A stretch of 64,000 nucleotides of DNA, from positions 1-64,000 of the IMG/VR virus record IMGVR_UViG_3300032087_002150, one strand, 5' to 3'. The DNA comes from a virus. The position numbers were made by a program, and so were the translations under genes. Below are positions 1 to 64,000 of this stretch, piece after piece. The notes under the pieces were generated by a model. It made no database searches and was not told the DNA's origin. It saw nothing but the letters and a program-made list of their open reading frames with translations. Position 1 is the first letter of the stretch. Every line of letters begins with the position of its first letter.

Positions 1-68
1 CCCCCCCCCCCCCCCCCCCCCCCCCACGACAGTGCACACTCTTTCCCTACACGACGCTCTTCCGATCT
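1..68. other. Sequencing artefact: poly-C and Illumina adapter
   Basis: Positions 1-25 are 25 consecutive C. Positions 36-68 match the 33-nt TruSeq read-1 adapter (ending GCTCTTCCGATCT at 68). The ten bases between (26-35) fit the end of P5 plus an 8-base index. Poly-C is what a two-colour-chemistry poly-G tail looks like on the opposite strand. The true sequence therefore begins at 69, and this is an assembly end, not a genome end. Confidence 0.97.
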
Positions 69-711
69 CGGAGTGAGAGGTAATTATTCGCTCAACTAAC
101 GTAGAGCCAGTGCGAGGCAAACCTATTATAAAAATAGCTTGTTCGCCGCGCTCCATACCAGCTTGACTGTGACTAAACAGCTCAGCTTTATACACCTCTT
201 CAATTCGCCTCATGAATCTAACATCTTCAAATACATCATATTGGAATCTCTTTCGATATAGGGCTGCACCTTTAGACCGCCAACTAAAACTTTGCTGATA
301 ATTCTTACAGTCTTCAAGTTCTTTAGCTAGTGCATAACATCCCATAACTTTCGCCAAAGAGCTTTCTGGTTGTCGCTCGATAAATTCCTTCAATTGTTCA
401 ATATGATTGCTTGCAAGCGATTGCTTAAATAGGTTAGATCGCAGAAAGATGGCTTCGTGATGGTCTGGGTCAAGCTCTAATACTCGCGGATGTGCTTTCG
501 GTTCTTTGCCAGCACTTCGCTTCGCGCGAGCGAGCGCGAGACGCTCTACCGCTGCCTCACGTTGCTCCGGAGTCATAGGTTTGCGCTTGCGCTTAACCTT
601 CTTGGGAGTGGTATCCACGCCCATCTGTTCGAGCATAGACTTTTTCTTTGCTTCCATAGTTTTTGCTCTTTTTTGAGCAGGTGTTAGCAAATGGTCCATA
701 TCATTGCTCAT
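69..711 (-). CDS. Phage protein N-terminus fused to TPR-sulfotransferase (partial, possible chimera)
   Basis: The frame is open from ATG 711 to the adapter junction, so the C-terminus is missing. GGAGG nine bases upstream supports this start, which overlaps the preceding gene by 11 nt. Residues 1 to about 75 are Lys/Arg-rich (TPAQKRAK, MTPEQREAAVERLA) and resemble a conserved protein of T4-like marine phages. From about residue 77 (LELDPDHHEAIFL) the sequence looks like a bacterial TPR-linked sulfotransferase, ending in the PAPS-binding P-loop-like IIGLPRTGSTLVERI. The two halves join inside LELDPDH, a sequence common in TPR proteins. This could be a real fusion, but next to an untrimmed adapter a chimeric assembly at about 455-485 is at least as likely. 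Confidence 0.7.
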
Positions 712-982
712 TGCGCTTTCCTCCGTTGTACTCGGTTAACTGTCTGTGGTCAAACTCAGTCCATCTAGAAGCATCGTTGTCCCAGACTTGGATAATATTT
801 TTATCCTTGTTTTCCTCTGGGCGGTATGCTGTTGTGTCCCAACTTTTTAGAGTTGCGTTCAACTCAACTTCCTCGCCTTCTTTGAGATACTTTAAGTTGA
901 CAACGCCATTTTTAAGATGCCTCATGATAACAGGATACATGGGTCTCGCGAAAGAAAATGGGGGTATTGGTTTCTTTTTCAT
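701..982 (-). CDS. Conserved phage protein, 93 aa
   Basis: A small charged protein that starts MKKKPIPPFSFARPMYPV and has no recognisable catalytic motif. It overlaps the upstream hydrolase by an ATGA junction (979-982) and the downstream gene by 11 nt, so translation is probably coupled. The Trp/Asp-rich C-terminal half (VWDNDASRWTEFDHRQL) may be a small beta fold. Similar short proteins occur in T4-like marine phages. Function unknown. Confidence 0.75.
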   Translation of the reverse strand: MKKKPIPPFSFARPMYPVIMRHLKNGVVNLKYLKEGEEVELNATLKSWDTTAYRPEENKDKNIIQVWDNDASRWTEFDHRQLTEYNGGKRNEQ

Positions 983-1503
983 TTGTAGAAAATGTGATTA
1001 TCAATCACAGTTGTCCTATTAAGTGAATCTGCCCAAAAGGGATGTACATAGTCTGCGTGATACCAAAGAGCACCATCGGTGAAGTCTGTCCAGTAGGGTG
1101 ATGACTGTGCCTCAAGTACAGTCTCTGCTATACGCAATGACTGCTCCCATGTAACACTGTCGACTGGTTTGTCCGACTTACCGTCACAGTACCAACTAAA
1201 CTGGCACTTGTTGCGCAAAGGGACTTCTCTGCCCTGAGACAAATGCCACTCGCTGAGGTGTCCCTGATAAATGACGCCGCAAACTGAATCAGGAAAGTTT
1301 CTATCAACCACTCGATTCAGTACAACTTGAGATACGGCAATCTTGCCAGCGAGTGACTGATTACCTGCCTCAAAATAAATGTTTTGTGCCATACAAAACC
1401 TTGCTCCGTCTTCATCAGAACTTATTGCTGGCGCTGACCAAACAGCGATGACTAGCAATGAGAAAATGAAAAACGCAGTCAATAATGTTGGTCGAGGATC
1501 CAT
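979..1503 (-). CDS. SleB-like cell-wall hydrolase with membrane anchor
   Basis: 174 aa. A hydrophobic N-terminal segment (LLTAFFIFSLLVIAVWSAP) is followed by a Hydrolase_2/SleB domain: AQNIYFEAGNQSLAGKIAV carries the predicted catalytic Glu, and VVLNRV and CQFSWYCDG are family features. The family cleaves peptidoglycan, probably as a lytic transglycosylase. The start at 1503 forms TAATG with the stop of the upstream gene; an upstream in-frame start would lengthen the overlap without support. Exported, it could act in lysis or as a host-wall modifier, in addition to the T4-type lysozyme at 12251-12697. Confidence 0.88.
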   Translation of the reverse strand: MDPRPTLLTAFFIFSLLVIAVWSAPAISSDEDGARFCMAQNIYFEAGNQSLAGKIAVSQVVLNRVVDRNFPDSVCGVIYQGHLSEWHLSQGREVPLRNKCQFSWYCDGKSDKPVDSVTWEQSLRIAETVLEAQSSPYWTDFTDGALWYHADYVHPFWADSLNRTTVIDNHIFYK

Positions 1504-2009
1504 TACGCTGCCTCCGCAGGAGCGTATCGCTCCAACCAAGCAGGAAGATCAGCGAAAGCAACCACATCGCCATTGATCATCTCATAGGAGACACCGTTAG
1601 ACACGACCTCACCGTCGTCCATGACGTCATGTGCGTCAAACTGCTTTGCGATTTCCTTGCGCAAGTAACCGAACTCCGTGTTGTTGGTAGTGCGATGAAA
1701 AGAGACGCGATCTTCCTTGACCGTGCCATAATAGGGAGCATCCCACTCAGCACAGTGGTCGGCAACGTTGAAGTCGACATCATCGACAACAGTCTCGCCT
1801 ATTGAGACCTCCTCGAAGTACTCGCTCTTGCTAGTGCAAGCAGCTTCGACACGCTCCCACCACTTGGAATCCATGTTCTCCTCGATGGAGCAGGTGAAAA
1901 TATAGGTGTTGCCACCCTTGGGTTTCCAGTACTGCGGGCACTCGCCAGTACCGTCCCAGTCATGGGCACCATAGTTTTCATAGTGTTGAGTTTGGATAAC
2001 TGCAAACAT
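1503..2009 (-). CDS. Hypothetical acidic phage protein, 168 aa
   Basis: An acidic soluble protein beginning MFAVIQTQHYENYGAHDWDG; no catalytic motif recognised. It is Trp-rich near the N-terminus, with one repeated acidic patch (GETVVDDVDF). It ends in TAATG with the SleB-like gene and starts 2 nt after the next upstream gene, so it belongs to the same mRNA. It resembles uncharacterised proteins found singly in marine phages. Function unknown. Confidence 0.8.
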   Translation of the reverse strand: MFAVIQTQHYENYGAHDWDGTGECPQYWKPKGGNTYIFTCSIEENMDSKWWERVEAACTSKSEYFEEVSIGETVVDDVDFNVADHCAEWDAPYYGTVKEDRVSFHRTTNNTEFGYLRKEIAKQFDAHDVMDDGEVVSNGVSYEMINGDVVAFADLPAWLERYAPAEAA

Positions 2010-2010
2010 C

Positions 2011-2211
2011 TTACCACTCCTTGAAGTTGTTGATTGCTTCGTTCGCTTGGAAACCTGCCATGTACTCAGCGATCTCTCGCTTGGTCATGTTTTCCTCAAG
2101 CACTTCCTCACTGGTGTAAGTATCACCTTTGAAGAAGTGAGGGCGAGGACCACGCTGGTAGTAAGAGTCAGCAGCGCCACGATCGTAAGGACCACCATGT
2201 CTTTTGTTCAT
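2011..2211 (-). CDS. Conserved small phage protein, 66 aa
   Basis: It begins MNKRHGGPYDRGAADSYYQRG, a signature found in many phages of marine and enteric hosts, and ends in a charged helix (ANEAINNFKEW). It is the first gene after promoter element copy 1, so probably the first gene of the leftmost transcription unit. Function unknown. Confidence 0.85.
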   Translation of the reverse strand: MNKRHGGPYDRGAADSYYQRGPRPHFFKGDTYTSEEVLEENMTKREIAEYMAGFQANEAINNFKEW

Positions 2212-2239
2212 TGCTTTGTTCCTTTATCAACCTATGAGA

Positions 2240-2304
2240 CTATTATGCCTAAAATTGAGTGAAAAAGCAAATCGAAAAAACTATAATAAAATCAATAACT
2301 TACG
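2240..2304 (-). promoter_or_regulatory. Composite promoter element, copy 1
   Basis: On the minus strand: AAGTTATTGATTTT block, then AGTTTTTTCG, then -35 TTGCTT (2265-2270), a 17-nt spacer and -10 CATAAT (2242-2247). The same arrangement recurs at six other places. The upstream block contains the stop codon of the gene at 2300-2929. It would drive the genes at 69-2211. Confidence 0.8.
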
Positions 2305-2929
2305 TTTTGGTTATCACTTCCACGTTCTCTGGGAGCGATATTTTAGCGTTGGGGTGCTTATGGTATAGGACGAATTTGACCTCAGGAAACTCCTTGAAGA
2401 TGTTGAACCAAATCGGTCTCCAGATATCAAGAAGTCGGTGGTTGTTGTTATCGGATCTGTCACTATTTAGGACGGTGTCAGTGTACGATCTCATATTACG
2501 GTCAAAAATTGAATCGAAACCATACATATGGATTTCGTCTGGTTTGTGTTTACGAGCACTGTAATGCGCCGCCATATGTCCACAGTTGAAATTTGTGGCA
2601 GCTGTTGCAGCGTCGGGTCCACAGTATTTTGGAACATCAGTATAAAACTCTCGAATGTGTCCAGAGTGTTTCATGTAAAACGCTGGGTTTTGATCGCACC
2701 AAATCTTAGGGCGATTACCTAACACCCAATAATATTGATCGAGTACGATAGAACCCTCGGTCAATGCTTGCATCATTTTAAAGTCAACCATCACCGTAGC
2801 ATACACATTATGTACTTCAAAGGGTGGTTGATTACAAATTAAAAGTTTACCATCACGCTCATAACGCCACTTCTCAGGCATCATCTGCGCCATGTCGCCA
2901 TTACCAAGTATGTGTACTTTCTTAGTCAT
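2300..2929 (-). CDS. Conserved phage protein, possible glycosyltransferase-like
   Basis: 209 aa. The N-terminus (KVHILGNGDMAQMM) looks like a Rossmann-type beta-alpha start. Later motifs are ICNQPPF, VMVDFKMMQAL and the His-rich FNCGHMAAHYSA before MYGFDSIF. The pattern is loosely like sialyltransferase-type or DUF115-type proteins that bind a nucleotide sugar, but I cannot assign a family. It is the last gene of the glycan cassette (4-nt overlap with its neighbour), and its stop lies inside promoter element copy 1. Confidence 0.7.
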   Translation of the reverse strand: MTKKVHILGNGDMAQMMPEKWRYERDGKLLICNQPPFEVHNVYATVMVDFKMMQALTEGSIVLDQYYWVLGNRPKIWCDQNPAFYMKHSGHIREFYTDVPKYCGPDAATAATNFNCGHMAAHYSARKHKPDEIHMYGFDSIFDRNMRSYTDTVLNSDRSDNNNHRLLDIWRPIWFNIFKEFPEVKFVLYHKHPNAKISLPENVEVITKT

Positions 2930-3573
2930 AGTCCAATTTGTTTTTTAATCTCAAGTTTGCCTTTCTGTCCAGTCCAGTGCATAATCACTGGATTTTTAGG
3001 GACATTGTTATCAATAATGTCGATACGAAGCACATTAAACTTATGCGGTGCTTCACAAATATGTATAGTCTTTTGCATCAGGTCGCCACCGAGCAAAGAA
3101 TGAAGTGCTTCTTGATCTCCAACGTGCCTACCAGTTTTACATTCCGCATACCACTGCTCAAGTATCAGCGGACTGTTTTGAAAGGCGACTACTCCGGAGT
3201 TGTACCAGTGACCCAACTCTGGTCTGCGCTTGCTCCATGGATGGTCAATCACCATTGTGAGTTTATTAGGTTCTACCCAGTTGAAAATACTAGAAGGATC
3301 TGCCCGAACTTCGCAGTCAGTATCCAACCAGCAATAACTTCCTTGGTACAAAGTGCGAAGTTTGAGCATTGCTTCTACTTTGGTAAACCAACCATTGGAC
3401 TTACACTTCATAACGTGTACTGAGTTTTCTTGAGCGAACTCAAGCATTCTTTCAGTCATACCAAAGTCAGCGATGACCAAGTCTTCATCACAATGATGAT
3501 GAAAGTTTTTCACAAACCAAGGTAACTGCCATTCGGTATTTGAGTCACATCCTGTGAGGAAATATTTTCTCAT
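2926..3573 (-). CDS. Glycosyltransferase, GT8/GT-A-like
   Basis: 215 aa. CWLDTDCEVRADPS is a DxD-type metal/nucleotide-sugar site in the position expected of a GT-A fold, and HWYNSGVVAF matches the NSGxxxF segment of family 8-like enzymes. Such enzymes transfer a sugar from a UDP-sugar to a glycan in the cytoplasm. ATGA overlaps on both sides place it inside the surface-glycan cassette. Donor and acceptor cannot be read from the sequence. Confidence 0.78.
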   Translation of the reverse strand: MRKYFLTGCDSNTEWQLPWFVKNFHHHCDEDLVIADFGMTERMLEFAQENSVHVMKCKSNGWFTKVEAMLKLRTLYQGSYCWLDTDCEVRADPSSIFNWVEPNKLTMVIDHPWSKRRPELGHWYNSGVVAFQNSPLILEQWYAECKTGRHVGDQEALHSLLGGDLMQKTIHICEAPHKFNVLRIDIIDNNVPKNPVIMHWTGQKGKLEIKKQIGL

Positions 3574-4220
3574 AGTATTTTATAACTCTTTTCATCTTTC
3601 TGGTAACTATGCTTGGCGAGGCAACCTGTAACAGTTTGTATACTTGTGAAACTATCCCTCGCTTCAACTGGCCATGGATAATATTCTTTGATGAACTCAA
3701 AGTGCTTATTACAAAGGTACAGATCAGTCGGACATGCTCTGGAAGTAGCACGGCGAATCAATATATCCGCAGCATCAGGAGATACCCCATACGCATGCGC
3801 GCCAGGAAGGTATTCCTTAGAACACAACCGATTAACGCCGAGTTGAGGTGGAGTACGAAACTGACCATAACTAGGTGCCCCATAAGAAAGAACACCCTGT
3901 ACAGGAATGTTTGGGATTGCGTCAACGAAGTATGCATCATGTTCAAGTACAACCAAAGATTGCTTCTCTTTAAAACATTTTTTCCACAAGCGATAATGTG
4001 AGGTAAAAGCGGCGATGCAATTATCGAAGCGTGAATAAACTTCTTTAAAGTCTACTGTGCTAATGCCTTCCTCTAGTAAATACTGAGCAGGATTATCTGC
4101 TGGGGTGGTAGCAGGAAACATCTCAACCTCAAACCCAACTCGCTCAGCAGACTTTATACAGCGTTCCGCTGATTTAACAGACTCAGGTAAGTCCATTATT
4201 GTGATCACATATCCTTTCAT
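3570..4220 (-). CDS. Glycosyltransferase family 25-like protein
   Basis: 216 aa from ATG 4220 (MKGYVITIMDLPESVKSAERC), a typical GT25/LPS-biosynthesis opening. LWKKCFKEKQSLVVLEHDAYFVD matches the family's LWxxC...VLExDA block, with EHD in place of the usual EDD. An upstream in-frame start would run into the neighbouring gene, so 4220 is preferred. It is one of four GT25-like genes in this cassette, which suggests successive sugar additions to one surface polymer. Confidence 0.82.
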   Translation of the reverse strand: MKGYVITIMDLPESVKSAERCIKSAERVGFEVEMFPATTPADNPAQYLLEEGISTVDFKEVYSRFDNCIAAFTSHYRLWKKCFKEKQSLVVLEHDAYFVDAIPNIPVQGVLSYGAPSYGQFRTPPQLGVNRLCSKEYLPGAHAYGVSPDAADILIRRATSRACPTDLYLCNKHFEFIKEYYPWPVEARDSFTSIQTVTGCLAKHSYQKDEKSYKIL

Positions 4221-4222
4221 AG

Positions 4223-4951
4223 TCAAATTGCCGTGGTTGTAGATACACCTTGCTCTACGTTGGTGTAGTATGGGTACACTACTTTTAAGTCCATAGGAAA
4301 TAGTTGACGGCACATAACAGCATCGTTCGGCCACATTCCTATACGTTCAACTTCCGCAAGTAACATTTTAGCAAACGCAGGTTTAATCGCGTATGCGCTG
4401 TTTCCAGCAAGTCCCATCGGTAAAGGAGGATCAGTCGGTTCGTCGATGATGGGTACTCGGTGTATGCCTTCCCCACACGATGCGACTAAATCATGGAACT
4501 TACGTCCCTTGCGAGTATTACCTCTCGGGTCATTCAACCCAACTGCACCCCAATTTTTTATATCCAAGTCTGACGGATCAAACTTTCGGATAAATCTTGC
4601 ATCGTGCTCAAGCACGAGAATAGGTTCATCTAAATCGACACATTTTTTCCAAAGGCGAAAATGACTCAAGGCGCAGGCAATAACCCTCCTCTGGTCTTTC
4701 GCTACATATGCCTTCTTATACAAACCAGTAGACATATCTATACATTCTCCGTGGTACGAACTTGGCCAACTCCAAGGTATCTCTTTACCGAATACTTCAA
4801 TACAATCTTCTTTAGTTGTATCTGGTAATGACGCTCTAAAAGTAGTTGTGTCTTGTAGATCGGTGTATTCTGCAACTGAAGCAATGGCACGAACTGCTCT
4901 GGCAAGAGAGTCCGGATCGTCCAACATTGTTATGACAAAAACCTTATTCAT
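4223..4951 (-). CDS. Glycosyltransferase family 25-like protein
   Basis: 242 aa. The N-terminus KVFVITMLDDPDSLARAVRA and the block CALSHFRLWKKCVDLDEPILVLEHDARF identify the GT25-like (LPS glycosyltransferase) family. GNSAYAIKPAFAKMLL matches the family's C-terminal AYxIxxxxA segment. As in the neighbouring paralogues the acidic motif reads EHDA. It overlaps the phosphoribosyltransferase-HAD gene by 4 nt. Substrate unknown. Confidence 0.84.
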   Translation of the reverse strand: MNKVFVITMLDDPDSLARAVRAIASVAEYTDLQDTTTFRASLPDTTKEDCIEVFGKEIPWSWPSSYHGECIDMSTGLYKKAYVAKDQRRVIACALSHFRLWKKCVDLDEPILVLEHDARFIRKFDPSDLDIKNWGAVGLNDPRGNTRKGRKFHDLVASCGEGIHRVPIIDEPTDPPLPMGLAGNSAYAIKPAFAKMLLAEVERIGMWPNDAVMCRQLFPMDLKVVYPYYTNVEQGVSTTTAI

Positions 4952-5823
4952 ATTTTGTTATAGACCTTTCTATCGTCTATGCACCAGATGGGCATGTCTG
5001 GAATTGCCTCAGCGATTCCCCGCGACTGTTTCACACTACTCTCAACATACATTGAAATATATGTTTTAAACTGATTGATTTTACGAACTTTGTGTTGTAC
5101 ATGCCCTTCCCTTTCATCCTCTTTCATTATCAATTCTTTATACTTAACATTATGTTTATCTAGCCACTCCTCTGTGTAAGGACGGTTTCTTTCCAATCTG
5201 TTAGTGATAATAAATCCAATTTCTTTAGAAGGTATAAACTTGGGTTGAGCATTTAGGTAATACTCTATTAATCTCTTACCCTTATCATTTTCATGACTCG
5301 TAGGGTCGCGGCAAAGAACACCATCCATGTCAAATGCCATATTGTTAACACGCCCTATCTTCCAAATATTCCATTCAAACACACGAGGTTTCGGGCAAAC
5401 TCCGGAAAAAATTTCTGTTTTCTGTTCCTTTTTTTCAGATGTCCAAACACAATATCTTACGATTTCATGATTCGGCCATGCGTTTTGTAATTTTCTACGT
5501 GCTAGATCCATGGATTCGCCTCTACTCAACGTATCGTCGACGAGCAAGACTCTAGCATTTTCCGGAACGTCAACTGTACCGTTATGAGTAATTGCAATTC
5601 TTTTTTTAGTGAATAACTCAAGGTCAGCATAAGGTATACCACCCATCATGATAGAGAGATTCACTGCTGGTGTTATACCAGACCTTGGCACGCCCACTAT
5701 GAAGTCATATGGTCCTTTACTTTTTATGAGAGGCAGTGTGTCCGTGATAGATTGAAATAAATCGTCATAGGTGCGAAACCGTATTCTTTTACCAGGAGCA
5801 ACATGCATATGCTTATCAATCAT
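4948..5823 (-). CDS. Phosphoribosyltransferase-HAD hydrolase fusion
   Basis: 291 aa with two domains. Residues 1 to about 130 are a type I phosphoribosyltransferase: FIVGVPRSGITPAV, then the PRPP-binding loop VLLVDDTLSRGES (residues 92-104). Residues about 160-291 begin with the HAD nucleophile motif FDMDGVLC (164-171), continue with a Thr-containing FIITNRLERNR, and end with CIDDR. PRTases use PRPP with a base or amine; HAD enzymes remove phosphates. The fusion sits in the glycan cassette with ATGA overlaps. It may make or salvage a nucleotide or a sugar-phosphate precursor; the substrate is unknown. Confidence 0.82.
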   Translation of the reverse strand: MIDKHMHVAPGKRIRFRTYDDLFQSITDTLPLIKSKGPYDFIVGVPRSGITPAVNLSIMMGGIPYADLELFTKKRIAITHNGTVDVPENARVLLVDDTLSRGESMDLARRKLQNAWPNHEIVRYCVWTSEKKEQKTEIFSGVCPKPRVFEWNIWKIGRVNNMAFDMDGVLCRDPTSHENDKGKRLIEYYLNAQPKFIPSKEIGFIITNRLERNRPYTEEWLDKHNVKYKELIMKEDEREGHVQHKVRKINQFKTYISMYVESSVKQSRGIAEAIPDMPIWCIDDRKVYNKI

Positions 5824-6425
5824 GCTTTAGTACCTATCACGCCAAGGTTTATCCAACCATGTTTTTTAATATTATCAGGAACAGTATTTTCGCGCTCTTT
5901 CATAACTCTAACATCAACTAGACCTGCTTCTTTGAACAATTCAGTTAGAAGTTTTGGCGTTAGCATAGATCGATGTAGGTGGTAATCGAAGTCTTTGTTC
6001 CTGTCAAGGGTGTAGTTATAAAGTTTTCCCTGTAACCATAATTGTGGATGACTTTTGGTCAAATTTGAACGCCACCCCAAATTTAGATGTTGCGATATTT
6101 CCTTACCCTCTTCCCATTCTAGAAGGCATTTCATAACCTTAGCACCATCAACTGTATGGACTTCTAACTTCCCACCTGGTTTTAAAATCCTTGTCCAACC
6201 TTTTATAGTATCGTGTAGATCATACCAATGCATATGTTCTATACAATGGGAAGAATATACATGCTCGAACTCTTCTCCAAATCTACTGAGATCTCTGGCG
6301 TCTCCTACATGGTTAGAGTCGCTCCCATCTGAACGATTTTCTTTTCCAAGATTAAAGGTTTCCCATCCAGCACCCAGTGCACGGTACGACCCTTTTCCTG
6401 GTCCTATTTCTAATTTTCTTCCCAT
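5820..6425 (-). CDS. Class I SAM-dependent methyltransferase
   Basis: 201 aa. Motif I LEIGPGKGSY, an acidic strand-2 equivalent, VYSSHCIEHMHW and TRILKPGGKLEVHTVDG give the Methyltransf_11-type Rossmann pattern. Inside a glycosyltransferase operon the likely role is methylation of a sugar or of the polymer end, but small-molecule or protein substrates cannot be excluded. It overlaps the upstream GT25-like gene by 16 nt. Confidence 0.85.
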   Translation of the reverse strand: MGRKLEIGPGKGSYRALGAGWETFNLGKENRSDGSDSNHVGDARDLSRFGEEFEHVYSSHCIEHMHWYDLHDTIKGWTRILKPGGKLEVHTVDGAKVMKCLLEWEEGKEISQHLNLGWRSNLTKSHPQLWLQGKLYNYTLDRNKDFDYHLHRSMLTPKLLTELFKEAGLVDVRVMKERENTVPDNIKKHGWINLGVIGTKA

Positions 6426-7096
6426 GATCCTATGCTCATTTTTAAATTTTTTGCCATACCAAAATAATCTGGGGCGGCATATTGTAATCGAACATTGTAA
6501 CTGTTAGTCGTCATATCGCCTTGCTCGCAACCGCTCTGTTTTACAGCATCAATTAATTTGCGCGCACCAGCAGGTGTGATCGCATATGACCCAAGTCCTG
6601 GTGGTATGTAAGCGCCAATCCAGTCGTTATCAAAATAATATGTCAAGTTTGAGCGATAAGAATGCACCCCTTCCTTAAAATCATATTTCTTTACGTGATC
6701 AAAACAGGGTTGATTGAATCCACTCACTGGGTTTAATATTAGAAACTCATCAAACTCAGGCGAATCCCATTCCCTAACGCACCGAGCGTCGTGCTCCAAG
6801 CAAACAATGGGTTCGTTTAACTCCAAACATTTATTCCAGAGACGAACTTGATTCGTTAAACATGCTTTCTTAGTCCAATAAACATCGCTTGACTCTGCGC
6901 GAAAACGTTCTATTCTAGACCTTGGTTTATCTACAAGAAGATAAGGGTATTTCGTAGTCCATTTTTTAACAGTGTCTTTCGTTGCTCCGACAAATAGTTC
7001 TGCGGAGAAGTTTTTACCCTCGCAAGAACTTAGTGCCTCCTCAGCATATCTTTCGGACTTATCATGCCCCTGCACATATATGATATAGGTTTTCAT
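6410..7096 (-). CDS. Glycosyltransferase family 25-like protein
   Basis: 228 aa. KTYIIYVQGHDKSERYAEEA opens a GT25-like fold; RLWNKCLELNEPIVCLEHDARCV is the family block with the EHDA variant shared by the two paralogues to the left. PGLGSYAITPAGARKLI matches the C-terminal part. ATGA overlap with the sulfotransferase upstream. Probably a cytoplasmic sugar transferase of the cassette. Confidence 0.84.
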   Translation of the reverse strand: MKTYIIYVQGHDKSERYAEEALSSCEGKNFSAELFVGATKDTVKKWTTKYPYLLVDKPRSRIERFRAESSDVYWTKKACLTNQVRLWNKCLELNEPIVCLEHDARCVREWDSPEFDEFLILNPVSGFNQPCFDHVKKYDFKEGVHSYRSNLTYYFDNDWIGAYIPPGLGSYAITPAGARKLIDAVKQSGCEQGDMTTNSYNVRLQYAAPDYFGMAKNLKMSIGSWEEN

Positions 7097-7809
7097 TTCT
7101 TCGCCCAGTAATTGCGCGTTGCACCAGTATCGAAATCATAACCCCAAAAGTCAATATCTTCTTTGTACCAGTCGGCAATTAGTTGAATAGTATGCGGCGT
7201 GTAAAGATCTTTATATGTGCCTTTATTTAACGCAGTGACATTCCTCGCGCGAGTCATCTTAGGTATATTGAAATATGCCTCTAGATCTTTATTCAGTTCT
7301 TCAAATCGAATAATGTCGCAACGGAGATTACCTTTAGTGTCGGTAACATAGTCTAAGGTTGGTCCCCAATATCGAATAGCACGATGATGTAAATATTCCT
7401 GTCCAATCCATTGATCGTACTCTTCGAGGAAATGCTCGAAAGAATTAATTTTATATTTCCCAACAGGATACTTCTTCTCTACTTCAATAACTTTCTTTGC
7501 GAAGAAGTAACGGGAAACAGTCCTATCCCATGGGTTACGCGCAACTGCGAAAGCATCCATAGAATTGCGAAAAGAAGGTTTAACGTCGCGCCAACGAGCA
7601 TGTCCAATCCCAAGTTCCGCTTCAGTCGGCGCACTACTGAGATTCTCAATCTCAGTCATCTTATTAACCATGTTTTCTGCGTATTCTTGTGAGGCAAGAT
7701 GATGAAGTGCATGAATGCGAGAAAACTTGCCTTTTAACGCATCAGAAAATAAAATAGTACATCCTGCGTTTTTGGGAATATGAATAAAAAGTTTTTCAGT
7801 GCCGAACAT
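7093..7809 (-). CDS. Sulfotransferase family protein
   Basis: 238 aa from ATG 7809 (MFGTEKLFIHIPKNAGCTI), which follows the stop of the epimerase by 2 nt. FIHIPKNAGCTI is the 5'-phosphosulfate-binding loop, and FAVARNPWDRTVSRYFFAKK the 3'-phosphate-binding segment, of PAPS-dependent sulfotransferases (Sulfotransfer_2 type). It would transfer sulfate from PAPS, most plausibly to a sugar hydroxyl given its neighbours. It is one of four sulfotransferase-like genes in the window. Confidence 0.88.
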   Translation of the reverse strand: MFGTEKLFIHIPKNAGCTILFSDALKGKFSRIHALHHLASQEYAENMVNKMTEIENLSSAPTEAELGIGHARWRDVKPSFRNSMDAFAVARNPWDRTVSRYFFAKKVIEVEKKYPVGKYKINSFEHFLEEYDQWIGQEYLHHRAIRYWGPTLDYVTDTKGNLRCDIIRFEELNKDLEAYFNIPKMTRARNVTALNKGTYKDLYTPHTIQLIADWYKEDIDFWGYDFDTGATRNYWAKK

Positions 7810-7811
7810 AG

Positions 7812-8534
7812 TCAATCCAAAATATGATGTTTCGGTTGCCAACCGTATTGTTTTAGTATGGTAGGATCAGCGCAGGTGACTTCTCGTTCTCCTGTTACTT
7901 GCCTTGTAGGTAAGTTATTTCCTGGCCAAACTTTATCGGCAAGTTGCCTAACAGAAACTGGTTCACCGTTGCCAACGTCAATCGCAACGTGTTGCTTCAA
8001 CTCATTAAAGTTTTGTATACAGATATCTATAGCGTCACAAACATCCTCCACATGAGTCCAATCGCGAAGGTGGTTAGTGATATAAGTCACATCTTTTTTT
8101 AACAACTTATCATACAGCATATCAGTACGACTATTGGGTCCATAGACTGTATGGAACCTCAACCCTAATGCGTTAGAAGGTGCGATACATTCCATGAACC
8201 ACTTGGTACTGGCGTATGGCGACAACCACCACTCGTAGATAGAAGAGGAAGAGGCATATATAATCGGAATCCGCTGTGCTTCGCACTGCTTAAAGATTAG
8301 TTGTGATGCCTTTACGTTGACATCCCAAAACTCAGTTGGGATCTCGTGAGAACGACGAACACCTGCGAGTGCCGCAAGGTGTACAACCATGTCATAGTCG
8401 AACATATTGACGTCAAAGTTTCGGATGTCGCCGTCATACTCAAAGATATTATATTTGTCTTTGTACATCCGGAGGAAGTTGCCGCCAATAAATCCTGGGC
8501 GATACCCTCTAGTCCCTGTCAATAATATGTTCAT
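7812..8534 (-). CDS. NAD-dependent epimerase/dehydratase
   Basis: 240 aa. LLTGTRGYRPGFIGGNF is the glycine-rich NAD loop of extended SDR enzymes, VVHLAALAGV the conserved strand, and YASTK the catalytic YxxxK with an upstream Ser run (YASSSSIY). The family (GalE/WcaG-like) remodels nucleotide sugars. At 240 residues it is shorter than usual (about 310), with a reduced C-terminal substrate domain. It probably supplies a donor sugar for the adjacent transferases. Confidence 0.9.
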   Translation of the reverse strand: MNILLTGTRGYRPGFIGGNFLRMYKDKYNIFEYDGDIRNFDVNMFDYDMVVHLAALAGVRRSHEIPTEFWDVNVKASQLIFKQCEAQRIPIIYASSSSIYEWWLSPYASTKWFMECIAPSNALGLRFHTVYGPNSRTDMLYDKLLKKDVTYITNHLRDWTHVEDVCDAIDICIQNFNELKQHVAIDVGNGEPVSVRQLADKVWPGNNLPTRQVTGEREVTCADPTILKQYGWQPKHHILD

Positions 8535-9328
8535 ATTTTTTCCATCAACGCTTCTACGTTCTCGCCGTTCTGAGGCAACTTATCTTTCAGATAAAAGTGT
8601 ATGAAGTCGCACTTCTCAATGTTATCGCCCCAAAGTGAACCGTAGAGTCCATTGTATTTCCAATCAAGATGCTTAACTGGTATCTTGTCTTTCTTCAACC
8701 AGTAGTTGAGTAGAGTCTGATCGGTGGACCACTTATAGTATCCAACGCCATCAAGCATGTCTTGGAACTCAGGACGCATCAAAAACTCACGTGGCGATTG
8801 TCCACGTAGAAATGGTTTTATAGTTGCAGTATTTAATAGCATCATTCCCATGTTAAAAAACTCAAGACCACCCCAGTCAGAGTATCGCCAACCCGTTATT
8901 TGAGATGTGACCTTTTGATACTGCATATGAGAATAGTTTTTGATCTTGATCGAGTGTTCGCCAGTGATTGGCATATCACACTCGCACACACCACCGAAAG
9001 CATACTCAGGTTCAAGTTCTTTAAAGATACAAGATGCGGTTGGGCGAATGTAGATATCTGCGTCGAGGATCAAAATCTGATCATATTCATCAAAGTAATT
9101 GAACGCATTTTCTTTTTCAAAGATAGGTAGATAACCCAACTTCTTCCAACCGCCACACTTACCTTCGCGATCAGTGCGGAACACATCGGGAGCGATGCGC
9201 AGGATAGGTTGGCGTTGAACGATGTGATCCGCGCCAACCTTCTCAGCATATTCTGCTGCTGACTGAATACAGTGTTCGTAGAGTTTAGATTGTGGTCCAA
9301 CCGCAACCTGATAGATTAACTTTTTCAT
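8531..9328 (-). CDS. Glycosyltransferase, GT8-like (paralogue A)
   Basis: 265 aa. QILILDADIYIRP is a DxD metal-binding motif; FFNMGMMLLNT and WSTDQTLLNYWLKK follow the GT8/GT-A order. It opens with KKLIYQVAVGPQSKLYEHC, nearly repeated in the next gene, so the two are tandem duplicates. Overlaps of 4 nt on both sides. Probable cytoplasmic sugar transferase; donor unknown. Confidence 0.8.
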   Translation of the reverse strand: MKKLIYQVAVGPQSKLYEHCIQSAAEYAEKVGADHIVQRQPILRIAPDVFRTDREGKCGGWKKLGYLPIFEKENAFNYFDEYDQILILDADIYIRPTASCIFKELEPEYAFGGVCECDMPITGEHSIKIKNYSHMQYQKVTSQITGWRYSDWGGLEFFNMGMMLLNTATIKPFLRGQSPREFLMRPEFQDMLDGVGYYKWSTDQTLLNYWLKKDKIPVKHLDWKYNGLYGSLWGDNIEKCDFIHFYLKDKLPQNGENVEALMEKI

Positions 9329-10128
9329 ATTGTAGCAATTGCTTCTGCCAATTCTTCAATGTTCTCTCCGTTATTAGGCAACTTGTGTCGCATAAAGAAG
9401 TGAACGAAATGCGCTTCGGCAATCTTACCTTTCTCTAGCGCACTAAAAAGTGCATTAAACTTCCAATCAACGTGTTGAATAGACAGGTTGTCTTTCTTCG
9501 CCCAATAGTTTAGCATGATCTGATCAGTTTGCCAGCGGAATGGACCAATGCCGTCTATGAAGTCTCGGAAGTATGTGCGATTCATAAACTGTTTTGGCGT
9601 TGTGTTACCAAGAACCTCAAGCATCTTGTCGCAGTTATAAACGATCATACCTGAGTTAAAGAACTCGCCCCCATGTGGGTGATTGAAGTCCCAGTCAAAC
9701 TGCTTACAAACTGAGTTAGTCAACTGCTCGCGCGAGTAGTTATTAATCTGTCGACTGTATCTTTCGTTTACTGGTAGTTCGCGCTCAAACTGAGCAGCGA
9801 AGTGATAATCGGTACTGACGTCAGTGAATACATCGGGTGCATCAGGTTTGATAAAAATATCTGCGTCGATAACTGCAACTTGGTCATAATCCTTAAAGTG
9901 TTCAAAGACGTTCTCCTTCTCAAAGATTGGCAAGAAACCGCCATACTTTTCGTACGACTCTTTGCTACGTTGCCCAGTAAACGGATCAGGTTTAATCCAT
10001 AACTTCGGTTGAGTTTGTACAATGTGGTCGACGCCAATACTCTCGGCATATGCCTTCACACTCGCAACGCAATATTTGTACAGTTTCGACTGTGGTCCGA
10101 CTGCTACTTGATAGATTGCTCGCTTCAT
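9325..10128 (-). CDS. Glycosyltransferase, GT8-like (paralogue B)
   Basis: 267 aa and clearly paralogous to the gene at 8531-9328: same opening (YQVAVGPQSKLYKYC), same DxD region (QVAVIDADIFIKPDA), same WQTDQIMLNYWAKKDNL and same C-terminal HFFMRHKLPNNGENIEEL. The residues between differ widely, which suggests diverged acceptor specificity after tandem duplication. It couples to its upstream neighbour by a 4-nt overlap. Confidence 0.8.
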   Translation of the reverse strand: MKRAIYQVAVGPQSKLYKYCVASVKAYAESIGVDHIVQTQPKLWIKPDPFTGQRSKESYEKYGGFLPIFEKENVFEHFKDYDQVAVIDADIFIKPDAPDVFTDVSTDYHFAAQFERELPVNERYSRQINNYSREQLTNSVCKQFDWDFNHPHGGEFFNSGMIVYNCDKMLEVLGNTTPKQFMNRTYFRDFIDGIGPFRWQTDQIMLNYWAKKDNLSIQHVDWKFNALFSALEKGKIAEAHFVHFFMRHKLPNNGENIEELAEAIATI

Positions 10129-10712
10129 ACATTATGTTCCGCAGATGTACCAACCGCATAGTTCACTAACTGGAAGCAACTGGCAAACTTTAACTGATTG
10201 GGTTCAAACTCTTCCTCAGTTTGATTTAGTAATCTTTTTGCAGTTTGATACAAGAATCCGTCAACGTTCTCAGTGATTGGTTTGGCAACCGCCCAATCGC
10301 GAAGTATGCTTGCGCTGGTTCTGTTCACAAAGTAACCAGATCCTGGCGAGATACTTTCTACTCGTTTTCTCCAAGCATTATCATTGCGAGGAAAAGTTGA
10401 AAAGAATCCAATTTGTTCTTCAAACTTTGGTATCTTCTTATACGGATAAGTGTCGTGTTCTATGATGTAAGTCGGTTGCTTTACCTGCTTCCATAGATTA
10501 TAGTGACTGTACCAAATCGCTTTTTCTATTTCGGTAAACTTGTTACCATTAAACTTTCTGTCAGCAAATGGCAGATCGTTACCGAGAGTTGAAGGTGTTG
10601 TACCTTCCTTCTTTATAATAGTATAACCTAAATTGTGCCATTGGTCAAGGCACATGGAGGAATAGTATTCTGACTTAGGATCGCTTGATACAACGATCAT
10701 CCAGATGTTCAT
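10125..10712 (-). CDS. GT25-like glycosyltransferase, divergent
   Basis: 195 aa. WYSHYNLWKQVKQPTYIIEHDTYPYKKIP aligns with the family block SHxxLWxxC...VLEHDA seen in the other three GT25-like genes here, with EHDT. The C-terminal segment GSGYFVNRTSASILRDW also fits. It is shorter and more divergent than its paralogues. It ends 4 nt inside the next glycosyltransferase and starts 4 nt inside the carbamoyltransferase. Confidence 0.68.
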   Translation of the reverse strand: MNIWMIVVSSDPKSEYYSSMCLDQWHNLGYTIIKKEGTTPSTLGNDLPFADRKFNGNKFTEIEKAIWYSHYNLWKQVKQPTYIIEHDTYPYKKIPKFEEQIGFFSTFPRNDNAWRKRVESISPGSGYFVNRTSASILRDWAVAKPITENVDGFLYQTAKRLLNQTEEEFEPNQLKFASCFQLVNYAVGTSAEHNV

Positions 10713-12235
10713 GACGTGAAGACTTTGACGTTATACTTGTCTTCGAAACGCCATGCGTCATCTATATTGTTGACCATGGGTTTGCCGCGGATGTTAAGAG
10801 AGGTGTTTAATAGCATCGGAATGCCTGTCTTTTCGTAATAGCATTCCAAGATTTGACGGAAAACTGTTTTGGAGTTTTCAGGGACTAATTGTACTCTCCC
10901 CGACCCATCAACGTGAGTCACTGAAGAATAGTCGTGTTTTGCCTGAGCAGTATACTGCATCCATTCATTCATATGTCCGTCAAAGTATTCCTCGGCATGT
11001 TCTGCTAAGATTGCTGGTGCGAAGGGACGGAACTTCTGTCGCTGTTTTATTTCGTTGACAGTATCTTTGACGTCATACCGTACATCAGCGATAAGAGAAC
11101 GGTTCCCGTATGCGCGATACGAAAACTCAGCAGGACCATTTGCCACGCCAGCAACTTTATGTTCCATGATATACTTCACTACAACTTCTGGGTCAAGGTC
11201 GCCAGTAATATCATAACCCAAGAACGGATGCTCCCAGTTGATTCTGTCAGCACCAGTATCCTGCATATAATAATATGCGGCGGCACCCAAAGAGGCACCA
11301 CCGTCGCCAGGATTCAGGTCAATCCAAACATCATCGAATAACTCGCGGAAGCGATTGTTCGCCATGATATTTTGCGCGACACCTCCGCTATAGCACAACT
11401 TACTACCGTGCTTTCTAGCAGACTTCATGTAATCATAAATGACTTCTTCAGTCATTCTTTGTAGTGAGGCAGCTGCATCTTCTTTATTTTTAGTGGATGT
11501 ATACAAATGTTTGATCAACTTGTTCAAGAACAGTCTCTTCATTTTGTATTTCCACTGCCAATGAATGTTCTCGAGTCCATCCTGATCTTCCATGGTCCAT
11601 TCAGGAATACATTTGAACATTTCGTATGCCGACTCCCAAGCAGTAGGTTCGCCGTAACAGGATAAACCCATGACAACGTATTCGTCCTCGTTAGATTTCA
11701 ATCCTTGTATACTGTCTGTGAAGTTAGCATACAAATATCCGAGAGACTTAGGGAAGTTGGTTTCTTCAATCAAATTGAAGTTGTGATCGTAAGTAGCACT
11801 ACTGCGCATCTCGCCTACGCCATCAATGGTAACGATGACGCAATCTTCTTTGTCAAAATGCTTTGGTCTTGTAGCGAATGCCGCTGCTGCGTGTGCTATG
11901 TGATGATCGGTGTATCGTAGTTCTGGACGAGCAGATGGATGCCTGCCCCACCAATCTCGATTGAGATCCCAGCGATGGGGCATATCCCTTTTTGATTCGT
12001 CAGTAAAGTTATTGCGAAACTCGAGTCTGTACTTCCAGTTCTCGTTCATTACTGCTTCGCAGTTTTCGTATTGATTCCAATACTCACTAAGGAATTCTTG
12101 ACTAGGACATCCGTCGTGTTTCCTGCCAGAAAACCTTTCGTATAAAGTGGCAAACTTTATGTTACCTTTGTCATCGATGATGGTGATGCCTGAATCGTGC
12201 AGCATCTCACCACCAACTCCATAATAATGTTTCAT
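10709..12235 (-). CDS. Carbamoyltransferase (NodU/CmcH family)
   Basis: 508 aa. The N-terminal ASKHA-like domain shows DHHIAHAAAAFATRP (metal-binding His residues), VIVTIDGVGE and LCYSGGVAQN; the C-terminal domain has FRPFAPAIL and MLLNTSLNIRGKPMV. The family moves a carbamoyl group from carbamoyl phosphate to a sugar or antibiotic hydroxyl via carbamoyl-AMP. Members are frequent in large T4-like marine phages. Here it heads the glycan cassette, so decoration of the same glycan is the likely role. Confidence 0.92.
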   Translation of the reverse strand: MKHYYGVGGEMLHDSGITIIDDKGNIKFATLYERFSGRKHDGCPSQEFLSEYWNQYENCEAVMNENWKYRLEFRNNFTDESKRDMPHRWDLNRDWWGRHPSARPELRYTDHHIAHAAAAFATRPKHFDKEDCVIVTIDGVGEMRSSATYDHNFNLIEETNFPKSLGYLYANFTDSIQGLKSNEDEYVVMGLSCYGEPTAWESAYEMFKCIPEWTMEDQDGLENIHWQWKYKMKRLFLNKLIKHLYTSTKNKEDAAASLQRMTEEVIYDYMKSARKHGSKLCYSGGVAQNIMANNRFRELFDDVWIDLNPGDGGASLGAAAYYYMQDTGADRINWEHPFLGYDITGDLDPEVVVKYIMEHKVAGVANGPAEFSYRAYGNRSLIADVRYDVKDTVNEIKQRQKFRPFAPAILAEHAEEYFDGHMNEWMQYTAQAKHDYSSVTHVDGSGRVQLVPENSKTVFRQILECYYEKTGIPMLLNTSLNIRGKPMVNNIDDAWRFEDKYNVKVFTS

Positions 12236-12250
12236 AGCAAAGTTTGCCTT

Positions 12251-12697
12251 TTAGACGTTTTCCATTCTTGTCATTAAACGTTCCGCTCTATTAGTAACCT
12301 GACGATACCAAAGACTATCTCTACCTTCGACTGCTGCCTTCTTCCAATCATGGTCAGCGATCGCGGCATTAAAGTTCTTAAACTTACTTAGTCGCGTCCT
12401 TCCCATGTTGAACATCATATTAACCAAGATCTGCTGGACCTCATCGGGTAGGTCTCCAAAGTTCCCTTTTCCGTATAGGTGCTCACACTCTCCGATGGCG
12501 AGATCGAGGTCGTGCTCGAAACACTCCTTAACTCTTTCTTCCGAGATTCGAGTACCAATTGGTTGTCCGTGCTCTGGGTCACTTTCGAGGACAAGGTGAC
12601 CAACTCCAAACGTGGCGTAACCGAGGTGATCGTTGTAGATTTCATATTCTACTCCTTCGTCGATCTTAAGTTGCTCGTATACTGCTTCTCTGTTCAT
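12251..12697 (-). CDS. T4-type lysozyme (glycoside hydrolase 24)
   Basis: 148 aa, close to T4 lysozyme (164). LKIDEGVEYEIYNDHLGYATFGVGHLV carries the catalytic Glu, the Asp and the Thr region of the E-D-T triad; VQQILVNMMFNMG and LWYRQVTNRAERL are C-terminal family features. No signal peptide is present, so it would need a holin for access to peptidoglycan. It overlaps phoH by 4 nt, an unusual neighbour for a lysis gene. Confidence 0.93.
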   Translation of the reverse strand: MNREAVYEQLKIDEGVEYEIYNDHLGYATFGVGHLVLESDPEHGQPIGTRISEERVKECFEHDLDLAIGECEHLYGKGNFGDLPDEVQQILVNMMFNMGRTRLSKFKNFNAAIADHDWKKAAVEGRDSLWYRQVTNRAERLMTRMENV

Positions 12698-13404
12698 TGA
12701 TTGCTCCTAGAAAGCATTTCTTTTGTCATTATGTAATCACGCACAAAATCAGAACGAATGATATCTTCCCAACCAAACTCAATTATTGAAAAATTCTTCA
12801 TTACTTCTATTATAGATAGGAACTCTTGTATACCATTCCTATCAGATTGTTTCGTAAAATCCGACTGATAAAAATCTCCCGCGAAGATTATGCGAGAGTC
12901 CAGTCCGACCCTTGTAATCACTGAGTCCAGTTCATGGAACGTCAGATTCTGCATCTCATCTACAATGATAATGCTGTTATCAAAAGTCGTACCTCTTATA
13001 TAGGAAGTTGAGTAGAACTCAATGATACGTTGCTCTACCAACTGTTGATAACTTCCACCGAAGTTGAATAGGTCGTCGCATATCCCAATGTAGGGTGCTA
13101 TGAACGGCGCAAGTTTTTCGTCAGCGGTTCCTGGGAGGAAACCCATGTCGCGAGTAGCAACTACTGAGCGAACGAGGACCACCTTTTCCCATGGAGTACT
13201 CTTATCTAGTACATCTTGCAATGCTAGATATAATGCAGTAAAAGTTTTTCCTGTTCCTGCGCTACCATTGAGTACGAGGTGATGTCCGTCTTTCCATTCA
13301 TCCCATGCTACTTGCTGATTATTGGTTAACGGATCGAAGGTGCAAAGATTATCTATACGGATTTTAAAGTTAGACTCTTGTCTATGTCTTTTTGTTTGTG
13401 TCAT
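12694..13404 (-). CDS. phoH: PhoH-like ATPase
   Basis: 236 aa. Walker A LNGSAGTGKTFTALYLAL, Walker B IIIVDEMQNL, and the sensor region IIFAGDFYQSD identify PhoH. Family members are P-loop ATPases, reported as RNA helicase/nuclease-associated in bacteria, and are very common in marine phages irrespective of phosphate control. It sits between a short zinc-ribbon-like gene and lysozyme, coupled to both by 4-nt overlaps. Role in infection not established. Confidence 0.95.
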   Translation of the reverse strand: MTQTKRHRQESNFKIRIDNLCTFDPLTNNQQVAWDEWKDGHHLVLNGSAGTGKTFTALYLALQDVLDKSTPWEKVVLVRSVVATRDMGFLPGTADEKLAPFIAPYIGICDDLFNFGGSYQQLVEQRIIEFYSTSYIRGTTFDNSIIIVDEMQNLTFHELDSVITRVGLDSRIIFAGDFYQSDFTKQSDRNGIQEFLSIIEVMKNFSIIEFGWEDIIRSDFVRDYIMTKEMLSRSNQ

Positions 13405-13634
13405 ACTTTGATGGTGTTGCCGCGACCTGAGTTCTTCTTAATGTTCTTTAATAAATCTTTATAACCATCAGGTGCTTTGGAGAGTGTACCACCAACCCCA
13501 GTGACTAGATTAGCAGAAGAATTTCTATGTATGAGTTGCCATTCTCCTGATTTAACATTTTCTTCCATTGTAGAGATAGAACAGAATACTTCTTTCTCTT
13601 CTCCATCCTTAGTTTTTACATCATATGTTGGCAT
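13401..13634 (-). CDS. Small FmdB-like conserved protein, 77 aa
   Basis: It starts at ATG 13634 (MPTYDVKTKDGEEKEV); a TTG 18 nt upstream is also in frame but less likely. The opening MPTYDV and VFCSISTMEE resemble FmdB-type small proteins of T4-like phages, though the zinc-binding Cys pairs are not present. The C-terminus is Gly/Lys-rich (KNSGRGNTIKV). It is the first gene of the phoH-lysozyme-glycan unit, just below a TTGACA promoter. Confidence 0.75.
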   Translation of the reverse strand: MPTYDVKTKDGEEKEVFCSISTMEENVKSGEWQLIHRNSSANLVTGVGGTLSKAPDGYKDLLKNIKKNSGRGNTIKV

Positions 13635-13662
13635 AATATTCCCACTGGGCAACGATAGCTCT

Positions 13663-13691
13663 TATTTTAATGAATTTATACAAAATGTCAA
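13663..13691 (-). promoter_or_regulatory. Sigma70-like promoter for phoH/glycan unit
   Basis: Minus strand: -35 TTGACA (13686-13691), 17-nt spacer, -10 AAAATA (13663-13668), 29 nt above the ATG at 13634. The -10 is imperfect but the -35 is a perfect match. It directly follows a UUCG hairpin that would end the preceding unit. Confidence 0.6.
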
Positions 13692-13709
13692 GCCATAAAA
13701 TAGACGATA

Positions 13710-13727
13710 CCCCCACCGAAGTGGGGG
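13710..13727 (-). terminator. UUCG-loop hairpin, probable terminator
   Basis: A perfect 7-bp stem CCCCCAC/GTGGGGG closed by a TTCG tetraloop on the minus strand. The following T-rich stretch (TATCGTCTATTTTAT) is weak, so it may be an inefficient terminator or an mRNA-stabilising end. It lies below the nrd unit and above the phoH promoter. Confidence 0.75.
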
Positions 13728-13749
13728 CACGAGATAGGATCACCTTCCT

Positions 13750-13923
13750 TTAATTAACCGTGAGGGAGTCTTGGAGTTCAGAGATATAATCGTTAAGATA
13801 ATCTCTTTTTCTTTCCACCTTGTGTGCTAGAGTAGTTTTACCTTTCTTATTCAGTTTATGAATGTAATGTTGTAACTCAGCGCTGTCCTTGCGTAATCGT
13901 TCCAATTGATTTGTAGTTACCAT
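13750..13923 (-). CDS. Small coiled-coil-like protein, 57 aa
   Basis: ATG 13923 to TAA 13750, with AGGAGTCG just upstream. The product (MVTTNQLERLRKDSAEL...) is rich in charged residues and Leu in a heptad-like spacing, suggesting a helical dimer. No family recognised. It is the last gene before the UUCG hairpin. Confidence 0.65.
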   Translation of the reverse strand: MVTTNQLERLRKDSAELQHYIHKLNKKGKTTLAHKVERKRDYLNDYISELQDSLTVN

Positions 13924-14003
13924 AGGCGACTCCTAAAAAATGTTAAAGTTTAGCATACCATAACAACAATGTTCCTCACGGTTATCTCGTAATGATTATC
14001 CTC

Positions 14004-14453
14004 CTATGCAGGCAACAACTGAGGTGCCGCTTCCTTTACGACTTTCTCAGTTAGTCCTTTACAGTCAGTTCTCTTAGCGAGCATCATTACTAGAATCTCT
14101 GCGTCGCGGGGATGTACTGATTCCAGAACGCCAATAAACATTGTTTCCCTTTTAAGTTCATGAACGTTGGGACCACCCTTAACGAAATATTTTAGTTTCA
14201 TGTGCTGCTTGTGCCACGTGGAAGGAACGTGTTCTTCGTCAGCAAGGTCAAATGGGGGTCTACTTTCAGGGAGCAGAAAGTTAATGCGGGGGTCAAAGAC
14301 ACATCGCAGATAATCAGCAAATGCTTGGTACGTATCTACATACGACTTCACTAGATCAATCTTATCCTTTCTCGAAGAAGTTTTCGCAATGTTTTCTAGC
14401 ATTTCATATAGTTCAGGGCGAGACTTCTTACCCTGTTGTTGCTCAGTAATCAT
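14004..14453 (-). CDS. Conserved T4-like phage protein (DUF6433-type)
   Basis: 149 aa. DKIDLVKSYVDTYQAFADYLRCVFDPRINFLLPE and the C-terminal VHPRDAEILVMMLAKRTDCKGLT are familiar from a widely conserved family in T4-like marine phages with no known function. AGAGGTGATGT precedes the ATG, a good ribosome site. A 32-nt gap separates it from the GIY-YIG gene. Confidence 0.82.
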   Translation of the reverse strand: MITEQQQGKKSRPELYEMLENIAKTSSRKDKIDLVKSYVDTYQAFADYLRCVFDPRINFLLPESRPPFDLADEEHVPSTWHKQHMKLKYFVKGGPNVHELKRETMFIGVLESVHPRDAEILVMMLAKRTDCKGLTEKVVKEAAPQLLPA

Positions 14454-14485
14454 ACATCACCTCTATCATAAAAATATTTAGTATT

Positions 14486-14896
14486 TCACTTATTGGCACT
14501 CAAGTGCTTTCTCGATATCCTACAATTAATTATACCATTGTAATAGTCGTCCCTTAGCAGCACTTCACGGTCAAACTGTTCTTTGGTTTCATAGTATGCA
14601 CAGTCTCCCTTCGTCTTGCACAGGTGAAGTATCTCACGGGTAAAGGCGTCTAACCCCTTCGACTCTATCAACTCTTGCACGCGCTCTGAGGAACCACAGT
14701 AGGTCTTCCAGTCGCTCTCCACTAGAGTTTTCTTACGTCGTTTGCGGGTTTTAGTTATGGGGAGGGTTTTGGTTCGGTAGAAGAACTTCTTACCGACATA
14801 CTTCATGTCTGTTTCTTTTTCAGTGATAACATAAACAAAGCCATAATAATCTTCAGGCAATGTGTCAAATATCTCACCGTTATATGTCCAAGACAT
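14486..14896 (-). CDS. GIY-YIG-type putative endonuclease (SegE-like)
   Basis: 136 aa from ATG 14896 (MSWTYNGEIFDTLPEDYYGF), which overlaps the stop of the zinc-ribbon gene as TAATG. YGFVYVITEKETDMKYVGKKFF matches the GIY-YIG core (GxVYxI...KYVGKK), followed by basic residues and DWKTYCGSSERV. It resembles the SegE-like nuclease domain common in T4-like phages. It could be homing-derived or act in DNA processing; activity is not shown by sequence alone. Confidence 0.75.
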   Translation of the reverse strand: MSWTYNGEIFDTLPEDYYGFVYVITEKETDMKYVGKKFFYRTKTLPITKTRKRRKKTLVESDWKTYCGSSERVQELIESKGLDAFTREILHLCKTKGDCAYYETKEQFDREVLLRDDYYNGIINCRISRKHLSANK

Positions 14897-15021
14897 TACT
14901 CTACTTCTATAGGGGAAGCGCACATTGGACAGAAGGCAGGTATCTCATCAACCTCTTGTACAATCACTTGACACTCAGTCTCGCAGAGGTCACAGGTTAT
15001 ATAAAATGTTTCATCATCCAT
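14896..15021 (-). CDS. Zinc-ribbon micro-protein, 41 aa
   Basis: ATG 15021 to TAA 14896. Two knuckles, CDLCETEC and CPMC, predict a single zinc ribbon (MDDETFYITCDLC...FCPMCASPIEVE). TAATG junctions link it on both sides, so it is translated with its neighbours in the nrd unit. Such mini zinc ribbons often bind protein or nucleic acid; the specific role is unknown. Confidence 0.75.
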   Translation of the reverse strand: MDDETFYITCDLCETECQVIVQEVDEIPAFCPMCASPIEVE

Positions 15022-15560
15022 TATGCTTGTCCCCCTGCTTCTGATAATAACGCTGGTCTGACCATACTTATAGAAACTCTAGAGTCAGAAAGCAGGTTCA
15101 CTCTATGCGTAATAAAGGAAGGCATCACCACCATATTTTTATTTGCTTCAACGATAATACTTTTGACTTTGCCTTCCACCAAATCAAACCATTCCCATTC
15201 TGTAGTCCCTTCTAAGTTAAAGGCATAGACGTTGTATCCGTCCATATGCCATTGTAAGGTGCCATGACTCCCGTCTGGGAGACTACAAAAAGCAGAAATG
15301 TTTTGACAACCAAGTTCTTTCATGATATCAGCGAAAACTTTAGGGCACCACCTACCATGATCTGCTTCAACCAAGTCATAATGCCTATGTACACATCTTG
15401 GTGGATTGACCCTTCTGTTTACGCTGGTCGACCAACCTTGGGGAGTTTTACTGCACATTATGAGAAAATCGTCAGCACTAGGAAACCTGTCAAGATAGTC
15501 TTTTGGAATATCTTGCGAGAATGGACTGTGATTTACGATTTCTCGTGTCAGTTTTTTCAA
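15021..15560 (-). CDS. Cupin/JmjC-like putative dioxygenase
   Basis: About 179 aa. The start is probably TTG 15560, which overlaps the NrdB stop as TTGA; a TTG at 15584 would overlap by 28 nt. QWHMDGYNVYAFNLEGTTEWEWF carries an HxD metal motif, and FITHRVNLLSDSRVSISM the distal His and a 2-oxoglutarate-type Arg, as in JmjC/cupin_8 enzymes. It sits between nrdB and the zinc-ribbon gene. Substrate unknown. Confidence 0.72.
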   Translation of the reverse strand: MKKLTREIVNHSPFSQDIPKDYLDRFPSADDFLIMCSKTPQGWSTSVNRRVNPPRCVHRHYDLVEADHGRWCPKVFADIMKELGCQNISAFCSLPDGSHGTLQWHMDGYNVYAFNLEGTTEWEWFDLVEGKVKSIIVEANKNMVVMPSFITHRVNLLSDSRVSISMVRPALLSEAGGQA

Positions 15561-16534
15561 GCTGCGCCCCAAACCTCTTTCCAATCACCAGACAAGGCAC
15601 CGCGAGCGTAATCGGTAGCACGATTCTCAAAGAAGTTTGTATGAGTTGGCGCATTGATCATTTCCTCCACCCAAGGGAGAGGGTTTCGCTTCGCTTTAAA
15701 AATACCTTTCATACCCAATGAAATAAGTCGTCGGTCACATATATAGCGAATGTATTTTTTAACATCTTCTGGTGTTAAATTGTCCATCGGACCCATAGCG
15801 AAAGCGAGGTCAATAAACTTGTCTTCAAGTTCCACCATCTTCTCAGCGATAGTATAGATTGAAGATTTGAGTTCATCGTTCCAAATCTCAAGATTTTCTT
15901 CAACGTAGGTGCGGAACAACTTAATCATAGACTCAGCGTGCATCGTTTCGTCGACGATTGACCAAGTTACGATCTGACCCATACCCTTCATCTTACCATG
16001 ACGTGGGAAGTTGAGTAGCATGATGAAAGATGAAAATAATTGCATACCTTCAGTAAACGCTGAGAAGGCAGCGATGTTAGTAGCAACCGACTGAGTAGTG
16101 CCGTTCCTAGAAGAGAGATCAAGGAAGTACTCGTGCTTCTCACGCATCGCCTCGTACTCCAGGAACTCGTTATATGTTGACTCGGGCATACCCAAGGTCT
16201 CGATGAGATGAGAGTATGCAGCGACGTGCAACGCCTCTCGTGCCGCGAAACCAGATAACATCATCCTTACTTCAGGTTGCTTGAAGTATGGTAGATAGTT
16301 ATTAACATATCCACCAGCAACGTCGATATCGCCCTGAGTAAAGAATCTAAAAATATTTGTGAGGAATGCTTTTTCCTCATGTGTGAGTTTACGCTGCCAA
16401 TCCTTGACGTCCTCTGCCATTGGCACTTCCGTGTGCAACCAATGTGATTGTTCGTGTTTTAACCATGACTCATATGCCCATGGATAATTGAATGGTTTGA
16501 AGTATTCTCGTTCGTTGGTCAAACTAGGACGCAT
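15557..16534 (-). CDS. nrdB: Ribonucleotide reductase class Ia beta subunit
   Basis: 325 aa, a typical length. Diiron ligand segments are visible: DWQRKLTHEEKAFLTNI, AAREALHVAAYSHLIET (E..H) and IVDETMHAESMIKLF (E..H). It stores the tyrosyl radical needed by NrdA to make dNDPs. One nucleotide separates it from the oxygenase gene upstream. The start ATG 16534 gives MRPSLTNEREYFKPFNYPWAYE, the usual phage NrdB N-terminus. Confidence 0.96.
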   Translation of the reverse strand: MRPSLTNEREYFKPFNYPWAYESWLKHEQSHWLHTEVPMAEDVKDWQRKLTHEEKAFLTNIFRFFTQGDIDVAGGYVNNYLPYFKQPEVRMMLSGFAAREALHVAAYSHLIETLGMPESTYNEFLEYEAMREKHEYFLDLSSRNGTTQSVATNIAAFSAFTEGMQLFSSFIMLLNFPRHGKMKGMGQIVTWSIVDETMHAESMIKLFRTYVEENLEIWNDELKSSIYTIAEKMVELEDKFIDLAFAMGPMDNLTPEDVKKYIRYICDRRLISLGMKGIFKAKRNPLPWVEEMINAPTHTNFFENRATDYARGALSGDWKEVWGAA

Positions 16535-17107
16535 TTATTTTTCCTCGTGAGTAGGTACTCTTTCTCCGTTTTTAAACCAAGTAATCAACACAGTTCTGGA
16601 TCCCTCATACACTCTAGAAACACCGTGGTGCAGGTCAGGTCCATATATCATACTTTCGCCATCTTGTAATGGAACAACATCTGGAATGATTGGTCGCCCG
16701 TATGGGGGATCATTATGTTCTCGATCTGTTCGAGCACAATGCAAATCTGGCGGTCTACTTCTAGTTTCATAGATCGCTTGTACTACAGCATCGCCGCCAA
16801 TTAAGTCAGTTGAGTCTAATAATGTAACAATAGTTAAGTCAGACTGATTGTCTTGATGTACTCTACAAAAAGAACCAGGAACATACTTAAGAAGGTATGA
16901 TCCTATGTTGTGACTTTTCCTAGAGTATGTATGTAGTTCTTTTATGAATCCCAGATTTTGAAATTCTTCGAATGGCAAATCATATCGAAAACAATCGAAA
17001 AGATTGTAATACTGGTAAACTCCGTACCAATCAACAGTCGAGGCATACTCTCGCGCCTCTTTCAATGCTTTTTCAGAAAGAACTATATCCTTTATGTATC
17101 CTTCCAT
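16535..17107 (-). CDS. 2OG-Fe(II) oxygenase (prolyl-4-hydroxylase-like)
   Basis: 190 aa. RVHQDNQSDLTIVTLLD carries HxD, LHHGVSRVYEGSRTVLITWF the distal His and the Arg for 2-oxoglutarate. This is the P4H-like fold. Its position exactly between nrdA and nrdB, with no gaps, is reminiscent of 2OG oxygenases beside nrd genes in other marine T4-like phages. The target could be protein, nucleotide or DNA base; not determinable. Confidence 0.85.
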   Translation of the reverse strand: MEGYIKDIVLSEKALKEAREYASTVDWYGVYQYYNLFDCFRYDLPFEEFQNLGFIKELHTYSRKSHNIGSYLLKYVPGSFCRVHQDNQSDLTIVTLLDSTDLIGGDAVVQAIYETRSRPPDLHCARTDREHNDPPYGRPIIPDVVPLQDGESMIYGPDLHHGVSRVYEGSRTVLITWFKNGERVPTHEEK

Positions 17108-18910
17108 TTACCCCTCGCATGCAATACATTCATCATCATTAACCATTGCGCTCATATCTATTTCTTTAATAACTTCGCGCTCAATCCGCTTTGATACTCT
17201 GTCTGCCTTACCGAGTTTCTCAGACCGACAGTAGTACAAAGTCTTCATGCCTTTCTTCCATGCTAAAAAGTGTACTGCGTGCAAGTATACAATATTTGTA
17301 TCAGGACGGAAAAATAAATTAATTGATTGAGATTGATCAATGAAGTTTTGTCGATCAGCAGCGTGCTCAACAACCCAACGTTGATCAATCTCCATTGACG
17401 TTTTGAAAACGTCACGCTCATCTTCAGTCAAAAACCTTAGATGTTGCGCAGAACCATCGTTAGCAATAATGCTAGACCAGATTTCATCATAGTCCTGCTT
17501 TGTCTCACCCGACTCAATCTTAGATTTAATCAGTTGATCTAAATAGCGGTTCTTGTTAAGATACGCTCCAGAAAGGGTATCCTGTCTGTAAGCATTTGCT
17601 CGATATGGTTCAACACTTGGAGAAGTATTGCCCATGATGATGCTACTGCTAGCATTAGGAGCAATAGCCATGACGTGAGAAAAGCGTCTGCCAGTGCCTG
17701 CGGCGTCAGGTGCTTCTCCCCGTTCTTTACCCAGTTCCATATTTGCTTCATCGAGTTTCCTCCTTATCAAAGAAAAGATTCGATTATTTGTTACCTTCGC
17801 CATTGCGCAGTCGAAAGGCAACATTTTCTTTTGAAGATAAGCATGGAACCCAAGGGCACCGATGCCGATACTTCGTTCCCTCATAGCAGAAAACTTAGCA
17901 CGGGACACCGTGTCGGGTGCTTTATCAATAAAGAACTGAAGAACATTATCCAGCATCTCTGCCATGTCCCTCAGAAACATATCGTTCTTGCTCCAAGCAT
18001 CATAGTGCTCAAGGTTTACTGACGATAAGCAGCAAACAGCAGTGCGTTCCTCGTTAGTCGGCAAAATGATTTCGGAACAAAGGTTGGACTGATGAATCTT
18101 TAGTCCAAGGTCTTTTTGAAACTCTGGCATCAACCGATTACTGGTGTCGATAAAGTGAAGGTATGGTTCACCAGTTTCCATACGCAACTCTAGAATCTTT
18201 TGCCAAAGTGCCTTAGCAGATACTGTGTCGCGGATCTCGCCTGAGTGTGGATCTATTAAGTTCCAACCATCGTCAGCGTCAGCATCTTGCATACAACGTT
18301 CGATAAGTTCCATAAACCTATCGCTGATATTGATGCCGTGGTGTAAGTTTAAACAACGACGATTCTGATCGCCTGTTGGTTTTCGCATCTCAAGGAACTC
18401 AGTAATGTCTGGGTGAGAGATGTCAAGATATGCCGCATAGGAACCACGGCGAGTTTTGCCCTGACGATACGCCAAGGAAGATGCGTCATAAGTTTTAAGG
18501 TGCGGAATAACACCAGTAGACTTTTCGTCCGAGGAACGGATACCGAAACCAATGCCGACACCGCCACCCATCATGGACAACCAGTTCGTTTCGGATAAGT
18601 TTTCTACAAGACCTTCAGCGGTATCTTCAATGTAGTTCAGAAAGCATGAGATTGGCATACCCTTTCCCGTGCGTCCATACGCGAGGATAGGAGTAGAGTA
18701 GGATAACCAGTGCTTAGATGCGTAGTCATAAAGACGTTGAGCATGTTCTGGGTCTGAGGCGAAGGTAGTTGAAACGAAAGCAAAGCGATGTTGAGGGGAC
18801 TCTTCATCTTCCCTCATATAACTTTCGCGTAATCTTTGTAGACCTAGTTTATCGAAGAGTTCATCGCGGGAGAGATCGATCTCGATCCCACGGTATACTT
18901 GCTTTGCCAT
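17108..18910 (-). CDS. nrdA: Ribonucleotide reductase class Ia alpha subunit, short form
   Basis: 600 aa versus about 750 for T4 and E. coli NrdA. The N-terminal ATP-cone is absent, so dATP feedback at that site would be lost. Core motifs are present: LSMMGGGVGIGFG, the active-site NLCSEIILPT (N-C-E), CCLSSVNLEHYD, NASSSIIMGNTSPSVEP, and the C-terminal CIAC redox pair. AAGGAAG precedes ATG 18910. It heads the nrd unit. Confidence 0.96.
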   Translation of the reverse strand: MAKQVYRGIEIDLSRDELFDKLGLQRLRESYMREDEESPQHRFAFVSTTFASDPEHAQRLYDYASKHWLSYSTPILAYGRTGKGMPISCFLNYIEDTAEGLVENLSETNWLSMMGGGVGIGFGIRSSDEKSTGVIPHLKTYDASSLAYRQGKTRRGSYAAYLDISHPDITEFLEMRKPTGDQNRRCLNLHHGINISDRFMELIERCMQDADADDGWNLIDPHSGEIRDTVSAKALWQKILELRMETGEPYLHFIDTSNRLMPEFQKDLGLKIHQSNLCSEIILPTNEERTAVCCLSSVNLEHYDAWSKNDMFLRDMAEMLDNVLQFFIDKAPDTVSRAKFSAMRERSIGIGALGFHAYLQKKMLPFDCAMAKVTNNRIFSLIRRKLDEANMELGKERGEAPDAAGTGRRFSHVMAIAPNASSSIIMGNTSPSVEPYRANAYRQDTLSGAYLNKNRYLDQLIKSKIESGETKQDYDEIWSSIIANDGSAQHLRFLTEDERDVFKTSMEIDQRWVVEHAADRQNFIDQSQSINLFFRPDTNIVYLHAVHFLAWKKGMKTLYYCRSEKLGKADRVSKRIEREVIKEIDMSAMVNDDECIACEG

Positions 18911-18951
18911 TTCGCTTCCTTAACGAATTAATTTTGAGGGTAATGTTATAT

Positions 18952-18979
18952 ATTATATTCAGAACTGTAGACAAAGCAA
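18952..18979 (-). promoter_or_regulatory. Sigma70-like promoter for nrdA-nrdB
   Basis: Minus strand: -35 TTGCTT (18974-18979), 16-nt spacer, -10 TATAAT (18952-18957), about 40 nt above nrdA. The -35 sequence matches the repeated composite element, but the conserved upstream block is not clearly present. The stop of the preceding small gene lies next to it. Confidence 0.72.
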
Positions 18980-18980
18980 G

Positions 18981-19142
18981 TTATTTTTGAATCTTACGCA
19001 TTCTCCCCATAACTTCAATGAAGCGTCTGGTAATCGGGTATCGCTTCTTTTTACGAGGTCCCATATTAGCGGTGTCTTGAGGGATGCCAGCGTCAGCAGT
19101 AGTCATTGCGTCCTCAGCGGCAAATTCCTTAAACTTTTTCAT
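18981..19142 (-). CDS. Small basic phage protein, 53 aa
   Basis: ATG 19142 overlaps the upstream stop as ATGA. The product (MKKFKEFAAEDAMTTADAGI...) has a basic stretch (PRKKKRYPITRRFIEV) and ends RMRKIQK. Short proteins with an MKxFKEF opening are common beside structural genes of T4-like marine phages. Function unknown; a nucleic-acid or capsid-binding tail is possible. Confidence 0.75.
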   Translation of the reverse strand: MKKFKEFAAEDAMTTADAGIPQDTANMGPRKKKRYPITRRFIEVMGRMRKIQK

Positions 19143-19720
19143 TTCCTGAGTTCTCCCACAGCAACATACAGTTGCTTCGCCGTTCGTTCGTGCGTGACCT
19201 CAAAGATGTCTACGCCAAGTATGTTTCCTTCTGGGTAGGTGTTGTCAAAGACTCGTACCTTGTCGCCCTTCTTACAAACTTCTTCGCAGGTGGTATTAAG
19301 CATTTTATCATTGGCAAGGCGATACATTCCTGGTGACAACATACCATCTTTAGTACAGAACCATGAGGTATCTTCGTTAAGTCGCTCCAGAGGGTCTATA
19401 TCACACGCCTCAACAATCTTCTCAATGGAGGAGTCCGTTAGGTTTAGTTGTTCTTTTATCAGGAACAGTGCCGCTGCATAGGAAGCAAGTTTGCTACCGC
19501 CACCAGGAACCTTGGCGAGAAGTTTTTTGAGATTAAAAACCAAACGATGAAATGCATTGTAAGCACTTCTCTCTTCAGAAGTATCTGGTTTTTTGATTTT
19601 CTTACCGTCTTTGTCGATCAGACCAAGTTTAAACGCAGTGGTATCTTCAAACTTGGTTGTAAGCAGACGAAGGAATCGAAGGGTGTAGACGAGGTCGCCT
19701 GTTCTAGATAATAGTCCCAT
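19139..19720 (-). CDS. Conserved T4-like marine phage protein, 193 aa
   Basis: Start ATG 19720 (MGLLSRTGDLVYTLRFLRLL) makes TAATG with the upstream stop. The opening, the segment SAYNAFHRLVFNLKKLL and SKLASYAAALFLIKEQLN are familiar from conserved uncharacterised proteins of T4-like cyanophages. The C-terminal half looks like a small beta domain (KKGDKVRVFDNTYPEGNIL). A virion-associated role is possible from context only. Confidence 0.82.
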   Translation of the reverse strand: MGLLSRTGDLVYTLRFLRLLTTKFEDTTAFKLGLIDKDGKKIKKPDTSEERSAYNAFHRLVFNLKKLLAKVPGGGSKLASYAAALFLIKEQLNLTDSSIEKIVEACDIDPLERLNEDTSWFCTKDGMLSPGMYRLANDKMLNTTCEEVCKKGDKVRVFDNTYPEGNILGVDIFEVTHERTAKQLYVAVGELRK

Positions 19721-20082
19721 TAGATGTTTTCCAATTTTTGGACCACCCATGGGTCCGATTCTATTCCTTCTAGATCCCCTTCTTTCAGAGCTTTCAAGTA
19801 TTGAAGGAAGGGTTTTAAAATAGGAAGATTGTTCCCCCCAACCTTAAACACTAACATCAATATAGCAGGTTCGTTACCGAATACATTTAGGAGGATGGTG
19901 ATATGATTCAAGATCAATCGTTCTTGAAGATCGCCTCCTCTAGTGTATCTGTTGAACAATCGCTTTAAATACTTAAAGCGGTTCAACTCCTGATAAAACT
20001 CATCTGCGTCTAAGCAGCGAGGACTGTAATAGTTCTTCGCTGCATAGAGGAAAAAGTTTTCTTCGTTTATCTCAACATTCAT
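19720..20082 (-). CDS. Conserved T4-like marine phage protein, 120 aa
   Basis: Opens MNVEINEENFFLYAAKNYYSPR; the helical core RFKYLKRLFNRYTRGGDLQERLILNHITILLNVFG recurs in T4-like cyanophage and pelagiphage genomes next to the preceding family. Function unknown. TAATG coupling with 19139-19720 suggests that the pair acts together. Confidence 0.82.
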   Translation of the reverse strand: MNVEINEENFFLYAAKNYYSPRCLDADEFYQELNRFKYLKRLFNRYTRGGDLQERLILNHITILLNVFGNEPAILMLVFKVGGNNLPILKPFLQYLKALKEGDLEGIESDPWVVQKLENI

Positions 20083-20110
20083 ACAGATTATATAGTTGAG
20101 ATATTATGAA

Positions 20111-20410
20111 TCACTTTTCCTTGACGCTAGATTGCAACTCTTTGATCATGTTATCTTTGGTCTTGCGCTTATCAAGTTCAACACCAAGTTCACGACCAAG
20201 TTCTTCCAACTTTGCTTTAGTCAGTTTTTTCAGGTCATCAACAGAAGGCAAATTGTCCAGTGCTTCTTTCACGTCTTCTTTAACGTCTTCAACCACCTCT
20301 TCAATTTTGTCTTCAATTTCTTCAACTGTTTGTTCGACTTCTTTGGGGTTCATTACCCACCAAGCAGCAATAACAACAGCAGCCACAACACCTAGAATTA
20401 CCAATTCCAT
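20111..20410 (-). CDS. Membrane-anchored protein with HeH/SAP-like C-terminus
   Basis: 99 aa from ATG 20410 with GGAG nine bases upstream; a TTG further upstream is less likely. Residues 1-20 form one membrane helix (LVILGVVAAVVIAAWWV), followed by a long acidic helix and then LKKLTKAKLEELGRELGVELDKRKTKDNMI, the pattern of a HeH/LEM-like helix-extended-loop-helix domain that in other proteins binds nucleic acid. Role unknown. Confidence 0.75.
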   Translation of the reverse strand: MELVILGVVAAVVIAAWWVMNPKEVEQTVEEIEDKIEEVVEDVKEDVKEALDNLPSVDDLKKLTKAKLEELGRELGVELDKRKTKDNMIKELQSSVKEK

Positions 20411-20429
20411 TATAACATACTCCAATGTA

Positions 20430-21080
20430 TTATGAATTATCTTTTACTTTCTCTGGACTCTTTGAGTCACCGTTACCGAGATTGTCACCGCGACGGGAAG
20501 ATGCTTGAGATTTCACTGCCCTTCCTGCCTTTGACACGTCATCATGCCCTTGCTCTTCTTTGTCTTCGATTTCTTTGTCAGACTTTTTGTGCATGTCCAT
20601 GAATTCTTTTGACTTCGGGGATTCCTTATCAGCAATCCCTTCAGGATCTGTAGCACCTTTGGTGTGCTTTTTATCAGGCGAAGCAACAGCACGCTCAAGA
20701 ACTTCAGCAAACTCGCGAGTCAACTCTGGATAATCTTGCGCCATTGACTTGTCGCCGTTCTTCTTGTCACCCTTACGAGCAGGAGCACCTTTAATAGGAT
20801 CAGCAGGTGCTTCTTCCTTTATGTGATAACCTTTGCCATCACAGTGGTCGCAACCTTCACCCTTACACTTTGGGCATTCCATTTTTGCTTCTTTCTTCAT
20901 ACGGTCTTTGCCGCAAGAAGATTCGTCTTTCTGCGCCTTCTTGGCACGGAGGGCAGCGAGGTCGTCACCTTCGATATCCCCGTCCTTGTCGACGTCTAAT
21001 TGCTTTTGCTTAGGAGAAAGTTTCTTCTCGGTTACTTCGAGATATCTCTCCCAAACTTTTTTCATGGAATCTAAGTCCAT
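20430..21080 (-). CDS. EF-hand-like and DnaJ-type zinc-finger protein
   Basis: 216 aa, highly charged. DVDKDGDIEGDDL (residues 29-41) fits a calcium-binding EF-hand loop. CPKCKGEGCDHCDGKG is a DnaJ-type CxxCxGxG zinc motif pair. The rest is low-complexity Lys/Glu/Asp sequence, probably disordered. A late promoter lies about 35 nt upstream, which fits a late or virion-associated protein. Confidence 0.75.
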   Translation of the reverse strand: MDLDSMKKVWERYLEVTEKKLSPKQKQLDVDKDGDIEGDDLAALRAKKAQKDESSCGKDRMKKEAKMECPKCKGEGCDHCDGKGYHIKEEAPADPIKGAPARKGDKKNGDKSMAQDYPELTREFAEVLERAVASPDKKHTKGATDPEGIADKESPKSKEFMDMHKKSDKEIEDKEEQGHDDVSKAGRAVKSQASSRRGDNLGNGDSKSPEKVKDNS

Positions 21081-21085
21081 CTTTA

Positions 21086-21502
21086 TTACTCCTGATCAGT
21101 AGAGTTAGTATCGTTATTTATATTCTTTTTAGTTTGCGCTGTGATCTGTTCTTCATAATAAATGATGATTGCCTTTTGTTGCTCAAGATATCTACGGATA
21201 TCTGCAAGGTTCAATGACAGGTTCTCATAATGCGGTACAGACAACGCAAAGAAAACTAAATCGCCGTTGGCGTTTTCAAACCTTTCCTCAAACTCATGAA
21301 TGTTGTCAGTGGTAACTGTGTACCAGTTAACATCAACCATGTTGATGGGACGAGGAGGAGATCTTAAAGGAATATCGGGAGTTTGTACTACCGTCCTAGT
21401 GACAACAACCTCTTCAGGTTTTAGGAAACTACATCCCGTTGTCAGCAGGAGCAGGCTTGCCACTAATAGTTTCAATCCCGTCGAATGCTTTCTTAGTTCC
21501 AT
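21086..21502 (-). CDS. Lipoprotein, probable outer-membrane spanin
   Basis: 138 aa. A signal sequence ends in the lipobox LLTTGC (Cys at about residue 25), then a Pro-rich stretch (IPLRSPPRPI), as in Rz1-type spanins, and a C-terminal helix. Its 5' end overlaps the 3' end of the next upstream gene by 74 nt in another frame, the nested layout typical of spanin pairs. It would link the outer membrane to the inner-membrane partner at lysis. Longer than lambda Rz1, so moderate confidence. Confidence 0.68.
   Translation of the reverse strand: MELRKHSTGLKLLVASLLLLTTGCSFLKPEEVVVTRTVVQTPDIPLRSPPRPINMVDVNWYTVTTDNIHEFEERFENANGDLVFFALSVPHYENLSLNLADIRRYLEQQKAIIIYYEEQITAQTKKNINNDTNSTDQE
21115..21122 (-). 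promoter_or_regulatory. T4-like late promoter
   Basis: TATAAATA on the minus strand, 35 nt above the ATG at 21080 and inside the 3' end of the lipoprotein gene. It matches the T4 late promoter core recognised by gp55-type sigma factors. Confidence 0.6.
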
Positions 21503-21818
21503 TGTTTATTCTCTTTTCAATCAATCCTGGTTTTTTCAGCGCGAGTCGAGTGAGGTCGTGATTGCCAAACACCTCAATCAATCTGTTTCTACTTTCTTCC
21601 GACTTCGCTAAATCTGCTTCTAACTTTAACTGTAACTCTGCGGTCTTTGCAGCGTTCTCTACCATAGTATCTATAGTCCGCTGATTATCTTCTACAGCGA
21701 TCTTTAGTTGTGCATTGTTTGCTTCAAGTTGACGAATCGTGCTTTGAGTATCAACATAATAGAAGTACCCACCGCCAGCAATGGAACCAAATAGTAATAA
21801 TATAAGGAGGATTGGCAT
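21429..21818 (-). CDS. Probable inner-membrane spanin
   Basis: 129 aa. One N-terminal membrane helix (ILLILLLFGSIAGGGYFYY) is followed by a long coiled coil (STIRQLEANNAQLKIAVEDN... LQLKLEADLAKSEESRNRL) that would sit in the periplasm. This topology and the nested downstream lipoprotein gene fit an i-spanin/o-spanin pair. The holin candidate at 24344-24673 is nearby. Confidence 0.7.
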   Translation of the reverse strand: MPILLILLLFGSIAGGGYFYYVDTQSTIRQLEANNAQLKIAVEDNQRTIDTMVENAAKTAELQLKLEADLAKSEESRNRLIEVFGNHDLTRLALKKPGLIEKRINNGTKKAFDGIETISGKPAPADNGM

Positions 21819-21819
21819 C

Positions 21820-23379
21820 TTATTTCGCTTTCGCCCTCAATGATTTGATTAACATGATTTTAAACTTTCGCTTGTCGACTGGTTTCTGAATACTGTCGTG
21901 TCGCTTCAAGAGCATATCAATCTGCGATGGAGTCAGCGTTACTTTCTTACCAGTAGGGGATACGGTGATCGCCTGCTTACCGCCACGGTCTTGCGCTTTG
22001 CGTAACTGCATGAAGATGTTACGATCTGCTGGATCAGCGGAACCAGTGCGAACCTTACCCTTTGAAGTTTTAGATACAGGTTTCGCTGGTACTGCTTTCT
22101 TCGTTTCCTTGTCTTTTTTCAGTTCCGCTTTTGCCATTGCTTTATATTTGCGCAGGTCAGCAGCAGTCATTTTCTTCACACCATCTTTATCGGCGAGCGC
22201 ACGAACTTTGTCTTGCATTACTTTGGACATTGCTTCGTTGACGGACTCTTTCATCGCTTCGCGTTCTTTAGAGTGACGGTTCTTGAGATTTTCTTTTTCT
22301 TTGGCATGCTTCAACTTCAAACGTGCACGTGCTTCAGCGTCTTCTTTCTTGGTGCCATACTTCGTCGCTATCGCCTTTGACAGTGCTCCTGCTGCTCGAC
22401 GAGAAGCAGCAGGATCCTTATCTCTGATCATGCGACCCTTTGAGTCAAGACCGGAAGTCGTCTTAGGTTTGCTAGGCGAATCGCTGGTACGACCATACAT
22501 TTTATTGGCAGCACTACGTTGCGCAGCAGAAGCGCGAGGATTGTACGCTTCGTCCTTTGGTTTTTCGCCACGCTCTTTTTTAGAGATAGCAATTGCTGCC
22601 TGTTGAGCAGGAGACACTGCTTCTCGTTGCTGTGCTGCACGCTTTTCTCTTTCGCGGCGCATCATATCAGCAACCTTACCCATCTTATGTTGGTCGGAGG
22701 TGGACATACCTGCTCGTTGCTTCTTAGCACGAATCGCTGCTTGCGATTGTCCATAGGCAGCAGTAGATTCAAGTTTCTTATCCAACTTTTGACCAGCACG
22801 AGCAACACCAGCATATCGCTTATCTTGCTTCGTCGCTGAATCATTAGGATTAGGTTTTGATGCCTTGCGTCGATAGTTGTTAAGAGTCTTTACGCTCAAC
22901 TCATTAACTGATTCTGGAACACAATTAGGAACTGACTTGCCATCTTTCTTTTTCATACCTACCTGCTTATATCCGTCCCAGCAACCCTCTTTCTTTTCTC
23001 CGCGCTTGGCGTCAAGATAAGCAGCGATTGCCATTTCTTTTCGTTTTTCTTTTGACTTGCCCTGAAACTGCGGAGCATCTGATTTTTGGAAATCGTCGAT
23101 GTATTTTTTGACTCCCATTGAAGGATCTAACTTTTCGTTCTGTACGTCTTTATGTACAGGGACCATGCGAGTCTTGCGCTTGCCAGTGACAGGATCGGTA
23201 TAATCTTGAGGTTTCTTAGCAGCAGCATTGGTGTGACCAGTCGTATCAGTTTGCTGATCATCTTCCCTTTGTTGTTTGCCTTTGTGCTTCATATATCCTC
23301 GCTTATCGTCCTTCTTGCGGTCTCGCATTGGACCACCCTTATTAAACTTTCTGGCATGTTTTGCTACTGGATTTTTCAT
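21820..23379 (-). CDS. Lys-rich low-complexity phage protein, 519 aa
   Basis: Extremely basic and repetitive (many KK, KDK and AAxR runs). It opens MKNPVAKHARKFNKGGPMR and contains two VNE segments (ESVNELSVKTLNNYRRKA and KESVNEAMSKVMQDK) that look like junctions of formerly separate modules. It ends in a small domain (KKVTLTPSQIDMLLKRHDSI). Similar large disordered proteins lie in structural regions of T4-like marine phages. Possible scaffold or DNA-binding role; not assignable. Confidence 0.78.
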   Translation of the reverse strand: MKNPVAKHARKFNKGGPMRDRKKDDKRGYMKHKGKQQREDDQQTDTTGHTNAAAKKPQDYTDPVTGKRKTRMVPVHKDVQNEKLDPSMGVKKYIDDFQKSDAPQFQGKSKEKRKEMAIAAYLDAKRGEKKEGCWDGYKQVGMKKKDGKSVPNCVPESVNELSVKTLNNYRRKASKPNPNDSATKQDKRYAGVARAGQKLDKKLESTAAYGQSQAAIRAKKQRAGMSTSDQHKMGKVADMMRREREKRAAQQREAVSPAQQAAIAISKKERGEKPKDEAYNPRASAAQRSAANKMYGRTSDSPSKPKTTSGLDSKGRMIRDKDPAASRRAAGALSKAIATKYGTKKEDAEARARLKLKHAKEKENLKNRHSKEREAMKESVNEAMSKVMQDKVRALADKDGVKKMTAADLRKYKAMAKAELKKDKETKKAVPAKPVSKTSKGKVRTGSADPADRNIFMQLRKAQDRGGKQAITVSPTGKKVTLTPSQIDMLLKRHDSIQKPVDKRKFKIMLIKSLRAKAK

Positions 23380-23684
23380 CGCTTCTCGCTATCTGGCGTA
23401 ACAACAACAACATTAGTAGCAGTAAACTTGATCGGTTGCGATCCAGATATAAACCTTCTTGTGCTGTTAGCTGGCAAGTTATATGTTTGACCAACAACCA
23501 TTGAAACTGGAGTTCCGCTGTCCAACTCAAGACTCCATCCAGAACCAGAGTCTAAAAGAAGATTACGCTCTTTCGCGTCATCAGTCCAACTCCAAGTATC
23601 AGTGTTAGTGCCAGTGAATGTTAAAGCAGTAGCAGAATCAATTTCTACCTGCGTTATTTCTCCAATAGCATTTATACTAGACAT
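23376..23684 (-). CDS. Small beta-rich phage protein, 102 aa
   Basis: MSSINAIGEITQVEIDSATAL starts after GTGAGGAAG. Ser/Thr/Asn/Trp-rich with alternating hydrophobic residues (TWSWTDDA, GWSLELDSG, VVVVTPD), suggesting a beta sandwich such as a fibre or decoration domain. ATGA overlap with the Lys-rich gene. No family recognised. Confidence 0.75.
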   Translation of the reverse strand: MSSINAIGEITQVEIDSATALTFTGTNTDTWSWTDDAKERNLLLDSGSGWSLELDSGTPVSMVVGQTYNLPANSTRRFISGSQPIKFTATNVVVVTPDSEKR

Positions 23685-23694
23685 TTATTCTTCC

Positions 23695-24051
23695 TCACCA
23701 TGCCTTACAAGACCAGTAACGTGCTTTCGTCTTTGGTCCTGGATTGTCGCAATTATGCCGAGCACGAAAAGACTTGCGGCGAGCAGGAATATTCTTTTTA
23801 ATCCGCATATTCTTATCACCGAAGTTTACCTTCTTGACGTTACCAGTCTTTGGATCTTTTACATATACTTTTGACTTGGCAACATCTCCTGGCATTGGTT
23901 TGTTCAGAGTTACTTTCCTTCCTTGGTACTCTGCTTCAGAAAATTGCTTAAACCTCAACATTTTCTTTTTACCCTCGTTTGGCGTCTTTTCCCTGGCATA
24001 TTTATCGGAGGCATTAGTTCCCCACTCATGTTTTTGCGGATTATATTTCAC
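23695..24051 (-). CDS. Conserved phage protein with RARHNCDNPGPKTKARYWSC signature
   Basis: 118 aa from a GTG that overlaps the upstream stop as GTGA; an internal ATG at 23961 (MLRFKQFSEAEYQG) is a credible alternative. The C-terminal 75 residues (YQGRKVTLNKPMPGD... ARRKSFRARHNC) form a domain found in many marine T4-like phages and pelagiphages, with two conserved Cys. Function unknown, and a late/structural context is likely. Confidence 0.82.
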   Translation of the reverse strand: MKYNPQKHEWGTNASDKYAREKTPNEGKKKMLRFKQFSEAEYQGRKVTLNKPMPGDVAKSKVYVKDPKTGNVKKVNFGDKNMRIKKNIPARRKSFRARHNCDNPGPKTKARYWSCKAW

Positions 24052-24284
24052 GCTAAATCCTGATCGTGGTTTAACTTAACACCTTTTTTCTTTTTAACTA
24101 TGAATGCGTTGACACGTGCCATGCCCCATTGAGATGGCGTAGTTCCTGGGCGGTGACCTGTTCTCCATGCGGCGACACCGCGATTGTAAACCTTTCGCAG
24201 CGTACCAACGGAAATGCCAGACTTGTCTGCTTTTTTAGCGAGACCCTTAGAGACGTCCTCTGCGATATAGTCCAAAAACTTCAT
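24048..24284 (-). CDS. DUF5824-type conserved protein, 78 aa
   Basis: SGISVGTLRKVYNRGVAAWR followed by TGHRPGTTPSQWGMARVNAF is the recognisable core of a short family common in aquatic phages. It is basic and helix-turn-helix-like in the first half (GTLRKVYNRGVAAW), so nucleic-acid binding is possible. A TATAAATA late promoter is 32 nt upstream. Confidence 0.85.
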   Translation of the reverse strand: MKFLDYIAEDVSKGLAKKADKSGISVGTLRKVYNRGVAAWRTGHRPGTTPSQWGMARVNAFIVKKKKGVKLNHDQDLA

Positions 24285-24315
24285 TTGGCAGTACCATTTT
24301 AGATTATAGTACTGT

Positions 24316-24323
24316 TATTTATA
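24316..24323 (-). promoter_or_regulatory. T4-like late promoter
   Basis: TATAAATA on the minus strand in the 59-nt gap above the gene starting at 24284. Position and sequence fit a late promoter for 24284 and the genes below it. Confidence 0.65.
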
Positions 24324-24343
24324 CCGCAGAGGAGTTTAGATTT

Positions 24344-24673
24344 TTACTTTTTTCCGCTCCATGCTTGAGCGCCAAAGAATGCTGCAACTAAACCAGCGAC
24401 AGCGACGAAGTAGGTTGGTGCCATATCGCCGAGAACGTCTGATGCTTTTTCTAAACCAACCACATCAGTGCATATTACAAGGACTGGATAGAGTAACATA
24501 CCAGCGAGAGCAAACCAAGTCATACTACGCTGAGCATCACGCATCGCGTCTTGATCTTCAAGTTCCTTTCTCTTAAACTCCATATACATAGCATGTTCTT
24601 CTTCAGATACCTTACCATCACCATTGGTGTCCGCTGGGTGATAACCTGCTGCTTTTACTTCTTCTTCTGACAT
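24344..24673 (-). CDS. EF-hand membrane protein, holin candidate
   Basis: 109 aa. DTNGDGKVSEEEHAMYMEF (residues 15-33) is a canonical EF-hand calcium loop. Two membrane helices follow (MTWFALAGMLLYPVLVICTDV and PTYFVAVAGLVAAFFGAQAW). Small size, two helices and proximity to the spanin pair make it the best holin candidate here, but no holin family is recognisable and the calcium motif would be unusual. Confidence 0.7.
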   Translation of the reverse strand: MSEEEVKAAGYHPADTNGDGKVSEEEHAMYMEFKRKELEDQDAMRDAQRSMTWFALAGMLLYPVLVICTDVVGLEKASDVLGDMAPTYFVAVAGLVAAFFGAQAWSGKK

Positions 24674-24682
24674 AACTTCCCC

Positions 24683-25162
24683 CTATGGATTGTTGAGTGG
24701 ATTGTCGAGAATGATCTGCATTTTTTCTTCGAGTTCTTTTCTCGTATCTCGCAGATCTTGATCGAGTGTTCTCATTCGTTCGTTAACACGAATCTCAATA
24801 GCATAAACATCATCGCGCAATTCACGTTGAGTAGTTGCAGTTTGATCGTCAACTCGACGAGCAAGTGCTTCCACTTTATCCATATCCTCAGTCATATCTT
24901 CTTTCAATAAATCAATTTTTGTTGAGAGAGCAGATAAACCAGAATTCAAAGATTCCATAGTTTCTTTTTGTACTGCTAACTCTTGTTCTATGTGCGACAG
25001 ATCAGGAGCAACATAACTCTCAATCTGTTCTTTCATATTACGGTAATCGTTATAAAACTCGAATGCACCCCATGCACCGCCACCGAGCGTTGAGAGCGCG
25101 GTAAGAATCACAACCATCTTACCGCCACGGAAAGTCATGCCAGCGAATTCAAATTCTGCCAT
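24683..25162 (-). CDS. Membrane-anchored coiled-coil protein, 159 aa
   Basis: One membrane segment near the N-terminus (MVVILTALSTLGGGAWGAF) and then about 120 residues of coiled coil (IEQELAVQKETMESLNSGL... ARRVDDQTATTQRELRDD). It ends DNPLNNP. It overlaps the small upstream gene by 14 nt. It could be another envelope-spanning lysis or tail-related factor; no family assigned. Confidence 0.75.
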   Translation of the reverse strand: MAEFEFAGMTFRGGKMVVILTALSTLGGGAWGAFEFYNDYRNMKEQIESYVAPDLSHIEQELAVQKETMESLNSGLSALSTKIDLLKEDMTEDMDKVEALARRVDDQTATTQRELRDDVYAIEIRVNERMRTLDQDLRDTRKELEEKMQIILDNPLNNP

Positions 25163-25247
25163 CTTTCTTTGCCTTTTCTGCTATTTCCCTATCAGTTGTT
25201 CTGACAATGATATATCCCTTATCATCGTATACCGTATACCATCTCAT
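25149..25247 (-). CDS. Micro-protein, 32 aa
   Basis: ATG 25247 to TGA 25149, product MRWYTVYDDKGYIIVRTTDR followed by a basic helix EIAEKAKKDGRI. The ATGA overlap with the gene above and 14-nt overlap with the gene below support translation. Similar WYTVYDxxG micro-proteins occur in T4-like cyanophages. Function unknown. Confidence 0.65.
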   Translation of the reverse strand: MRWYTVYDDKGYIIVRTTDREIAEKAKKDGRI

Positions 25248-25705
25248 ATGATACTCGCAAATCCTCCGATAACTACACCTACAAATACTAGAAACCCCAG
25301 TATTGCTATGCCGTCTATGATATTTGCTCTTTTGCGCGCTGCCTTTTCTGCTGCGGCAATTCTTCTTTGTCGAATGACACGACGCTCTTTCATCATATCG
25401 TCGTAAAACTGTTGTTGACCAGTATACAGCAAGTATTCGTATAGTTCTTTTTCGAGTTGCTTTATCTTGTGCCTTGCTGCGGTGACTTGTAGTGCCTGCG
25501 CTTCCACACTGTTGCCACCGAAAAGAGAACCCACCATCGATGGATTCTTTGCATGTTGATCTGCCTCTGCGAGTGCTTCTTTAGCATCAAAAAACTGAGC
25601 AAACTGTGCGTACATATCTTGTACTTCACGCCCTTGTTCGATTGCCCCTTTTAACATTTTAAAAGCAGAGCCTGCCATTGACAATGCTGCTGCTACTTCT
25701 ATCAT
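25244..25705 (-). CDS. Phage protein with C-terminal membrane helix, 153 aa
   Basis: Ala-rich N-terminus (IEVAAALSMAGSAFKMLKGAIEQG), a long charged helix (HKIKQLEKELYEYLLYTGQ... RRIAAAEKAARKRA) and a C-terminal membrane segment (GIAILGFLVFVGVVIGGFASII). Similar proteins occur in structural gene clusters of T4-like marine phages. Role unknown. Confidence 0.78.
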   Translation of the reverse strand: MIEVAAALSMAGSAFKMLKGAIEQGREVQDMYAQFAQFFDAKEALAEADQHAKNPSMVGSLFGGNSVEAQALQVTAARHKIKQLEKELYEYLLYTGQQQFYDDMMKERRVIRQRRIAAAEKAARKRANIIDGIAILGFLVFVGVVIGGFASII

Positions 25706-25706
25706 G

Positions 25707-26204
25707 TTATTCCTCTTTTGGCGGTCCTGCTACTAAACTTGGTGCCATTGGGTTCCCAGATCCTTCAAACTTTAACTGTCGCAGGTTTACTATCTCCTGC
25801 TGTAGTTTCATAACTTCTAATCGTTTCTTTTCCAATTCTAATTGATACAACGCATTACAATTTAATCTTTGCTTTGGTGCGCCAATCGGGATAGTAATCT
25901 TCCCGTACACACCAATATCTCGCAAGAACTCATTCGTATTATAACGGTTGTACATATATGGATCTTGAGAAGCAAGATTGTAGATTGGATCTTCTTGATT
26001 CAAAATACCAACTACACCAAACTCTACGTTTGTAGATGACCCGATTGCTGCTGAGCATTCGACGTCACCTGCCCTAACTCTGTCTGATTGGAAGGACTGA
26101 GGAGTTTGCGGTATCGCAATGTTTATTCCACTATTCTGCCCATAAGCAGCACCGCACCACAATCCGACCACAAAATAAACTGTTAACAATAATATTCTAT
26201 TCAT
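25707..26204 (-). CDS. Exported protein, 165 aa
   Basis: Start ATG 26204 (MNRILLLTVYFVVGLWCGAAYG), a clear signal peptide cleaved near AYG-QN; an upstream in-frame start would spoil the signal and overlap the neighbour more. The mature part is polar with two Cys (VECSAAIG, LNCNALYQ) and ends in a helix (ELEKKRLEVMKLQQEIVNL). First of a run of exported products (25707-28495). Function unknown. Confidence 0.78.
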   Translation of the reverse strand: MNRILLLTVYFVVGLWCGAAYGQNSGINIAIPQTPQSFQSDRVRAGDVECSAAIGSSTNVEFGVVGILNQEDPIYNLASQDPYMYNRYNTNEFLRDIGVYGKITIPIGAPKQRLNCNALYQLELEKKRLEVMKLQQEIVNLRQLKFEGSGNPMAPSLVAGPPKEE

Positions 26205-26575
26205 AGTATTTTCGAACATATCCGAGAAGATACAACAGTCTTGCTTATATCTCCTTGTAAAATCATTGACCGACTACAAATATAAACTGAACGAAGGTAG
26301 TCTGCCTCTTTTAAATAAATTACCACTTCTTTCTTTTTTAAATAATCTAACTGTATCGTTCTTTGTGCTGTAGCAAACGGTACAGATTTAAACTCCTCAT
26401 CAAACACTTCAAATGTATAATACGAGACATCCTCTCTCGAATTAAACAAGTACATCTTTGCTTGATATATCCCAGGAACAAATGAACCAGTTACCTTGGG
26501 ATATGTGGGCGTCCACTGGTGAGCATTAACTTGCGCGCACAGCAGACACCCGAGTATCATCATAACGAAGCGCAT
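26201..26575 (-). CDS. Exported protein, 124 aa
   Basis: Signal peptide MRFVMMILGCLLCAQVNA with cleavage before HQW. The mature part is beta-rich (YYTFEVFDEEFKSVPFATAQRT, KKEVVIYLKEADYLRSVYIC) and resembles a small immunoglobulin-like or pilus-chaperone-like domain, with two or three Cys near the end (ICSRSM, RICSKIL). 4-nt overlap with the downstream gene. Confidence 0.75.
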   Translation of the reverse strand: MRFVMMILGCLLCAQVNAHQWTPTYPKVTGSFVPGIYQAKMYLFNSREDVSYYTFEVFDEEFKSVPFATAQRTIQLDYLKKKEVVIYLKEADYLRSVYICSRSMILQGDISKTVVSSRICSKIL

Positions 26576-26578
26576 TGT

Positions 26579-27076
26579 TTATAGTGCTATACAATTCGCT
26601 TCAACGATAGCAGTGTAAGTACCGCCAGGAAGTGCCTTGTTAACACCATAGTCTGCTGTTGATGAAACAGCAAACCAAGTGCTACCAGTGAACTCAAGGT
26701 CGATCTCTGTGGTGCTATCATATGTGATTTTCGTTGTGTCATATGCTGACATCTGAGCATCAGAGACCGCATCTACAGCAGTAGATCCATTCCATGTTAC
26801 AGTGTCATTCAACGCAGGACTCTGAGAGAAAGACGATGGATGCGTGATAACCGCCTTGTATGAATCAGCGATAACTACATCGTATCGAATCACTGGAGCA
26901 ACTCCACCGTCAACAGCATCAGTGCTTAATTCACTAGATGTTGGGTTTCCATAGACACCCTGTTTGTCGAGAGTTACAACACACTTTGACTCTACATTAC
27001 CTACAATTGGTGCATCAAGAGCGAATGCATTCACCGAAATAAACGCAATCGAAGCAGCCAAAATTTTCTTGAACAT
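26579..27076 (-). CDS. Exported beta-rich protein, spore-coat-U/pilin-like
   Basis: 165 aa. Signal peptide MFKKILAASIAFISVNAFA cut before LDAP. The mature protein begins VGNVESKCVVTLDKQGVYG and ends GTYTAIVEANCIAL, so one Cys near each end could form a disulphide, as in fimbrial/SCPU proteins. TAATG link to the gene above. An adhesin or periplasmic role is possible; unproven. Confidence 0.72.
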   Translation of the reverse strand: MFKKILAASIAFISVNAFALDAPIVGNVESKCVVTLDKQGVYGNPTSSELSTDAVDGGVAPVIRYDVVIADSYKAVITHPSSFSQSPALNDTVTWNGSTAVDAVSDAQMSAYDTTKITYDSTTEIDLEFTGSTWFAVSSTADYGVNKALPGGTYTAIVEANCIAL

Positions 27077-27966
27077 TACTGTTCTCCTTTGTATTGAGAT
27101 TTTACTAATTTTTCATGAAGTAAGTCTTGCGCAAACTGTAATCTACGACCCCGATTATTCCTCGGGAGTCTAGAATCCTTTAGGACTACCGTGTCCTCTA
27201 TTTTCGTATCAGGCAGAGTTGTGAAATATATTGAAGAAAAAGTATTTAATGCCATCATCTGCTGTTGTTTAGCAGTGTCCTCGGCATTTTGTAGTGACCT
27301 GTTAACTATACCCAAAATATTTTCTAGGTCAACTTCCTCTTCATCTTCTTCTTTTTCTTCCGCGACTCTTAATCTTTCTTGTTCTTCTTCGTCATCCTCG
27401 TCGCGCATAGTCATCTCACGATCGAGTTCGTTTTGTATTACGTCGTCAGCGAGTGGATCAACTGGTTCGACGTTTGGTATGTCTGGCACTTCAGGTTTAT
27501 ATCCTGGGCACTCTGGATCGGATTGTGGGTCGAAGCAAGTGTCATACTGATACGTGTATGCTACAAATGGTTCAACAACTTCACCTTTCCCTTCCCATTC
27601 AATACTACCGTCGCCCCAACGTTCGATTGGAACCTGACCGACTCGTATAACCTTATTTATAGTATTTCCTGGAATACCTGTCCAGTCATCCTTTTCACGA
27701 AAAATGTACTGCCCTTCGTTTTGTGCGTCTTCATTCTGCACATAAACTACCATGGCATCTTGTTCGTTTTTGATAGTCGTGTAACTATAAATCACATTAC
27801 TAACAGTCAACCCTGTCGCCTGAGGCAACACATTGGACATAACCCAATTAAGACCAGCATCCGCTGCATTGGTTGTTGTACCAAATACTTGCTCAGAGTA
27901 GGAGTAAGAGTGCCAACAACCCAGCAACACCGCCACTAGCAGCTGCTGTGCTCTTTGTAGTCTCAT
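27076..27966 (-). CDS. Exported acidic protein, 296 aa
   Basis: Signal peptide (LLVAVLLGCWHSYSYS) after AAGG and ATG 27966. The middle holds a long acidic stretch (MRDEDDEEEQERLRVAEEKEE followed by DEEEVD), then a conserved-looking C-terminal segment (LPRNNRGRRLQFAQDLLHEKL). Its 5' end overlaps the upstream gene by 74 nt in a different frame. Unknown function; secreted or periplasmic location inferred. Confidence 0.75.
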   Translation of the reverse strand: MRLQRAQQLLVAVLLGCWHSYSYSEQVFGTTTNAADAGLNWVMSNVLPQATGLTVSNVIYSYTTIKNEQDAMVVYVQNEDAQNEGQYIFREKDDWTGIPGNTINKVIRVGQVPIERWGDGSIEWEGKGEVVEPFVAYTYQYDTCFDPQSDPECPGYKPEVPDIPNVEPVDPLADDVIQNELDREMTMRDEDDEEEQERLRVAEEKEEDEEEVDLENILGIVNRSLQNAEDTAKQQQMMALNTFSSIYFTTLPDTKIEDTVVLKDSRLPRNNRGRRLQFAQDLLHEKLVKSQYKGEQ

Positions 27967-28495
27967 CTAATCCTTCCTTCGGGACTTCTGGTTGATTTTC
28001 CATCTCACCTGACGCCAACCATGCTGCCTTTGCCTCATCGCCGATTAATCCGTCATATGGGCATGGCGTTCCTGCGTTCATCATCGCCGTAAACACTCGC
28101 TCGTCTTGACACATCATAGAAACAGCAGCGACCTTCATACCCATGTCGTACAAAGTCTTTGCGTTCTTGAGTCGTTCACAGTTTTCGTCTGTAAACTGCG
28201 TACCAGTAGAGATACCAAGGATTTGAGTTTGAACAGCACCAGCAACTCCGAAAGTACAGAGGTCAGAGTTTGATGTGTTAATGGTTGGTGTAATCGCCGA
28301 TGCAGGTGGCGATTTTATTGTTGTGGTGGTAGCACCATTCGTTGTGATTGTACTGTTGACTTCCGACTTAGTTTCTACCAAATTGGGGTTAACAGCATCT
28401 TCCTGCGCATATAATGCGGGAGCAATGGAGAATGCAAAAATAATAATGCATCCAATCAGCACAATCTTTATAAGACTCGAGTCTAACTTATCCAT
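27893..28495 (-). CDS. Exported protein with hydrophobic C-terminus, 200 aa
   Basis: An N-terminal signal sequence (IVLIGCIIIFAFSIAPALYA) is followed by a Ser/Thr-rich linker, a Cys-containing domain (CTFGVAGAVQTQILGIS, ENCERLKNAKTLYDMGMKVAAVSMMCQDERVF) and a C-terminal hydrophobic tail GVAGLLALLLLL. Similar proteins occur in marine T4-like phages. First gene of the exported cluster; the 126-nt gap above holds no gene. Confidence 0.75.
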   Translation of the reverse strand: MDKLDSSLIKIVLIGCIIIFAFSIAPALYAQEDAVNPNLVETKSEVNSTITTNGATTTTIKSPPASAITPTINTSNSDLCTFGVAGAVQTQILGISTGTQFTDENCERLKNAKTLYDMGMKVAAVSMMCQDERVFTAMMNAGTPCPYDGLIGDEAKAAWLASGEMENQPEVPKEGLDETTKSTAAASGGVAGLLALLLLL

Positions 28496-28621
28496 CGTAC
28501 AATTCCTAATGTAATGAATCTAACAAATCAAATCAGATTTGCATTTTATTATTCAATATTACAAAGGAATTAAAAAGTTAACACCCAGATCAAAACATGC
28601 TATGTACCGAAAGGTATTTAG

Positions 28622-29758
28622 TCAATCCTTTCCGTACATCTTAGAAAATGCTTTTGTGTACTTAGATGGTTTAGTTTTTGCGGTTGCATCACCAGGAGCT
28701 TTCTTATATGCTGCTGGATTGTTGTCGTCCATATCTTGCCCTTTCTTAAAATGGGCATCGCGACGTTTCTTGATTGCTTTTGATAGACCCTTGTGGTATG
28801 CCTTTGGTTGAGAACCTTCACGGTCTTTGATGTCTGGATCTTGTGCTGCTTTATACTTCTTATCTTTTTCTGCTTTCAGAGTTGCGTATCTTTTCCCGCC
28901 AGTAGGCGAAGGAATAAACTCTGCACTAGAAACATACTCATCTAACTTTTCAATGGCATCTAACCATTTACGCACAACCTTATCTTCGCTCAGTTGAACG
29001 ATAACATAGTTGCTGCCCAGATGGGTAATAGTACCGACCTCTTCAGATTCTTTTACAACAACCTGATCGCCGACTTCGAACAACTCTCCTTTTACAAACT
29101 TCTCGCGAGTCTCTGATACAGGATCAAGTTCTACGTGACGTTTGAATACAGTTTCTTCTTTGATTCCCATACCGTTGCGCACATCAACGAACAACTTCTT
29201 CGCGTCCTTGTTACTCATAGATCCGAGACCTTGTGAGAAACTTGCGAAGTCATTATCTGCTGCGAACGCACGGAGTTTAGAAGCAGACATACCCTCTACA
29301 CCTTCGGCATCAGGGTCGCGTGCTCCAGCAGAAACTACTTGGATGTTCTTGAAGTTATAAAAACCGTGACGTCCTTTCTCGCCGTTGTACTTGTCGAGCA
29401 ATGTTTTAAACTCTCTTACACGGTCAGAACCTACGACCATGACCAAGTTCTTAAAACCTTGCTCATACAGATATGATGCTGCATCAAAGGCAGTACGAAT
29501 CTTCTTGTTGATTAGAACACGTCGTGCGTGACGAGGAAACATCTTACGAACATGTTTTACCTTCGAACCATAGTCGAGAGGATTTTTCTTGGCATCTTGT
29601 GACTGCGACAAGAAAACGAAATAAGGGTTCTTGCCTGCATTTTTTGCGAGCATGTCCAACAACTTCTGATGCCCAGAAGTTGGGGGGTTCATACGACCGA
29701 AGGTAAAGTAAGCGACCTTTGCTTCTTCTACCAGATAGTCATTGAACGACTTTATCAT
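28622..29758 (-). CDS. HIGH-superfamily nucleotidyltransferase fused to small C-terminal domain
   Basis: 378 aa. AYFTFGRMNPPTSGHQKLLD is the cytidylyltransferase/NMNAT nucleotide-binding motif (here with SGH at the HxGH position), and EGMSASKLRAFAADND the second motif (cf. ISSTxxR). VMVVGSDRVREF fits between them. Residues about 215-275 (FEVGDQVVVKESEEVGTITHLG) look like a KOW/SH3-like barrel; the tail is Lys-rich. It may adenylylate or cytidylylate a small molecule or protein. Opens MIKSFNDYLVEEAKV, the style of T4-like marine phage late proteins. Confidence 0.82.
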   Translation of the reverse strand: MIKSFNDYLVEEAKVAYFTFGRMNPPTSGHQKLLDMLAKNAGKNPYFVFLSQSQDAKKNPLDYGSKVKHVRKMFPRHARRVLINKKIRTAFDAASYLYEQGFKNLVMVVGSDRVREFKTLLDKYNGEKGRHGFYNFKNIQVVSAGARDPDAEGVEGMSASKLRAFAADNDFASFSQGLGSMSNKDAKKLFVDVRNGMGIKEETVFKRHVELDPVSETREKFVKGELFEVGDQVVVKESEEVGTITHLGSNYVIVQLSEDKVVRKWLDAIEKLDEYVSSAEFIPSPTGGKRYATLKAEKDKKYKAAQDPDIKDREGSQPKAYHKGLSKAIKKRRDAHFKKGQDMDDNNPAAYKKAPGDATAKTKPSKYTKAFSKMYGKD

Positions 29759-29786
29759 CGTCGTCTCCCTACGATTACATTACGAA

Positions 29787-30275
29787 TTATTTCGCTGATT
29801 GCGCTGCTTTCTTTCGTTCTCTATCAGCTTTCCGAACATCAGGGATTAACCTTCTGGCAATGCGATCAATGCGAGGACCCATCTTATCAAGTTTCTTTTC
29901 ATATGCTTGACGTTGCGCAAAACCTAACTCTGACTTAGATTTGCCTCTGGTCAATCTTTTCAGAATCATGAGTCTTGCTTTTTTCTTTGCTCGCTTTTTG
30001 ATAACATCCATAGTTGGTGTTCTTCGCATTGCGCGAATCCTACCAAGTTTGATACGTGCCTTCATCTTCTTCATTTGAACACGTCGCTTGATGCGCTGAG
30101 CATGCGTCAGTGCTTCTTCTATCTTCTCACCTTCAGGTTGATAAGAAGCATACTCAGCATTGCTGCCAGCACCTTGTTGCTTATGTCGCTTGTGCGCCTG
30201 ATAGTTGATATACTCTCCAGTTCCTGGGACGTAATCAACGACGACGAAGTCTTTAAATGAGAGCGGTTTTGCCAC
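29787..30275 (-). CDS. Basic conserved phage protein, 162 aa
   Basis: MAKPLSFKDFVVVDYVPGTGEY then a very basic helical region (RIKRRVQMKKMKARIKLGRI, KKRAKKKARLMILKRLTRGK). It has the SFKDFV style of T4-like marine phage structural-module proteins. High positive charge suggests DNA or scaffold binding in the head. It starts 2 nt below the next gene. Confidence 0.78.
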   Translation of the reverse strand: MAKPLSFKDFVVVDYVPGTGEYINYQAHKRHKQQGAGSNAEYASYQPEGEKIEEALTHAQRIKRRVQMKKMKARIKLGRIRAMRRTPTMDVIKKRAKKKARLMILKRLTRGKSKSELGFAQRQAYEKKLDKMGPRIDRIARRLIPDVRKADRERKKAAQSAK

Positions 30276-30277
30276 GT

Positions 30278-31513
30278 TTAGTTCCTACTAGGTTTATCCC
30301 ATCCTTTCAATATATCTGGTGAAAAGTTGTTATATGAAAACTCCATACGATCAACTAACTTCACCGCATCACCACCAAGTTTGTCGATAGCAACAAATCC
30401 TTCTTGACCTGTTACTTTGTAACCCTTGCGTGTTTTGACAAAAGTGCCTATATTCGCAAGAGCGTTTAGTTTATTTATAAGCATTAGTTTCGCCAATACA
30501 ATATTCTTTTGCAGTTCAAACATAGCGATCAATGATGCGGTGTTTTGCTTCGAGAAGAACGCCATAATTCTGTTGAGTTTTTCTCTTTGCGTTTTCTTAC
30601 CACGCTCCGTGGATCGCTTGTCCATCTCTGCTTTGTACTTTGTGCGCAACCAACGCTGTAACGCGATTACGTGTCTGCGCGAGTCTTGTATCACCATACC
30701 CTTACGAACGAAAGTGTTGTTAAACTGTTCGATCAACTGAGCGAGTTCTTGGTTCGCTTCAAGTTGCCGCAGGGTGCTACCAGCAATCTTCTGGAATATC
30801 TTACCAGCAGTTGACAAATACTCAGTGACTTCTTTTGTTTGACGAGCAGTCAAAGTGGCAGTCGTCACGTCACGGAGCATAGCATCCTGACTCCAAACCT
30901 TACGACTGTTCTTCAGAGCACCAACGTTGACGCCGAATGATGCTCGCATACTTTCAAACGTATCACCAGTGTATGTTGTATGCCACACGATACCGATACG
31001 AGCAGTCTTCACTTCTTTCGCCGCAGCACTACCAGTAGGCAAAGCATACACGATAGTGTTGGGATGAAACGTGACATAACTATCGCCGCCAATATTCTTG
31101 GTCGTTACATCGCCAGGACCAAACAAGAAGTCTCCCTGTATGACACCCTTGATGCCAAGAGCAGGAAGTTCCTCAAGAGCAGCGTTGAGTTTTACGTTCA
31201 AGTCGCCGGAAGTGTCGGCGTCGACATCTGCCTTCGTCTTGTACACTTTAGGATTCTTGTTGAAGATACCCTTCTTCGCCACGAAGAACTTACCGTCGCG
31301 AGGGTCTATGCCTGCGAAGATAGCAGGGGCACCGTCCCACTTGACGGAGATATCGCCCTTATGTTTGCCAGCAAGCATATCGCGCAGGGAACGAAGTGCG
31401 TTGATCGCCTGACGAGTTCCCTCAACCCCACCGTAGAGGACTTTGTCCTCGATGTGAGTCATGTGAGTGTTCTTCGCCTCAGAGAGCATTTGATGTGTCA
31501 TAAACGATTTCAT
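30278..31513 (-). CDS. DUF6267-type protein with ligase-like KWDG motif
   Basis: 411 aa. ISVKWDGAPAIFAGIDPRDGKFFVAKKG resembles motif I (KxDG) and the following strand of the DNA/RNA ligase-capping enzyme superfamily, and LGIKGVIQGDFLFGPGDV could be a later motif. Conserved across marine T4-like phages as an uncharacterised family. A nucleotidyltransferase role is inference; structural prediction would be decisive. A sigma70-like promoter precedes it. Confidence 0.75.
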   Translation of the reverse strand: MKSFMTHQMLSEAKNTHMTHIEDKVLYGGVEGTRQAINALRSLRDMLAGKHKGDISVKWDGAPAIFAGIDPRDGKFFVAKKGIFNKNPKVYKTKADVDADTSGDLNVKLNAALEELPALGIKGVIQGDFLFGPGDVTTKNIGGDSYVTFHPNTIVYALPTGSAAAKEVKTARIGIVWHTTYTGDTFESMRASFGVNVGALKNSRKVWSQDAMLRDVTTATLTARQTKEVTEYLSTAGKIFQKIAGSTLRQLEANQELAQLIEQFNNTFVRKGMVIQDSRRHVIALQRWLRTKYKAEMDKRSTERGKKTQREKLNRIMAFFSKQNTASLIAMFELQKNIVLAKLMLINKLNALANIGTFVKTRKGYKVTGQEGFVAIDKLGGDAVKLVDRMEFSYNNFSPDILKGWDKPSRN

Positions 31514-31519
31514 ACGCGC

Positions 31520-31548
31520 ATTGTACTATATCTGGACACAAAAGTAAA
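31520..31548 (-). promoter_or_regulatory. Sigma70-like promoter
   Basis: Minus strand: TTTACT (31543-31548), 17-nt spacer, TACAAT (31520-31525), six bases above ATG 31513. The -35 matches several composite elements, but the upstream conserved block is absent. A transcript starting about 7 nt below the -10 would have almost no leader. Confidence 0.65.
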
Positions 31549-31593
31549 GGATTGTTTTGCTATATGCATATAACTTTTAGTTATTTCCAGTTA

Positions 31594-32400
31594 TCATTGC
31601 TGTACTAAAATTCCTTCAGCAAATACTGATCCAAAAGTAGAACCTGACAAAGACCTTAACTGCATTTCAATGTCGGTTTTTTCGTCGTACTTAAACGGTG
31701 CCTGTCTTACAATGTTCATGTTCTCAAAAAATGTGGTGTCAGCAACTCTAAGTTCACGAGCAGAAGCATTATTGGACACCAAGAAGTTTCTAAATCGTGC
31801 TGCTTTACCACCGTTCGCATCCGTACAGAATGCGTCAATACGAGTCAGAAAGAAACAGTATCCCGCAGGAACAGTGTAAACTGCCTTTTGACATCTACCG
31901 TTACCCGCTAGAATAACCGCATAGTTGTTTACGCCATCACCCAAAGTGACATTTCCTGTCGCATTGCCCGAGATGATTATCATATCGTTCACACGAAGAT
32001 AAGAATTTGAAGTGGTTATGGGCGTTGTTCCTGTGAGAGTCTTTGTCTCACTGACTGAAAGAAAGTTCTCGTCCAAACCTTGAATCAATACAACAGCTGT
32101 TGTGTCACCGATTGCACTACTCACAAGACTGAGAGTAGATGCTGACGATGGGAAAGTGTAGTTGCTCGCTTCTTCCCAAGGAGTTCGAAACTCTGTGGTA
32201 ACGATATTAGCGGCACCTCCCGTAGTTCCAAAGATGTTACGAACTGAGTACCCTTCAACTGTTCCATCTGCAATAGGAATATTTGCAGACGAACCAAATG
32301 AGTTGATGATATTGCCGTCTTTGTCAGCAAGCATCTGGACTTCATAGATGTCCTCGTTGTTGCCGAGCATGCGTTGAAATAGTTTGTTCCACTGTGCCAT
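31594..32400 (-). CDS. Probable virion beta-rich protein, 268 aa
   Basis: Start ATG 32400 (MAQWNKLFQRMLGNNEDIYEVQ), 1 nt below the previous stop. Ser/Thr/Gly-rich and beta-like throughout (STLSLVSSAIGDTTAVVLIQ, LRVNDMIIISGNATGNVTLG, VPAGYCFFLTRIDAFC), typical of tail-fibre, baseplate-wedge or head-decoration proteins. Ends SVFAEGILVQQ. No exact T4 counterpart recognised. Confidence 0.72.
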   Translation of the reverse strand: MAQWNKLFQRMLGNNEDIYEVQMLADKDGNIINSFGSSANIPIADGTVEGYSVRNIFGTTGGAANIVTTEFRTPWEEASNYTFPSSASTLSLVSSAIGDTTAVVLIQGLDENFLSVSETKTLTGTTPITTSNSYLRVNDMIIISGNATGNVTLGDGVNNYAVILAGNGRCQKAVYTVPAGYCFFLTRIDAFCTDANGGKAARFRNFLVSNNASARELRVADTTFFENMNIVRQAPFKYDEKTDIEMQLRSLSGSTFGSVFAEGILVQQ

Positions 32401-32401
32401 T

Positions 32402-33664
32402 TTAGTAAACCTTTGCGTATGGTCCTGATAGTTCTGACTCGGATCCAGCATAGTTCACTAGACCTGAGGCGAAACGATCCTTATCTTTCTTTGACATTGA
32501 TTCGACTATGGAAATAAGTTGGGTTGTCATGATCTTAGAGACAAACCAGTTCATATCTTTTTCCATGACTGCTTTATAAAAATCGTACTCGTCCATCTTA
32601 GGTGTATCTGGACAAGCATTGTACCAATCGTAGAACTTTTTGATTGTTTCTTCGTTGCGATCACTAAGTTCTCTTTGAGGTATAAATGTTTTCGATGGTC
32701 CAACGATCATATCGACCAACCCTTTGATCGGACCACCAGACATCTTACCCATGTTCGCGTTCTTACCTTTTAGTTCGCCCTGCCATGTAGTGCCGAACTT
32801 ACGAAACTGCGCTTTCCCACCATTGAAGAAAAGGTATCCATCTCCGGACTCAAAGAATCCACGGAGACCAGTTGTTGTTTTTTCGTATTTGAACGTCGGT
32901 CGTTCCCTACCCAAGTTCAGTTCTTTGTAAGTAACAGTTCCTACACATTTCTTGAGAGAAACACCAACGATATCCTTACTCTTAAAATTCTGAATCAACA
33001 TTTCGTTTAGTTCAACAAAAGTTTTAGCGGAAGTCAGGGGAACGTTCGCTCCTTTTGGTGTGGTCATCCATATGTCAGCAGGACTCCACTTATTCGCGTC
33101 GCCGAACGGTCTACCTGCTTCTCTGTTAAGCAGGTTTACATGCTTATACAACTTGTCGACCCAAGCAGAACCGCGATGATGTGTATAAGATGAGGAAGGG
33201 AACTTCTTCTTCAATTCTTCTGCCACCAACTTGGAAGATGCAATCCAGTCGTCTGGCAGTTTGGTTAGCACGTTGTCGATTTTCTCGTCGACGTCGTACT
33301 TACTGCTGGCACCTTTGAGTCCAGCATGAGTGTATGGTTTCTTGGCGTAGCAAGCAGCGTTATAAACGCATTGAGCAGACTCAGCGAGCTTGGTGATGTC
33401 AGAACCTGCGCCTGATCCCCCGCCACCTTTTATCTTTGCTTCAACGTAATACGTTCCGATTTCGGTACGACCAACAGAGGATGAACCACCTTTGGGGTTG
33501 TACCTTCCCCTCAACTTAGTGGCAATGTTTCTCAATGCACCCTCTCGATCGCCACCCTTTTCGAGTTCGACGACCACCGTGCTTCGAGTCTTGCCTTGCT
33601 TGAGATCTGTGTACCCACACTTGTCGAGTTGGATTTTTAGATCATCTGTTGAACGGATTGCCAT
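32402..33664 (-). CDS. Conserved T4-like marine phage protein, 420 aa
   Basis: N-terminal MAIRSTDDLKIQLDKCGYTDLK, a Gly-rich patch (KIKGGGGSGAGSD), then a helical domain containing WSPADIWMTTPKG and LNEMLIQNFKSKDIVGVSLKK. The PADIW...SLKK spacing recalls PD-(D/E)XK-like nuclease cores, but I cannot see a full catalytic set. A late promoter precedes it. Function unknown. Confidence 0.72.
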   Translation of the reverse strand: MAIRSTDDLKIQLDKCGYTDLKQGKTRSTVVVELEKGGDREGALRNIATKLRGRYNPKGGSSSVGRTEIGTYYVEAKIKGGGGSGAGSDITKLAESAQCVYNAACYAKKPYTHAGLKGASSKYDVDEKIDNVLTKLPDDWIASSKLVAEELKKKFPSSSYTHHRGSAWVDKLYKHVNLLNREAGRPFGDANKWSPADIWMTTPKGANVPLTSAKTFVELNEMLIQNFKSKDIVGVSLKKCVGTVTYKELNLGRERPTFKYEKTTTGLRGFFESGDGYLFFNGGKAQFRKFGTTWQGELKGKNANMGKMSGGPIKGLVDMIVGPSKTFIPQRELSDRNEETIKKFYDWYNACPDTPKMDEYDFYKAVMEKDMNWFVSKIMTTQLISIVESMSKKDKDRFASGLVNYAGSESELSGPYAKVY

Positions 33665-33688
33665 AGATACCTTCCCTTTGGATGTATC

Positions 33689-33696
33689 TATTTATA
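33689..33696 (-). promoter_or_regulatory. T4-like late promoter
   Basis: TATAAATA on the minus strand, 25 nt above ATG 33664, inside the last codons of the SprT-like gene. Confidence 0.65.
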
Positions 33697-34135
33697 TCTC
33701 TTCTTCCATCCACTTCTTGAAGAGTTTTTCTTCTAGGCGTCTCGCCTCTTTCTCCCAAGGAGTGTCGTTCTCGCCATACTTACCTTTTCCGTAATGAATC
33801 TTCCTGCCTTTCCAACGCGAAACAGGCAGATCCCATTCGTCGGGATGCTGAGTAAGTTCTCTTCGGAGATACTGACGAGCATGCACTAATTCGTGTGCAG
33901 TAGTTTTGAGTTTATCTTCGTAGGAAATAGGTTCGCCGAACTGACGAGTCGCAACCTGTATGGAGATTTCACGAGAATCACCTGTACATAATCCAAACGC
34001 ATTATCTTCTAGTTCGCCGTAGTGCCACCTGAAATCAATCCATCCGCGAAGTTTATCAATACCAAGTTCTTCGCAGCACCATTCAACGAACTCCTCAATG
34101 TACTGAGGAGTCCTCGCATGATAATAGACCAACAT
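33692..34135 (-). CDS. SprT-like zinc metalloprotease
   Basis: 147 aa. TTAHELVHARQYLRREL contains the HExxH zinc site. EWDLPVSRWKGRKIHYGK and the charged C-terminus (EKEARRLEEKLFKKWMEEE) fit short SprT-family or wss-like phage peptidases. No signal peptide, so a cytoplasmic or virion role (maturation protease or DNA-protein crosslink repair) is possible. TAATG coupling to the exported gene above. Confidence 0.8.
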   Translation of the reverse strand: MLVYYHARTPQYIEEFVEWCCEELGIDKLRGWIDFRWHYGELEDNAFGLCTGDSREISIQVATRQFGEPISYEDKLKTTAHELVHARQYLRRELTQHPDEWDLPVSRWKGRKIHYGKGKYGENDTPWEKEARRLEEKLFKKWMEEEI

Positions 34136-34482
34136 TAGTATCGACCAAGGATCTTGTCTAACTTCCGTCCCATATCATAAATCTTACGATCAATGCCATG
34201 TTGAATAGAAGTTTCGATCTGCCAAGCAGTTCGATCAACAGTTCTCTGAATCACACGATCAGTCGCTGCTTCTACACGACCAGAACGGTCACAACTGTAG
34301 TGATACAGGGTGTTGGTGGATGCGCGATACGAAGGTTCGCGAGCAGATCCATCAGGTTGACAACCCTTGCCGCCATAAACAACTTTGGCGTTTGAGGGGA
34401 TAGTGATATCAGCACTGTGAGTTTCTTGCGAATGAGCGCCGATCACTAAAACTACAAATATTGCAAACAGATACTTTGTCAT
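34135..34482 (-). CDS. Exported small protein, 115 aa
   Basis: Signal peptide MTKYLFAIFVVLVIGAHSQ, cut around SQ-ETHS. The mature part has a Cys pair (GGKGCQPDGSAREPS, YHYSCDRSGRVE) and a C-terminal helix (QTSIQHGIDRKIYDMGRKLDKILG). Preceded by tandem late and early promoters. Family unknown. Confidence 0.75.
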   Translation of the reverse strand: MTKYLFAIFVVLVIGAHSQETHSADITIPSNAKVVYGGKGCQPDGSAREPSYRASTNTLYHYSCDRSGRVEAATDRVIQRTVDRTAWQIETSIQHGIDRKIYDMGRKLDKILGRY

Positions 34483-34501
34483 AGGATTTCCTCCTTTGCC
34501 C

Positions 34502-34509
34502 TATTTATA
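34502..34509 (-). promoter_or_regulatory. T4-like late promoter
   Basis: TATAAATA on the minus strand, 20 nt above ATG 34482 and 6 nt below the -10 of composite promoter copy 2, so this gene has adjacent early-type and late-type start signals. Confidence 0.68.
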
Positions 34510-34514
34510 AGACT

Positions 34515-34543
34515 ATTATGACTGAAACTGTATACAAAAGCAA
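34515..34543 (-). promoter_or_regulatory. Composite promoter element, copy 2 (promoter part)
   Basis: Minus strand: TTGCTT (34538-34543), 17-nt spacer, CATAAT (34515-34520). The conserved upstream block (AAGTCATTGATTTT, to 34574) is here also a perfect terminator hairpin (see next entry). Confidence 0.8.
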
Positions 34544-34547
34544 ATAG

Positions 34548-34574
34548 AAAAAAGTCATTTAAAATCAATGACTT
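34548..34574 (-). terminator. Intrinsic terminator within composite element copy 2
   Basis: Minus strand: perfect 8-bp stem AAGTCATT/AATGACTT with a 7-nt loop, followed by a run of six T. It lies just below the 77-nt structured element and would end transcripts from 34660-34926 before the next promoter begins. Confidence 0.75.
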
Positions 34575-34576
34575 GT

Positions 34577-34653
34577 GACTGCGACCCCGTCTACACCGCT
34601 CTCCAAAATATGCGGTGGACACATCAGGACATCTCTACCATGCCCTCGCAGTC
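34577..34653 (-). ncRNA. Candidate 77-nt structured RNA
   Basis: An 8-bp perfect outer stem (GACTGCGA at one end, TCGCAGTC at the other) encloses two arms: GGGCAT/ATGTCC with a 7-nt loop, and CACCGC/GCGGTG extended by GTC/GAC past a 2-nt bulge. One pair (G-U) is possible only in the minus-strand RNA, which favours that strand. Size is tRNA-like, but there is no T-loop or anticodon arm. A terminator follows directly. No known family recognised. Confidence 0.55.
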
Positions 34654-34659
34654 GTACCC

Positions 34660-34926
34660 TTACGTTTCCCTCTTTTGACCGGAACCCTGCTCCTTCCTTG
34701 TTAGCAGGTAATCTACGTGATCGAGATTCAACGGTTCTTCGTCGAACGCTCGCATCATGTTACACATATCTTCATACAACTCATCAGGTATATCACCAAA
34801 TGGACTTATAGGATTAGTCGAATAATATTTGACATTGCCCTTATCATCATAATAGATCTCGTGAATCTGATATCCCAGCAGGGGATCAGTCTTAGGGCGA
34901 TGCGCTATCCTGTAGTTCCAACTCAT
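34660..34926 (-). CDS. Hypothetical phage protein, 88 aa
   Basis: MSWNYRIAHRPKTDPLLGYQIHEIYYDDKG opens a small beta-rich protein of a type often annotated as hypothetical in phages. It overlaps the upstream nuclease by 35 nt. Its stop is 7 nt above the structured element. Confidence 0.75.
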   Translation of the reverse strand: MSWNYRIAHRPKTDPLLGYQIHEIYYDDKGNVKYYSTNPISPFGDIPDELYEDMCNMMRAFDEEPLNLDHVDYLLTRKEQGSGQKRET

Positions 34927-35581
34927 ACTGGTCTCTCAACTTCAAGAACTCACCTACCCATTCGTCACGGTGTTCGATGAATACTTGAGAATCTCCTTCT
35001 TGCGTTGTAATGATTGTGACTAACTGAGTCACAGGTATTCCAGTCATTTCTTCAAACATGACTGCGTATGCAGCTTCCTGCTTGAAGTAGTTATATATCT
35101 TAGATCGAGTCTTTCGCCTCGCAGCAGTTTTCCAGTCAATCACTGAAAGTTTGCCGTCATACTCGGCGACCATATCCACAGTACCTGCTGCTCGCAGATA
35201 CTCAGAATACATTAGTCCCTCAATCAACCTAACATTGTCGATGTGCTCATCAGCAACATCACGCAGGCGACCGAACATGTCGCGAGCGTTTGGCATTATT
35301 ACGCCAGTGGACTCTTTCCCTTGTATGTAGTCCTCTATCAAAGTATGGACTGACGTGCCACGTTGAGTTGCTTGCCGAGATATTTTGTTCGCTTGCTCAG
35401 CACCAACTCGGCGTCGCCATTCATGTAATGCCCTCTTGGTTTTCTTACAAGAGGAAAGGACGGTGGTGACAGAAGGGTACGGAACTGCCTCCCCATCCTC
35501 TTTTACATAATGACGTTTACCGTTGACGGTGACGCGCTTGATCTTGGGTAACTCGATCAAGTCCAAATTAAATTTTTTCAT
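34892..35581 (-). CDS. PD-(D/E)XK exonuclease, RecB/MGME1-like
   Basis: 229 aa. TQRGTSVHTLIEDYI, then AAGTVDMVAEYDGKLSVIDWKTAAR (the D...DxK catalytic core) and YFKQEAAYAVMFEEMTG (Q-x3-Y motif) match the RecB-like family. YPSVTTVLSSC is the usual N-terminal motif of the phage form. It degrades or trims DNA ends, likely in recombination or host DNA breakdown. Confidence 0.88.
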   Translation of the reverse strand: MKKFNLDLIELPKIKRVTVNGKRHYVKEDGEAVPYPSVTTVLSSCKKTKRALHEWRRRVGAEQANKISRQATQRGTSVHTLIEDYIQGKESTGVIMPNARDMFGRLRDVADEHIDNVRLIEGLMYSEYLRAAGTVDMVAEYDGKLSVIDWKTAARRKTRSKIYNYFKQEAAYAVMFEEMTGIPVTQLVTIITTQEGDSQVFIEHRDEWVGEFLKLRDQYELELQDSASP

Positions 35582-35583
35582 AA

Positions 35584-35910
35584 CTAAAAAAGTTCGCCAG
35601 AGAAATCCGTGTTCAAAGTTTTACCAAGAATTCTTTTTGCTTTGCCAAGATGCCCCTTGTTGTGTTTAGACCAGTCCCGAGCATGAAGTCCATCACGCCC
35701 AAAGTCTGCTACTGCTAGAGCATACTTATTATTTAATGTGCGCACCATATGCACTTCTACTGGTGCGTCTTTCCAAGTAAACTCCCATGCCCATCTCAAC
35801 TTACCATATGCGTCGTGATCTGCTTGGGCGTCTTGTTCGAAATATGAAGAAAGAAGTTCTACTGCCACTAGAGCAGATGGGTTGACTTCTTCTATATTTT
35901 CAAGTTCCAT
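35584..35910 (-). CDS. Hypothetical phage protein, 108 aa
   Basis: It opens MELENIEEVNPSALVAVELL and holds a central beta stretch (YALAVADFGRDGLHARDWSK) and a basic end (HLGKAKRILGKTLNTDF). No family recognised. TAATG link to 35910-36125 and 2 nt above the exonuclease gene. Confidence 0.7.
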   Translation of the reverse strand: MELENIEEVNPSALVAVELLSSYFEQDAQADHDAYGKLRWAWEFTWKDAPVEVHMVRTLNNKYALAVADFGRDGLHARDWSKHNKGHLGKAKRILGKTLNTDFSGELF

Positions 35911-36125
35911 TAAAGTAATCCTGCTACAACCTTAATCGCGTCAATCGCCTTGACTGCTTTGTTCTTAAGATCTTCTGTTTCTAGTTGATCTTGAATACGA
36001 GCGAGGTCAACAATATCTTCGACCAACTCCTCATACTCACCCTGAGTTATGTGTCCAGCGTCCAAGAGTTCTTTGTACTCCCGAACTTTTATTTCCGCTG
36101 CTTTCTGCCAAAGTTCTAAGTTCAT
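35910..36125 (-). CDS. Hypothetical helical phage protein, 71 aa
   Basis: Mostly helical and charged (MNLELWQKAAEIKVREYKEL, ITQGEYEELVEDIVDLARI). Ends VKAIDAIKVVAGLL. ATGA overlap with the lipoprotein gene above. Function unknown. Confidence 0.72.
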   Translation of the reverse strand: MNLELWQKAAEIKVREYKELLDAGHITQGEYEELVEDIVDLARIQDQLETEDLKNKAVKAIDAIKVVAGLL

Positions 36126-36496
36126 TTCCTACCCCCGAAAACTTTAAGTGCTGCTTCAGAGGCATCAGCGATACTGCCTCGCTTGATCTTACAGTACACA
36201 TCACTTGGTTCTTCTTTTTCTGCTAGTTCTGACACCAAAGAGTGCAGGTCATTATAGATCCCTTCAATGTTGTCATTCAACCTATACTTTCCATAGAGAA
36301 CCAACTTGGCGCTCTGTCGTTTCATAAACTGTAACTCTCTAGGATTACACCAGTCTTTCGTTGGCATACCAGCAACGACTTGTATTTCCGCTAGAGTATC
36401 AAACTCGTTGTTATCGTACTTACTAGGAACCCATTTTCCAAGTTCCGCACAACCAACGATGAATGTTGTCGCAACTGCAAATACTAGATATCGCAT
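36122..36496 (-). CDS. Lipoprotein, 124 aa
   Basis: Signal sequence MRYLVFAVATTFIVGC with lipobox IVGC (Cys 16). The mature part contains NPRELQFMKRQSAKLVLYGK and a C-terminal helix (GSIADASEAALKVFGG), similar to lipoproteins of T4-like marine phages. Anchored to the periplasmic face of a membrane. Function unknown. Confidence 0.78.
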   Translation of the reverse strand: MRYLVFAVATTFIVGCAELGKWVPSKYDNNEFDTLAEIQVVAGMPTKDWCNPRELQFMKRQSAKLVLYGKYRLNDNIEGIYNDLHSLVSELAEKEEPSDVYCKIKRGSIADASEAALKVFGGRK

Positions 36497-36500
36497 ATCT

Positions 36501-36635
36501 CTACCCCATAAGTAGAATTGCTTTCAAGTCCTTTACAGACCACCCACTCATCCTCGCTAGTTGTCGAAGGGTCACATCCCAGTGCGTATCAAAATAATCT
36601 CGCACCCTCTGTTCAGTCCAAACGCCTGACGGCAT
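36501..36635 (-). CDS. Small helix-turn-helix-like protein, 44 aa
   Basis: ATG 36635 has a near-perfect ribosome site (AGGAGGTGATGT). The product (MPSGVWTEQRVRDYFDTHWD...) reads as two or three helices with VTLRQLARMSGWSVKDLKAI, a plausible HTH. Too short to assign; could be a small DNA-binding regulator. Confidence 0.7.
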   Translation of the reverse strand: MPSGVWTEQRVRDYFDTHWDVTLRQLARMSGWSVKDLKAILLMG

Positions 36636-36638
36636 ACA

Positions 36639-36953
36639 TCACCTCCTCATACGGGCAAGATCTTTCGCTTGCTCGTCGTCAATGACAGGTACAGCGTTCG
36701 ACTTATGCATCGTCGCGATACCCTTGACCAGAGTCCCTGTATACTGTTTCTTCTCAGGAGCAGCGCAGGGACCACCCTTCGTACAGTCTACCGAAGCATA
36801 GACCTGACCTTCATCGCGACGAACAGGACCACTACGGGCAGTCATCTCGGAAAAAGCAGGTCGCTTATATTTAGCGTAGACCTCACCCTTGGGTTTACTT
36901 TTCTTGATCTTACGACCAGTAAAATCGTGAGACATAGAACCATAAATGCGCAT
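36639..36953 (-). CDS. Hypothetical basic phage protein, 104 aa
   Basis: Start ATG 36953 (MRIYGSMSHDFTGRKIKKSK) with AGGAGGTGCATCT upstream. Contains SVDCTKGGPCAAPEKK with two Cys. First gene below composite promoter copy 3. Function unknown. Confidence 0.78.
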   Translation of the reverse strand: MRIYGSMSHDFTGRKIKKSKPKGEVYAKYKRPAFSEMTARSGPVRRDEGQVYASVDCTKGGPCAAPEKKQYTGTLVKGIATMHKSNAVPVIDDEQAKDLARMRR

Positions 36954-36974
36954 AGATGCACCTCCTATACTTTT

Positions 36975-37034
36975 ATTATGCCTCAATCAAGGAGGAAAAG
37001 CAAGAGAAAAAACTCTAGTAAGATCAACGACTTG
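36975..37034 (-). promoter_or_regulatory. Composite promoter element, copy 3
   Basis: Minus strand: AAGTCGTTGATCTTA and AGTTTTTTCTC block, TTGCTT (36998-37003), 17-nt spacer, CATAAT (36975-36980). The stop TGA of the oxygenase gene at 37024 lies inside the upstream block. Confidence 0.8.
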
Positions 37035-37629
37035 CTTCGTTCTTGTCCATAGTCATTTTCAAGTTGCCATAATTGAACGAGATAGCAACTCTACTCTTAT
37101 CAGGGTCAACGTCTTTTTGGGGGCGAACCTCATGCTCCAACCAACATGGCCAGCAGTTCAGTTGACCAGTTGTGGGGTAGTGGGTGTACAGCATATCTTC
37201 ACACCTTTCTCCTGGTTCAGAATGAGCAATCAACTGTCCATGAGGATTTCTGTATCTAATCTTAGTTGAGTTTTCGTCCGCATATGGATAATAGGTTCCT
37301 GCGACTAATGCGTATGGATGACTGTGTAATACATGGTCATCACCCTCGTTGTAAACTGAGAACCAATAGTCAAGGAAAGGTGGGCAATCTATTTTTCTTT
37401 TGTCCGCGAAAGTCTTGGCGGCATTCTTCATACAGTTTTCTAATGCGATGCGCCATGGCACTTTTAACTTCATGTACTCATTAAATTTTTTGTCATGATA
37501 ACTTGTATAAGAATTATGTTTAGCAAGAGTCTCCCTAACATAATCACTTATTTCTTCATGAGGCAAATCTACTGTAGTAAACAGTATAGGAATCGGCCAG
37601 ATTTCTTTAAACTCAAAATCCTTGATCAT
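37024..37629 (-). CDS. 2OG-Fe(II) oxygenase (TIGR02466-like)
   Basis: 201 aa from ATG 37629 (MIKDFEFKEIWPIPILFTTV). Nearby upstream in-frame starts would only lengthen the overlap. HVLHSHPYALVAGTYYPYAD carries the HxH/HxD-type metal segment, HEVRPQKDVDPDKSRVAISFNY the distal His and the Arg. Family members are putative 2-oxoglutarate dioxygenases abundant in marine phages; substrate unknown. Confidence 0.82.
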   Translation of the reverse strand: MIKDFEFKEIWPIPILFTTVDLPHEEISDYVRETLAKHNSYTSYHDKKFNEYMKLKVPWRIALENCMKNAAKTFADKRKIDCPPFLDYWFSVYNEGDDHVLHSHPYALVAGTYYPYADENSTKIRYRNPHGQLIAHSEPGERCEDMLYTHYPTTGQLNCWPCWLEHEVRPQKDVDPDKSRVAISFNYGNLKMTMDKNEASR

Positions 37630-37900
37630 TCTCATGTTCCAGATCATGTACGTGCAGAGCAATCAAGGCATAGTGGAGAACCTTCAGCAGATCCTTACGA
37701 TTCTTTCCTTCTTTGTTGCCATAACGCTGAGTGTATTTCAAAATGTTACCAAGGCAGAAACCCTCGCCATGACCACCGTCGATAATAAACTCAGTTGCTT
37801 GGTATTTGTTTTTGGAGTAATGCTCGTCGTAAGTTGAGTTGACATAATCTTCCAACTCACTGATCAACGCAAACTCATTATACCGATAATCAATTCCCAT
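37613..37900 (-). CDS. DUF3310-like protein, 95 aa
   Basis: GFCLGNILKYTQRYGNKEGKNRKDLLKVLHYALIAL matches the SaV-like/DUF3310 core (GFCLGNxxKYxxRxGxK...DLxKAxxYL), a small helical protein found in many phages and often called a nucleotide kinase without strong evidence. The N-terminal 50 residues are variable. Confidence 0.82.
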   Translation of the reverse strand: MGIDYRYNEFALISELEDYVNSTYDEHYSKNKYQATEFIIDGGHGEGFCLGNILKYTQRYGNKEGKNRKDLLKVLHYALIALHVHDLEHENDQGF

Positions 37901-38148
37901 CAGTAATCCTCACCATCTTTGTATTGAGTTCGAATGTCTGCAAGAGGATCAAACATTGCGTTCTCTTTAGTCTTACCGCCGATATCCTCAGTGCCGTCAA
38001 CAATGCGTTCCATGTATCCAATCAACGCACTTGCCATAGTTACATCTGCTTCTCCGCAGATTTGTTTAAACTGTGCATGCAGATACTCGGGAACACGAAT
38101 GTTAAACATCCGAGTGTTACCTGATCTGTAACCGTCACCTTTGCTCAT
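37900..38148 (-). CDS. Ribbon-helix-helix-like DNA-binding protein, 82 aa
   Basis: Start ATG 38148 (MSKGDGYRSGNTRMFNIRVP), overlapping the membrane gene as ATGA. TRMFNIRVPEYLHAQFKQICGEADVTMASALIGYMERI fits a ribbon-helix-helix (beta strand, helix, turn, helix), as in Arc/CopG repressors. Could regulate phage or host genes; operator not identified. Confidence 0.75.
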   Translation of the reverse strand: MSKGDGYRSGNTRMFNIRVPEYLHAQFKQICGEADVTMASALIGYMERIVDGTEDIGGKTKENAMFDPLADIRTQYKDGEDY

Positions 38149-38354
38149 TTGAATGCCAAAATAATCAGTATGCCCAACAATAAAATATTTGTGAATGCTA
38201 TCTCTACCGCAAGGATAGTATGATACCAAACCCACCTTGCCTGATAAACTTCCTGCACTTGTTCATTATCTGCACCAGGAAGTTTCTCAACGATAACAGT
38301 ATCTATAGGGTTTTTATCAAGGGGAGTTCCCAGTAGTTTCTTAATCCACATCAT
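38145..38354 (-). CDS. Small membrane protein, 69 aa
   Basis: The start ATG 38354 overlaps the upstream stop as ATGATG. The product (MMWIKKLLGTPLDKNPIDTV) ends with a membrane helix (YHTILAVEIAFTNILLLGILIILAF). Function unknown. Confidence 0.7.
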   Translation of the reverse strand: MMWIKKLLGTPLDKNPIDTVIVEKLPGADNEQVQEVYQARWVWYHTILAVEIAFTNILLLGILIILAFK

Positions 38355-38899
38355 ACGTTCCACCACGCTGGTACTGGTCGCTTTGTCCATTTGGAGAAAC
38401 TTGCCTTCGCTTCTCTGTAATAGTTTCTGTAGGACTCGATGGAGTCTCCTTCCACGATGCATTGAGGGAAGTGCGACATTGCTGGAGGTGGTTCGACAAA
38501 TGGTTTGTCGTCAATATTTTGAGGGGGACGAGATAACGCGACGCCAAGCTTCGACCAAGACATATGAGTTTTTCCATAGCGCCAAGTGTACTCCTCGCAA
38601 AGTTTCGTCCACAACTGATACAACCAATTGTAGTTATTCTTACTTTCGCGAACCCACGCTGCGCTGGGATGATTGATATGACTTGCTTTGTACAGTAGAG
38701 AATCCATAACAGGTTCGGGATGCTTCCATCTTTTGATTCTTCTGCCATTAGCAGTCTTGTCATACCACTCATCCCCGTCGAGTACACGATGTGCAGTCGA
38801 GAGCATCTGTGGATACTCGATGTCCATCTTGACACAGTGCTTGTCGTTGTGCTCTTTGGCGCACTGCTCAGGGTCTTCGTGTAAGTAAAATATATTCAT
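38351..38899 (-). CDS. Conserved T4-like phage protein, pyrimidine-dimer glycosylase-like
   Basis: 182 aa. MNIFYLHEDPEQCAKEHNDK followed by HCVKMDIEYPQMLSTAHRVL is a strongly conserved opening in T4-like cyanophages. HPSAAWVRESKNNYNWLYQL and the WRYGKTHMSWSKL region recall the Pyr_excise (endonuclease V-like) family, but the catalytic N-terminal Thr of T4 DenV is not seen. Repair role is tentative. The TTGACA promoter just upstream leaves almost no leader. Confidence 0.78.
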   Translation of the reverse strand: MNIFYLHEDPEQCAKEHNDKHCVKMDIEYPQMLSTAHRVLDGDEWYDKTANGRRIKRWKHPEPVMDSLLYKASHINHPSAAWVRESKNNYNWLYQLWTKLCEEYTWRYGKTHMSWSKLGVALSRPPQNIDDKPFVEPPPAMSHFPQCIVEGDSIESYRNYYREAKASFSKWTKRPVPAWWNV

Positions 38900-38905
38900 A
38901 GATAT

Positions 38906-38934
38906 AGTGTACCGCTATCTGCGATTAATGTCAA
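38906..38934 (-). promoter_or_regulatory. Strong sigma70-like promoter
   Basis: Minus strand: perfect TTGACA (38929-38934), 17-nt spacer, TACACT (38906-38911), with the ATG at 38899. A transcript starting about 7 nt below the -10 would begin at or beside the start codon, so the mRNA is probably leaderless or nearly so. Confidence 0.75.
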
Positions 38935-40037
38935 GTTTTCTTTTTGTTCCTTCTTTGCCATTCTACCCAACCCTTTCTCACTTTATCAGTTGGATCATCG
39001 GCAAGGTTGATACCGTGCCCGTCATCTTCGGGTTCAGATTCGATTACTTCCATGTCTTCCATTTCTTCAGCAGGAGGCAAATCTTCAATCTCTTCATACT
39101 GCCCCATGACGTTCGCCGCATCATCTACCGCACTAGGGGGAGAAGGTGCATGATCCCAATCTACTTTAGTCTCTACCACATTTGGTGGATCAAAACTAGG
39201 AGTTGGTGTTTCAGGCAGTAACTCTTCTACATCAACAACGTTCTCTCGGTCAACCTTTAGATTCCCATCATCGGTGAACATCCTAGACTGCTTACGGGTG
39301 GAGAAACCCATGGTTGCGGCGAGGAGGAGGATGACTGCGAGAGGATCGAATACAGTAACAAGAAGGATAATAACGAACCTAACAGCACGATCGAAATGGT
39401 TTTTAGCATCGTCTTCTCCATAGATTAACTCAGCAATATATTTAAGTGGCCCGACTTCAACTTCAATCGCCAGCGATTCTTGCTGGAGCGGTGAGAGGTC
39501 CTCTTGGATTTCGTCAATTCGTGTGTACGCAGCATCGATCGTCTCGTTGAGTGCTTGCCTCTCACTTGATTGACTTTCGCGTACCGCAATCGAACCTGTA
39601 GGGCCACGAATTCTGTCATACTCAATGAGTACAGAGACTTGTTGGTCCAGTTGCGTGAGAACCGTTTCTGCATCTGCAATGATTGATTGCTGGCGTGCAA
39701 TCTGCTTTTCCAAGTTGCTGATTTGAAGTGCATTATTGCCCCCAATTGATATCGAATGTTCCAAGTGTGCCTTCGACAAGAAACCGAAGATGCCCAAGGA
39801 AGTGATCACCATTAACACAAACACTGCTGATGTAAGATAAGTCTTCATCAACAGTGGTACTTTCTTCCAGTTGGCGTGTAACCATGCAGCAGTTACCAGT
39901 TTGCCAACTTCCAATACACCACCCATAATGGCGATCGCTATCGCCGCACCCGAGAAGATTGCCATGAGTCCTACGATACTATACCACGCAGCGACTCCAG
40001 CAATCGACAATGATGTGAGCAATGTTATCCAGTGCAA
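38931..40037 (-). CDS. Membrane protein with coiled coil, 368 aa
   Basis: Three hydrophobic segments near the N-terminus (LTSLSIAGVAAWYSIVGLMA, SGAAIAIAIMGGVLEVGKLV, TSAVFVLMVITSLGIFGFL), a long coiled coil (ALQISNLEKQIARQQSIIAD...) and one more membrane helix (FVIILLVTVFDPLAVILLL). The C-terminal 100 residues are acidic and disordered. Resembles large membrane proteins of T4-like marine phages. Function unknown. Confidence 0.82.
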   Translation of the reverse strand: MHWITLLTSLSIAGVAAWYSIVGLMAIFSGAAIAIAIMGGVLEVGKLVTAAWLHANWKKVPLLMKTYLTSAVFVLMVITSLGIFGFLSKAHLEHSISIGGNNALQISNLEKQIARQQSIIADAETVLTQLDQQVSVLIEYDRIRGPTGSIAVRESQSSERQALNETIDAAYTRIDEIQEDLSPLQQESLAIEVEVGPLKYIAELIYGEDDAKNHFDRAVRFVIILLVTVFDPLAVILLLAATMGFSTRKQSRMFTDDGNLKVDRENVVDVEELLPETPTPSFDPPNVVETKVDWDHAPSPPSAVDDAANVMGQYEEIEDLPPAEEMEDMEVIESEPEDDGHGINLADDPTDKVRKGWVEWQRRNKKKT

Positions 40038-40313
40038 TTAGTCCTCGCTTGATGACTCCACGATCATCCCTACCTTTTTCAGATCTTCTTGTTCGCCTGA
40101 CATTTTAAAGATACGACCATCTGCTGTTGCTACTGAAATGACCTTCTTCAACATGCGAACATTCCCAGAAGGGTATTTAGGATCTTTTGGATACGGCCAG
40201 CGAAACCCTACGTGGACAACTTCACCATACATTCGATCTGAGTTCAGACTGGGTTTCCAAGAAACCTTTCTGCCAGGAACATCAACTGGGGGTGGGATCT
40301 GCTTCTTTCTCAT
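40038..40313 (-). CDS. Hypothetical small protein, 91 aa
   Basis: Basic, Pro-rich start (MRKKQIPPPVDVPGRKVSWK) and a beta-like core (GNVRMLKKVISVATADGRIF). Directly follows the upstream gene with a 32-nt overlap; 0 nt to the membrane protein below. No family recognised. Confidence 0.65.
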   Translation of the reverse strand: MRKKQIPPPVDVPGRKVSWKPSLNSDRMYGEVVHVGFRWPYPKDPKYPSGNVRMLKKVISVATADGRIFKMSGEQEDLKKVGMIVESSSED

Positions 40314-40485
40314 CTTCTACCTCTACAATAAAATCACAGTTGGTGATAAAGTTGCCTGTGTTGTACGAATCCATCGTAGCAACATAACACTCGTGGTCCC
40401 CTACGCGGAGTAAGGGGAAAGATTCTCCTATCTTGTTAGCATACCACTTGCTGCTATCGTCACAAGAAATAACTTTTAGTCTCAT
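40282..40485 (-). CDS. Hypothetical small protein, 67 aa
   Basis: MRLKVISCDDSSKWYANKIG opens a short beta-type domain (FPLLRVGDHECYVATMDSY) that ends in an acidic tail (VEVEDEKEADPTPS). ATGA overlap with the gene above. Function unknown; SH3-like folds of this size are common in phages. Confidence 0.68.
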   Translation of the reverse strand: MRLKVISCDDSSKWYANKIGESFPLLRVGDHECYVATMDSYNTGNFITNCDFIVEVEDEKEADPTPS

Positions 40486-40745
40486 GCCAAAAATATCTCC
40501 AAGTTGAAAGGTCGGGTCATGTACGGTTTTACGAATTCAGTAGGGAGTGGTTCGCGAAGTTCTTTGAACGTGCGATGCTTTTTGCTGAAAGGCAACAACT
40601 TGGTAAACTTCTCCCAATCTTTAGAACCTTTTTTACGCATCGCGATCAGGCGACCGCCATGACCACCCTCTATGAGATAATCATGCTGAGGAACTTCGTA
40701 ATCGACTTTCGAATACGTTGTCGTTTCTCTCAATATTTTCATCAT
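40482..40745 (-). CDS. Hypothetical small protein, about 87 aa
   Basis: Start at one of two adjacent ATGs (40745 or 40742). Contains YEVPQHDYLIEGGHGGRLIA and a basic segment (KLLPFSKKHRTFKELREPL). The GGHG motif resembles one in the DUF3310-like gene at 37613 (IDGGHGEG). Function unknown. Confidence 0.65.
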   Translation of the reverse strand: MMKILRETTTYSKVDYEVPQHDYLIEGGHGGRLIAMRKKGSKDWEKFTKLLPFSKKHRTFKELREPLPTEFVKPYMTRPFNLEIFLA

Positions 40746-40971
40746 CAAACCTTCTTGCTATGTGCTTTTGCCTACGATCATCCCAGATATAGTATAAACT
40801 AGGACGACCATTAATGTCAAATGATACCGCAGACTTGTAACCCATCTTCTCCATGTGCGGTGTGCCCTCATGAAGAAACTTCACAGGATCCGCCCATTCT
40901 AGAGTTTCGGTCGGGATAGTATCAAGGACTTCGCTTTCAGGAACAACGTCCGCAAACATTCGGAGCATCAT
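40681..40971 (-). CDS. Hypothetical protein, 96 aa
   Basis: Start ATG 40971 forms TAATG with the upstream stop. Contains VSFDINGRPSLYYIWDDRRQKHIARRFDDE. The long 3' overlap (65 nt) with the next gene is unusual. Function unknown. Confidence 0.65.
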   Translation of the reverse strand: MMLRMFADVVPESEVLDTIPTETLEWADPVKFLHEGTPHMEKMGYKSAVSFDINGRPSLYYIWDDRRQKHIARRFDDENIERNDNVFESRLRSSSA

Positions 40972-41309
40972 TAAAGATACTCCGGACCAGTCCAACGAAC
41001 CCAAGAGAAGTCTCCATCGAGGATGTTTCCTCGCGCTTGGTTGCGGGCAGGTGCTGCCCAAGATGCTGCTTTCAGGATATCGCCAGCACGGAACTTCTTG
41101 TCATCTTTTTTGACAATGAAACCCCAAACCATCTCTTGACTGCCCAACTTCTTGACAATCTTGAGATACTTACGACCTTCTTCAACGTGCAGGTTATCGA
41201 CCATTTCGCCGTAGTCGTTCTCGCTACCGTACTCACCACGGGCACGCCAAGCAGCGAAGTCCTTACCAATCGCGTCGAACAAGTTGTTAATAGCAATATC
41301 AATCATCAT
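40971..41309 (-). CDS. Hypothetical DNA-associated-like protein, 112 aa
   Basis: Start ATG 41309 (MMIDIAINNLFDAIGKDFAAWRARG) with GGAG five bases upstream; longer forms would cross the promoter. Beta-rich second half (GRKYLKIVKKLGSQEMVWGFIVK, KFRAGDILKAASWAAPARNQARG, FSWVRWTGPEYL). First gene below composite promoter copy 4. Function unknown. Confidence 0.72.
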   Translation of the reverse strand: MMIDIAINNLFDAIGKDFAAWRARGEYGSENDYGEMVDNLHVEEGRKYLKIVKKLGSQEMVWGFIVKKDDKKFRAGDILKAASWAAPARNQARGNILDGDFSWVRWTGPEYL

Positions 41310-41336
41310 TTCATCTCCGTTATCAACCATACAGTT

Positions 41337-41398
41337 ATTATGCTTGAAACGGGTATCAAAGTAAAGTCTAAAAAACTTTAGGAAAATCAATAACTTAG
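41337..41398 (-). promoter_or_regulatory. Composite promoter element, copy 4
   Basis: Minus strand: AAGTTATTGATTTT and AGTTTTTTAG block, TTTACT (41360-41365), 17-nt spacer, CATAAT (41337-41342). The stop of the methylase at 41395 lies in the block. Confidence 0.8.
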
Positions 41399-42243
41399 GA
41401 ATACAGCAGAATCTCCCTCGCCTTTTTCGCTTCATAACCTTCTTCAGTTTTCTTTCTCCTGCCAGCAGTGTAGGTTACAGGAAAATATTTGTACGACAAC
41501 TTTCCGCATTTGTCTTCAAACCAGTTGTCGTCAGCACGATTACTGTGATATGTGATCGGTTTATCTTGACAGAAATCAATCAGTTCTAGGCATTGGTCAT
41601 CAGTAAACGCATTACCATAATCAGCAATGCTGTTTCGATAAGGCGGATCGAAGAAAAAATAACAACCTTCACTTGCTTTTTCGGCACATTGTTTCCAGTC
41701 AACGGACGAGAACTCGGCAATCTTTAGTGCATCATGCCACCAAGATAGATCTCCTCTGTTATAGATTGAGTCTGTTTGATTTAATAAACCACTAGGTGTG
41801 CCATAACGACCATTGGTGTTTTTGTTGATCTGGAAGATACCGTTAAACCCAGTCTTCATAAGAAAATACAAAGTCGCTGATTCTTCAACATCATTCCACT
41901 TCTCGTAATCCCAAGCATGCTCCTCTCGTACATCGTAATAAAACTTCTTACGATCTTCTTTGTCCAGTGGAAGATACTTTGCTTCCAGCGAATCTAAACG
42001 GAAAGTGAACTCAGACAAGTTGTCTCTGATTGATGTGTAGATCCTAACGATATCTGGATTGATATCATTCAAAAATGCTTTTTTGATTGGATAGTTTGAC
42101 ATAGCATGTATGAACATTGCACCACCACCAAAAAATGGTTCGCAATATTCAGTCGGAGGATCAATACGAGAAGGAAGGAGAGGCAGATAATGCCTCAACA
42201 TTTTGTTCTTACCACCTGCCCATATAAACAACGGTTTAGGCAC
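41395..42243 (-). CDS. D12-class adenine DNA methyltransferase
   Basis: 282 aa. FIWAGGKNKML (SAM-binding start), CEPFFGGGAMFIHAM (motif I) and YFFFDPPYRNSIADYG (DPPY, motif IV) define a Dam-like N6-adenine methylase. It overlaps the EcoRI-like nuclease by 8 nt, so the two form a candidate restriction-modification pair. Type II partners of EcoRI-family nucleases are not usually D12 class, so specificity is uncertain. A second D12 gene is at 53590. Confidence 0.92.
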   Translation of the reverse strand: MPKPLFIWAGGKNKMLRHYLPLLPSRIDPPTEYCEPFFGGGAMFIHAMSNYPIKKAFLNDINPDIVRIYTSIRDNLSEFTFRLDSLEAKYLPLDKEDRKKFYYDVREEHAWDYEKWNDVEESATLYFLMKTGFNGIFQINKNTNGRYGTPSGLLNQTDSIYNRGDLSWWHDALKIAEFSSVDWKQCAEKASEGCYFFFDPPYRNSIADYGNAFTDDQCLELIDFCQDKPITYHSNRADDNWFEDKCGKLSYKYFPVTYTAGRRKKTEEGYEAKKAREILLYS

Positions 42244-42754
42244 TTACATACTCCAAAACTTCACGCATAATCTTCTCCACCTCTTCATTATTATATCCAT
42301 CTTCGCTGAGATAGCAAGAGTTTTTATTTTCCACAAACTTATTGAATCCATCAAGGTGTGCAACATTAAGCGTTTTTTCTAAGACGTGATCTGGTCGAGC
42401 ACCCTCCCCACTACAGAAAGTCACATAACAAACATCGGGATTGATCAGTCGACAAATGTAATTGTTTTTGAACCATCTTTCTATGGCATTACCGCCAGTC
42501 CCCTGCTTTTTCGCTTCGAAGACAGCAACAACTTTTCCATCTCGCAACCAAACGCCACCGTCAGGTTCACAGGCACCTTTATTACCAGGGATTTGATCTT
42601 TGGTAAGTTTGCGCTGAAGTTGTAGGGCAGGAAACTCTTCCGCGAGTTTATCCTTTAGTGTTTTACATTGTTCGTCTAACTTACGAGCAGCTGCATCAGT
42701 AGCGCACATTCCTTTCTGAATACCGCCACGAAAACCATTTTCCCTTTGACTCAT
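42236..42754 (-). CDS. EcoRI-like restriction endonuclease
   Basis: 172 aa versus 277 in EcoRI. EPDGGVWLRDGKVVAVFEAKKQGTGGNAIER (in two parts: PDGG at 64-67, EAK at 80-82, GNAIER at 88-93) reproduces the catalytic D...ExK core of EcoRI, and GNAIER corresponds to the segment that reads GAATTC in EcoRI. The intervening loops are much shorter. Alternatives are a diverged relative with new specificity or an inactive form. Sits directly above a DNA methylase, with a composite promoter upstream. Confidence 0.82.
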   Translation of the reverse strand: MSQRENGFRGGIQKGMCATDAAARKLDEQCKTLKDKLAEEFPALQLQRKLTKDQIPGNKGACEPDGGVWLRDGKVVAVFEAKKQGTGGNAIERWFKNNYICRLINPDVCYVTFCSGEGARPDHVLEKTLNVAHLDGFNKFVENKNSCYLSEDGYNNEEVEKIMREVLEYVSA

Positions 42755-42789
42755 ATCACATTAACTCCATAAAACACATTATTATGATC

Positions 42790-42852
42790 ATTATACTCGC
42801 AAGTTAATGGAATAGCAAACAAAAGAAACTATAGTTAAATCAATAACTTACG
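42790..42852 (-). promoter_or_regulatory. Composite promoter element, copy 5
   Basis: Minus strand: AAGTTATTGATTTA and AGTTTCTTTTG block, TTGCTA (42813-42818), 17-nt spacer, TATAAT (42790-42795). The stop of the micro-protein gene at 42848 lies inside the block. It would drive the candidate restriction-modification pair. Confidence 0.8.
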
Positions 42853-42967
42853 ATTGTTCTTTGCCGATGTCTTTGGTTGCTTCGTATGAATAAACGAGTG
42901 TGACGCCGATTGCTACAGGAGCAATCATCATCACAGCGCCGATTCCAATGATAGGTATTAGTTCCAT
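42848..42967 (-). CDS. Small membrane micro-protein, 39 aa
   Basis: ATG 42967 to TAA 42848: MELIPIIGIGAVMMIAPVAI then a short hydrophobic-polar tail ending KDIGKEQS. One membrane helix. Lies between the UUCG terminator and composite promoter copy 5, so if real it is read by read-through. AAGGAACC precedes the ATG. Confidence 0.55.
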   Translation of the reverse strand: MELIPIIGIGAVMMIAPVAIGVTLVYSYEATKDIGKEQS

Positions 42968-42985
42968 TTACACGGTTCCTTGAAA

Positions 42986-43005
42986 GGGGAGACCGAAGTC
43001 TCCCC
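42986..43005 (-). terminator. UUCG-loop terminator
   Basis: Minus strand: perfect 8-bp stem GGGGAGAC/GTCTCCCC with TTCG loop, followed by TTTC. Located 6 nt below the stop of 43012-43206. Confidence 0.8.
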
Positions 43006-43011
43006 GAGTGT

Positions 43012-43206
43012 TTATGCCTTGTTATTTTCTACTTTGCGCTCTTCCACATAGTGCCAGTCACCAGTCTTTGGATCCTGCACGTGGTTCTCTGCTAGTTTGA
43101 TCATAACGATACGAGTATGCCTCGCCTTGACGACGACTTCCTCGATGTCACTTGCAGTTGCGAAAGTAGAAAAGAAACACAAGGCAACGATTGCCAAGTT
43201 TTTCAT
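43012..43206 (-). CDS. Exported small protein, 64 aa
   Basis: Signal peptide MKNLAIVALCFFSTFATA cut before SDIEE. The mature part is IEEVVVKARHTRIVMIKLAE then VQDPKTGDWHYVEERK, a short beta-hairpin-like domain seen in several marine T4-like phages. It directly follows hsp20 (1 nt gap). Function unknown. Confidence 0.78.
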   Translation of the reverse strand: MKNLAIVALCFFSTFATASDIEEVVVKARHTRIVMIKLAENHVQDPKTGDWHYVEERKVENNKA

Positions 43207-43207
43207 T

Positions 43208-43654
43208 TCAGTCCTCAGTTAAAAGTTGCTTCTTACCCTTGGTTTTACCGATTGGGATAGCGCGAGGCAGCTTCTCTTTTGGGATCTCTACTTTCAGGTC
43301 AATGACCAGTAGTCCATCCACAAAATCCGCTCCGCTTACAACAACGTGTTCTGACAACCTAAATGTTCGTGTAAACTTCTTAGAAGAAATACCACGGTGT
43401 AGATACTCACGTTCTTCGCTTGACTTGTCACCAGCTACAACTAGGATGCCGTCCTTCACTTCAACAGTGAGGTCGTCTTTGCTGTAACCTGCCAAGGCAA
43501 GTTCTACGGTGAAGTTAACATCATCGTGCTTGACTACGTTATGGGGAGGATAGAGTTTGTTGTCTGCCATGTCTGACAGTCTTTCAATCTCATTCCAAAC
43601 GTGATCGAAACCAATGAAGTGTGAACGTGGAAAAGAAAATGCTTTAGATACCAT
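43208..43654 (-). CDS. hsp20: Small heat-shock protein (Hsp20)
   Basis: 148 aa. An alpha-crystallin domain is visible: NVVKHDDVNFTVELALAGYSKDDLTVEVKDGILVVAG, then FTRTFRLSEHVVV and the C-terminal GxLxxxxP-like segment (DGLLVIDLKVEIP). Such chaperones are a hallmark of T4-like marine phages and may protect virion proteins during assembly. Preceded by an early-type promoter overlapping a late one. Confidence 0.95.
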   Translation of the reverse strand: MVSKAFSFPRSHFIGFDHVWNEIERLSDMADNKLYPPHNVVKHDDVNFTVELALAGYSKDDLTVEVKDGILVVAGDKSSEEREYLHRGISSKKFTRTFRLSEHVVVSGADFVDGLLVIDLKVEIPKEKLPRAIPIGKTKGKKQLLTED

Positions 43655-43752
43655 AACGGATCTCCTTATTTAAAAGCAAGATTGTTGTTATACTCTACCA
43701 GACCATTCTGCGTAGAGAACTGATGACCTGTATCCCACAGTATCATCGGTAT

Positions 43753-43786
43753 TATTTATAGTATAATATTTCGCTATGAAAGTAAA
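43753..43786 (-). promoter_or_regulatory. Overlapping early and late promoters for hsp20
   Basis: Minus strand: TTTACT (43781-43786), 17-nt spacer, TACTAT (43758-43763) overlapping TATAAATA (43753-43760). The leader to ATG 43654 is about 100 nt. The overlap could let both host-type and late polymerase use the same start. Confidence 0.65.
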
Positions 43787-43894
43787 GTGGAATATTTACT
43801 GATACTATATAATATTGCAGTAATAAAACTGTAATAAAAACGTAATATTTCGCCGTGAGGCGACGGAGCGTCGTGATGACGCAAGGAGAAATCC

Positions 43895-44170
43895 ATGAAA
43901 AAGATAGCACTCATGTTGCTACTAATCCCTGCTATTGCTAACGCAGATGTGATTCCTACTAGAACACTCGAACCAGTTGTTCGAATCGTCGAAGACACAA
44001 TCTATGTCACTGACAAAAAAGGCAACGACTGGGCGATTGTGACTAACTGTCAAATCAATGCTCGAGAGATCAAAGAGTTCACTGTCCGTGGCAAGGTATT
44101 GAGGTCTGGCAGGGTTGTAAAACTCAGCGACCAGAAGCACTGCGAAATCGAGACTATTCAGGCGGCATAA
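43895..44170 (+). CDS. Exported small protein, the only plus-strand gene
   Basis: 91 aa. GCAAGGAG lies just before the ATG. Signal peptide MKKIALMLLLIPAIANA cut before DVIP. The mature part (RTLEPVVRIVEDTIYVTDKKG... IVTNCQINAREIKEFTVRGK) is beta-rich with two Cys (TNCQ, KHCE), a likely periplasmic domain. It converges with the minus-strand gene at 44154 with a 17-nt overlap and faces away from hsp20. Confidence 0.82.
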   Translation: MKKIALMLLLIPAIANADVIPTRTLEPVVRIVEDTIYVTDKKGNDWAIVTNCQINAREIKEFTVRGKVLRSGRVVKLSDQKHCEIETIQAA

Positions 44171-44504
44171 AACTGTTGTTCTGATTGTATCGATCTAACT
44201 TGGGTTCACCGCCATCTGGCATAGTGCAGGTGATGTTTGCTTTCCTGCCTTCAATGTATCTGACTTGGTACACAAACCAACTGAACGGTTCATTGCAGGC
44301 AGGTTCATAACATCGCCCTGCCATAAAGTATCTGTTTTGTCCAGTAAACCCAATCCTGTCATGAGTATTAAGATAGATGCGTTTGGTGGGATACTCGCTC
44401 TTGATCAAATCCCAACAAGTATCTTTCGCGACTTCGTACATATCGTCCTGCGCATGCGCATGGAATGCACATGCAACAAGGATTGTCGCACTAAACTTTT
44501 TCAT
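44154..44504 (-). CDS. Exported Cys-rich small protein, 116 aa
   Basis: Start ATG 44504 (MKKFSATILVACAFHAHA), a signal peptide cut before QDDMY. Mature part contains four Cys (DTCWDLIKSEYP, GRCYEPACNEP, ITCTMPDGG), probably two disulphides. Its 3' end overlaps the plus-strand gene tail to tail. No family recognised. Confidence 0.75.
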   Translation of the reverse strand: MKKFSATILVACAFHAHAQDDMYEVAKDTCWDLIKSEYPTKRIYLNTHDRIGFTGQNRYFMAGRCYEPACNEPFSWFVYQVRYIEGRKANITCTMPDGGEPKLDRYNQNNSFMPPE

Positions 44505-45087
44505 AACCAAATATTTCAAAGTCTTGAGCGAACCTTTCGTTGATAAGTTTAACTGACTTATCGGTTAAAAAGTTCAATGCTTTTTCCACATCCCAACCTA
44601 TGGTGTAGTTGAAGTCGTAGTCGTAATCTATCATATCAAACCCCAACTTCTTTAAATCTTCTTCTAGGTTTTCTTGGCGGATAATATCAGGTTCAGTCAG
44701 CAACCCTTCATACCAGTAATAACAAGGTCTCCAAGGTTCCCAATATCCTGGGTGATTAACAATCTTGTCTAGGTAACTCGCAAAATCTTGAGCAGGGTTT
44801 CCTTTCTTTTGTTTTTGTTTAACATCGTATGCCCACATAGAACATACTCTAGGATATGGGTGCCTGACAGGCAATATACAAGGGAAATCTAAACCAAGTC
44901 CATAGAACTTTAATGGGCAATGTTTATCCCAGGATGACGATTGTTTTTCTATGTATTCCCTCATCGGGGAAGTTACCATATGAATATCAGGAAAAATATA
45001 TTCGTGCCTACAAGGATCGTGATCTAATATTATCGCCTTTATTGTTGCCCCTGCTGTTTTGGGAGGATGAAGTAAAAGTTTGGTCAC
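44491..45087 (-). CDS. Sulfotransferase-like protein, 198 aa
   Basis: LLLHPPKTAGATIKAII (P-loop-like PAPS-binding motif) and PCILPVRHPYPRVCSMWAY (3'-phosphate motif) mark a sulfotransferase. Overlaps the radical SAM gene by 4 nt. The operon also contains an oxygenase and a glycosyltransferase-like gene, which suggests modification of a common product. Confidence 0.82.
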   Translation of the reverse strand: MTKLLLHPPKTAGATIKAIILDHDPCRHEYIFPDIHMVTSPMREYIEKQSSSWDKHCPLKFYGLGLDFPCILPVRHPYPRVCSMWAYDVKQKQKKGNPAQDFASYLDKIVNHPGYWEPWRPCYYWYEGLLTEPDIIRQENLEEDLKKLGFDMIDYDYDFNYTIGWDVEKALNFLTDKSVKLINERFAQDFEIFGYEKV

Positions 45088-46079
45088 GCGAAGCTCGCAA
45101 TGATATTCTGCTCCAAAGAGAAGTTAGTTCCCAGCATATGTTTCGTTCTGGCATCAGGGTCATTAGACCAAACCAACACTTCGGGATCATCATAAAGGAA
45201 GTCGCAGTTCTTGCAATATTCAATGTCATCAAACCGTTCTTCTTCGTGCGCCTTACGCAACTCATTATACTTTTCGCCCCAGAAGATTTCCTCGAATGTT
45301 TGATCCTCGAAGTGTCCAAGTACAGACTTTGCCTCGTTGGGTGGACCAAGTGTTTGGCAGCAAGGTGTCATCGCGCCAGTCTTGCCGTTGCCTCCTGCGC
45401 GAATAGTAATCTCTGGTCCAAATGGTCGTCCGCAAGTTTTACGAACATCGCCTATCCTAGCATTCCCATTCGGATCATAGTTTCCTGACCAGTTGTGCAT
45501 CTTCCATATGTATGCCTTACATCCAACGTGTTTAATAAAGTTGCCGTTGTACTCACTGATCTCGTACTTTATTTGATTGTTGTCTGTGATGAGGTGATAC
45601 GAACTTACTTCTACAGGTGCCCTAGTGGTAAAAGAGTAATCCATGGTGTCCATTAGATTGGATCTGACTCTGTAAAAGTTATCACAATCCATCCACTTCT
45701 TATATTTTTCTGCATCATAACCAATGACACTGCAACGAATAAAGTCAATTCCCTCATCGACGATACGCTTCATGTAATCGCCGCGAAGGTTGTACCCATT
45801 AGTGTAGATGTAGCACTTGAGTCCTCGCTTCTTTACTTCACGCACGTATTTGTGTAGGTCTTTCGCGAGCGTGGGTTCGCCCGAACCCTCCAGATTGATT
45901 TGAGGAGTCCCGTATTTCGGAACGATTTGGTCAAGGATATTTGTAAATTGTTTGAGCGGCATCTTCCTAGTCCAGTCTTTACCGCGACCAGGATTCGTTT
46001 GTGGGCACATTTGACAGGTGTAGTTGCACCCACCGATTACTTCTAGTACAACCCTTTCTAGGTTTACATCAAACGACAT
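45084..46079 (-). CDS. Radical SAM enzyme with SPASM-like C-terminus
   Basis: 331 aa from ATG 46079 (MSFDVNLERVVLEVIGGCNY), overlapping the oxygenase gene by 11 nt. GGCNYTCQMCPQT is the CxxxCxxC [4Fe-4S] site; NLEGSGEPTLAKDL the GGEP-like motif; further Cys (KTCGRPFGP, MTPCCQT, EYCKNCDFL) fit a SPASM auxiliary cluster domain. Such enzymes modify peptides or carbohydrates by radical chemistry. Rare in phages; substrate unknown. Confidence 0.88.
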   Translation of the reverse strand: MSFDVNLERVVLEVIGGCNYTCQMCPQTNPGRGKDWTRKMPLKQFTNILDQIVPKYGTPQINLEGSGEPTLAKDLHKYVREVKKRGLKCYIYTNGYNLRGDYMKRIVDEGIDFIRCSVIGYDAEKYKKWMDCDNFYRVRSNLMDTMDYSFTTRAPVEVSSYHLITDNNQIKYEISEYNGNFIKHVGCKAYIWKMHNWSGNYDPNGNARIGDVRKTCGRPFGPEITIRAGGNGKTGAMTPCCQTLGPPNEAKSVLGHFEDQTFEEIFWGEKYNELRKAHEEERFDDIEYCKNCDFLYDDPEVLVWSNDPDARTKHMLGTNFSLEQNIIASFA

Positions 46080-46779
46080 TAAATCTGCTCTTTTCAAATG
46101 GCACTGTATTCTTCTCATCATCTGGGTCTTTATAGATGAACCAACCAGTGATGATGTATTTAAACTGCCCCAAGTCAGGGGAAGATCTGTGTGGATGAGT
46201 GTATGCCGCTGGCCAAATAACCAAGTCACCAACACTTGGTTTGATTCTCATGTTTTGATTGGGAAAATCTGTTGTTCCCCCATCGTCAACAGTGTTTAAG
46301 TACAGCATCCATACGCCGAATCTTCTTGAGGTGAAGTAGTCCGGACCTTGCTCAAAATGCATTTGACAAAATCCTCCACCAGGAGGAGTTCTCTGCATTT
46401 TACATTGAATGCGCTCCATGTGTTTCCAACTCCAACCCATCTTGGAACCAGGATCATTCCCTTCCATATGTTTACCCCATACTTCATTATCGTATAGGAT
46501 TAGGCATTGTTGTAGTGCGCTCTTTAGTTCTTCTTCATATCCTTGCAGGGAACCGAACCTTTCCATTAATAGACTGGTGTCTATTCGTTTTTCGTTTTTC
46601 CGAAAAGAAATCCCCATCCACTCACTGTTACCATCGTGATCATCTGGTAAGCAATTTTCGGCGTGTTCTATTTTCTCATTCATCAGTTTCCTGACTTGGT
46701 AGCACCACTGTTCGTCAAAGACTTTTTTAAAGACTCCAACGTTATCAGTCAACATCTGTAATGCGATTTGATTTATCAT
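46069..46779 (-). CDS. 2OG-Fe(II) oxygenase (P4H-like), 236 aa
   Basis: GGGFCQMHFEQGPDYF holds an HxE/HxD-type metal motif; LVIWPAAYTHPHRSSP the distal His, followed by KYIITGWFIY. MLYLNTVDDGGTTDFP is the usual jelly-roll strand of prolyl-4-hydroxylase-like enzymes. Between a radical SAM gene and a glycosyltransferase-like gene, so possibly part of a tailoring pathway. Confidence 0.83.
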   Translation of the reverse strand: MINQIALQMLTDNVGVFKKVFDEQWCYQVRKLMNEKIEHAENCLPDDHDGNSEWMGISFRKNEKRIDTSLLMERFGSLQGYEEELKSALQQCLILYDNEVWGKHMEGNDPGSKMGWSWKHMERIQCKMQRTPPGGGFCQMHFEQGPDYFTSRRFGVWMLYLNTVDDGGTTDFPNQNMRIKPSVGDLVIWPAAYTHPHRSSPDLGQFKYIITGWFIYKDPDDEKNTVPFEKSRFNVV

Positions 46780-46780
46780 C

Positions 46781-47671
46781 CTACACCTCGAATAGCAAGT
46801 GCTTGGTGTGCCTTGCTAATCTGTAATTGTGATAACTGTGCGCAAGTTCTTGCTCCCTTACAAGAAATCCTTCTTCATATGCACAGTTATGTATAAAGCG
46901 ATAGAACTGTTCCGGAAGTCGAAACACTGGGGCATGAGGATTTGTGACTTGATGTGCTACAGTCATATCAGTTGTAGCAGTGATGAATAGTTTACCGAAG
47001 TTCTTTGCCACTACATGCCACATACCGTCATATCCTATACAAAATGCACATTCGCGAATATGTTCATAGACATCACGGAAGTCATCTCTGTATGTGAGTT
47101 TTACAATCTCGTAATCTGGGAACATGTACCCCAAAGAGTTGTGAAGATCTTGCCAGTGCGCTACACTCAAAGGATGATTTTTATAATCTTTAATCTCTTC
47201 AGCATTTTGATTGGGAGACCAAATACAGATTTTCTTTTCCATAGTTGGCAAATCATCCCAGCGCCACTCTGGACCACAGTATTTATGAAACGGAATACCC
47301 TCCTTCATATCTTCAATGTTGCCGCTCTCTACGATCCAACGTTTCGGTCTATGCTTTCTCCTCAATGCGTTGTCTTCCATCAACAAGTCAACATATGAAA
47401 ACATGTCTGATGCCCACACGTTTTCGTATGAGAACATATCATTCTTCCAGAGTCTTTCATAGACGTGACGATAGCGATCCTCGATGGATTCTGGATCATC
47501 GGGCATTACTTTATAATCGCCAGTGAGTGGATTGCCGTGTCGATCCTTGCCCCAGTGAAGACAAATATGTACATGTCGATTGTAGTGTGCCGCCCATGCC
47601 GCTGCTACATTCAACGCACCAATAATGTCACCTGCGCCTTCGCCGCCTCGTGTATGGATTAGTTCTTCCAT
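46781..47671 (-). CDS. GT-B-like (heptosyltransferase-type) protein, 296 aa
   Basis: GGEGAGDIIGALNVAAAWAAHY is a GT9-like N-terminal phosphate loop (GDxxxxxP/A); ICIWSPNQNAEEIK, REC(A)FCIGYDGMWHVVAKNFG and KLFITATT resemble the donor-binding half of GT-B folds (GxDxGxxHxAA). Probably transfers a sugar to a glycan; family membership is moderate. Confidence 0.68.
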   Translation of the reverse strand: MEELIHTRGGEGAGDIIGALNVAAAWAAHYNRHVHICLHWGKDRHGNPLTGDYKVMPDDPESIEDRYRHVYERLWKNDMFSYENVWASDMFSYVDLLMEDNALRRKHRPKRWIVESGNIEDMKEGIPFHKYCGPEWRWDDLPTMEKKICIWSPNQNAEEIKDYKNHPLSVAHWQDLHNSLGYMFPDYEIVKLTYRDDFRDVYEHIRECAFCIGYDGMWHVVAKNFGKLFITATTDMTVAHQVTNPHAPVFRLPEQFYRFIHNCAYEEGFLVREQELAHSYHNYRLARHTKHLLFEV

Positions 47672-47835
47672 TATCCGAAGTGATCTAACTTTTCAGATTT
47701 TTCTATGAGTTCCTGTAGTACACGAACAGCATCGCGAATCTGCGCTTCTTGATGAGTAATGTTGTCGTCTCGGTTAGTTTGCGGGATGGGACCAAGTTTC
47801 ACACATATATGATAAAGTGCCTCACGTGGCGTCAT
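47671..47835 (-). CDS. Small helical protein, 54 aa
   Basis: ATG 47835 overlaps the upstream stop (ATGA) and TAATG follows at the end. MTPREALYHICVKLGPIPQT then a helix (AQIRDAVRVLQELIEKSEKL). Function unknown. Confidence 0.7.
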   Translation of the reverse strand: MTPREALYHICVKLGPIPQTNRDDNITHQEAQIRDAVRVLQELIEKSEKLDHFG

Positions 47836-48176
47836 TTTGTATTACCCTCGCACATGTGTCTCATGTTCTTAACTATATTCCTCAGTTCACCTGCCATATC
47901 AAAGAGAGGTGGTTCATACTGGACTGCTTGATTCGCCCATAGGTGATCAAGCATATCGTCAAATATATCTAGGGTCTTTTCTAAACGCACCCAGTCGGCG
48001 TAGGTTGGGGCATCTTCCATATCAAGAGAGAACTTCGTGTTCTCATAAAATGAAGTGAGATCATCGATGAGTTGTTCCAATCCCAACTTATCGATGATCC
48101 CTTGTACTTCTTCCTCTTTCTTTTGCTTGAAAGATTCTATTGATACAACATTGCTGTCACTATCCACACTGTCCAT
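47832..48176 (-). CDS. Hypothetical acidic helical protein, 114 aa
   Basis: Starts MDSVDSDSNVVSIESFKQKK; the rest is helical (QGIIDKLGLEQLIDDLTSF, LEKTLDIFDDMLDHLWA, AGELRNIVKNMRHMCEG). Similar proteins are seen in T4-like marine phages. 17-nt overlap with the gene above. Confidence 0.75.
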   Translation of the reverse strand: MDSVDSDSNVVSIESFKQKKEEEVQGIIDKLGLEQLIDDLTSFYENTKFSLDMEDAPTYADWVRLEKTLDIFDDMLDHLWANQAVQYEPPLFDMAGELRNIVKNMRHMCEGNTK

Positions 48177-48477
48177 TGACTTTTTCCAGTACCTTTAGTC
48201 TGCATACATTACTTAGATTGATATGCGTCTTATGCTCATGCTGTATAAACTCGCCTGTGATTGTATCCAGTTGTAGTTCATATCCAACAATGAAACGCAA
48301 TCCATCACCATGATAAAACTCATGCTTCGCAATGTCGTACATGCTTTCCCAGATCTTATAGAGTTTGATTGAACCACCACCAAACTCGATCTCTACATGA
48401 CGATAAGCATCATCATCCTTAGATGAGACTTCATAGGTTTGCACGGTCATGTCCCATAACTTATAATTCGTTTTCAT
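48160..48477 (-). CDS. Hypothetical protein, 105 aa
   Basis: MKTNYKLWDMTVQTYEVSSK opens a beta-rich small domain (HVEIEFGGGSIKLYKIWESM, FIVGYELQLDTITGEFIQHE). First gene below a promoter at 48485-48512. No family recognised. Confidence 0.75.
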   Translation of the reverse strand: MKTNYKLWDMTVQTYEVSSKDDDAYRHVEIEFGGGSIKLYKIWESMYDIAKHEFYHGDGLRFIVGYELQLDTITGEFIQHEHKTHINLSNVCRLKVLEKVNGQCG

Positions 48478-48484
48478 ATATTAT

Positions 48485-48512
48485 ATTATACGCGACTTTG
48501 ACAAAGACGCAA
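48485..48512 (-). promoter_or_regulatory. Sigma70-like promoter
   Basis: Minus strand: TTGCGT (48507-48512), 16-nt spacer, TATAAT (48485-48490), 8 nt above ATG 48477. Short leader. Confidence 0.6.
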
Positions 48513-48561
48513 TACCCTGCGAAAATTTTTTTCTGAACACGTTTTGAAAACTCGCACAGTT

Positions 48562-48732
48562 TCAGGCGAACATGAGTGCCAGTATTCCTAACGCACAAAA
48601 CGTCAGGAACACATACCACACGATTTTAAAAACGAAGGGCACGATAAGATTCAGTGCCCATACCATCACTCCTACGACTGCCAGTAACACCAGTACATAT
48701 GGAGTTGCTATGATGACAGCTGCGAGATCCAT
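48562..48732 (-). CDS. Two-helix membrane micro-protein, 56 aa
   Basis: ATG 48732 (TAATG with the gene above) to TGA 48562. Nearly all hydrophobic: VIIATPYVLVLLAVVGVMVW and FKIVWYVFLTFCALGILALM, so two membrane helices. Size and topology would also fit a holin, antiholin or superinfection-immunity protein; not assignable. Confidence 0.68.
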   Translation of the reverse strand: MDLAAVIIATPYVLVLLAVVGVMVWALNLIVPFVFKIVWYVFLTFCALGILALMFA

Positions 48733-48857
48733 TACGAGTTAAGTCTCTTCTCCAATACGGCGATCTCTTTCTGCTGCCGCTCATTTGGTTCTTGCACCTT
48801 CCGCAGTCGCTCCAGTGCACCCTGCCGTCTATTACGGACGTTCTTCTTGTGTACCAT
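48732..48857 (-). CDS. Basic micro-protein, 41 aa
   Basis: ATG 48857 to TAA 48732. MVHKKNVRNRRQGALERLRK then a charged helix ending VLEKRLNS; about one third Arg/Lys. It overlaps the gene above by 26 nt. Could bind RNA or DNA; unknown. Confidence 0.6.
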   Translation of the reverse strand: MVHKKNVRNRRQGALERLRKVQEPNERQQKEIAVLEKRLNS

Positions 48858-48975
48858 CGGTACTCTCCTCTTCATTACATCCATACTCAATGTATGGACA
48901 CTCATTGGTTCGGTTTGGCATTTCAGTCTCGACGTATGTCATCCAGACTGCGAGTAACACCACGAAACCCCACAT
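48832..48975 (-). CDS. Membrane-anchored micro-protein, 47 aa
   Basis: ATG 48975 to TAA 48832. N-terminal hydrophobic segment MWGFVVLLAVWMTYV, then an acidic tail with two Cys (NECPYIEYGCNEEE). TAATG with the next gene above. Confidence 0.6.
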   Translation of the reverse strand: MWGFVVLLAVWMTYVETEMPNRTNECPYIEYGCNEEESTDGTQEERP

Positions 48976-49148
48976 TACACTCCCTCCGGATTTAACCAGT
49001 GAGACACTTCATGCTGTGCCTCGTCTAGACTGAGATAGCGACACAACTTGCGCATCACTGCCTCCACGCTTTCATGCTCAAGGCACTCTAGTTGGTCCAA
49101 AACCCACTCGCCCATTGTACCACGAGCATACCATTTCACTTCACTCAT
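48975..49148 (-). CDS. Hypothetical small protein, 57 aa
   Basis: ATG 49148 to TAA 48975. MSEVKWYARGTMGEWVLDQL then helices (EHESVEAVMRKLCRYL, DEAQHEVSHWLNPEG). Coupled on both sides. Function unknown. Confidence 0.65.
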   Translation of the reverse strand: MSEVKWYARGTMGEWVLDQLECLEHESVEAVMRKLCRYLSLDEAQHEVSHWLNPEGV

Positions 49149-49312
49149 CACAATCTCCTTGCTTCAATTGAACTCATACTCACACCCGAATAACGACTTG
49201 CGCTACCGAACGTGTTGTAGTATTTCTTTTCGGCACTATACTTTGACATAGCAGTGACCATGATATCAGTTGAAATCCCATCGACAAAGATTAAGTAACG
49301 ATAGAACATCAT
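49148..49312 (-). CDS. Hypothetical small protein, 54 aa
   Basis: Start ATG 49312 overlaps the stop of the gene above as ATGATG. MMFYRYLIFVDGISTDIMVT then a Tyr/Ser-rich half (SAEKKYYNTFGSASRYSGVS). Function unknown. Confidence 0.62.
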   Translation of the reverse strand: MMFYRYLIFVDGISTDIMVTAMSKYSAEKKYYNTFGSASRYSGVSMSSIEARRL

Positions 49313-49539
49313 TCGAAGAACTCTCCTGTCCAAACATCATAGTGATGCCAATCACGTGTATTGACTGCTTTCTGACGCTCTTTACTGATCAATCTTCGTA
49401 GTGCTTGCTCAAACTCTTGCTCTTTACCATTGAGTACAGGAGTCCCATCTCTACGAACGATAATCCAGTGATCAAGAAACATATCAATGTCATCGGGTAA
49501 ACGAGGATCATTGTTTACCTTAATCAACGCATCATGCAT
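49309..49539 (-). CDS. Hypothetical small protein, 76 aa
   Basis: AGGAGAG precedes ATG 49539. MHDALIKVNNDPRLPDDIDM, then IIVRRDGTPVLNGKEQEFEQ and an EFF end. Acidic. No family recognised. Confidence 0.7.
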   Translation of the reverse strand: MHDALIKVNNDPRLPDDIDMFLDHWIIVRRDGTPVLNGKEQEFEQALRRLISKERQKAVNTRDWHHYDVWTGEFFE

Positions 49540-49821
49540 TTTTCTCTCCTAAAATAGATGAGTAGTGAGGTGTCATTATCATATACACCGTTCGAGGGGA
49601 TACAGGTGGTGTCAGTCCCTGCCTCACTACTCGCCCCCATTGAGCAACAACGTCTCGTCACCCATCCTGCGCAGGATACTTTGAAAACTGTAGGAGTCCC
49701 GTTGTTCGTTTTGTTCGCGCAGTGAAACATTGGGGGGACCCTAAACCTTGACCCCATTTTGAGTAGGAGTCCCGTGTGACCAATACCCCCCATAGGTTTG
49801 GGGGGGGGGGTCATACTATGA
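49540..49821 (-). other. Unresolved region: stem-closed element, repeats and G11 run
   Basis: No convincing gene in 282 nt. A frame of about 100 codons (49524-49835) is open but Cys/Thr/Pro-rich and unlike its neighbours. Contents: an 11-bp perfect inverted repeat GAGTAGTGAGG/CCTCACTACTC at 49560-49570 and 49622-49632 enclosing 51 nt; a 13-bp direct repeat GTAGGAGTCCCGT near 49690 and 49768; and a run of 11 G at 49800-49810. Either a structured RNA, a decayed ORF, or an ORF whose frame depends on the miscounted G run. Confidence 0.55.
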
Positions 49822-50043
49822 TCACTCCTCGTCATCGGTACTCTTACGGAGTCTCTCTTTCATCCAGTCCTTAAGACCAGACTCTCCTCCTAGGCACTTG
49901 ACCTCTAAGGAATATTTCTCTGAGATTTTCTCTACTAGATTAGCACTCGAGAGAACATAGAAATCACTAGGATGTAGCAGTATGTTCTTTGCTTTACCAG
50001 ATGTTGCCCATCTCTCTATGCGTTCAGCAAGAGGTGTTGTCAT
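49822..50043 (-). CDS. Hypothetical small protein, 73 aa
   Basis: Start ATG 50043 (MTTPLAERIERWATSGKAKN). Contains ILLHPSDFYVLSSANLVEKI and a charged end (KDWMKERLRKSTDDEE). 20-nt overlap with the gene above. Function unknown. Confidence 0.68.
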   Translation of the reverse strand: MTTPLAERIERWATSGKAKNILLHPSDFYVLSSANLVEKISEKYSLEVKCLGGESGLKDWMKERLRKSTDDEE

Positions 50044-50233
50044 TGTCAGTAGCACTATTGCTCTCCTCAAATTGATACAAAATACCATACACTAGATCAT
50101 ATGCCTGTTGTATCTCACTCAGGCGAATACGATTCTCATCAGATGGGTTATACTCAACAGCACGTTTTGCTGATTCAAGTCTCCCATGGAATGTGCCTTC
50201 TAGATGTGCACATAATGCGGATGTGCTGATCAT
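50024..50233 (-). CDS. Hypothetical small protein, 69 aa
   Basis: Start ATG 50233 overlaps the stop above as ATGA. MISTSALCAHLEGTFHGRLE then helices (ENRIRLSEIQQAYDLVYGIL). Function unknown. Confidence 0.68.
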   Translation of the reverse strand: MISTSALCAHLEGTFHGRLESAKRAVEYNPSDENRIRLSEIQQAYDLVYGILYQFEESNSATDNDNTSC

Positions 50234-50358
50234 ATGGCCAACCCCATCATGACGCCGAGTATGACACCCAACGTGGCACATACGAGGATGCCTGACATGA
50301 CGTCCTCATCGGTGTTGGTCTCACGCTTCTTATGCGCATAGTCCTTATACGGTTTCAT
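50230..50358 (-). CDS. Membrane-anchored micro-protein, 42 aa
   Basis: ATG 50358 to TGA 50230. Polar start MKPYKDYAHKKRETNTDEDV, then one membrane helix (ILVCATLGVILGVMMGLAI). 14-nt overlap with the gene above. Confidence 0.66.
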   Translation of the reverse strand: MKPYKDYAHKKRETNTDEDVMSGILVCATLGVILGVMMGLAI

Positions 50359-50506
50359 CAAACTCCTCCATCAGAGCACAAATCTCTTCATGACTTTTAT
50401 GAGGATACAAATCGCGCATATCGTCATAGACACTGTCATATGAGCAGTATACATGATCCCCATAACGAAACGAGTGATTGTAGAAGATTTCCTCGATCTG
50501 AGTCAT
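50345..50506 (-). CDS. Hypothetical acidic micro-protein, 53 aa
   Basis: ATG 50506 to TAA 50345. MTQIEEIFYNHSFRYGDHVY with a Tyr/Asp-rich middle and EEICALMEEFDETV end. TAATG with the gene above. Function unknown. Confidence 0.66.
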   Translation of the reverse strand: MTQIEEIFYNHSFRYGDHVYCSYDSVYDDMRDLYPHKSHEEICALMEEFDETV

Positions 50507-50664
50507 TATGCTGCCTCCCTCTGTACATCTGCTTCCATGGCCATCAGTTCAGCGAGGATGATGATTCGCTCATCACGGTCAATCAGACCTGCTTTGAAAT
50601 CATCATTTGCTTTCTGCTTACGGCGAGCGATCAGGCGAAGTACAGTAGAAACGGTCATATTCAT
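50506..50664 (-). CDS. Basic helical micro-protein, 52 aa
   Basis: ATG 50664 with TTGGAGATGA upstream. MNMTVSTVLRLIARRKQKAN then IDRDERIIILAELMAMEADV. Two helices. First gene below composite promoter copy 6. Confidence 0.68.
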   Translation of the reverse strand: MNMTVSTVLRLIARRKQKANDDFKAGLIDRDERIIILAELMAMEADVQREAA

Positions 50665-50740
50665 CTCCAAGAGGGGAAGGTCATTCAGTTAAGTCTAAGA
50701 GGATCATCCTCACCAGTCGACACTTCACCCTACAATACCT

Positions 50741-50795
50741 ATTATACTGATTTCTCAATCAAAGTAAAGCGAAAAAACTCCTGAAAAAACAGCGA
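50741..50795 (-). promoter_or_regulatory. Composite promoter element, copy 6
   Basis: Minus strand: AAGTCGCTGTTTTTT and AGTTTTTTCGC block, TTTACT (50763-50768), 16-nt spacer, TATAAT (50741-50746). The rest of the 193-nt gap (50665-50857) holds no gene. Confidence 0.78.
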
Positions 50796-50857
50796 CTTAC
50801 ACAACCCCATAGCAATCATTAGCAATTTTCGTGGTTTTTCAGTCGCCCAAGCACCAA

Positions 50858-51034
50858 CTAACGTTCCTGGAGTGCCTCCCATGCCCGATGATCAAGATAT
50901 CGCCTATGAGCAGCGAGGGTATTAGAGGAGAATGCACCAGGAGATTCCAAGAGGAAGTTCTCTAAGTCATTGAAAGTCATACCTAAAAACTCACATTCCT
51001 TATAGAGAATGGTCATAGCACTCTTAAGAGTCAT
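50858..51034 (-). CDS. Hypothetical small protein, 58 aa
   Basis: ATG 51034 to TAG 50858. MTLKSAMTILYKECEFLGMT, then helices (FNDLENFLLESPGAFSSNTL, AAHRRYLDHRAWEALQE). TAATG with the gene above. Function unknown. Confidence 0.66.
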   Translation of the reverse strand: MTLKSAMTILYKECEFLGMTFNDLENFLLESPGAFSSNTLAAHRRYLDHRAWEALQER

Positions 51035-51255
51035 TATGCTACCTCCGCAAAAGCAAGATGAAGATCAATGAGTTCAGCATAGTAACCATAGAATGCTTCG
51101 AGCGAACCCATCTCTTCGATGACACGATCAACACCAAGATGCATCATGATGTCAGCTTCAACGAAGTCCCAGTCAGTATTGCCATCAACGACGTTCTCAG
51201 GATGATCAACATAGTGACGGAACAGTTCAGCGATTTCAGCGCGAATATTTGACAT
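51034..51255 (-). CDS. Hypothetical acidic helical protein, 73 aa
   Basis: Start ATG 51255 (MSNIRAEIAELFRHYVDHPE), TAATG with the gene above. VEADIMMHLGVDRVIEEMG and a helical end. Function unknown; small acidic proteins like this may act as inhibitors, but nothing here shows it. Confidence 0.7.
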   Translation of the reverse strand: MSNIRAEIAELFRHYVDHPENVVDGNTDWDFVEADIMMHLGVDRVIEEMGSLEAFYGYYAELIDLHLAFAEVA

Positions 51256-51458
51256 TATTGTGCCTCCTTCAAGACAGAGAAAAGACAGTTCTGAGCAGCG
51301 ATGCCCCAAGCGAACTGACGAAAAGTCTTAGTTGCTTCAGGACCAAACGCTGCTTGGTATTCCATGAAGTTTGCTCGACAGTTCAACCACTCGTTTTCAG
51401 ACCAAGAGGTGAGTTTTCGCTCAATCATTTCGTCAGTTACTAGGTCAAATGCTTTCAT
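51255..51458 (-). CDS. Hypothetical small protein, 67 aa
   Basis: Start ATG 51458 (MKAFDLVTDEMIERKLTSWS) with GGGAGTTGGAT upstream. Contains WLNCRANFMEYQAAFGPEAT and CLFSVLKEAQ. First gene below composite promoter copy 7. Confidence 0.72.
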   Translation of the reverse strand: MKAFDLVTDEMIERKLTSWSENEWLNCRANFMEYQAAFGPEATKTFRQFAWGIAAQNCLFSVLKEAQ

Positions 51459-51483
51459 ATCCAACTCCCTATTCAATATAATC

Positions 51484-51545
51484 ATTATACTGGTTATGAG
51501 GAGCAAAGTAAAGACTGATTTTCTCTATATGAATCAGTGAGTTAT
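51484..51545 (-). promoter_or_regulatory. Composite promoter element, copy 7 (divergent)
   Basis: Minus strand: TTTACT (51507-51512), 17-nt spacer, TATAAT (51484-51489). The upstream block is recognisable but degenerate (ACTCACTGATTC, then GAGAAAATCAGTC) and includes the inverted repeat CTGATT/AATCAG. Confidence 0.7.
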
Positions 51546-51872
51546 GAAGAGTAGGGGATGAGTGGCAGGTTACTGATAATGCTTGACTTTTTCGACAGGA
51601 TAGGGGTTCGGACCCTCCTCTCCGCTATAAAGGTTATTTTCACCTATAAATCCCACACCGTATATGCTTTCGCCCTATTATGAGGCGACGATGAGTGAAA
51701 TCCGCCTATATGATGCTAAACTCTTGTTTTTCCTAGAGTTTTCGCGATATTTTTTAGATTTCACTATAGATTGTAGGATGAATACACGATAATAGACGTA
51801 TGAGTAAGTAAGAGACTGTATAGGAGTTATTTTCACTATACTTTACACATTTTTATTGATTTTCAATAGTGT
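51546..51872. other. Gene-free region, 327 nt
   Basis: No supported gene on either strand. Visible features: a T-arm-like AGGGGTTCGGACCCT at 51602-51616 without a matching acceptor stem; an 11-nt direct repeat GTTATTTTCAC at 51633 and 51826; and a 7-bp inverted repeat AAACTCT/AGAGTTT at 51718-51741. AT-rich. It could hold regulatory sites, an origin or an unrecognised RNA. Confidence 0.5.
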
Positions 51873-52016
51873 TCATGCACGAGTATTTACGGTTTGACCT
51901 CGTTTGTTCCTATAGTAAAAGAACATATATGCATAATACATCGCCTGTTTAGGATGATGTACTGGATCCGCTTTAGGATATTGTCTTAAAAACTCTTTCC
52001 AGAGGTCATCATTCAT
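51873..52016 (-). CDS. Hypothetical aromatic-rich micro-protein, 47 aa
   Basis: ATG 52016 to TGA 51873. MNDDLWKEFLRQYPKADPVH then AMYYAYMFFYYRNKRGQ. ATGA overlap with the gene above. Similar micro-proteins occur in T4-like cyanophages. Function unknown. Confidence 0.68.
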   Translation of the reverse strand: MNDDLWKEFLRQYPKADPVHHPKQAMYYAYMFFYYRNKRGQTVNTRA

Positions 52017-52390
52017 GATAGGAAGTTCAGTATAGCGATTGAGAGTAATACGAGTGAAACACCGTTCAGTAGGATTAACGCTCTATCTTTCCATAGGATA
52101 CTGACTGCTAACCAACCTACAATACCGAACCATCCAAAGGCGATATCATAAGAGTAGTAATCAGGTCCAGCAGAACGAAAGGTCAGCGAAATAAGAATCA
52201 GAACAGATGATATCCATTTAAGATACCAGTCAAATGTACCTTTAGGAGTAACTGATTTCTGTATTCGATTACTATGTTCTATCTCTCCTACAGTGTATTC
52301 CTGACCTGTAGGTTCATTAGTGATCGTTTCTTCAGGTGCTATCAGAGAACCTTTTAGGTTCTCCTTTTCGAGTTCACTCGTATCGTTCAC
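52013..52390 (-). CDS. Three-helix membrane protein, 125 aa
   Basis: Polar N-terminal 55 residues (MNDTSELEKENLKGSLIAPE...), then hydrophobic segments (YLKWISSVLILISLTF, AFGWFGIVGWLAVSILW, ALILLNGVSLVLLSIAILNFL). Probably inner membrane. Function unknown; 17-nt overlap with the gene above. Confidence 0.76.
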   Translation of the reverse strand: MNDTSELEKENLKGSLIAPEETITNEPTGQEYTVGEIEHSNRIQKSVTPKGTFDWYLKWISSVLILISLTFRSAGPDYYSYDIAFGWFGIVGWLAVSILWKDRALILLNGVSLVLLSIAILNFLS

Positions 52391-52586
52391 GGAAGAATCT
52401 CCTTATACGCATTTTACGATATACAGATAAAGCAAAGAAAGTAGCAGTAAAATAGACAGTGATTTCTAGAGCACTCCAGTCTAGATTTACAGCAATAGAC
52501 GCCAATACAAAGTTAATAGGAACACCGATAAGAGTCCCTGCTACGGTATCAGTGAATGCTTCTTTAAAGTCAAGGGTTGTTTTCAT
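52374..52586 (-). CDS. DUF7220-like membrane protein, 70 aa
   Basis: Start ATG 52586 (MKTTLDFKEAFTDTVAGTLI). Two membrane helices (TLIGVPINFVLASIAVNL, ALEITVYFTATFFALSVY) and a basic tail (RKMRIRRFFRERYE). The GTxIGxPINF pattern is common in cyanophage and pelagiphage membrane micro-proteins. Confidence 0.76.
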   Translation of the reverse strand: MKTTLDFKEAFTDTVAGTLIGVPINFVLASIAVNLDWSALEITVYFTATFFALSVYRKMRIRRFFRERYE

Positions 52587-53130
52587 AACTGTATCCAAGG
52601 GTTGCTATATCAGCAGCATGCCGTTTCGCGACCTCTTTATACGTTTCAGTGGTATAATACTCAGTGTAGTGTTTGTGCTCGGTAGAGTTCTTGACTCCGA
52701 GCGGTTCGTTACAGTTACAGAGTTCTTGTATCTTAGAAAAGTCAGTGGCGAGATTCTCGAAACGTAATATCAATGCGTTTGGCGGGAAGAAAGACGTTTG
52801 ACGTCTCTTCGCATTTCCCCAAGACGTGTTCATGACAAACTCGTGAAAGTCATCGCTCACCCAGGACGCATTACGAAGGCGATAGTACGCCCAAGTAGAC
52901 ACGAGTCTATCCCAGGGATTGCGAACGACCACTACCACGGTTCCTGGATTCAGACGTCTAGCACGCATATGCGATTTGACTTTAGAGAACTCCCAGTGCT
53001 TACTTCCGAATGAGAGTGGCATATAGTCGGTGCCGTGTGCGTGGGTTTTTAACCACGAGGAAACGGCGGATCCGGCAGTTTTCGGGATGTGAACGAAGGT
53101 GAGTGGAATGTCAGGACAATATACTGCCAT
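52570..53130 (-). CDS. Sulfotransferase family protein, 186 aa
   Basis: FVHIPKTAGSAVSSWLK (5'-phosphosulfate loop) and VVVVRNPWDRLVSTWAYYRL (3'-phosphate loop) are clear PAPS-binding motifs; LILRFENLATDF is the third family feature. It lies away from the glycan cassette, beside a cupin-type dioxygenase (TAATG). Acceptor unknown. Confidence 0.88.
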   Translation of the reverse strand: MAVYCPDIPLTFVHIPKTAGSAVSSWLKTHAHGTDYMPLSFGSKHWEFSKVKSHMRARRLNPGTVVVVVRNPWDRLVSTWAYYRLRNASWVSDDFHEFVMNTSWGNAKRRQTSFFPPNALILRFENLATDFSKIQELCNCNEPLGVKNSTEHKHYTEYYTTETYKEVAKRHAADIATLGYSYENNP

Positions 53131-53606
53131 TATCTATCTGCCTTAAAACCAAAGGAACAACCAACACGAGGTTCAGTCAATGTAACAACTTCATGTATCG
53201 TGTTCGCAGGAAAGTAAATCGCGTCATTTTCAGAGAGTTTATACTTCATTCCATCTATTTCCCATACTGTCGAACCAACACACTGTATGTATAAAATATC
53301 AGTCTCATCAGAGTGTGCGCCAAATCCAACGAAGTCTGTATCGTAGGCGACATAGAAGTGCGCATCACAGTGAGGAGAATGCGTAGCACTCATTATCTGA
53401 GCACAGAATCGTTTAACGGATTCAGTCGTAATGTAAGCAGTCTGACTACAGTAACCGTGATCGTACAGTTTTATGTTATCAACCGAACGAGCGTAGGTAG
53501 CATCTGCTTCAGCGTCTTCGAGTGTAATGTTCAGATCGTAAAAGTTCGGGAGATATATTACTTCTTCGTTGCGTATCGCAGTTTGTAGATCAAGTGAGAA
53601 GTTCAT
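53130..53606 (-). CDS. Cupin/JmjC-like putative dioxygenase, 158 aa
   Basis: FGAHSDETDILYIQCVGSTVWEI holds HxD plus the following strand, and FPANTIHEVVTLTEPRVGCSFGF the distal His and Arg of a 2-oxoglutarate-type site. The same layout as the gene at 15021. Overlaps a DNA methylase by 17 nt. Substrate unknown. Confidence 0.76.
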   Translation of the reverse strand: MNFSLDLQTAIRNEEVIYLPNFYDLNITLEDAEADATYARSVDNIKLYDHGYCSQTAYITTESVKRFCAQIMSATHSPHCDAHFYVAYDTDFVGFGAHSDETDILYIQCVGSTVWEIDGMKYKLSENDAIYFPANTIHEVVTLTEPRVGCSFGFKADR

Positions 53607-54456
53607 AGTTCCTCAACAGGAGTTCCTTACGATTCTTTTCATCCTCGCGATAGTTCTTACCTGAATGTAGTGTGTAGGTCAGATCAAAGGTGTGTTGCTG
53701 CCAGTCATGATACATTGTTTTCAGCAACTCATTGTTATCGTAGGAGATCATCATGTTAGATTTACAGTAAGAAACCTGCGTATGAAACTCCACGTGATCG
53801 AAGTTCTTATGCATGTCACCGTTACGACCGTACAGGAACGATGTACCGTCCTTTCCTACTTTCGCATAGGGTGGATCGAGATAGATAAACGTGTTAGGAT
53901 CATCAATGAGACAGTCAGAGTAGTCAACGTTGGTAATCTTCCAGTTCTTGATATGCTCTCCGTAAAGTAACAGCGAGCGAATGTTATTCTCACTGAAGTT
54001 TGATACGGATGCCTGCTCACTGAAACCTGATGATTCACCCAGACCTGAGAAGGAACACTTGTTACATACCCACCAGCGCCAACCAATATCAAACTTATTG
54101 TTCCATGGTTGACCGCAATCTATTTTCAGTAAATATGCCTTACAGTCCTCGAACAGTTTACGATGACCCACTGCGTCCCTCGCGTCACTTTTGACCTTCA
54201 GAAGCGTTTCTACGAGGTCTGAGGGAGAGTCACGGAGTGTAATCCAGAAGCAATATAGGTTATAATACTTGTCATTGATGTGAATAGGAACGTGAGGGAA
54301 CTGACGTGAAAAGGCGAATGCCATTGACCCGCCACCCACGAAAGGTTCAACGTATTTTCCTATCAGAGAGTTAGGCAGGAACTGAAGCAACGTCTTGGTT
54401 GCTCGAGACTTCCCGCCCATGTATCGAATCGGAGTTTTTAGTTTTCTCGGTAGCAT
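53590..54456 (-). CDS. D12-class adenine DNA methyltransferase (Dam-like)
   Basis: 288 aa. PIRYMGGKSRATKTLL, VEPFVGGGSMAFAFS and FIYLDPPYAKVGKDG are the three main D12 motifs. Closest in style to T4/cyanophage Dam-like methylases, here without an adjacent nuclease. It may protect the phage genome from host or self restriction. A near-perfect promoter lies at the start codon. Confidence 0.94.
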   Translation of the reverse strand: MLPRKLKTPIRYMGGKSRATKTLLQFLPNSLIGKYVEPFVGGGSMAFAFSRQFPHVPIHINDKYYNLYCFWITLRDSPSDLVETLLKVKSDARDAVGHRKLFEDCKAYLLKIDCGQPWNNKFDIGWRWWVCNKCSFSGLGESSGFSEQASVSNFSENNIRSLLLYGEHIKNWKITNVDYSDCLIDDPNTFIYLDPPYAKVGKDGTSFLYGRNGDMHKNFDHVEFHTQVSYCKSNMMISYDNNELLKTMYHDWQQHTFDLTYTLHSGKNYREDEKNRKELLLRNYELLT

Positions 54457-54464
54457 AATATAAT

Positions 54465-54492
54465 ATTATACTCAGGAAGGGTCAAATGTCAA
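54465..54492 (-). promoter_or_regulatory. Strong sigma70-like promoter
   Basis: Minus strand: perfect TTGACA (54487-54492), 16-nt spacer, perfect TATAAT (54465-54470), nine bases above ATG 54456. The expected start site is at the ATG itself, so the message is probably leaderless. Confidence 0.8.
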
Positions 54493-54755
54493 CCCATATA
54501 CAGTTTATCAATGTGATCCGAAAATGCTTCAATCTTAGTCAGACGCTCTGGCCAGTAGATATAGTCGCGCTCAGGGTCTTTCTTAAGATTGTTTAGAAGT
54601 GGTTGGATTGCCTTGTAGATGCTGTCGAGTCGTGCTTTAATCTCGTCTGCTTCTGCTGTGGTCGACTCCAACTTGGCGGTAGTCTCTTGGATAACCTCAA
54701 GTTCGTCGAGTGTAACTGCTGTAAAACCAAAGTCAAAGATGTCTTCACTCATCAT
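54489..54755 (-). CDS. Hypothetical coiled-coil protein, 88 aa
   Basis: MMSEDIFDFGFTAVTLDELE then a coiled coil (VIQETTAKLESTTAEADEIK, ARLDSIYKAIQPLLNNLKKD). Resembles small helical proteins in replication regions of T4-like marine phages. 11-nt overlap with the gene above. Confidence 0.75.
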   Translation of the reverse strand: MMSEDIFDFGFTAVTLDELEVIQETTAKLESTTAEADEIKARLDSIYKAIQPLLNNLKKDPERDYIYWPERLTKIEAFSDHIDKLYMG

Positions 54756-54969
54756 CTTCCTCCCATGCTCCGCAATAGTTACAGGTTTCGTTTTTACCGA
54801 TCCACATTACACCCATTTCTACAGTGCAAGAATGCTGCCACATATTGTCATAGTTGACTTCGTGTAGCATAGTGGGTTTCTTAGGTTTACTGAAAATACG
54901 ATCCCAGTTAGATTCAAAAGTTTCTCTATCCACCGAGAAAGGTCTCGGCGTATCACCCTTTCCGTTCAT
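54745..54969 (-). CDS. Conserved phage protein, 74 aa
   Basis: MNGKGDTPRPFSVDRETFES and NWDRIFSKPKKP are a signature shared by many T4-like cyanophage and pelagiphage small proteins. The C-terminus has CNYCGAWEEDD, a single Cys pair. ATGA overlap above. Function unknown. Confidence 0.83.
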   Translation of the reverse strand: MNGKGDTPRPFSVDRETFESNWDRIFSKPKKPTMLHEVNYDNMWQHSCTVEMGVMWIGKNETCNYCGAWEEDDE

Positions 54970-55238
54970 TGTAAAATGATTCCGCTAGTTTGCTGTTGCC
55001 ATGCTTTTTCAAGTTCAGGTGCAGTTGCAACTACAGCAACAATGCTACCCTTGTAGAATACACCACCAGTCGGATCCTTGATACCTGTCATACAAATACC
55101 AGGAGCGAGACCAGCACCCTCCGATTGATTGACGAACAAACGGGGATCTGCTAGTTCAATAGAATCTACGGTCTCTTCAACAACACGACCAATGATTTCA
55201 CCGATATGAGTCACCAATGTTACAACGTCACCTTTCAT
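54966..55238 (-). CDS. Conserved phage protein, Sm-like fold possible
   Basis: 90 aa. VVTLVTHIGEIIGRVVEETV followed by SIELADPRLFVNQ and GLAPGICMTG is a conserved pattern in T4-like marine phages; the strand layout and the G-x-V position recall Sm/LSm barrels. RNA binding would be inference only. Coupled by ATGA on both sides. Confidence 0.78.
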   Translation of the reverse strand: MKGDVVTLVTHIGEIIGRVVEETVDSIELADPRLFVNQSEGAGLAPGICMTGIKDPTGGVFYKGSIVAVVATAPELEKAWQQQTSGIILQ

Positions 55239-55483
55239 AATTTATCACCTCTATTCACGTAATTTTCTCTGTTTTGCATAATCCAACGATCAAGAGCATC
55301 TTCAAGATCTTCTTGATCAAAAGTACCTTCTTCATGAAGGATTTTAATTATTTTCATGCCACCTTCAGCAGACCCATCTTGATATCCTAGTCGGAAACCT
55401 ACCTGTCCTCCTAGTAATCTACCTATGTAATATGCTCCTGCTAATAAGATTGTGGCGATGAAAGTATGAGTTATAGGATCCAA
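55235..55483 (-). CDS. Small membrane protein, 82 aa
   Basis: MDPITHTFIATILLAGAYYI is a membrane segment; then GGQVGFRLGYQDGSAEGGMK and an acidic helix (DQEDLEDALDRWIMQ). Similar small proteins occur in cyanophages. Function unknown. Confidence 0.76.
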   Translation of the reverse strand: MDPITHTFIATILLAGAYYIGRLLGGQVGFRLGYQDGSAEGGMKIIKILHEEGTFDQEDLEDALDRWIMQNRENYVNRGDKL

Positions 55484-55485
55484 GG

Positions 55486-55701
55486 TTATACGCCAAGGAA
55501 ACTTTGAATGGAAGGTAACACTTGAAGTATTACTAAACCACCGAGCACCATGTAAGTTATGCGCTCAACTCGTACGAGACGAGTTTCGATATCATCCAAC
55601 TGTCGCTTTAGCGAGTGTATGGACTCATCGATGTGTTCGATTTTAGTTTTCAACACTGCTACCTCAACCTGTAGTTCAACTTCTGAATCGTCTTGTAACA
55701 T
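55486..55701 (-). CDS. Coiled-coil protein with C-terminal membrane anchor, 71 aa
   Basis: EVELQVEVAVLKTKIEHIDE, SIHSLKRQLDDIETRLVRVE is a heptad coiled coil, followed by a membrane helix (YMVLGGLVILQVLPSIQSF). Looks like a hemolysin-XhlA-type anchor. Function unknown. Confidence 0.72.
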   Translation of the reverse strand: MLQDDSEVELQVEVAVLKTKIEHIDESIHSLKRQLDDIETRLVRVERITYMVLGGLVILQVLPSIQSFLGV

Positions 55702-55736
55702 AATAGGGTTCCGAGAAAGAAATTATGTCACTTTAT

Positions 55737-57152
55737 TTAGGCGATTTGAAATCCCTCAGCACTGATTTTCTTCCCTGAAGAAGTCATATCAAACACAGGA
55801 ACGTCCTCAGTCGGTATCTTTTTACCTGAAGCGACATCTTGAACGAGGTCATGTTCCGCGTCTTCAATGTCAAACAGTTTCATTTTACTTCGATCAATGC
55901 CGATTACGAACCTCTTATGCATGTTAGGATCGCTGTAACGATTCTTCAACTGTTTGACCATAACCTGATTCAACGCATTTAGTTCATCATTTGATACCAA
56001 GGCAAGCATCAGGTCAGCAGTAGCAGGTAGACCAAACGACTCACTTGTATCCTCGAGACCAGGATCGGATGACCCATAACCCGATCGCGTAGTTTGTGTT
56101 GCTGACATGATAGGCAGGTTAAACTCAACCGCCAGTCCACGTAACTCCTCAGCGATTGCCTTCACGAAAGTGTATGAGTTGACTGCACCGCCAACAGATT
56201 TTACTCGTGAAGAAGCACAAATATTCAAATAGTCTATAAAGACTACATCAGGCACGAACTTCTTTTTCAGTTTGAGTTCATTCAACAGAGCACGGAAGTG
56301 ACCAGAATGTGCCTGGGAAGTAGGATACTCTTTGATGACCAGAGTGCCTTGTGTTTTCTCTGCTAGTTTCTGTACCTTACCGACGAACATATCCTTGGAC
56401 AGCGTAGTAATCTGATCCAACGACACGTCCAACAGATTGGCGTCGATACGTTCAGCGATACGCTCCTCTGCCATTTCCATAGTTACATACAACACGTTCT
56501 TGCCTTGACTTAACGCTGCTGCTGCACAATGACACATGAACAGCGACTTACCAACACCTGTACCAGCAAGAATAATGTTCAACGACTTGTTAGGCAACCC
56601 ACCCTTGGTGATCTTGTTCAGATAATCAAGGTCAAAGGGGATACGCTCTTCAACTGTATGATAGAACTCATATCGCTCCTCAGCGTCCTGCAAATAGTCG
56701 TGACCGATATTAGTATCGAAAGTCACCGCAAGTGCCTTTGACAAAATATCTGGCAATGCATTCTTCGTCAGAGTTTGATGCTTACCGTCGATGATAGAGA
56801 TGGACTCCATCACTGCGTTGAACAACGCACGGTCCTGACACCAACTTTCAGTGTTAGAAATCAACCAATCAAGATTAGTCTCAGTATCCTCAACAAAGAG
56901 ATCAGGCAGAATATCCATAGCATGCCTGAATGCTTCTTCGGAGAAACTTTCCTCGCTTTCCTGCACCGAGATACGGAAGGCATCGAGAGAAGGAACGCCA
57001 TTATACTTGGCAACATACTTCGCAAACTCTTTGAAGAGTTGTTGATGCACACCTTCAAAATACTTTGGTTCCATGAAAGGTACAACCCTTCGCATATAAT
57101 CTTCGTTGGTGAAGAAAGAGCGGAGGATCATATTTTGCATGTCTAGATTCAT
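55737..57152 (-). CDS. dnaB: DnaB-like replicative helicase (T4 gp41 type)
   Basis: 471 aa. The N-terminal helical domain opens MNLDMQNMILRSFFTNEDYM; LNIILAGTGVGKSLFMCH is Walker A, VVFIDYLNICA Walker B, and ATQTTRSGYGSSDPGLED the DnaB loop. It unwinds the fork ahead of the phage polymerase and would work with a primase outside the window. Coupled by ATGA to the gene above. Confidence 0.93.
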   Translation of the reverse strand: MNLDMQNMILRSFFTNEDYMRRVVPFMEPKYFEGVHQQLFKEFAKYVAKYNGVPSLDAFRISVQESEESFSEEAFRHAMDILPDLFVEDTETNLDWLISNTESWCQDRALFNAVMESISIIDGKHQTLTKNALPDILSKALAVTFDTNIGHDYLQDAEERYEFYHTVEERIPFDLDYLNKITKGGLPNKSLNIILAGTGVGKSLFMCHCAAAALSQGKNVLYVTMEMAEERIAERIDANLLDVSLDQITTLSKDMFVGKVQKLAEKTQGTLVIKEYPTSQAHSGHFRALLNELKLKKKFVPDVVFIDYLNICASSRVKSVGGAVNSYTFVKAIAEELRGLAVEFNLPIMSATQTTRSGYGSSDPGLEDTSESFGLPATADLMLALVSNDELNALNQVMVKQLKNRYSDPNMHKRFVIGIDRSKMKLFDIEDAEHDLVQDVASGKKIPTEDVPVFDMTSSGKKISAEGFQIA

Positions 57153-57556
57153 TCAGTTATTTCTCTTGTCTTTAAAGCACCGTCTTTTTGCCACTCACCA
57201 AGTGCGGTGGTCAGGCAAGAAGTCAGAGTGTTCAGGAAGTGTGTATGGTCAGTGACTACTGTTTCTTTGGGTTCGTAGATCTTGTAGTAATCATATTGTA
57301 GACCATCACCTTCCATCATAATATTTTGAAACTTAACAAGGATATCGGTGTACGGTTCCTTCAATAACAGCATGCACCACTCATCAGCTGCTGATGGATT
57401 AGAACTATCCCTTGCTGCTTCCGGATCAGGCAAAATCAAATAATCATCATACTCACCAACCTCAAATGACTCGATGTCTTTATCTGCCATAATAGTGAGT
57501 GAGTTGAGGTGAGGATACTTGTCAAGGTAATCCTCCATTGCTGCTTTATCAGACAT
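57149..57556 (-). CDS. Hypothetical replication-region protein, 135 aa
   Basis: Start ATG 57556 (MSDKAAMEDYLDKYPHLNSL); longer starts would overlap the nuclease far more. WCMLLLKEPYTDILVKFQNI and the helical C-terminus (LTTALGEWQKDGALKTR) have no recognised family. Between helicase and nuclease, so a replication role is possible. Confidence 0.75.
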   Translation of the reverse strand: MSDKAAMEDYLDKYPHLNSLTIMADKDIESFEVGEYDDYLILPDPEAARDSSNPSAADEWCMLLLKEPYTDILVKFQNIMMEGDGLQYDYYKIYEPKETVVTDHTHFLNTLTSCLTTALGEWQKDGALKTREITE

Positions 57557-57959
57557 CAATAAACTCTCGATTCTTGATATGTTGTTCGGCAATCTCATCT
57601 TTAGATTGTCCATGATATTCAACAGCGATATGCTTTTCAATCATCATAGCATTAACGCTGCGATATGAGTCAGTCTCACCGTCATAGATCATAAACTCAC
57701 CAAGGATGCGACCGAACTTACCACGACCATCCTTCTTTGTACGGATGATACCTGTTTTACCAAGTGCGTTCTTCAGATAGTTCTTGGCATACAGTCCATA
57801 CTTCTTTTCTTCTTTGTCACGAGTGCGCGACTCAGGCGTGTCGATACCATACAGTCGGATACGTTGGTCTCGTAGGACAACATCGAATCCTAGATCAATA
57901 TCAACATCGACTGTGTCACCGTCAACTACCTTGACAATTTTACATTGATACTCAAACAT
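57549..57959 (-). CDS. Thermonuclease-like (SNase) nuclease
   Basis: 136 aa. KVVDGDTVDVDIDLGFDV and RIRLYGIDTPESRTRDKEE give the Ca-binding Asp and the catalytic Arg-Glu region; AVEYHGQSKDE sits near the end. No signal peptide, so it would act inside the cell on DNA or RNA. Overlaps uvsX by 8 nt. Common in T4-like cyanophages. Confidence 0.9.
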   Translation of the reverse strand: MFEYQCKIVKVVDGDTVDVDIDLGFDVVLRDQRIRLYGIDTPESRTRDKEEKKYGLYAKNYLKNALGKTGIIRTKKDGRGKFGRILGEFMIYDGETDSYRSVNAMMIEKHIAVEYHGQSKDEIAEQHIKNREFIDV

Positions 57960-59004
57960 GTTCTTCCTCTAGTTCTAGTTCAAGTTCTTCGATTTCCCCA
58001 CCAATCTGGTAGGACTTTCTTACGAAATCTTTGAAGTCAGATTCGGTAAGGAGCGGTTCCCAGAAAGTATCTGTTCTTGTGTCTTTCTCTCTGACTTTGT
58101 TGCCAACGAGTTGTCCAGTGCTCTTATCAACAAGTTGATACCACCCGTTGCTAGGTTTAATAACATACCCACCAGCAAGAGCAACATCCAAAAGACCAGA
58201 GTAACGCTCAATACCACCTTCCCAACTAACTGAGACAGGAACTTTCGACTTCTCTCTAACATAACGCGACTTCTCCACGTTGATTATAAAATCGTAACCA
58301 GTGACTTCAGTACCAGTCTTGTTCTGGCGACGACCAATGATCCACACATTATCAGCAGAGTACATGATACCTGTGCCACCTGATACAATATCTTTCGGGA
58401 ACAATCCAATCTCTTTGTATGTGTGATTGATAGCAAGCATCGGGATATCTTTCATAGTCAGATATGGCGTGACCATACGGAACAGACCCTTCAATGCTTT
58501 CGCTCTTGACATATCTGCGACTGACTTCTCATTGATAGCATCCTCAAGTTCTTTCTTCGATGCTAGATTGCCGATAGAGTCAATCACGATTACCACATCG
58601 TCGGTTGCTTCAAGTGCTTCCAACTGAGCAATCAAGTCAAACTTCAACTCCTCGACGTTAGCGATAGGAGTATGCAGTACACGATCAGTGTCGATACCGA
58701 ACGTCTTGAAATATGCTTGGGGTGAACCAAACTCTGAATCATAGAATAACACGACTGACTCAGGTTTCGCTTTCTGATATGCTGCTGCCATCAACAAAGC
58801 GAACGAAGTCTTGAAGTGTTTACTTGGTCCAGCAAGCACAGTCAACCCAGAGGATAGTCCACCGTCAATATCGCCGCTCAAGGCAACGTTGACCATTGGT
58901 ACGCCTGTGTTGATCAGTTCTTTTTCTACGAAGAACTTGGAATCAGACAACGTCTCCGCTGCCTTGATCTTGCTGTTCTTCTTCAGTTTATCCATTACAC
59001 TCAT
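57952..59004 (-). CDS. uvsX: UvsX RecA-like recombinase
   Basis: 350 aa. VLAGPSKHFKTSFALLMA is the UvsX-type Walker A (GPSKxFK); VVIVIDSIGNLASKKE Walker B; GGTGIMYSADNVWIIGRRQ the L2/downstream region. It drives strand exchange in recombination-dependent replication. It ends in an acidic tail (EIEELELELEEE), as in T4 UvsX. ATGA overlap with the dehydrogenase gene. Confidence 0.95.
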   Translation of the reverse strand: MSVMDKLKKNSKIKAAETLSDSKFFVEKELINTGVPMVNVALSGDIDGGLSSGLTVLAGPSKHFKTSFALLMAAAYQKAKPESVVLFYDSEFGSPQAYFKTFGIDTDRVLHTPIANVEELKFDLIAQLEALEATDDVVIVIDSIGNLASKKELEDAINEKSVADMSRAKALKGLFRMVTPYLTMKDIPMLAINHTYKEIGLFPKDIVSGGTGIMYSADNVWIIGRRQNKTGTEVTGYDFIINVEKSRYVREKSKVPVSVSWEGGIERYSGLLDVALAGGYVIKPSNGWYQLVDKSTGQLVGNKVREKDTRTDTFWEPLLTESDFKDFVRKSYQIGGEIEELELELEEEHV

Positions 59005-60089
59005 GCTGCATCCTCATCAAACATATCAACCTGACCTGTTGTATCCAACACGTCTTCTTCATTCAACACTTCATCAATGTCGTTGCTTACAATCTCAACT
59101 TCTTCTTCTTTGAACCTGACGTTGGCAACTTTCTCACGGTCATCAAGTTCATACTCACTACGGAGTTCCTTGTTGATTTCCTGCACAGTTTCGAGCAGAG
59201 TCATCTTGTCAGTGTAGTTGACGAAAGCAGACAAGTCTTTCGGGAAACAAGCACCACCAAACCCTCGCTTGTTATCTGGACCAGGAACTCGCCAATGAGT
59301 TGGACCAAGTCTTGGTTCATGAGACAATGCCTTTATGACTTCCATCGGATTAACAGACAGGGTCTCATCTTCCAATGCCTTGTACAGTTGATTGAAGAAT
59401 GTCACTTTCATTGCCAAGAAAGTATTGATAGCATACTTGATAAATGATGCTTCAACTGGATGGCAAGTAGTGACCTTGTTGGGATCATTCGGGAACTTCA
59501 TGTAAGTGTTTGATCTATAAAACTCCATCAACTGTTGAGTTGAGTCTGGCAATCCACCCAGCACCATGTACTCGGGATTACAAAACTCATGATCAGCATT
59601 TTTCTCAGTCAAAAACTCCGGAGAGTAGATGAAGCGAGAAGCTGCCTCGGCACCTTCAACTGACCGACAAATCTTATCAATGACGTCAGGCGTAACAGTA
59701 GACTTCAAAACCACAGCAGATTTAGTCAATCGAATCAACTTCAAGACTGCATCAATGGTGACTGCTGCATCAATCCTACCGTTATTCAACACTGGGGTAG
59801 GAGTACAGACAAAACAAAGAGCAGGTTCCTGCTCGATCAACTGGTCGATGTTAGTTTTGTAGTTGGGATCAACTAGGAATCTCTCAATATTCTCATTGAA
59901 TGATCGCTCAACTGCCTTACCCACGAATCCATGACCCACGATACCAACCAAAGGTTTATCACCTTTGCCGTAATCAGGATCAGTGGGGAAGAAGGAAGGT
60001 CTTTCTTGTTCTTGCTCTGCTTGCTGCTGTTGCATTCGAATCATTTCTGCCTGCTGCAAGAGACGCTGTTGTTCTTCAGTTAGTTCCAT
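59001..60089 (-). CDS. UDP-glucose 6-dehydrogenase-like, lacking C-terminal domain
   Basis: 362 aa from ATG 60089. Residues 1-45 are Gln/Glu-rich; then VGIVGHGFVGKAVERSF (NAD loop), ALCFVCTPTPVLNNG, VVLKSTVTPDVI, IYSPEFLTEKNADHEF and the catalytic GFGGACFPKDLSAF. The usual UDP-sugar-binding C-terminal domain is replaced by an acidic tail ending DEVLNEEDVLDT...QVDMFDEDAA. It may oxidise a nucleotide sugar for the glycan genes, or be repurposed. Sits directly upstream of uvsX. Confidence 0.85.
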   Translation of the reverse strand: MELTEEQQRLLQQAEMIRMQQQQAEQEQERPSFFPTDPDYGKGDKPLVGIVGHGFVGKAVERSFNENIERFLVDPNYKTNIDQLIEQEPALCFVCTPTPVLNNGRIDAAVTIDAVLKLIRLTKSAVVLKSTVTPDVIDKICRSVEGAEAASRFIYSPEFLTEKNADHEFCNPEYMVLGGLPDSTQQLMEFYRSNTYMKFPNDPNKVTTCHPVEASFIKYAINTFLAMKVTFFNQLYKALEDETLSVNPMEVIKALSHEPRLGPTHWRVPGPDNKRGFGGACFPKDLSAFVNYTDKMTLLETVQEINKELRSEYELDDREKVANVRFKEEEVEIVSNDIDEVLNEEDVLDTTGQVDMFDEDAA

Positions 60090-60115
60090 TTGATACTCTC
60101 CATAACAATACACAT

Positions 60116-60144
60116 ATTGTACTATAAACTGATTTATTTGTCAA
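60116..60144 (-). promoter_or_regulatory. Strong sigma70-like promoter
   Basis: Minus strand: perfect TTGACA (60139-60144), 17-nt spacer, TACAAT (60116-60121), with ATG at 60089. The -35 lies in the last codons of the dCMP deaminase gene. It would drive the dehydrogenase, uvsX, nuclease and helicase. Confidence 0.75.
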
Positions 60145-60598
60145 GCGGTACCATCTCTACAGTTACACCGCTCTTTTCAAGGAAATCCAATCCGGATCCT
60201 ATGCTGGCATCATATGTTTGGGCGACATACACCTCTTTGATACCAGACTGATAGATCAGTTTGGCACACTCGATGCATGGGGTGTGAGTGCAGAACAGTG
60301 AAGCACCCTCGCTACTTTCACTGCTCCTTGCTATTTTTGCGATAGCATTCTCTTCAGCGTGGATCACTTCAGGTTTGGTGCGATAGGACAGATCTGGTTC
60401 CCACTCGCCCTCAGACCATTCAGGTGCCTCGCACTCGTTATCCCAACCAGTTGGAGTACCGTTGTATCCTATGCTGATTATACGTTCATCTTTGACTACG
60501 ATAGCACCAACCTTGAGTTTCTTGGCATGACTCAGATTAGCAAAGGTGTGTGCCACCTCCATAAATGCGTTTTTAAACTTATCTTTCATATCTTTCAT
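60134..60598 (-). CDS. Deoxycytidylate deaminase
   Basis: 154 aa. VIHAEENAIAKIA (HAE, zinc and proton shuttle) and LFCTHTPCIECAKLIYQSG (PCxxC) are the cytidine-deaminase motifs. VGAIVVKDERIISIGYNGTP and the T4-like length fit dCMP deaminase, which supplies dUMP for thymidylate synthesis. Coupled by 4-nt overlap to the methyltransferase-like gene. Confidence 0.94.
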   Translation of the reverse strand: MKDMKDKFKNAFMEVAHTFANLSHAKKLKVGAIVVKDERIISIGYNGTPTGWDNECEAPEWSEGEWEPDLSYRTKPEVIHAEENAIAKIARSSESSEGASLFCTHTPCIECAKLIYQSGIKEVYVAQTYDASIGSGLDFLEKSGVTVEMVPLDK

Positions 60599-61101
60599 TT
60601 CTTCTTTAGCGCAACCAAGGTGCCTACTTGATCTACTACATCATAAAAGTCCAAAATTCTGTCGTACCTAGGACGCTTCATGCCACTACCATCAACAATA
60701 GGACCCCAATCGTGGACAAGCACAATGGAGGTTTCGTCGATCACATTCTGAACTGACTCGGCGACCCATTGCCTAGCGCGACCATCTATAAAGACTACGT
60801 CAAACTTTCTGTTCTGTGTCTTTGGCCAGTCGATGTACTTCGCGAACAAATCCCTTGGAGCGGGTTTAACATTTTTTGTTGGTATGGCAACGTATTCCAC
60901 GTTGGAGAGGTTTCGTATTTTATTTTTGACAACCTTCACCCAGTGTTTATTGTGCTCAATCGACGTCAAGTGCTTTACCTTCTCAGCGAAATACGCGGTG
61001 CTGGCGCCAGAACCATACTCCAACATGGTAGTATCTTGATCGAGGTATTGCTCGATCAGTTCTATTTCGTTTGAATGCATCAGGGGCGTGCTCATATTCA
61101 T
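60595..61101 (-). CDS. SAM-methyltransferase-like protein, 168 aa
   Basis: TMLEYGSGASTAYFAEKVKH (motif I-like), HLTSIEHNKHWVKVVKN (acidic strand 2) and FDVVFIDGRARQWVAES fit a Rossmann methyltransferase; VLVHDWGPIVDG follows. Substrate unknown. ATGA overlaps at both ends. Confidence 0.78.
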   Translation of the reverse strand: MNMSTPLMHSNEIELIEQYLDQDTTMLEYGSGASTAYFAEKVKHLTSIEHNKHWVKVVKNKIRNLSNVEYVAIPTKNVKPAPRDLFAKYIDWPKTQNRKFDVVFIDGRARQWVAESVQNVIDETSIVLVHDWGPIVDGSGMKRPRYDRILDFYDVVDQVGTLVALKKK

Positions 61102-61298
61102 GAGTCTAGAATCTTATCGACACCTTCAACCATTTCGAGAGCATGAACATACTTGTCTACCTGCGCTTCAACCGATTCGACGATGTCAGGATGTTCGCCG
61201 ATACCTACAGCATTATTGTAAACTTCAATGTTTACCAGTGCTTCTTCCATGATCGCCGCGTGCTTTGCTCTCACTGCTTTTAATAGTTTCTCTTTCAT
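61098..61298 (-). CDS. Hypothetical helical protein, 66 aa
   Basis: MKEKLLKAVRAKHAAIMEEA then VEAQVDKYVHALEMVEGVDK; fully helical. GGAGGTG precedes the ATG. A 66-nt gap with a TATATAAA sequence separates it from the oxidase operon. Function unknown. Confidence 0.75.
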   Translation of the reverse strand: MKEKLLKAVRAKHAAIMEEALVNIEVYNNAVGIGEHPDIVESVEAQVDKYVHALEMVEGVDKILDS

Positions 61299-61364
61299 GT
61301 TTGTAACACCTCCGACAGTTACAACCCTTTATATATTTCCAAATGATGTGATTTTCCCACCACA

Positions 61365-61931
61365 TTAAAATCCTGCGATCCTATGGTTCACCTTGCTGTG
61401 CTTCGCTTCATCTGCCCGCACATATTTTACCATGTCTGATAACATAGCATCCTCGAGCAGTCCATAATACTCAATAGCAAGTTGCGGGGCAGGTACGTTC
61501 TCTATCTCGCCTGACTCAATCAACTCAAGATACTCAGTGTAGGAACGAACTGCCTCCTCCTCAAAATATGCGATCATCTTATGCGCAGTCTTTGGAGCGA
61601 GAATATAGAATACAAGGTAGAAGTGCCAAAAGATAAACTGGGCAATCATAATCAACCTTCGCTCAAACCAGTTTGGTTTGGCGATTTCAATGAAAAACAT
61701 CAAATGCTTGCGTTCGTTCTCTGCCTCTTCCAGCATCTCATGAATCATTGTACCGTTACCACGTTCCATCTTGCGTAGACTACGGAGATGAATCAGCATA
61801 CCAGCAACCATACCAGGAACACCAGCGATAGTTTCTAGTACCACCGCACGGTGTCCGTATCGTTTAGCAAAGAACGTATCGGCGAAGAACCGAAAGAACT
61901 TTGTCATTGATCTAGCAAACCAGTCTCTCAT
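61365..61931 (-). CDS. aox: Alternative oxidase (diiron quinol oxidase)
   Basis: 188 aa. All four ligand motifs are present: HRAVVLETIAGVPGM (Glu 33), LEEAENERKH (Glu 73, His 76), AYFEEEAVRSYTEYL (Glu near 125) and VRADEAKH (Glu 175, His 178). Hydrophobic surface helices (VVLETIAGVPGMVAGMLIHL, IAQFIFWHFYLVFYIL) are typical of this monotopic inner-membrane enzyme, which oxidises quinol and reduces O2 to water without pumping protons. NERMH reads NERKH, and the N-terminus is short. Cyanophages carry the related plastid-type oxidase; this one looks like the respiratory form, which should be confirmed. ATGA overlap with cytochrome c. Confidence 0.94.
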   Translation of the reverse strand: MRDWFARSMTKFFRFFADTFFAKRYGHRAVVLETIAGVPGMVAGMLIHLRSLRKMERGNGTMIHEMLEEAENERKHLMFFIEIAKPNWFERRLIMIAQFIFWHFYLVFYILAPKTAHKMIAYFEEEAVRSYTEYLELIESGEIENVPAPQLAIEYYGLLEDAMLSDMVKYVRADEAKHSKVNHRIAGF

Positions 61932-62371
61932 AGCGTTGCAATGTACTCCGCAAGATCGTTCATGTCTTGATCAGATAGTCCTGCTGCCTGACCCCACATG
62001 AGGTTGCTTTGATTACCGACCTTCTCGCCTGCCTTGTATTGATTGAGTCGACCAACGATGTACTCTACAGTCTGACCCGCCAACGCAGGACCAACACCTC
62101 CACCACCTTGCGCGCCATGACACGCACCACAAGCAGCATACTTTGCCTCACCAGGAAGTGCGGCAACTGGTACTACAGCCGTGACTCCATCTACCATTAC
62201 AACGCTAAATGGTTTGATGCGTTCTTCGATAGCGGCACGTTGATCTTTTGTGATACTAATCTTCTTTGCTAGACCAGGATCATTCTGACCACATCCTGCC
62301 AACAGAATGACAGACACAATCGCTATCAATAACAACAAACTTCTTGTTGGAAAACAACTATAAAATTTCAT
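61928..62371 (-). CDS. Lipoprotein cytochrome c
   Basis: 147 aa. A signal sequence with lipobox LLAGC (Cys 27) anchors it in a membrane facing the periplasm. CGACH (81-85) binds haem c, and NLMW (Met 125) is the likely axial ligand; GVGPALAGQTVEYIVGRLNQ and the C-terminal helix (LSDQDMNDLAEYIATL) match c553/class I cytochromes. It depends on host haem-attachment (Ccm) enzymes. Coupled to the oxidase below and the membrane gene above by 4-nt overlaps. Confidence 0.94.
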   Translation of the reverse strand: MKFYSCFPTRSLLLLIAIVSVILLAGCGQNDPGLAKKISITKDQRAAIEERIKPFSVVMVDGVTAVVPVAALPGEAKYAACGACHGAQGGGGVGPALAGQTVEYIVGRLNQYKAGEKVGNQSNLMWGQAAGLSDQDMNDLAEYIATL

Positions 62372-62520
62372 CCGAACTTTGCTCCTGAGTTAACTCCGTC
62401 TTTTTTCTTTTGCCATGGTGGTGTGTACTCACCATCAAGGTAATCTCCATAGAGCATACCAAAGAACATGATCAACGGTGCCGCAATCCAAAATACTACA
62501 AATACATCAAGCAGTGTCAT
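62368..62520 (-). CDS. Small membrane protein of the oxidase operon, 50 aa
   Basis: Start ATG 62520 (MTLLDVFVVFWIAAPLIMFF); an upstream in-frame start (to 62655) would run through the lipoprotein gene. One membrane helix then YGDYLDGEYTPPWQKKKD. 14-nt overlap above, 4-nt overlap with cytochrome c. Resembles small accessory subunits of membrane oxidases in size only. Confidence 0.68.
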   Translation of the reverse strand: MTLLDVFVVFWIAAPLIMFFGMLYGDYLDGEYTPPWQKKKDGVNSGAKFG

Positions 62521-62713
62521 TTGACTTCGCCCTCTTTCTACAATACGTGTATGGTTCTTCCCTGATGATTGTACCCTGCATCGGATAAGGCAATCGTTCT
62601 CTTCTCTCGATAATCTCAGTTGTCCACTCAAGGCAAGGTGCCTTCTCTTCTTCAATAGAGGTACAACCAGATAGTAAAATCAGAAGGACTATCCCTCCTT
62701 TTCCAAATCCCAT
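62507..62713 (-). CDS. Lipoprotein of the oxidase operon, 68 aa
   Basis: Start ATG 62713 with AGGAGGTGTGT directly upstream. Signal sequence MGFGKGGIVLLILLSGC, lipobox LLSGC. Mature part has two more Cys (KAPCLEW, YTYCRKR). Overlaps the gene above by 25 nt. Function unknown; location suggests a partner of the cytochrome. Confidence 0.72.
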   Translation of the reverse strand: MGFGKGGIVLLILLSGCTSIEEEKAPCLEWTTEIIERRERLPYPMQGTIIREEPYTYCRKRAKSNDTA

Positions 62714-63027
62714 ACACACCTCCTATCTTTGACATCAGGTAAAGGAGTTCTCTTTACCCAAAGATGTCCGTTCTTCTCAGCATCTTGAAAAGTGAGTGCT
62801 GTTATGAAGAATGCGCCAATAACAAGTAAGTGTGCCCCAACACTACCGATTCCGAAATAAATTGTGTACCCAGTCCAAATAGTAAACACAACAGTCCACA
62901 TTACTGACAGATAGAACATCAGAATAAACTGTGTGAATGCGTTTGGAATGTGTCGCAGTGGATTGACCTTCAAACTAAAAAAGAAGTTGTACAGATCATA
63001 AATCCAAAAACCAATTGATTTAAACAT
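62689..63027 (-). CDS. Two- to three-helix membrane protein, 112 aa
   Basis: [20 protein letters not shown] then helices (FTQFILMFYLSVMWTVVFTI, SVGAHLLVIGAFFITALTF) and a charged tail (WVKRTPLPDVKDRRCVW). TAATG with the stop of isocitrate lyase. No recognised family; likely part of the same membrane complex or a transporter-like helper. Confidence 0.72.
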   Translation of the reverse strand: MFKSIGFWIYDLYNFFFSLKVNPLRHIPNAFTQFILMFYLSVMWTVVFTIWTGYTIYFGIGSVGAHLLVIGAFFITALTFQDAEKNGHLWVKRTPLPDVKDRRCVWDLEKEG

Positions 63028-64000
63028 TAGAACTGCTCCGCTTCAGTTGAACCTGACAAGGCAGCGGTAGAACTACCAAGTGCCTCAGTGATCACATCAA
63101 AATATCCTACGCCAACTTCTCTTTGATGCTTTGTGCTTGTGTAACCAAACTGCTCTGCGGCAAACTCCTCTTCCTGTAACCAAGAGTATGCCAGCATGCC
63201 ATGCTTCTTGTACGAACGAGCGAACTGAAACACTGCGTTGTTCGTGGCATGGAAACCAGCGAGCGTGATAAACTGAAACTTGAATCCCATCTTGCTCAAC
63301 TCCCACTGGAAGTCAGCAAGTTCTTGATCACCTGGGATGCTCTTGCGCCAGTTGAATGATGGCGAGCAGTTATACGCGAGCATCGCGTCAGGGACAGCAC
63401 CCCTCACCGCATCAGCAAACTGCTTCGCTTCTTTCAGACAAGGTTTTGAGGTTTCGCACCATACTAGATCAGCATACTCTGCATATCGCTGACCGCGTTC
63501 ACAACCGAACTCTAGTCCACGTCCTTCTTGGATGGAGTAGAATCCTTCTGGGGAACGATCTCCGGTGAGGAACTTACGGTCAAGATCGTCGACATCGGTC
63601 GCAAGGAACTTGGCAGATTCTGCGTCCGTTCGAGCAATAACAAGAGTGTCGGTCCCAGCAACATCACTAGCGAGACGAGCAGCATTAAGATTACGAATGG
63701 CTTGGGAGGTTGGGATGAGAACCTTTCCTCCGAGGTGTCCGCACTTTTTTTCTGAGGAGACTTGGTCTTCGAAGTGAACGGCTGCTGCGCCTGCCTCAAT
63801 AAGATTTCGTGCCAGTTCGTAAGCATTTAAGACTCCTCCGAATCCTGCTTCTGCATCCGCGATGATAGGAGCGAACGGAAACCCTTCTCCACCTTCAGAT
63901 ACAGAGATTTGATCTTGTCGGCGAAAACTATTATTGATATTCCTAACGACATCAGGAACAGAGTTAACAGGGTAGAGACTCTGGTCAGGATAAGTTTCCA
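63027..64000 (-). CDS. aceA: Isocitrate lyase (partial, cut by window edge)
   Basis: 323 residues are readable; about 105 N-terminal residues of a usual 430 lie beyond 64000. [32 protein letters not shown], the catalytic KKCGH (around 63734-63748), [21 protein letters not shown] and [11 protein letters not shown] are all isocitrate-lyase signatures, and the C-terminus ([14 protein letters not shown]) matches bacterial AceA. It splits isocitrate into succinate and glyoxylate, the first step of the glyoxylate shunt. Malate synthase is not in the window. Heads a coupled operon with membrane, cytochrome and oxidase genes. Confidence 0.96.

Follow-up and report, generated by a model that had tools for sequence, protein, structure and literature searches.

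Virus-encoded restriction–modification (R-M) systems are already known. Chloroviruses carry R-M pairs with recognition sites of 2–4 bp, whose nucleases are thought to degrade host DNA at an early stage of infection (PMC7019647). For a GATC-specific restriction endonuclease and methyltransferase pair of Marseillevirus, a role as a weapon directed at competitors has been proposed (PMC7253447). By analogy, the chlorovirus systems may be regarded as a functional precedent for the phage locus described here, and the Marseillevirus pair as a competitor-directed version of it. As with CviAII and CviJI of chloroviruses, the locus contains adjacent endonuclease and methylase genes, and it shares with Marseillevirus the presence of both enzymes in a viral genome. 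However, chloroviruses are algal viruses and not phages, and their nuclease is packaged; Marseilleviruses are amoebal giant viruses and their pair is directed at GATC. No chlorovirus relatives were present among the matches of our searches, which were aimed elsewhere.

The enzyme MluCI cleaves AATT. A relationship between MluCI, EcoRI, and MunI has been considered possible, and in EcoRI itself, residues Asn141, Ala142, and Arg145 of the GNAIER element contact AATT, while the relaxed enzyme cleaves N/AATTN (PMC4081073). Gp11 of S-CREM2, which belongs to the same protein family as the nuclease studied here (phrog_2400), already carries the database annotation "restriction endonuclease EcoRI". 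The passages located in the S-CREM2 paper mention the methylase only and leave the nuclease undiscussed (PMC10665884), and we found no description of a site, role, or partner for gp11 or phrog_2400. The literature searched likewise yielded no paper containing both terms, AATT and cyanophage.

Here, we propose, with a probability of roughly 0.82, that this nuclease and its neighboring methylase form a compact type II R-M module of virulent phages that cuts AATT, the activities of both enzymes being predicted. As far as our searches show, the new elements are a compact branch of EcoRI, its probable AATT site, the exchange of nucleases at the locus, and a phage clade free of AATT.

A compact relative of EcoRI

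The window, i.e., the whole stretch of DNA analyzed, comprises the first 64 kb of a virus record of 151,660 bp. The original prediction had described a nuclease of 172 residues with the PDGG, ExK, and GNAIER motifs of EcoRI, overlapping a D12 adenine methylase by 8 nt and preceded by its own promoter. The nuclease ORF is indeed present at 42236–42754 on the minus strand and encodes 172 aa. On the same strand, PDGG is formed by residues 64–67 (42554–42565), the E-A-K motif contains Glu80 and Lys82 (42509–42517), and GNAIER covers residues 88–93 (42476–42493). Asp65, the predicted catalytic aspartate, is equivalent to Asp91 of EcoRI, Glu80 and Lys82 to Glu111 and Lys113, and GNAIER to residues 140–145, the AATT-reading element. 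On the 5' side of the gene, a sigma-70-like promoter, TTGCTA-17-TATAAT (42790–42818, minus strand), is a pattern match at 10 of 12 positions and is correctly placed, with a second match (9/12) overlapping it. Since seven such matches occur in the region and 4.3 are expected, the promoter can be considered plausible only.

The protein belongs to phrog_2400 (E 2.6e-63), a family filed under "unknown function", and has no significant match in Pfam or NCBIfam. The EcoRI profile PF02963 detected nothing at E ≤ 1 in the single protein, and for this reason we term the nuclease "EcoRI-like", a divergent branch outside PF02963. Searches of the PDB by phmmer and hmmsearch gave no useful match, and PADLOC returned only a marginal restriction endonuclease match. 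In an alignment of 29 homologues with about 20–60% identity to the window nuclease, Asp65, Gly66, Gly67, Glu80, Lys82, Asn89, Ala90, Glu92, and Arg93 are invariant. A chance resemblance to the EcoRI motifs is ruled out by this conservation.

Comparison of the nuclease family profile with EcoRI and two plasmid relatives by hhalign gave a probability of 97.7% and an E-value of 2.2e-12, in an alignment spanning family positions 26–173, most of the phage protein. Against EcoRI alone, the values were 96% and 2e-9. The EcoRI reference sequence used is exact relative to PDB entries over residues 90–157 and 99.6% identical to plasmid records over its full length. This profile homology, together with the PD-(D/E)XK active-site motifs, agrees with the predicted kinship and indicates that the phage nuclease is a true, distant homologue of EcoRI.

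The PDGG...ExK active site and the GNAxER recognition helix follow each other in the same order in both proteins. In contrast, EcoRI has 277 aa and the members of the phage family have 172–196 aa. Between EAKxQ and GNAIER, EcoRI has approximately 20 residues where the phage proteins have two or three, a deletion by which the DNA-wrapping arm is missing from the phage nuclease. The AlphaFold2 model (pLDDT 89) shows the α-β-β-α-β order typical of PD-(D/E)XK enzymes. A Foldseek search of the PDB with two nuclease models returned nothing at E ≤ 0.001; the top matches, all with E > 0.001, include the PD-(D/E)XK enzymes BbvCI, McrC, EcoT38I, and XPF/Hef, and EcoRI is not among the best 50 matches listed. 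In the BFVD, the nuclease model matches a viral PD-(D/E)XK protein with an E-value of 3.5e-4.

A D12 methylase linked to the nuclease

The methylase gene (41395–42243, minus strand) has a GTG start and encodes a D12-class N6-adenine DNA methyltransferase of 282 aa. Residues 199–202 (41638–41649, minus strand) form a DPPY motif, the motif IV of N6-adenine methylases. The predicted class is borne out by PF02086 (E 3.3e-29; 102.8 bits with a cut-off of 22), the nearest solved structure is DpnM (2dpm), and the protein also scores above the cut-off for the Dam subfamily model TIGR00571. The stop of the nuclease gene and the start of the methylase gene overlap by the expected 8 nt (42236–42243, minus strand), which suggests translational coupling. 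The D12 class had been considered an unusual partner for EcoRI-family nucleases. This is correct for EcoRI, paired with an EcoRI_methylase (PF13651), and for an Acinetobacter homologue, paired with an N6_N4_Mtase, but an EcoRI-family enzyme of Paracoccus has a D12 partner, as does the phage nuclease.

Among 22 IMG/VR loci in which the nuclease was found, 19 also contain the same methylase, either directly downstream or beyond an inserted ORF, and homologous pairs are co-located in dozens of phages, including the cultured Synechococcus phages S-RIM2 and S-BM1. A query with the methylase only retrieved divergent nucleases with PDGG, ExK, and GNAxER motifs, most of them directly upstream of the methylase. 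Furthermore, the pairwise distances of the two proteins are correlated (Mantel r 0.60, p 0.001), showing that they co-diverge, and in one locus (L021), nuclease and methylase are fused into one ORF of 470 aa. No bacterial relatives were found in GTDB representative genomes at the sensitivity used.

In S-CREM2 (OR473000.1, 3837–7623), the gene cluster around the EcoRI-like nuclease includes a pyrimidine-dimer glycosylase, a SAM hydrolase, and a D12 methylase, the last showing only 30% identity. ORFs inserted between nuclease and methylase are found in NC_020859.1 (40451–41506), L026 (1578–2504), L005, L010, L012, L013, L014, L020, and L210. They encode about 300–350 aa and are of several unrelated-looking kinds, mostly with DGQH/GNHT-like motifs and a resemblance to ParB/DGQHR proteins, one having a weak match to DUF6551. 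The insertion is present in some S-RIM2 isolates and absent in others. The window contains a second D12 methylase (53590–54456, minus strand), which shares 22% identity with the first and 45% with one of Phage C48C1.

Depletion of AATT in nuclease carriers

Expected site frequencies were derived from synonymous-codon shuffles, which keep protein sequence and codon usage fixed. The observed/expected ratio of AATT has a median of 0.20 (0.00–0.72) in the 16 de-duplicated nuclease carriers and of 0.83 (0.72–0.91) in eight cyanophages without the nuclease. Among 136 tetramer classes, AATT is the best discriminator between the groups (p 2.7e-6, a value that overstates the evidence because carriers are phylogenetically non-independent), the next class reaching 7e-4. 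Codon or composition bias was rejected as the source of the loss, given the synonymous shuffles and the clean separation of the groups by AATT alone.

The sharpest control for nuclease-linked AATT loss is provided by phages that share the host Synechococcus WH7803. The carriers S-RIM2 and S-BM1 have ratios of 0.18 and 0.16, versus 0.90 in S-PM2, 0.87 in S-RIM8, 0.75 in S-CAM1, and 0.72 in S-SKS1, all without the nuclease. This division bears on the alternative that AATT is avoided as a result of restriction by the host, with the pair being incidental or serving another function and the methylase acting in counter-defence. Phages do widely avoid host restriction sites (PMC6286503), and almost every cyanophage in the comparison, with or without the nuclease, is depleted in AGCT, GGCC, and CCGG. 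However, the WH7803 phages, which share one host strain, divide by nuclease presence. Moreover, AATT is near expectation in G020 and G024, which have the methylase and no close nuclease, and in G030, where only a distant match to the second predicted nuclease family described below was found. Counter-defence would also leave the conserved nuclease active site unexplained, and we consider this alternative unlikely.

Every NAATTN class is depleted in carriers; the flanks are therefore immaterial. The original prediction had pointed to GAATTC or GATC as the target, i.e., to a nuclease specific for GAATTC with a Dam-like methylase acting on GATC or GAATTC. Although the GNAIER and PDGG motifs are those of EcoRI and the methylase passes the Dam model, GAATTC decreases only in step with the other NAATTN hexamers, GATC in the window is at expectation (260 observed, 240 expected), and a clade of carriers described below has lost AATT in every flank context. 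A GAATTC or GATC target is thus very unlikely. GAATTC itself occurs seven times in the window (12092, 20601, 24942, 25145, 35628, 39608, and 40533); at least six sites had been reported, with two of the six coordinates off by 1 and 10 nt.

The target of the nuclease is, judging from these patterns and from the conserved motifs, very probably AATT with any flanks. As it lacks the DNA-embracing arm, the enzyme would read only the central AATT, through GNAIER. A minimal EcoRI relative of 172 aa bears on the reduction of AATT recognition in the EcoRI group to its core.

Depletion varies among carriers. One phage with an intact pair (G045/L210) is scarcely depleted (0.71), and ratios among the more divergent members of the nuclease family range from 0.21 to 0.95, so that the sites of these members may differ. 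Two methylase-positive genomes with a weak or no nuclease match show mild depletion (0.52 and 0.58). The stretches sampled from G016 and G039, which carry divergent EcoRI-like nucleases, contain essentially no GATC, and a different specificity of these enzymes is possible. In the first 30 kb of S-RIM8 (NC_020486.1), GATC occurs 13 times versus about 101–106 expected, unlike in other WH7803 phages.

A second predicted nuclease family upstream of the methylase

The same methylase also follows, in many other phages, an ORF of another kind, about 290 aa in length. This family has a conserved DG...E.K...GAS motif and no match in Pfam, and we regard it as a second predicted nuclease. It is found upstream of the methylase in L053 (1635–2501), L038, L063, L075, L085, L089, and L102. 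Both this family and a divergent EcoRI-like nuclease are present in L039, L041, and L103.

Carriers of the second predicted nuclease have AATT ratios of 0.08–0.48, and methylase-bearing genomes without a clear nuclease are mostly not depleted. In the one strong outlier, G040 (0.16), an ORF of the second family was found elsewhere in the genome; G030, with a distant homologue of this family, shows no depletion (0.87). Our first comparison was based on Markov ratios, with methylase-positive genomes pooled into the controls. AATT did not stand out in it, since a large share of these controls have the second predicted nuclease and show AATT depletion of their own. The regrouping by nuclease presence was made post hoc, after this result, as was the grouping by second family, and the group test and the search in G040 came later. 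The findings suggest that R-M serves as an offensive module of virulent phages, in which nucleases can be exchanged behind one methylase.

A clade of carriers free of AATT

Three contigs, G001 (73,883 bp), G002 (111,864 bp), and G003 (89,959 bp), each contain an intact nuclease. No methylase was detected on them by protein search or with PF02086, PF01555, PF02384, and PF13651. AATT is completely absent from all three, whereas 259, 395, and 327 sites, respectively, are expected in coding sequence. By contrast, the methylase-bearing G042 retains 42 AATT sites in 80 kb. Relative to G002, identity is 99.9% for G003 and 86% for G001; the three therefore represent one clade, which counts as a single case. 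CCGG is also absent from these contigs, as in the sampled stretches of most cyanophages compared, with or without the nuclease.

The contigs may be fragments, and a methylase may lie off the contig. We give even odds to restriction without modification, in which the nuclease of this clade is predicted to be active and the absence of AATT would itself mark self from non-self; having a genome without AATT, the clade would be immune to its own nuclease. Carriers in which no methylase was found and from which the site has been purged constitute a natural experiment.

The clade also bears on a further alternative, that the pair is a selfish element maintained by addiction through post-segregational killing and not a weapon. 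R-M pairs can act as selfish elements (PMC4081073), and the pair is found in phages as unrelated as the window phage and members of the Kyanoviridae. However, in virulent phages there would be no segregating cell lineage on which addiction could act, and purging of the site in the methylase-less clade would take away the threat to the carrier, making this alternative highly improbable.

Proposed mechanism

The computed homology, gene linkage, co-divergence, fusion, conserved catalytic residues, and nuclease-tied site depletion uphold the earlier view of a phage R-M pair in need of self-protection, with the activity being predicted from sequence. We infer that the pair cleaves and methylates AATT, both enzymes acting at one site, and that it has a role in infection. 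In the R-M reading, the nuclease would cut unmodified AATT in the host chromosome or in the DNA of rival phages during infection, and phage DNA would be spared by modification of an adenine in AATT by the D12 methylase. Residual self-damage, plausibly caused by incomplete methylation during fast replication, would select against AATT in carriers, and in the lineage without a detected methylase, the site would have been lost entirely. For phrog_2400, which includes proteins of cultured Synechococcus phages, this would provide a probable function and a testable site.

AATT in the window phage

The UvsX of the window phage is closest to that of Phage C48C1 (77%), followed by Acidovorax phage ACP17 and Stenotrophomonas phage DLP_6; by this marker, the window phage is therefore no close relative of the pair-carrying Synechococcus phages. 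Its AATT content is moderately depleted, with 110 sites versus 308 expected (0.36). No EcoRI-like nuclease was found in C48C1, the nearest relative identified without it, where the ratio is 0.63 (p 2e-6 for the difference); this contrast is smaller than that among cyanophages. Within the window, the ratio is 0.21 in the half that bears the pair (32001–64000) versus 0.47 in positions 1–32000. More recently acquired genes perhaps account for the AATT-richer part, in which a local peak of 23 AATT sites is located at 4–8 kb.
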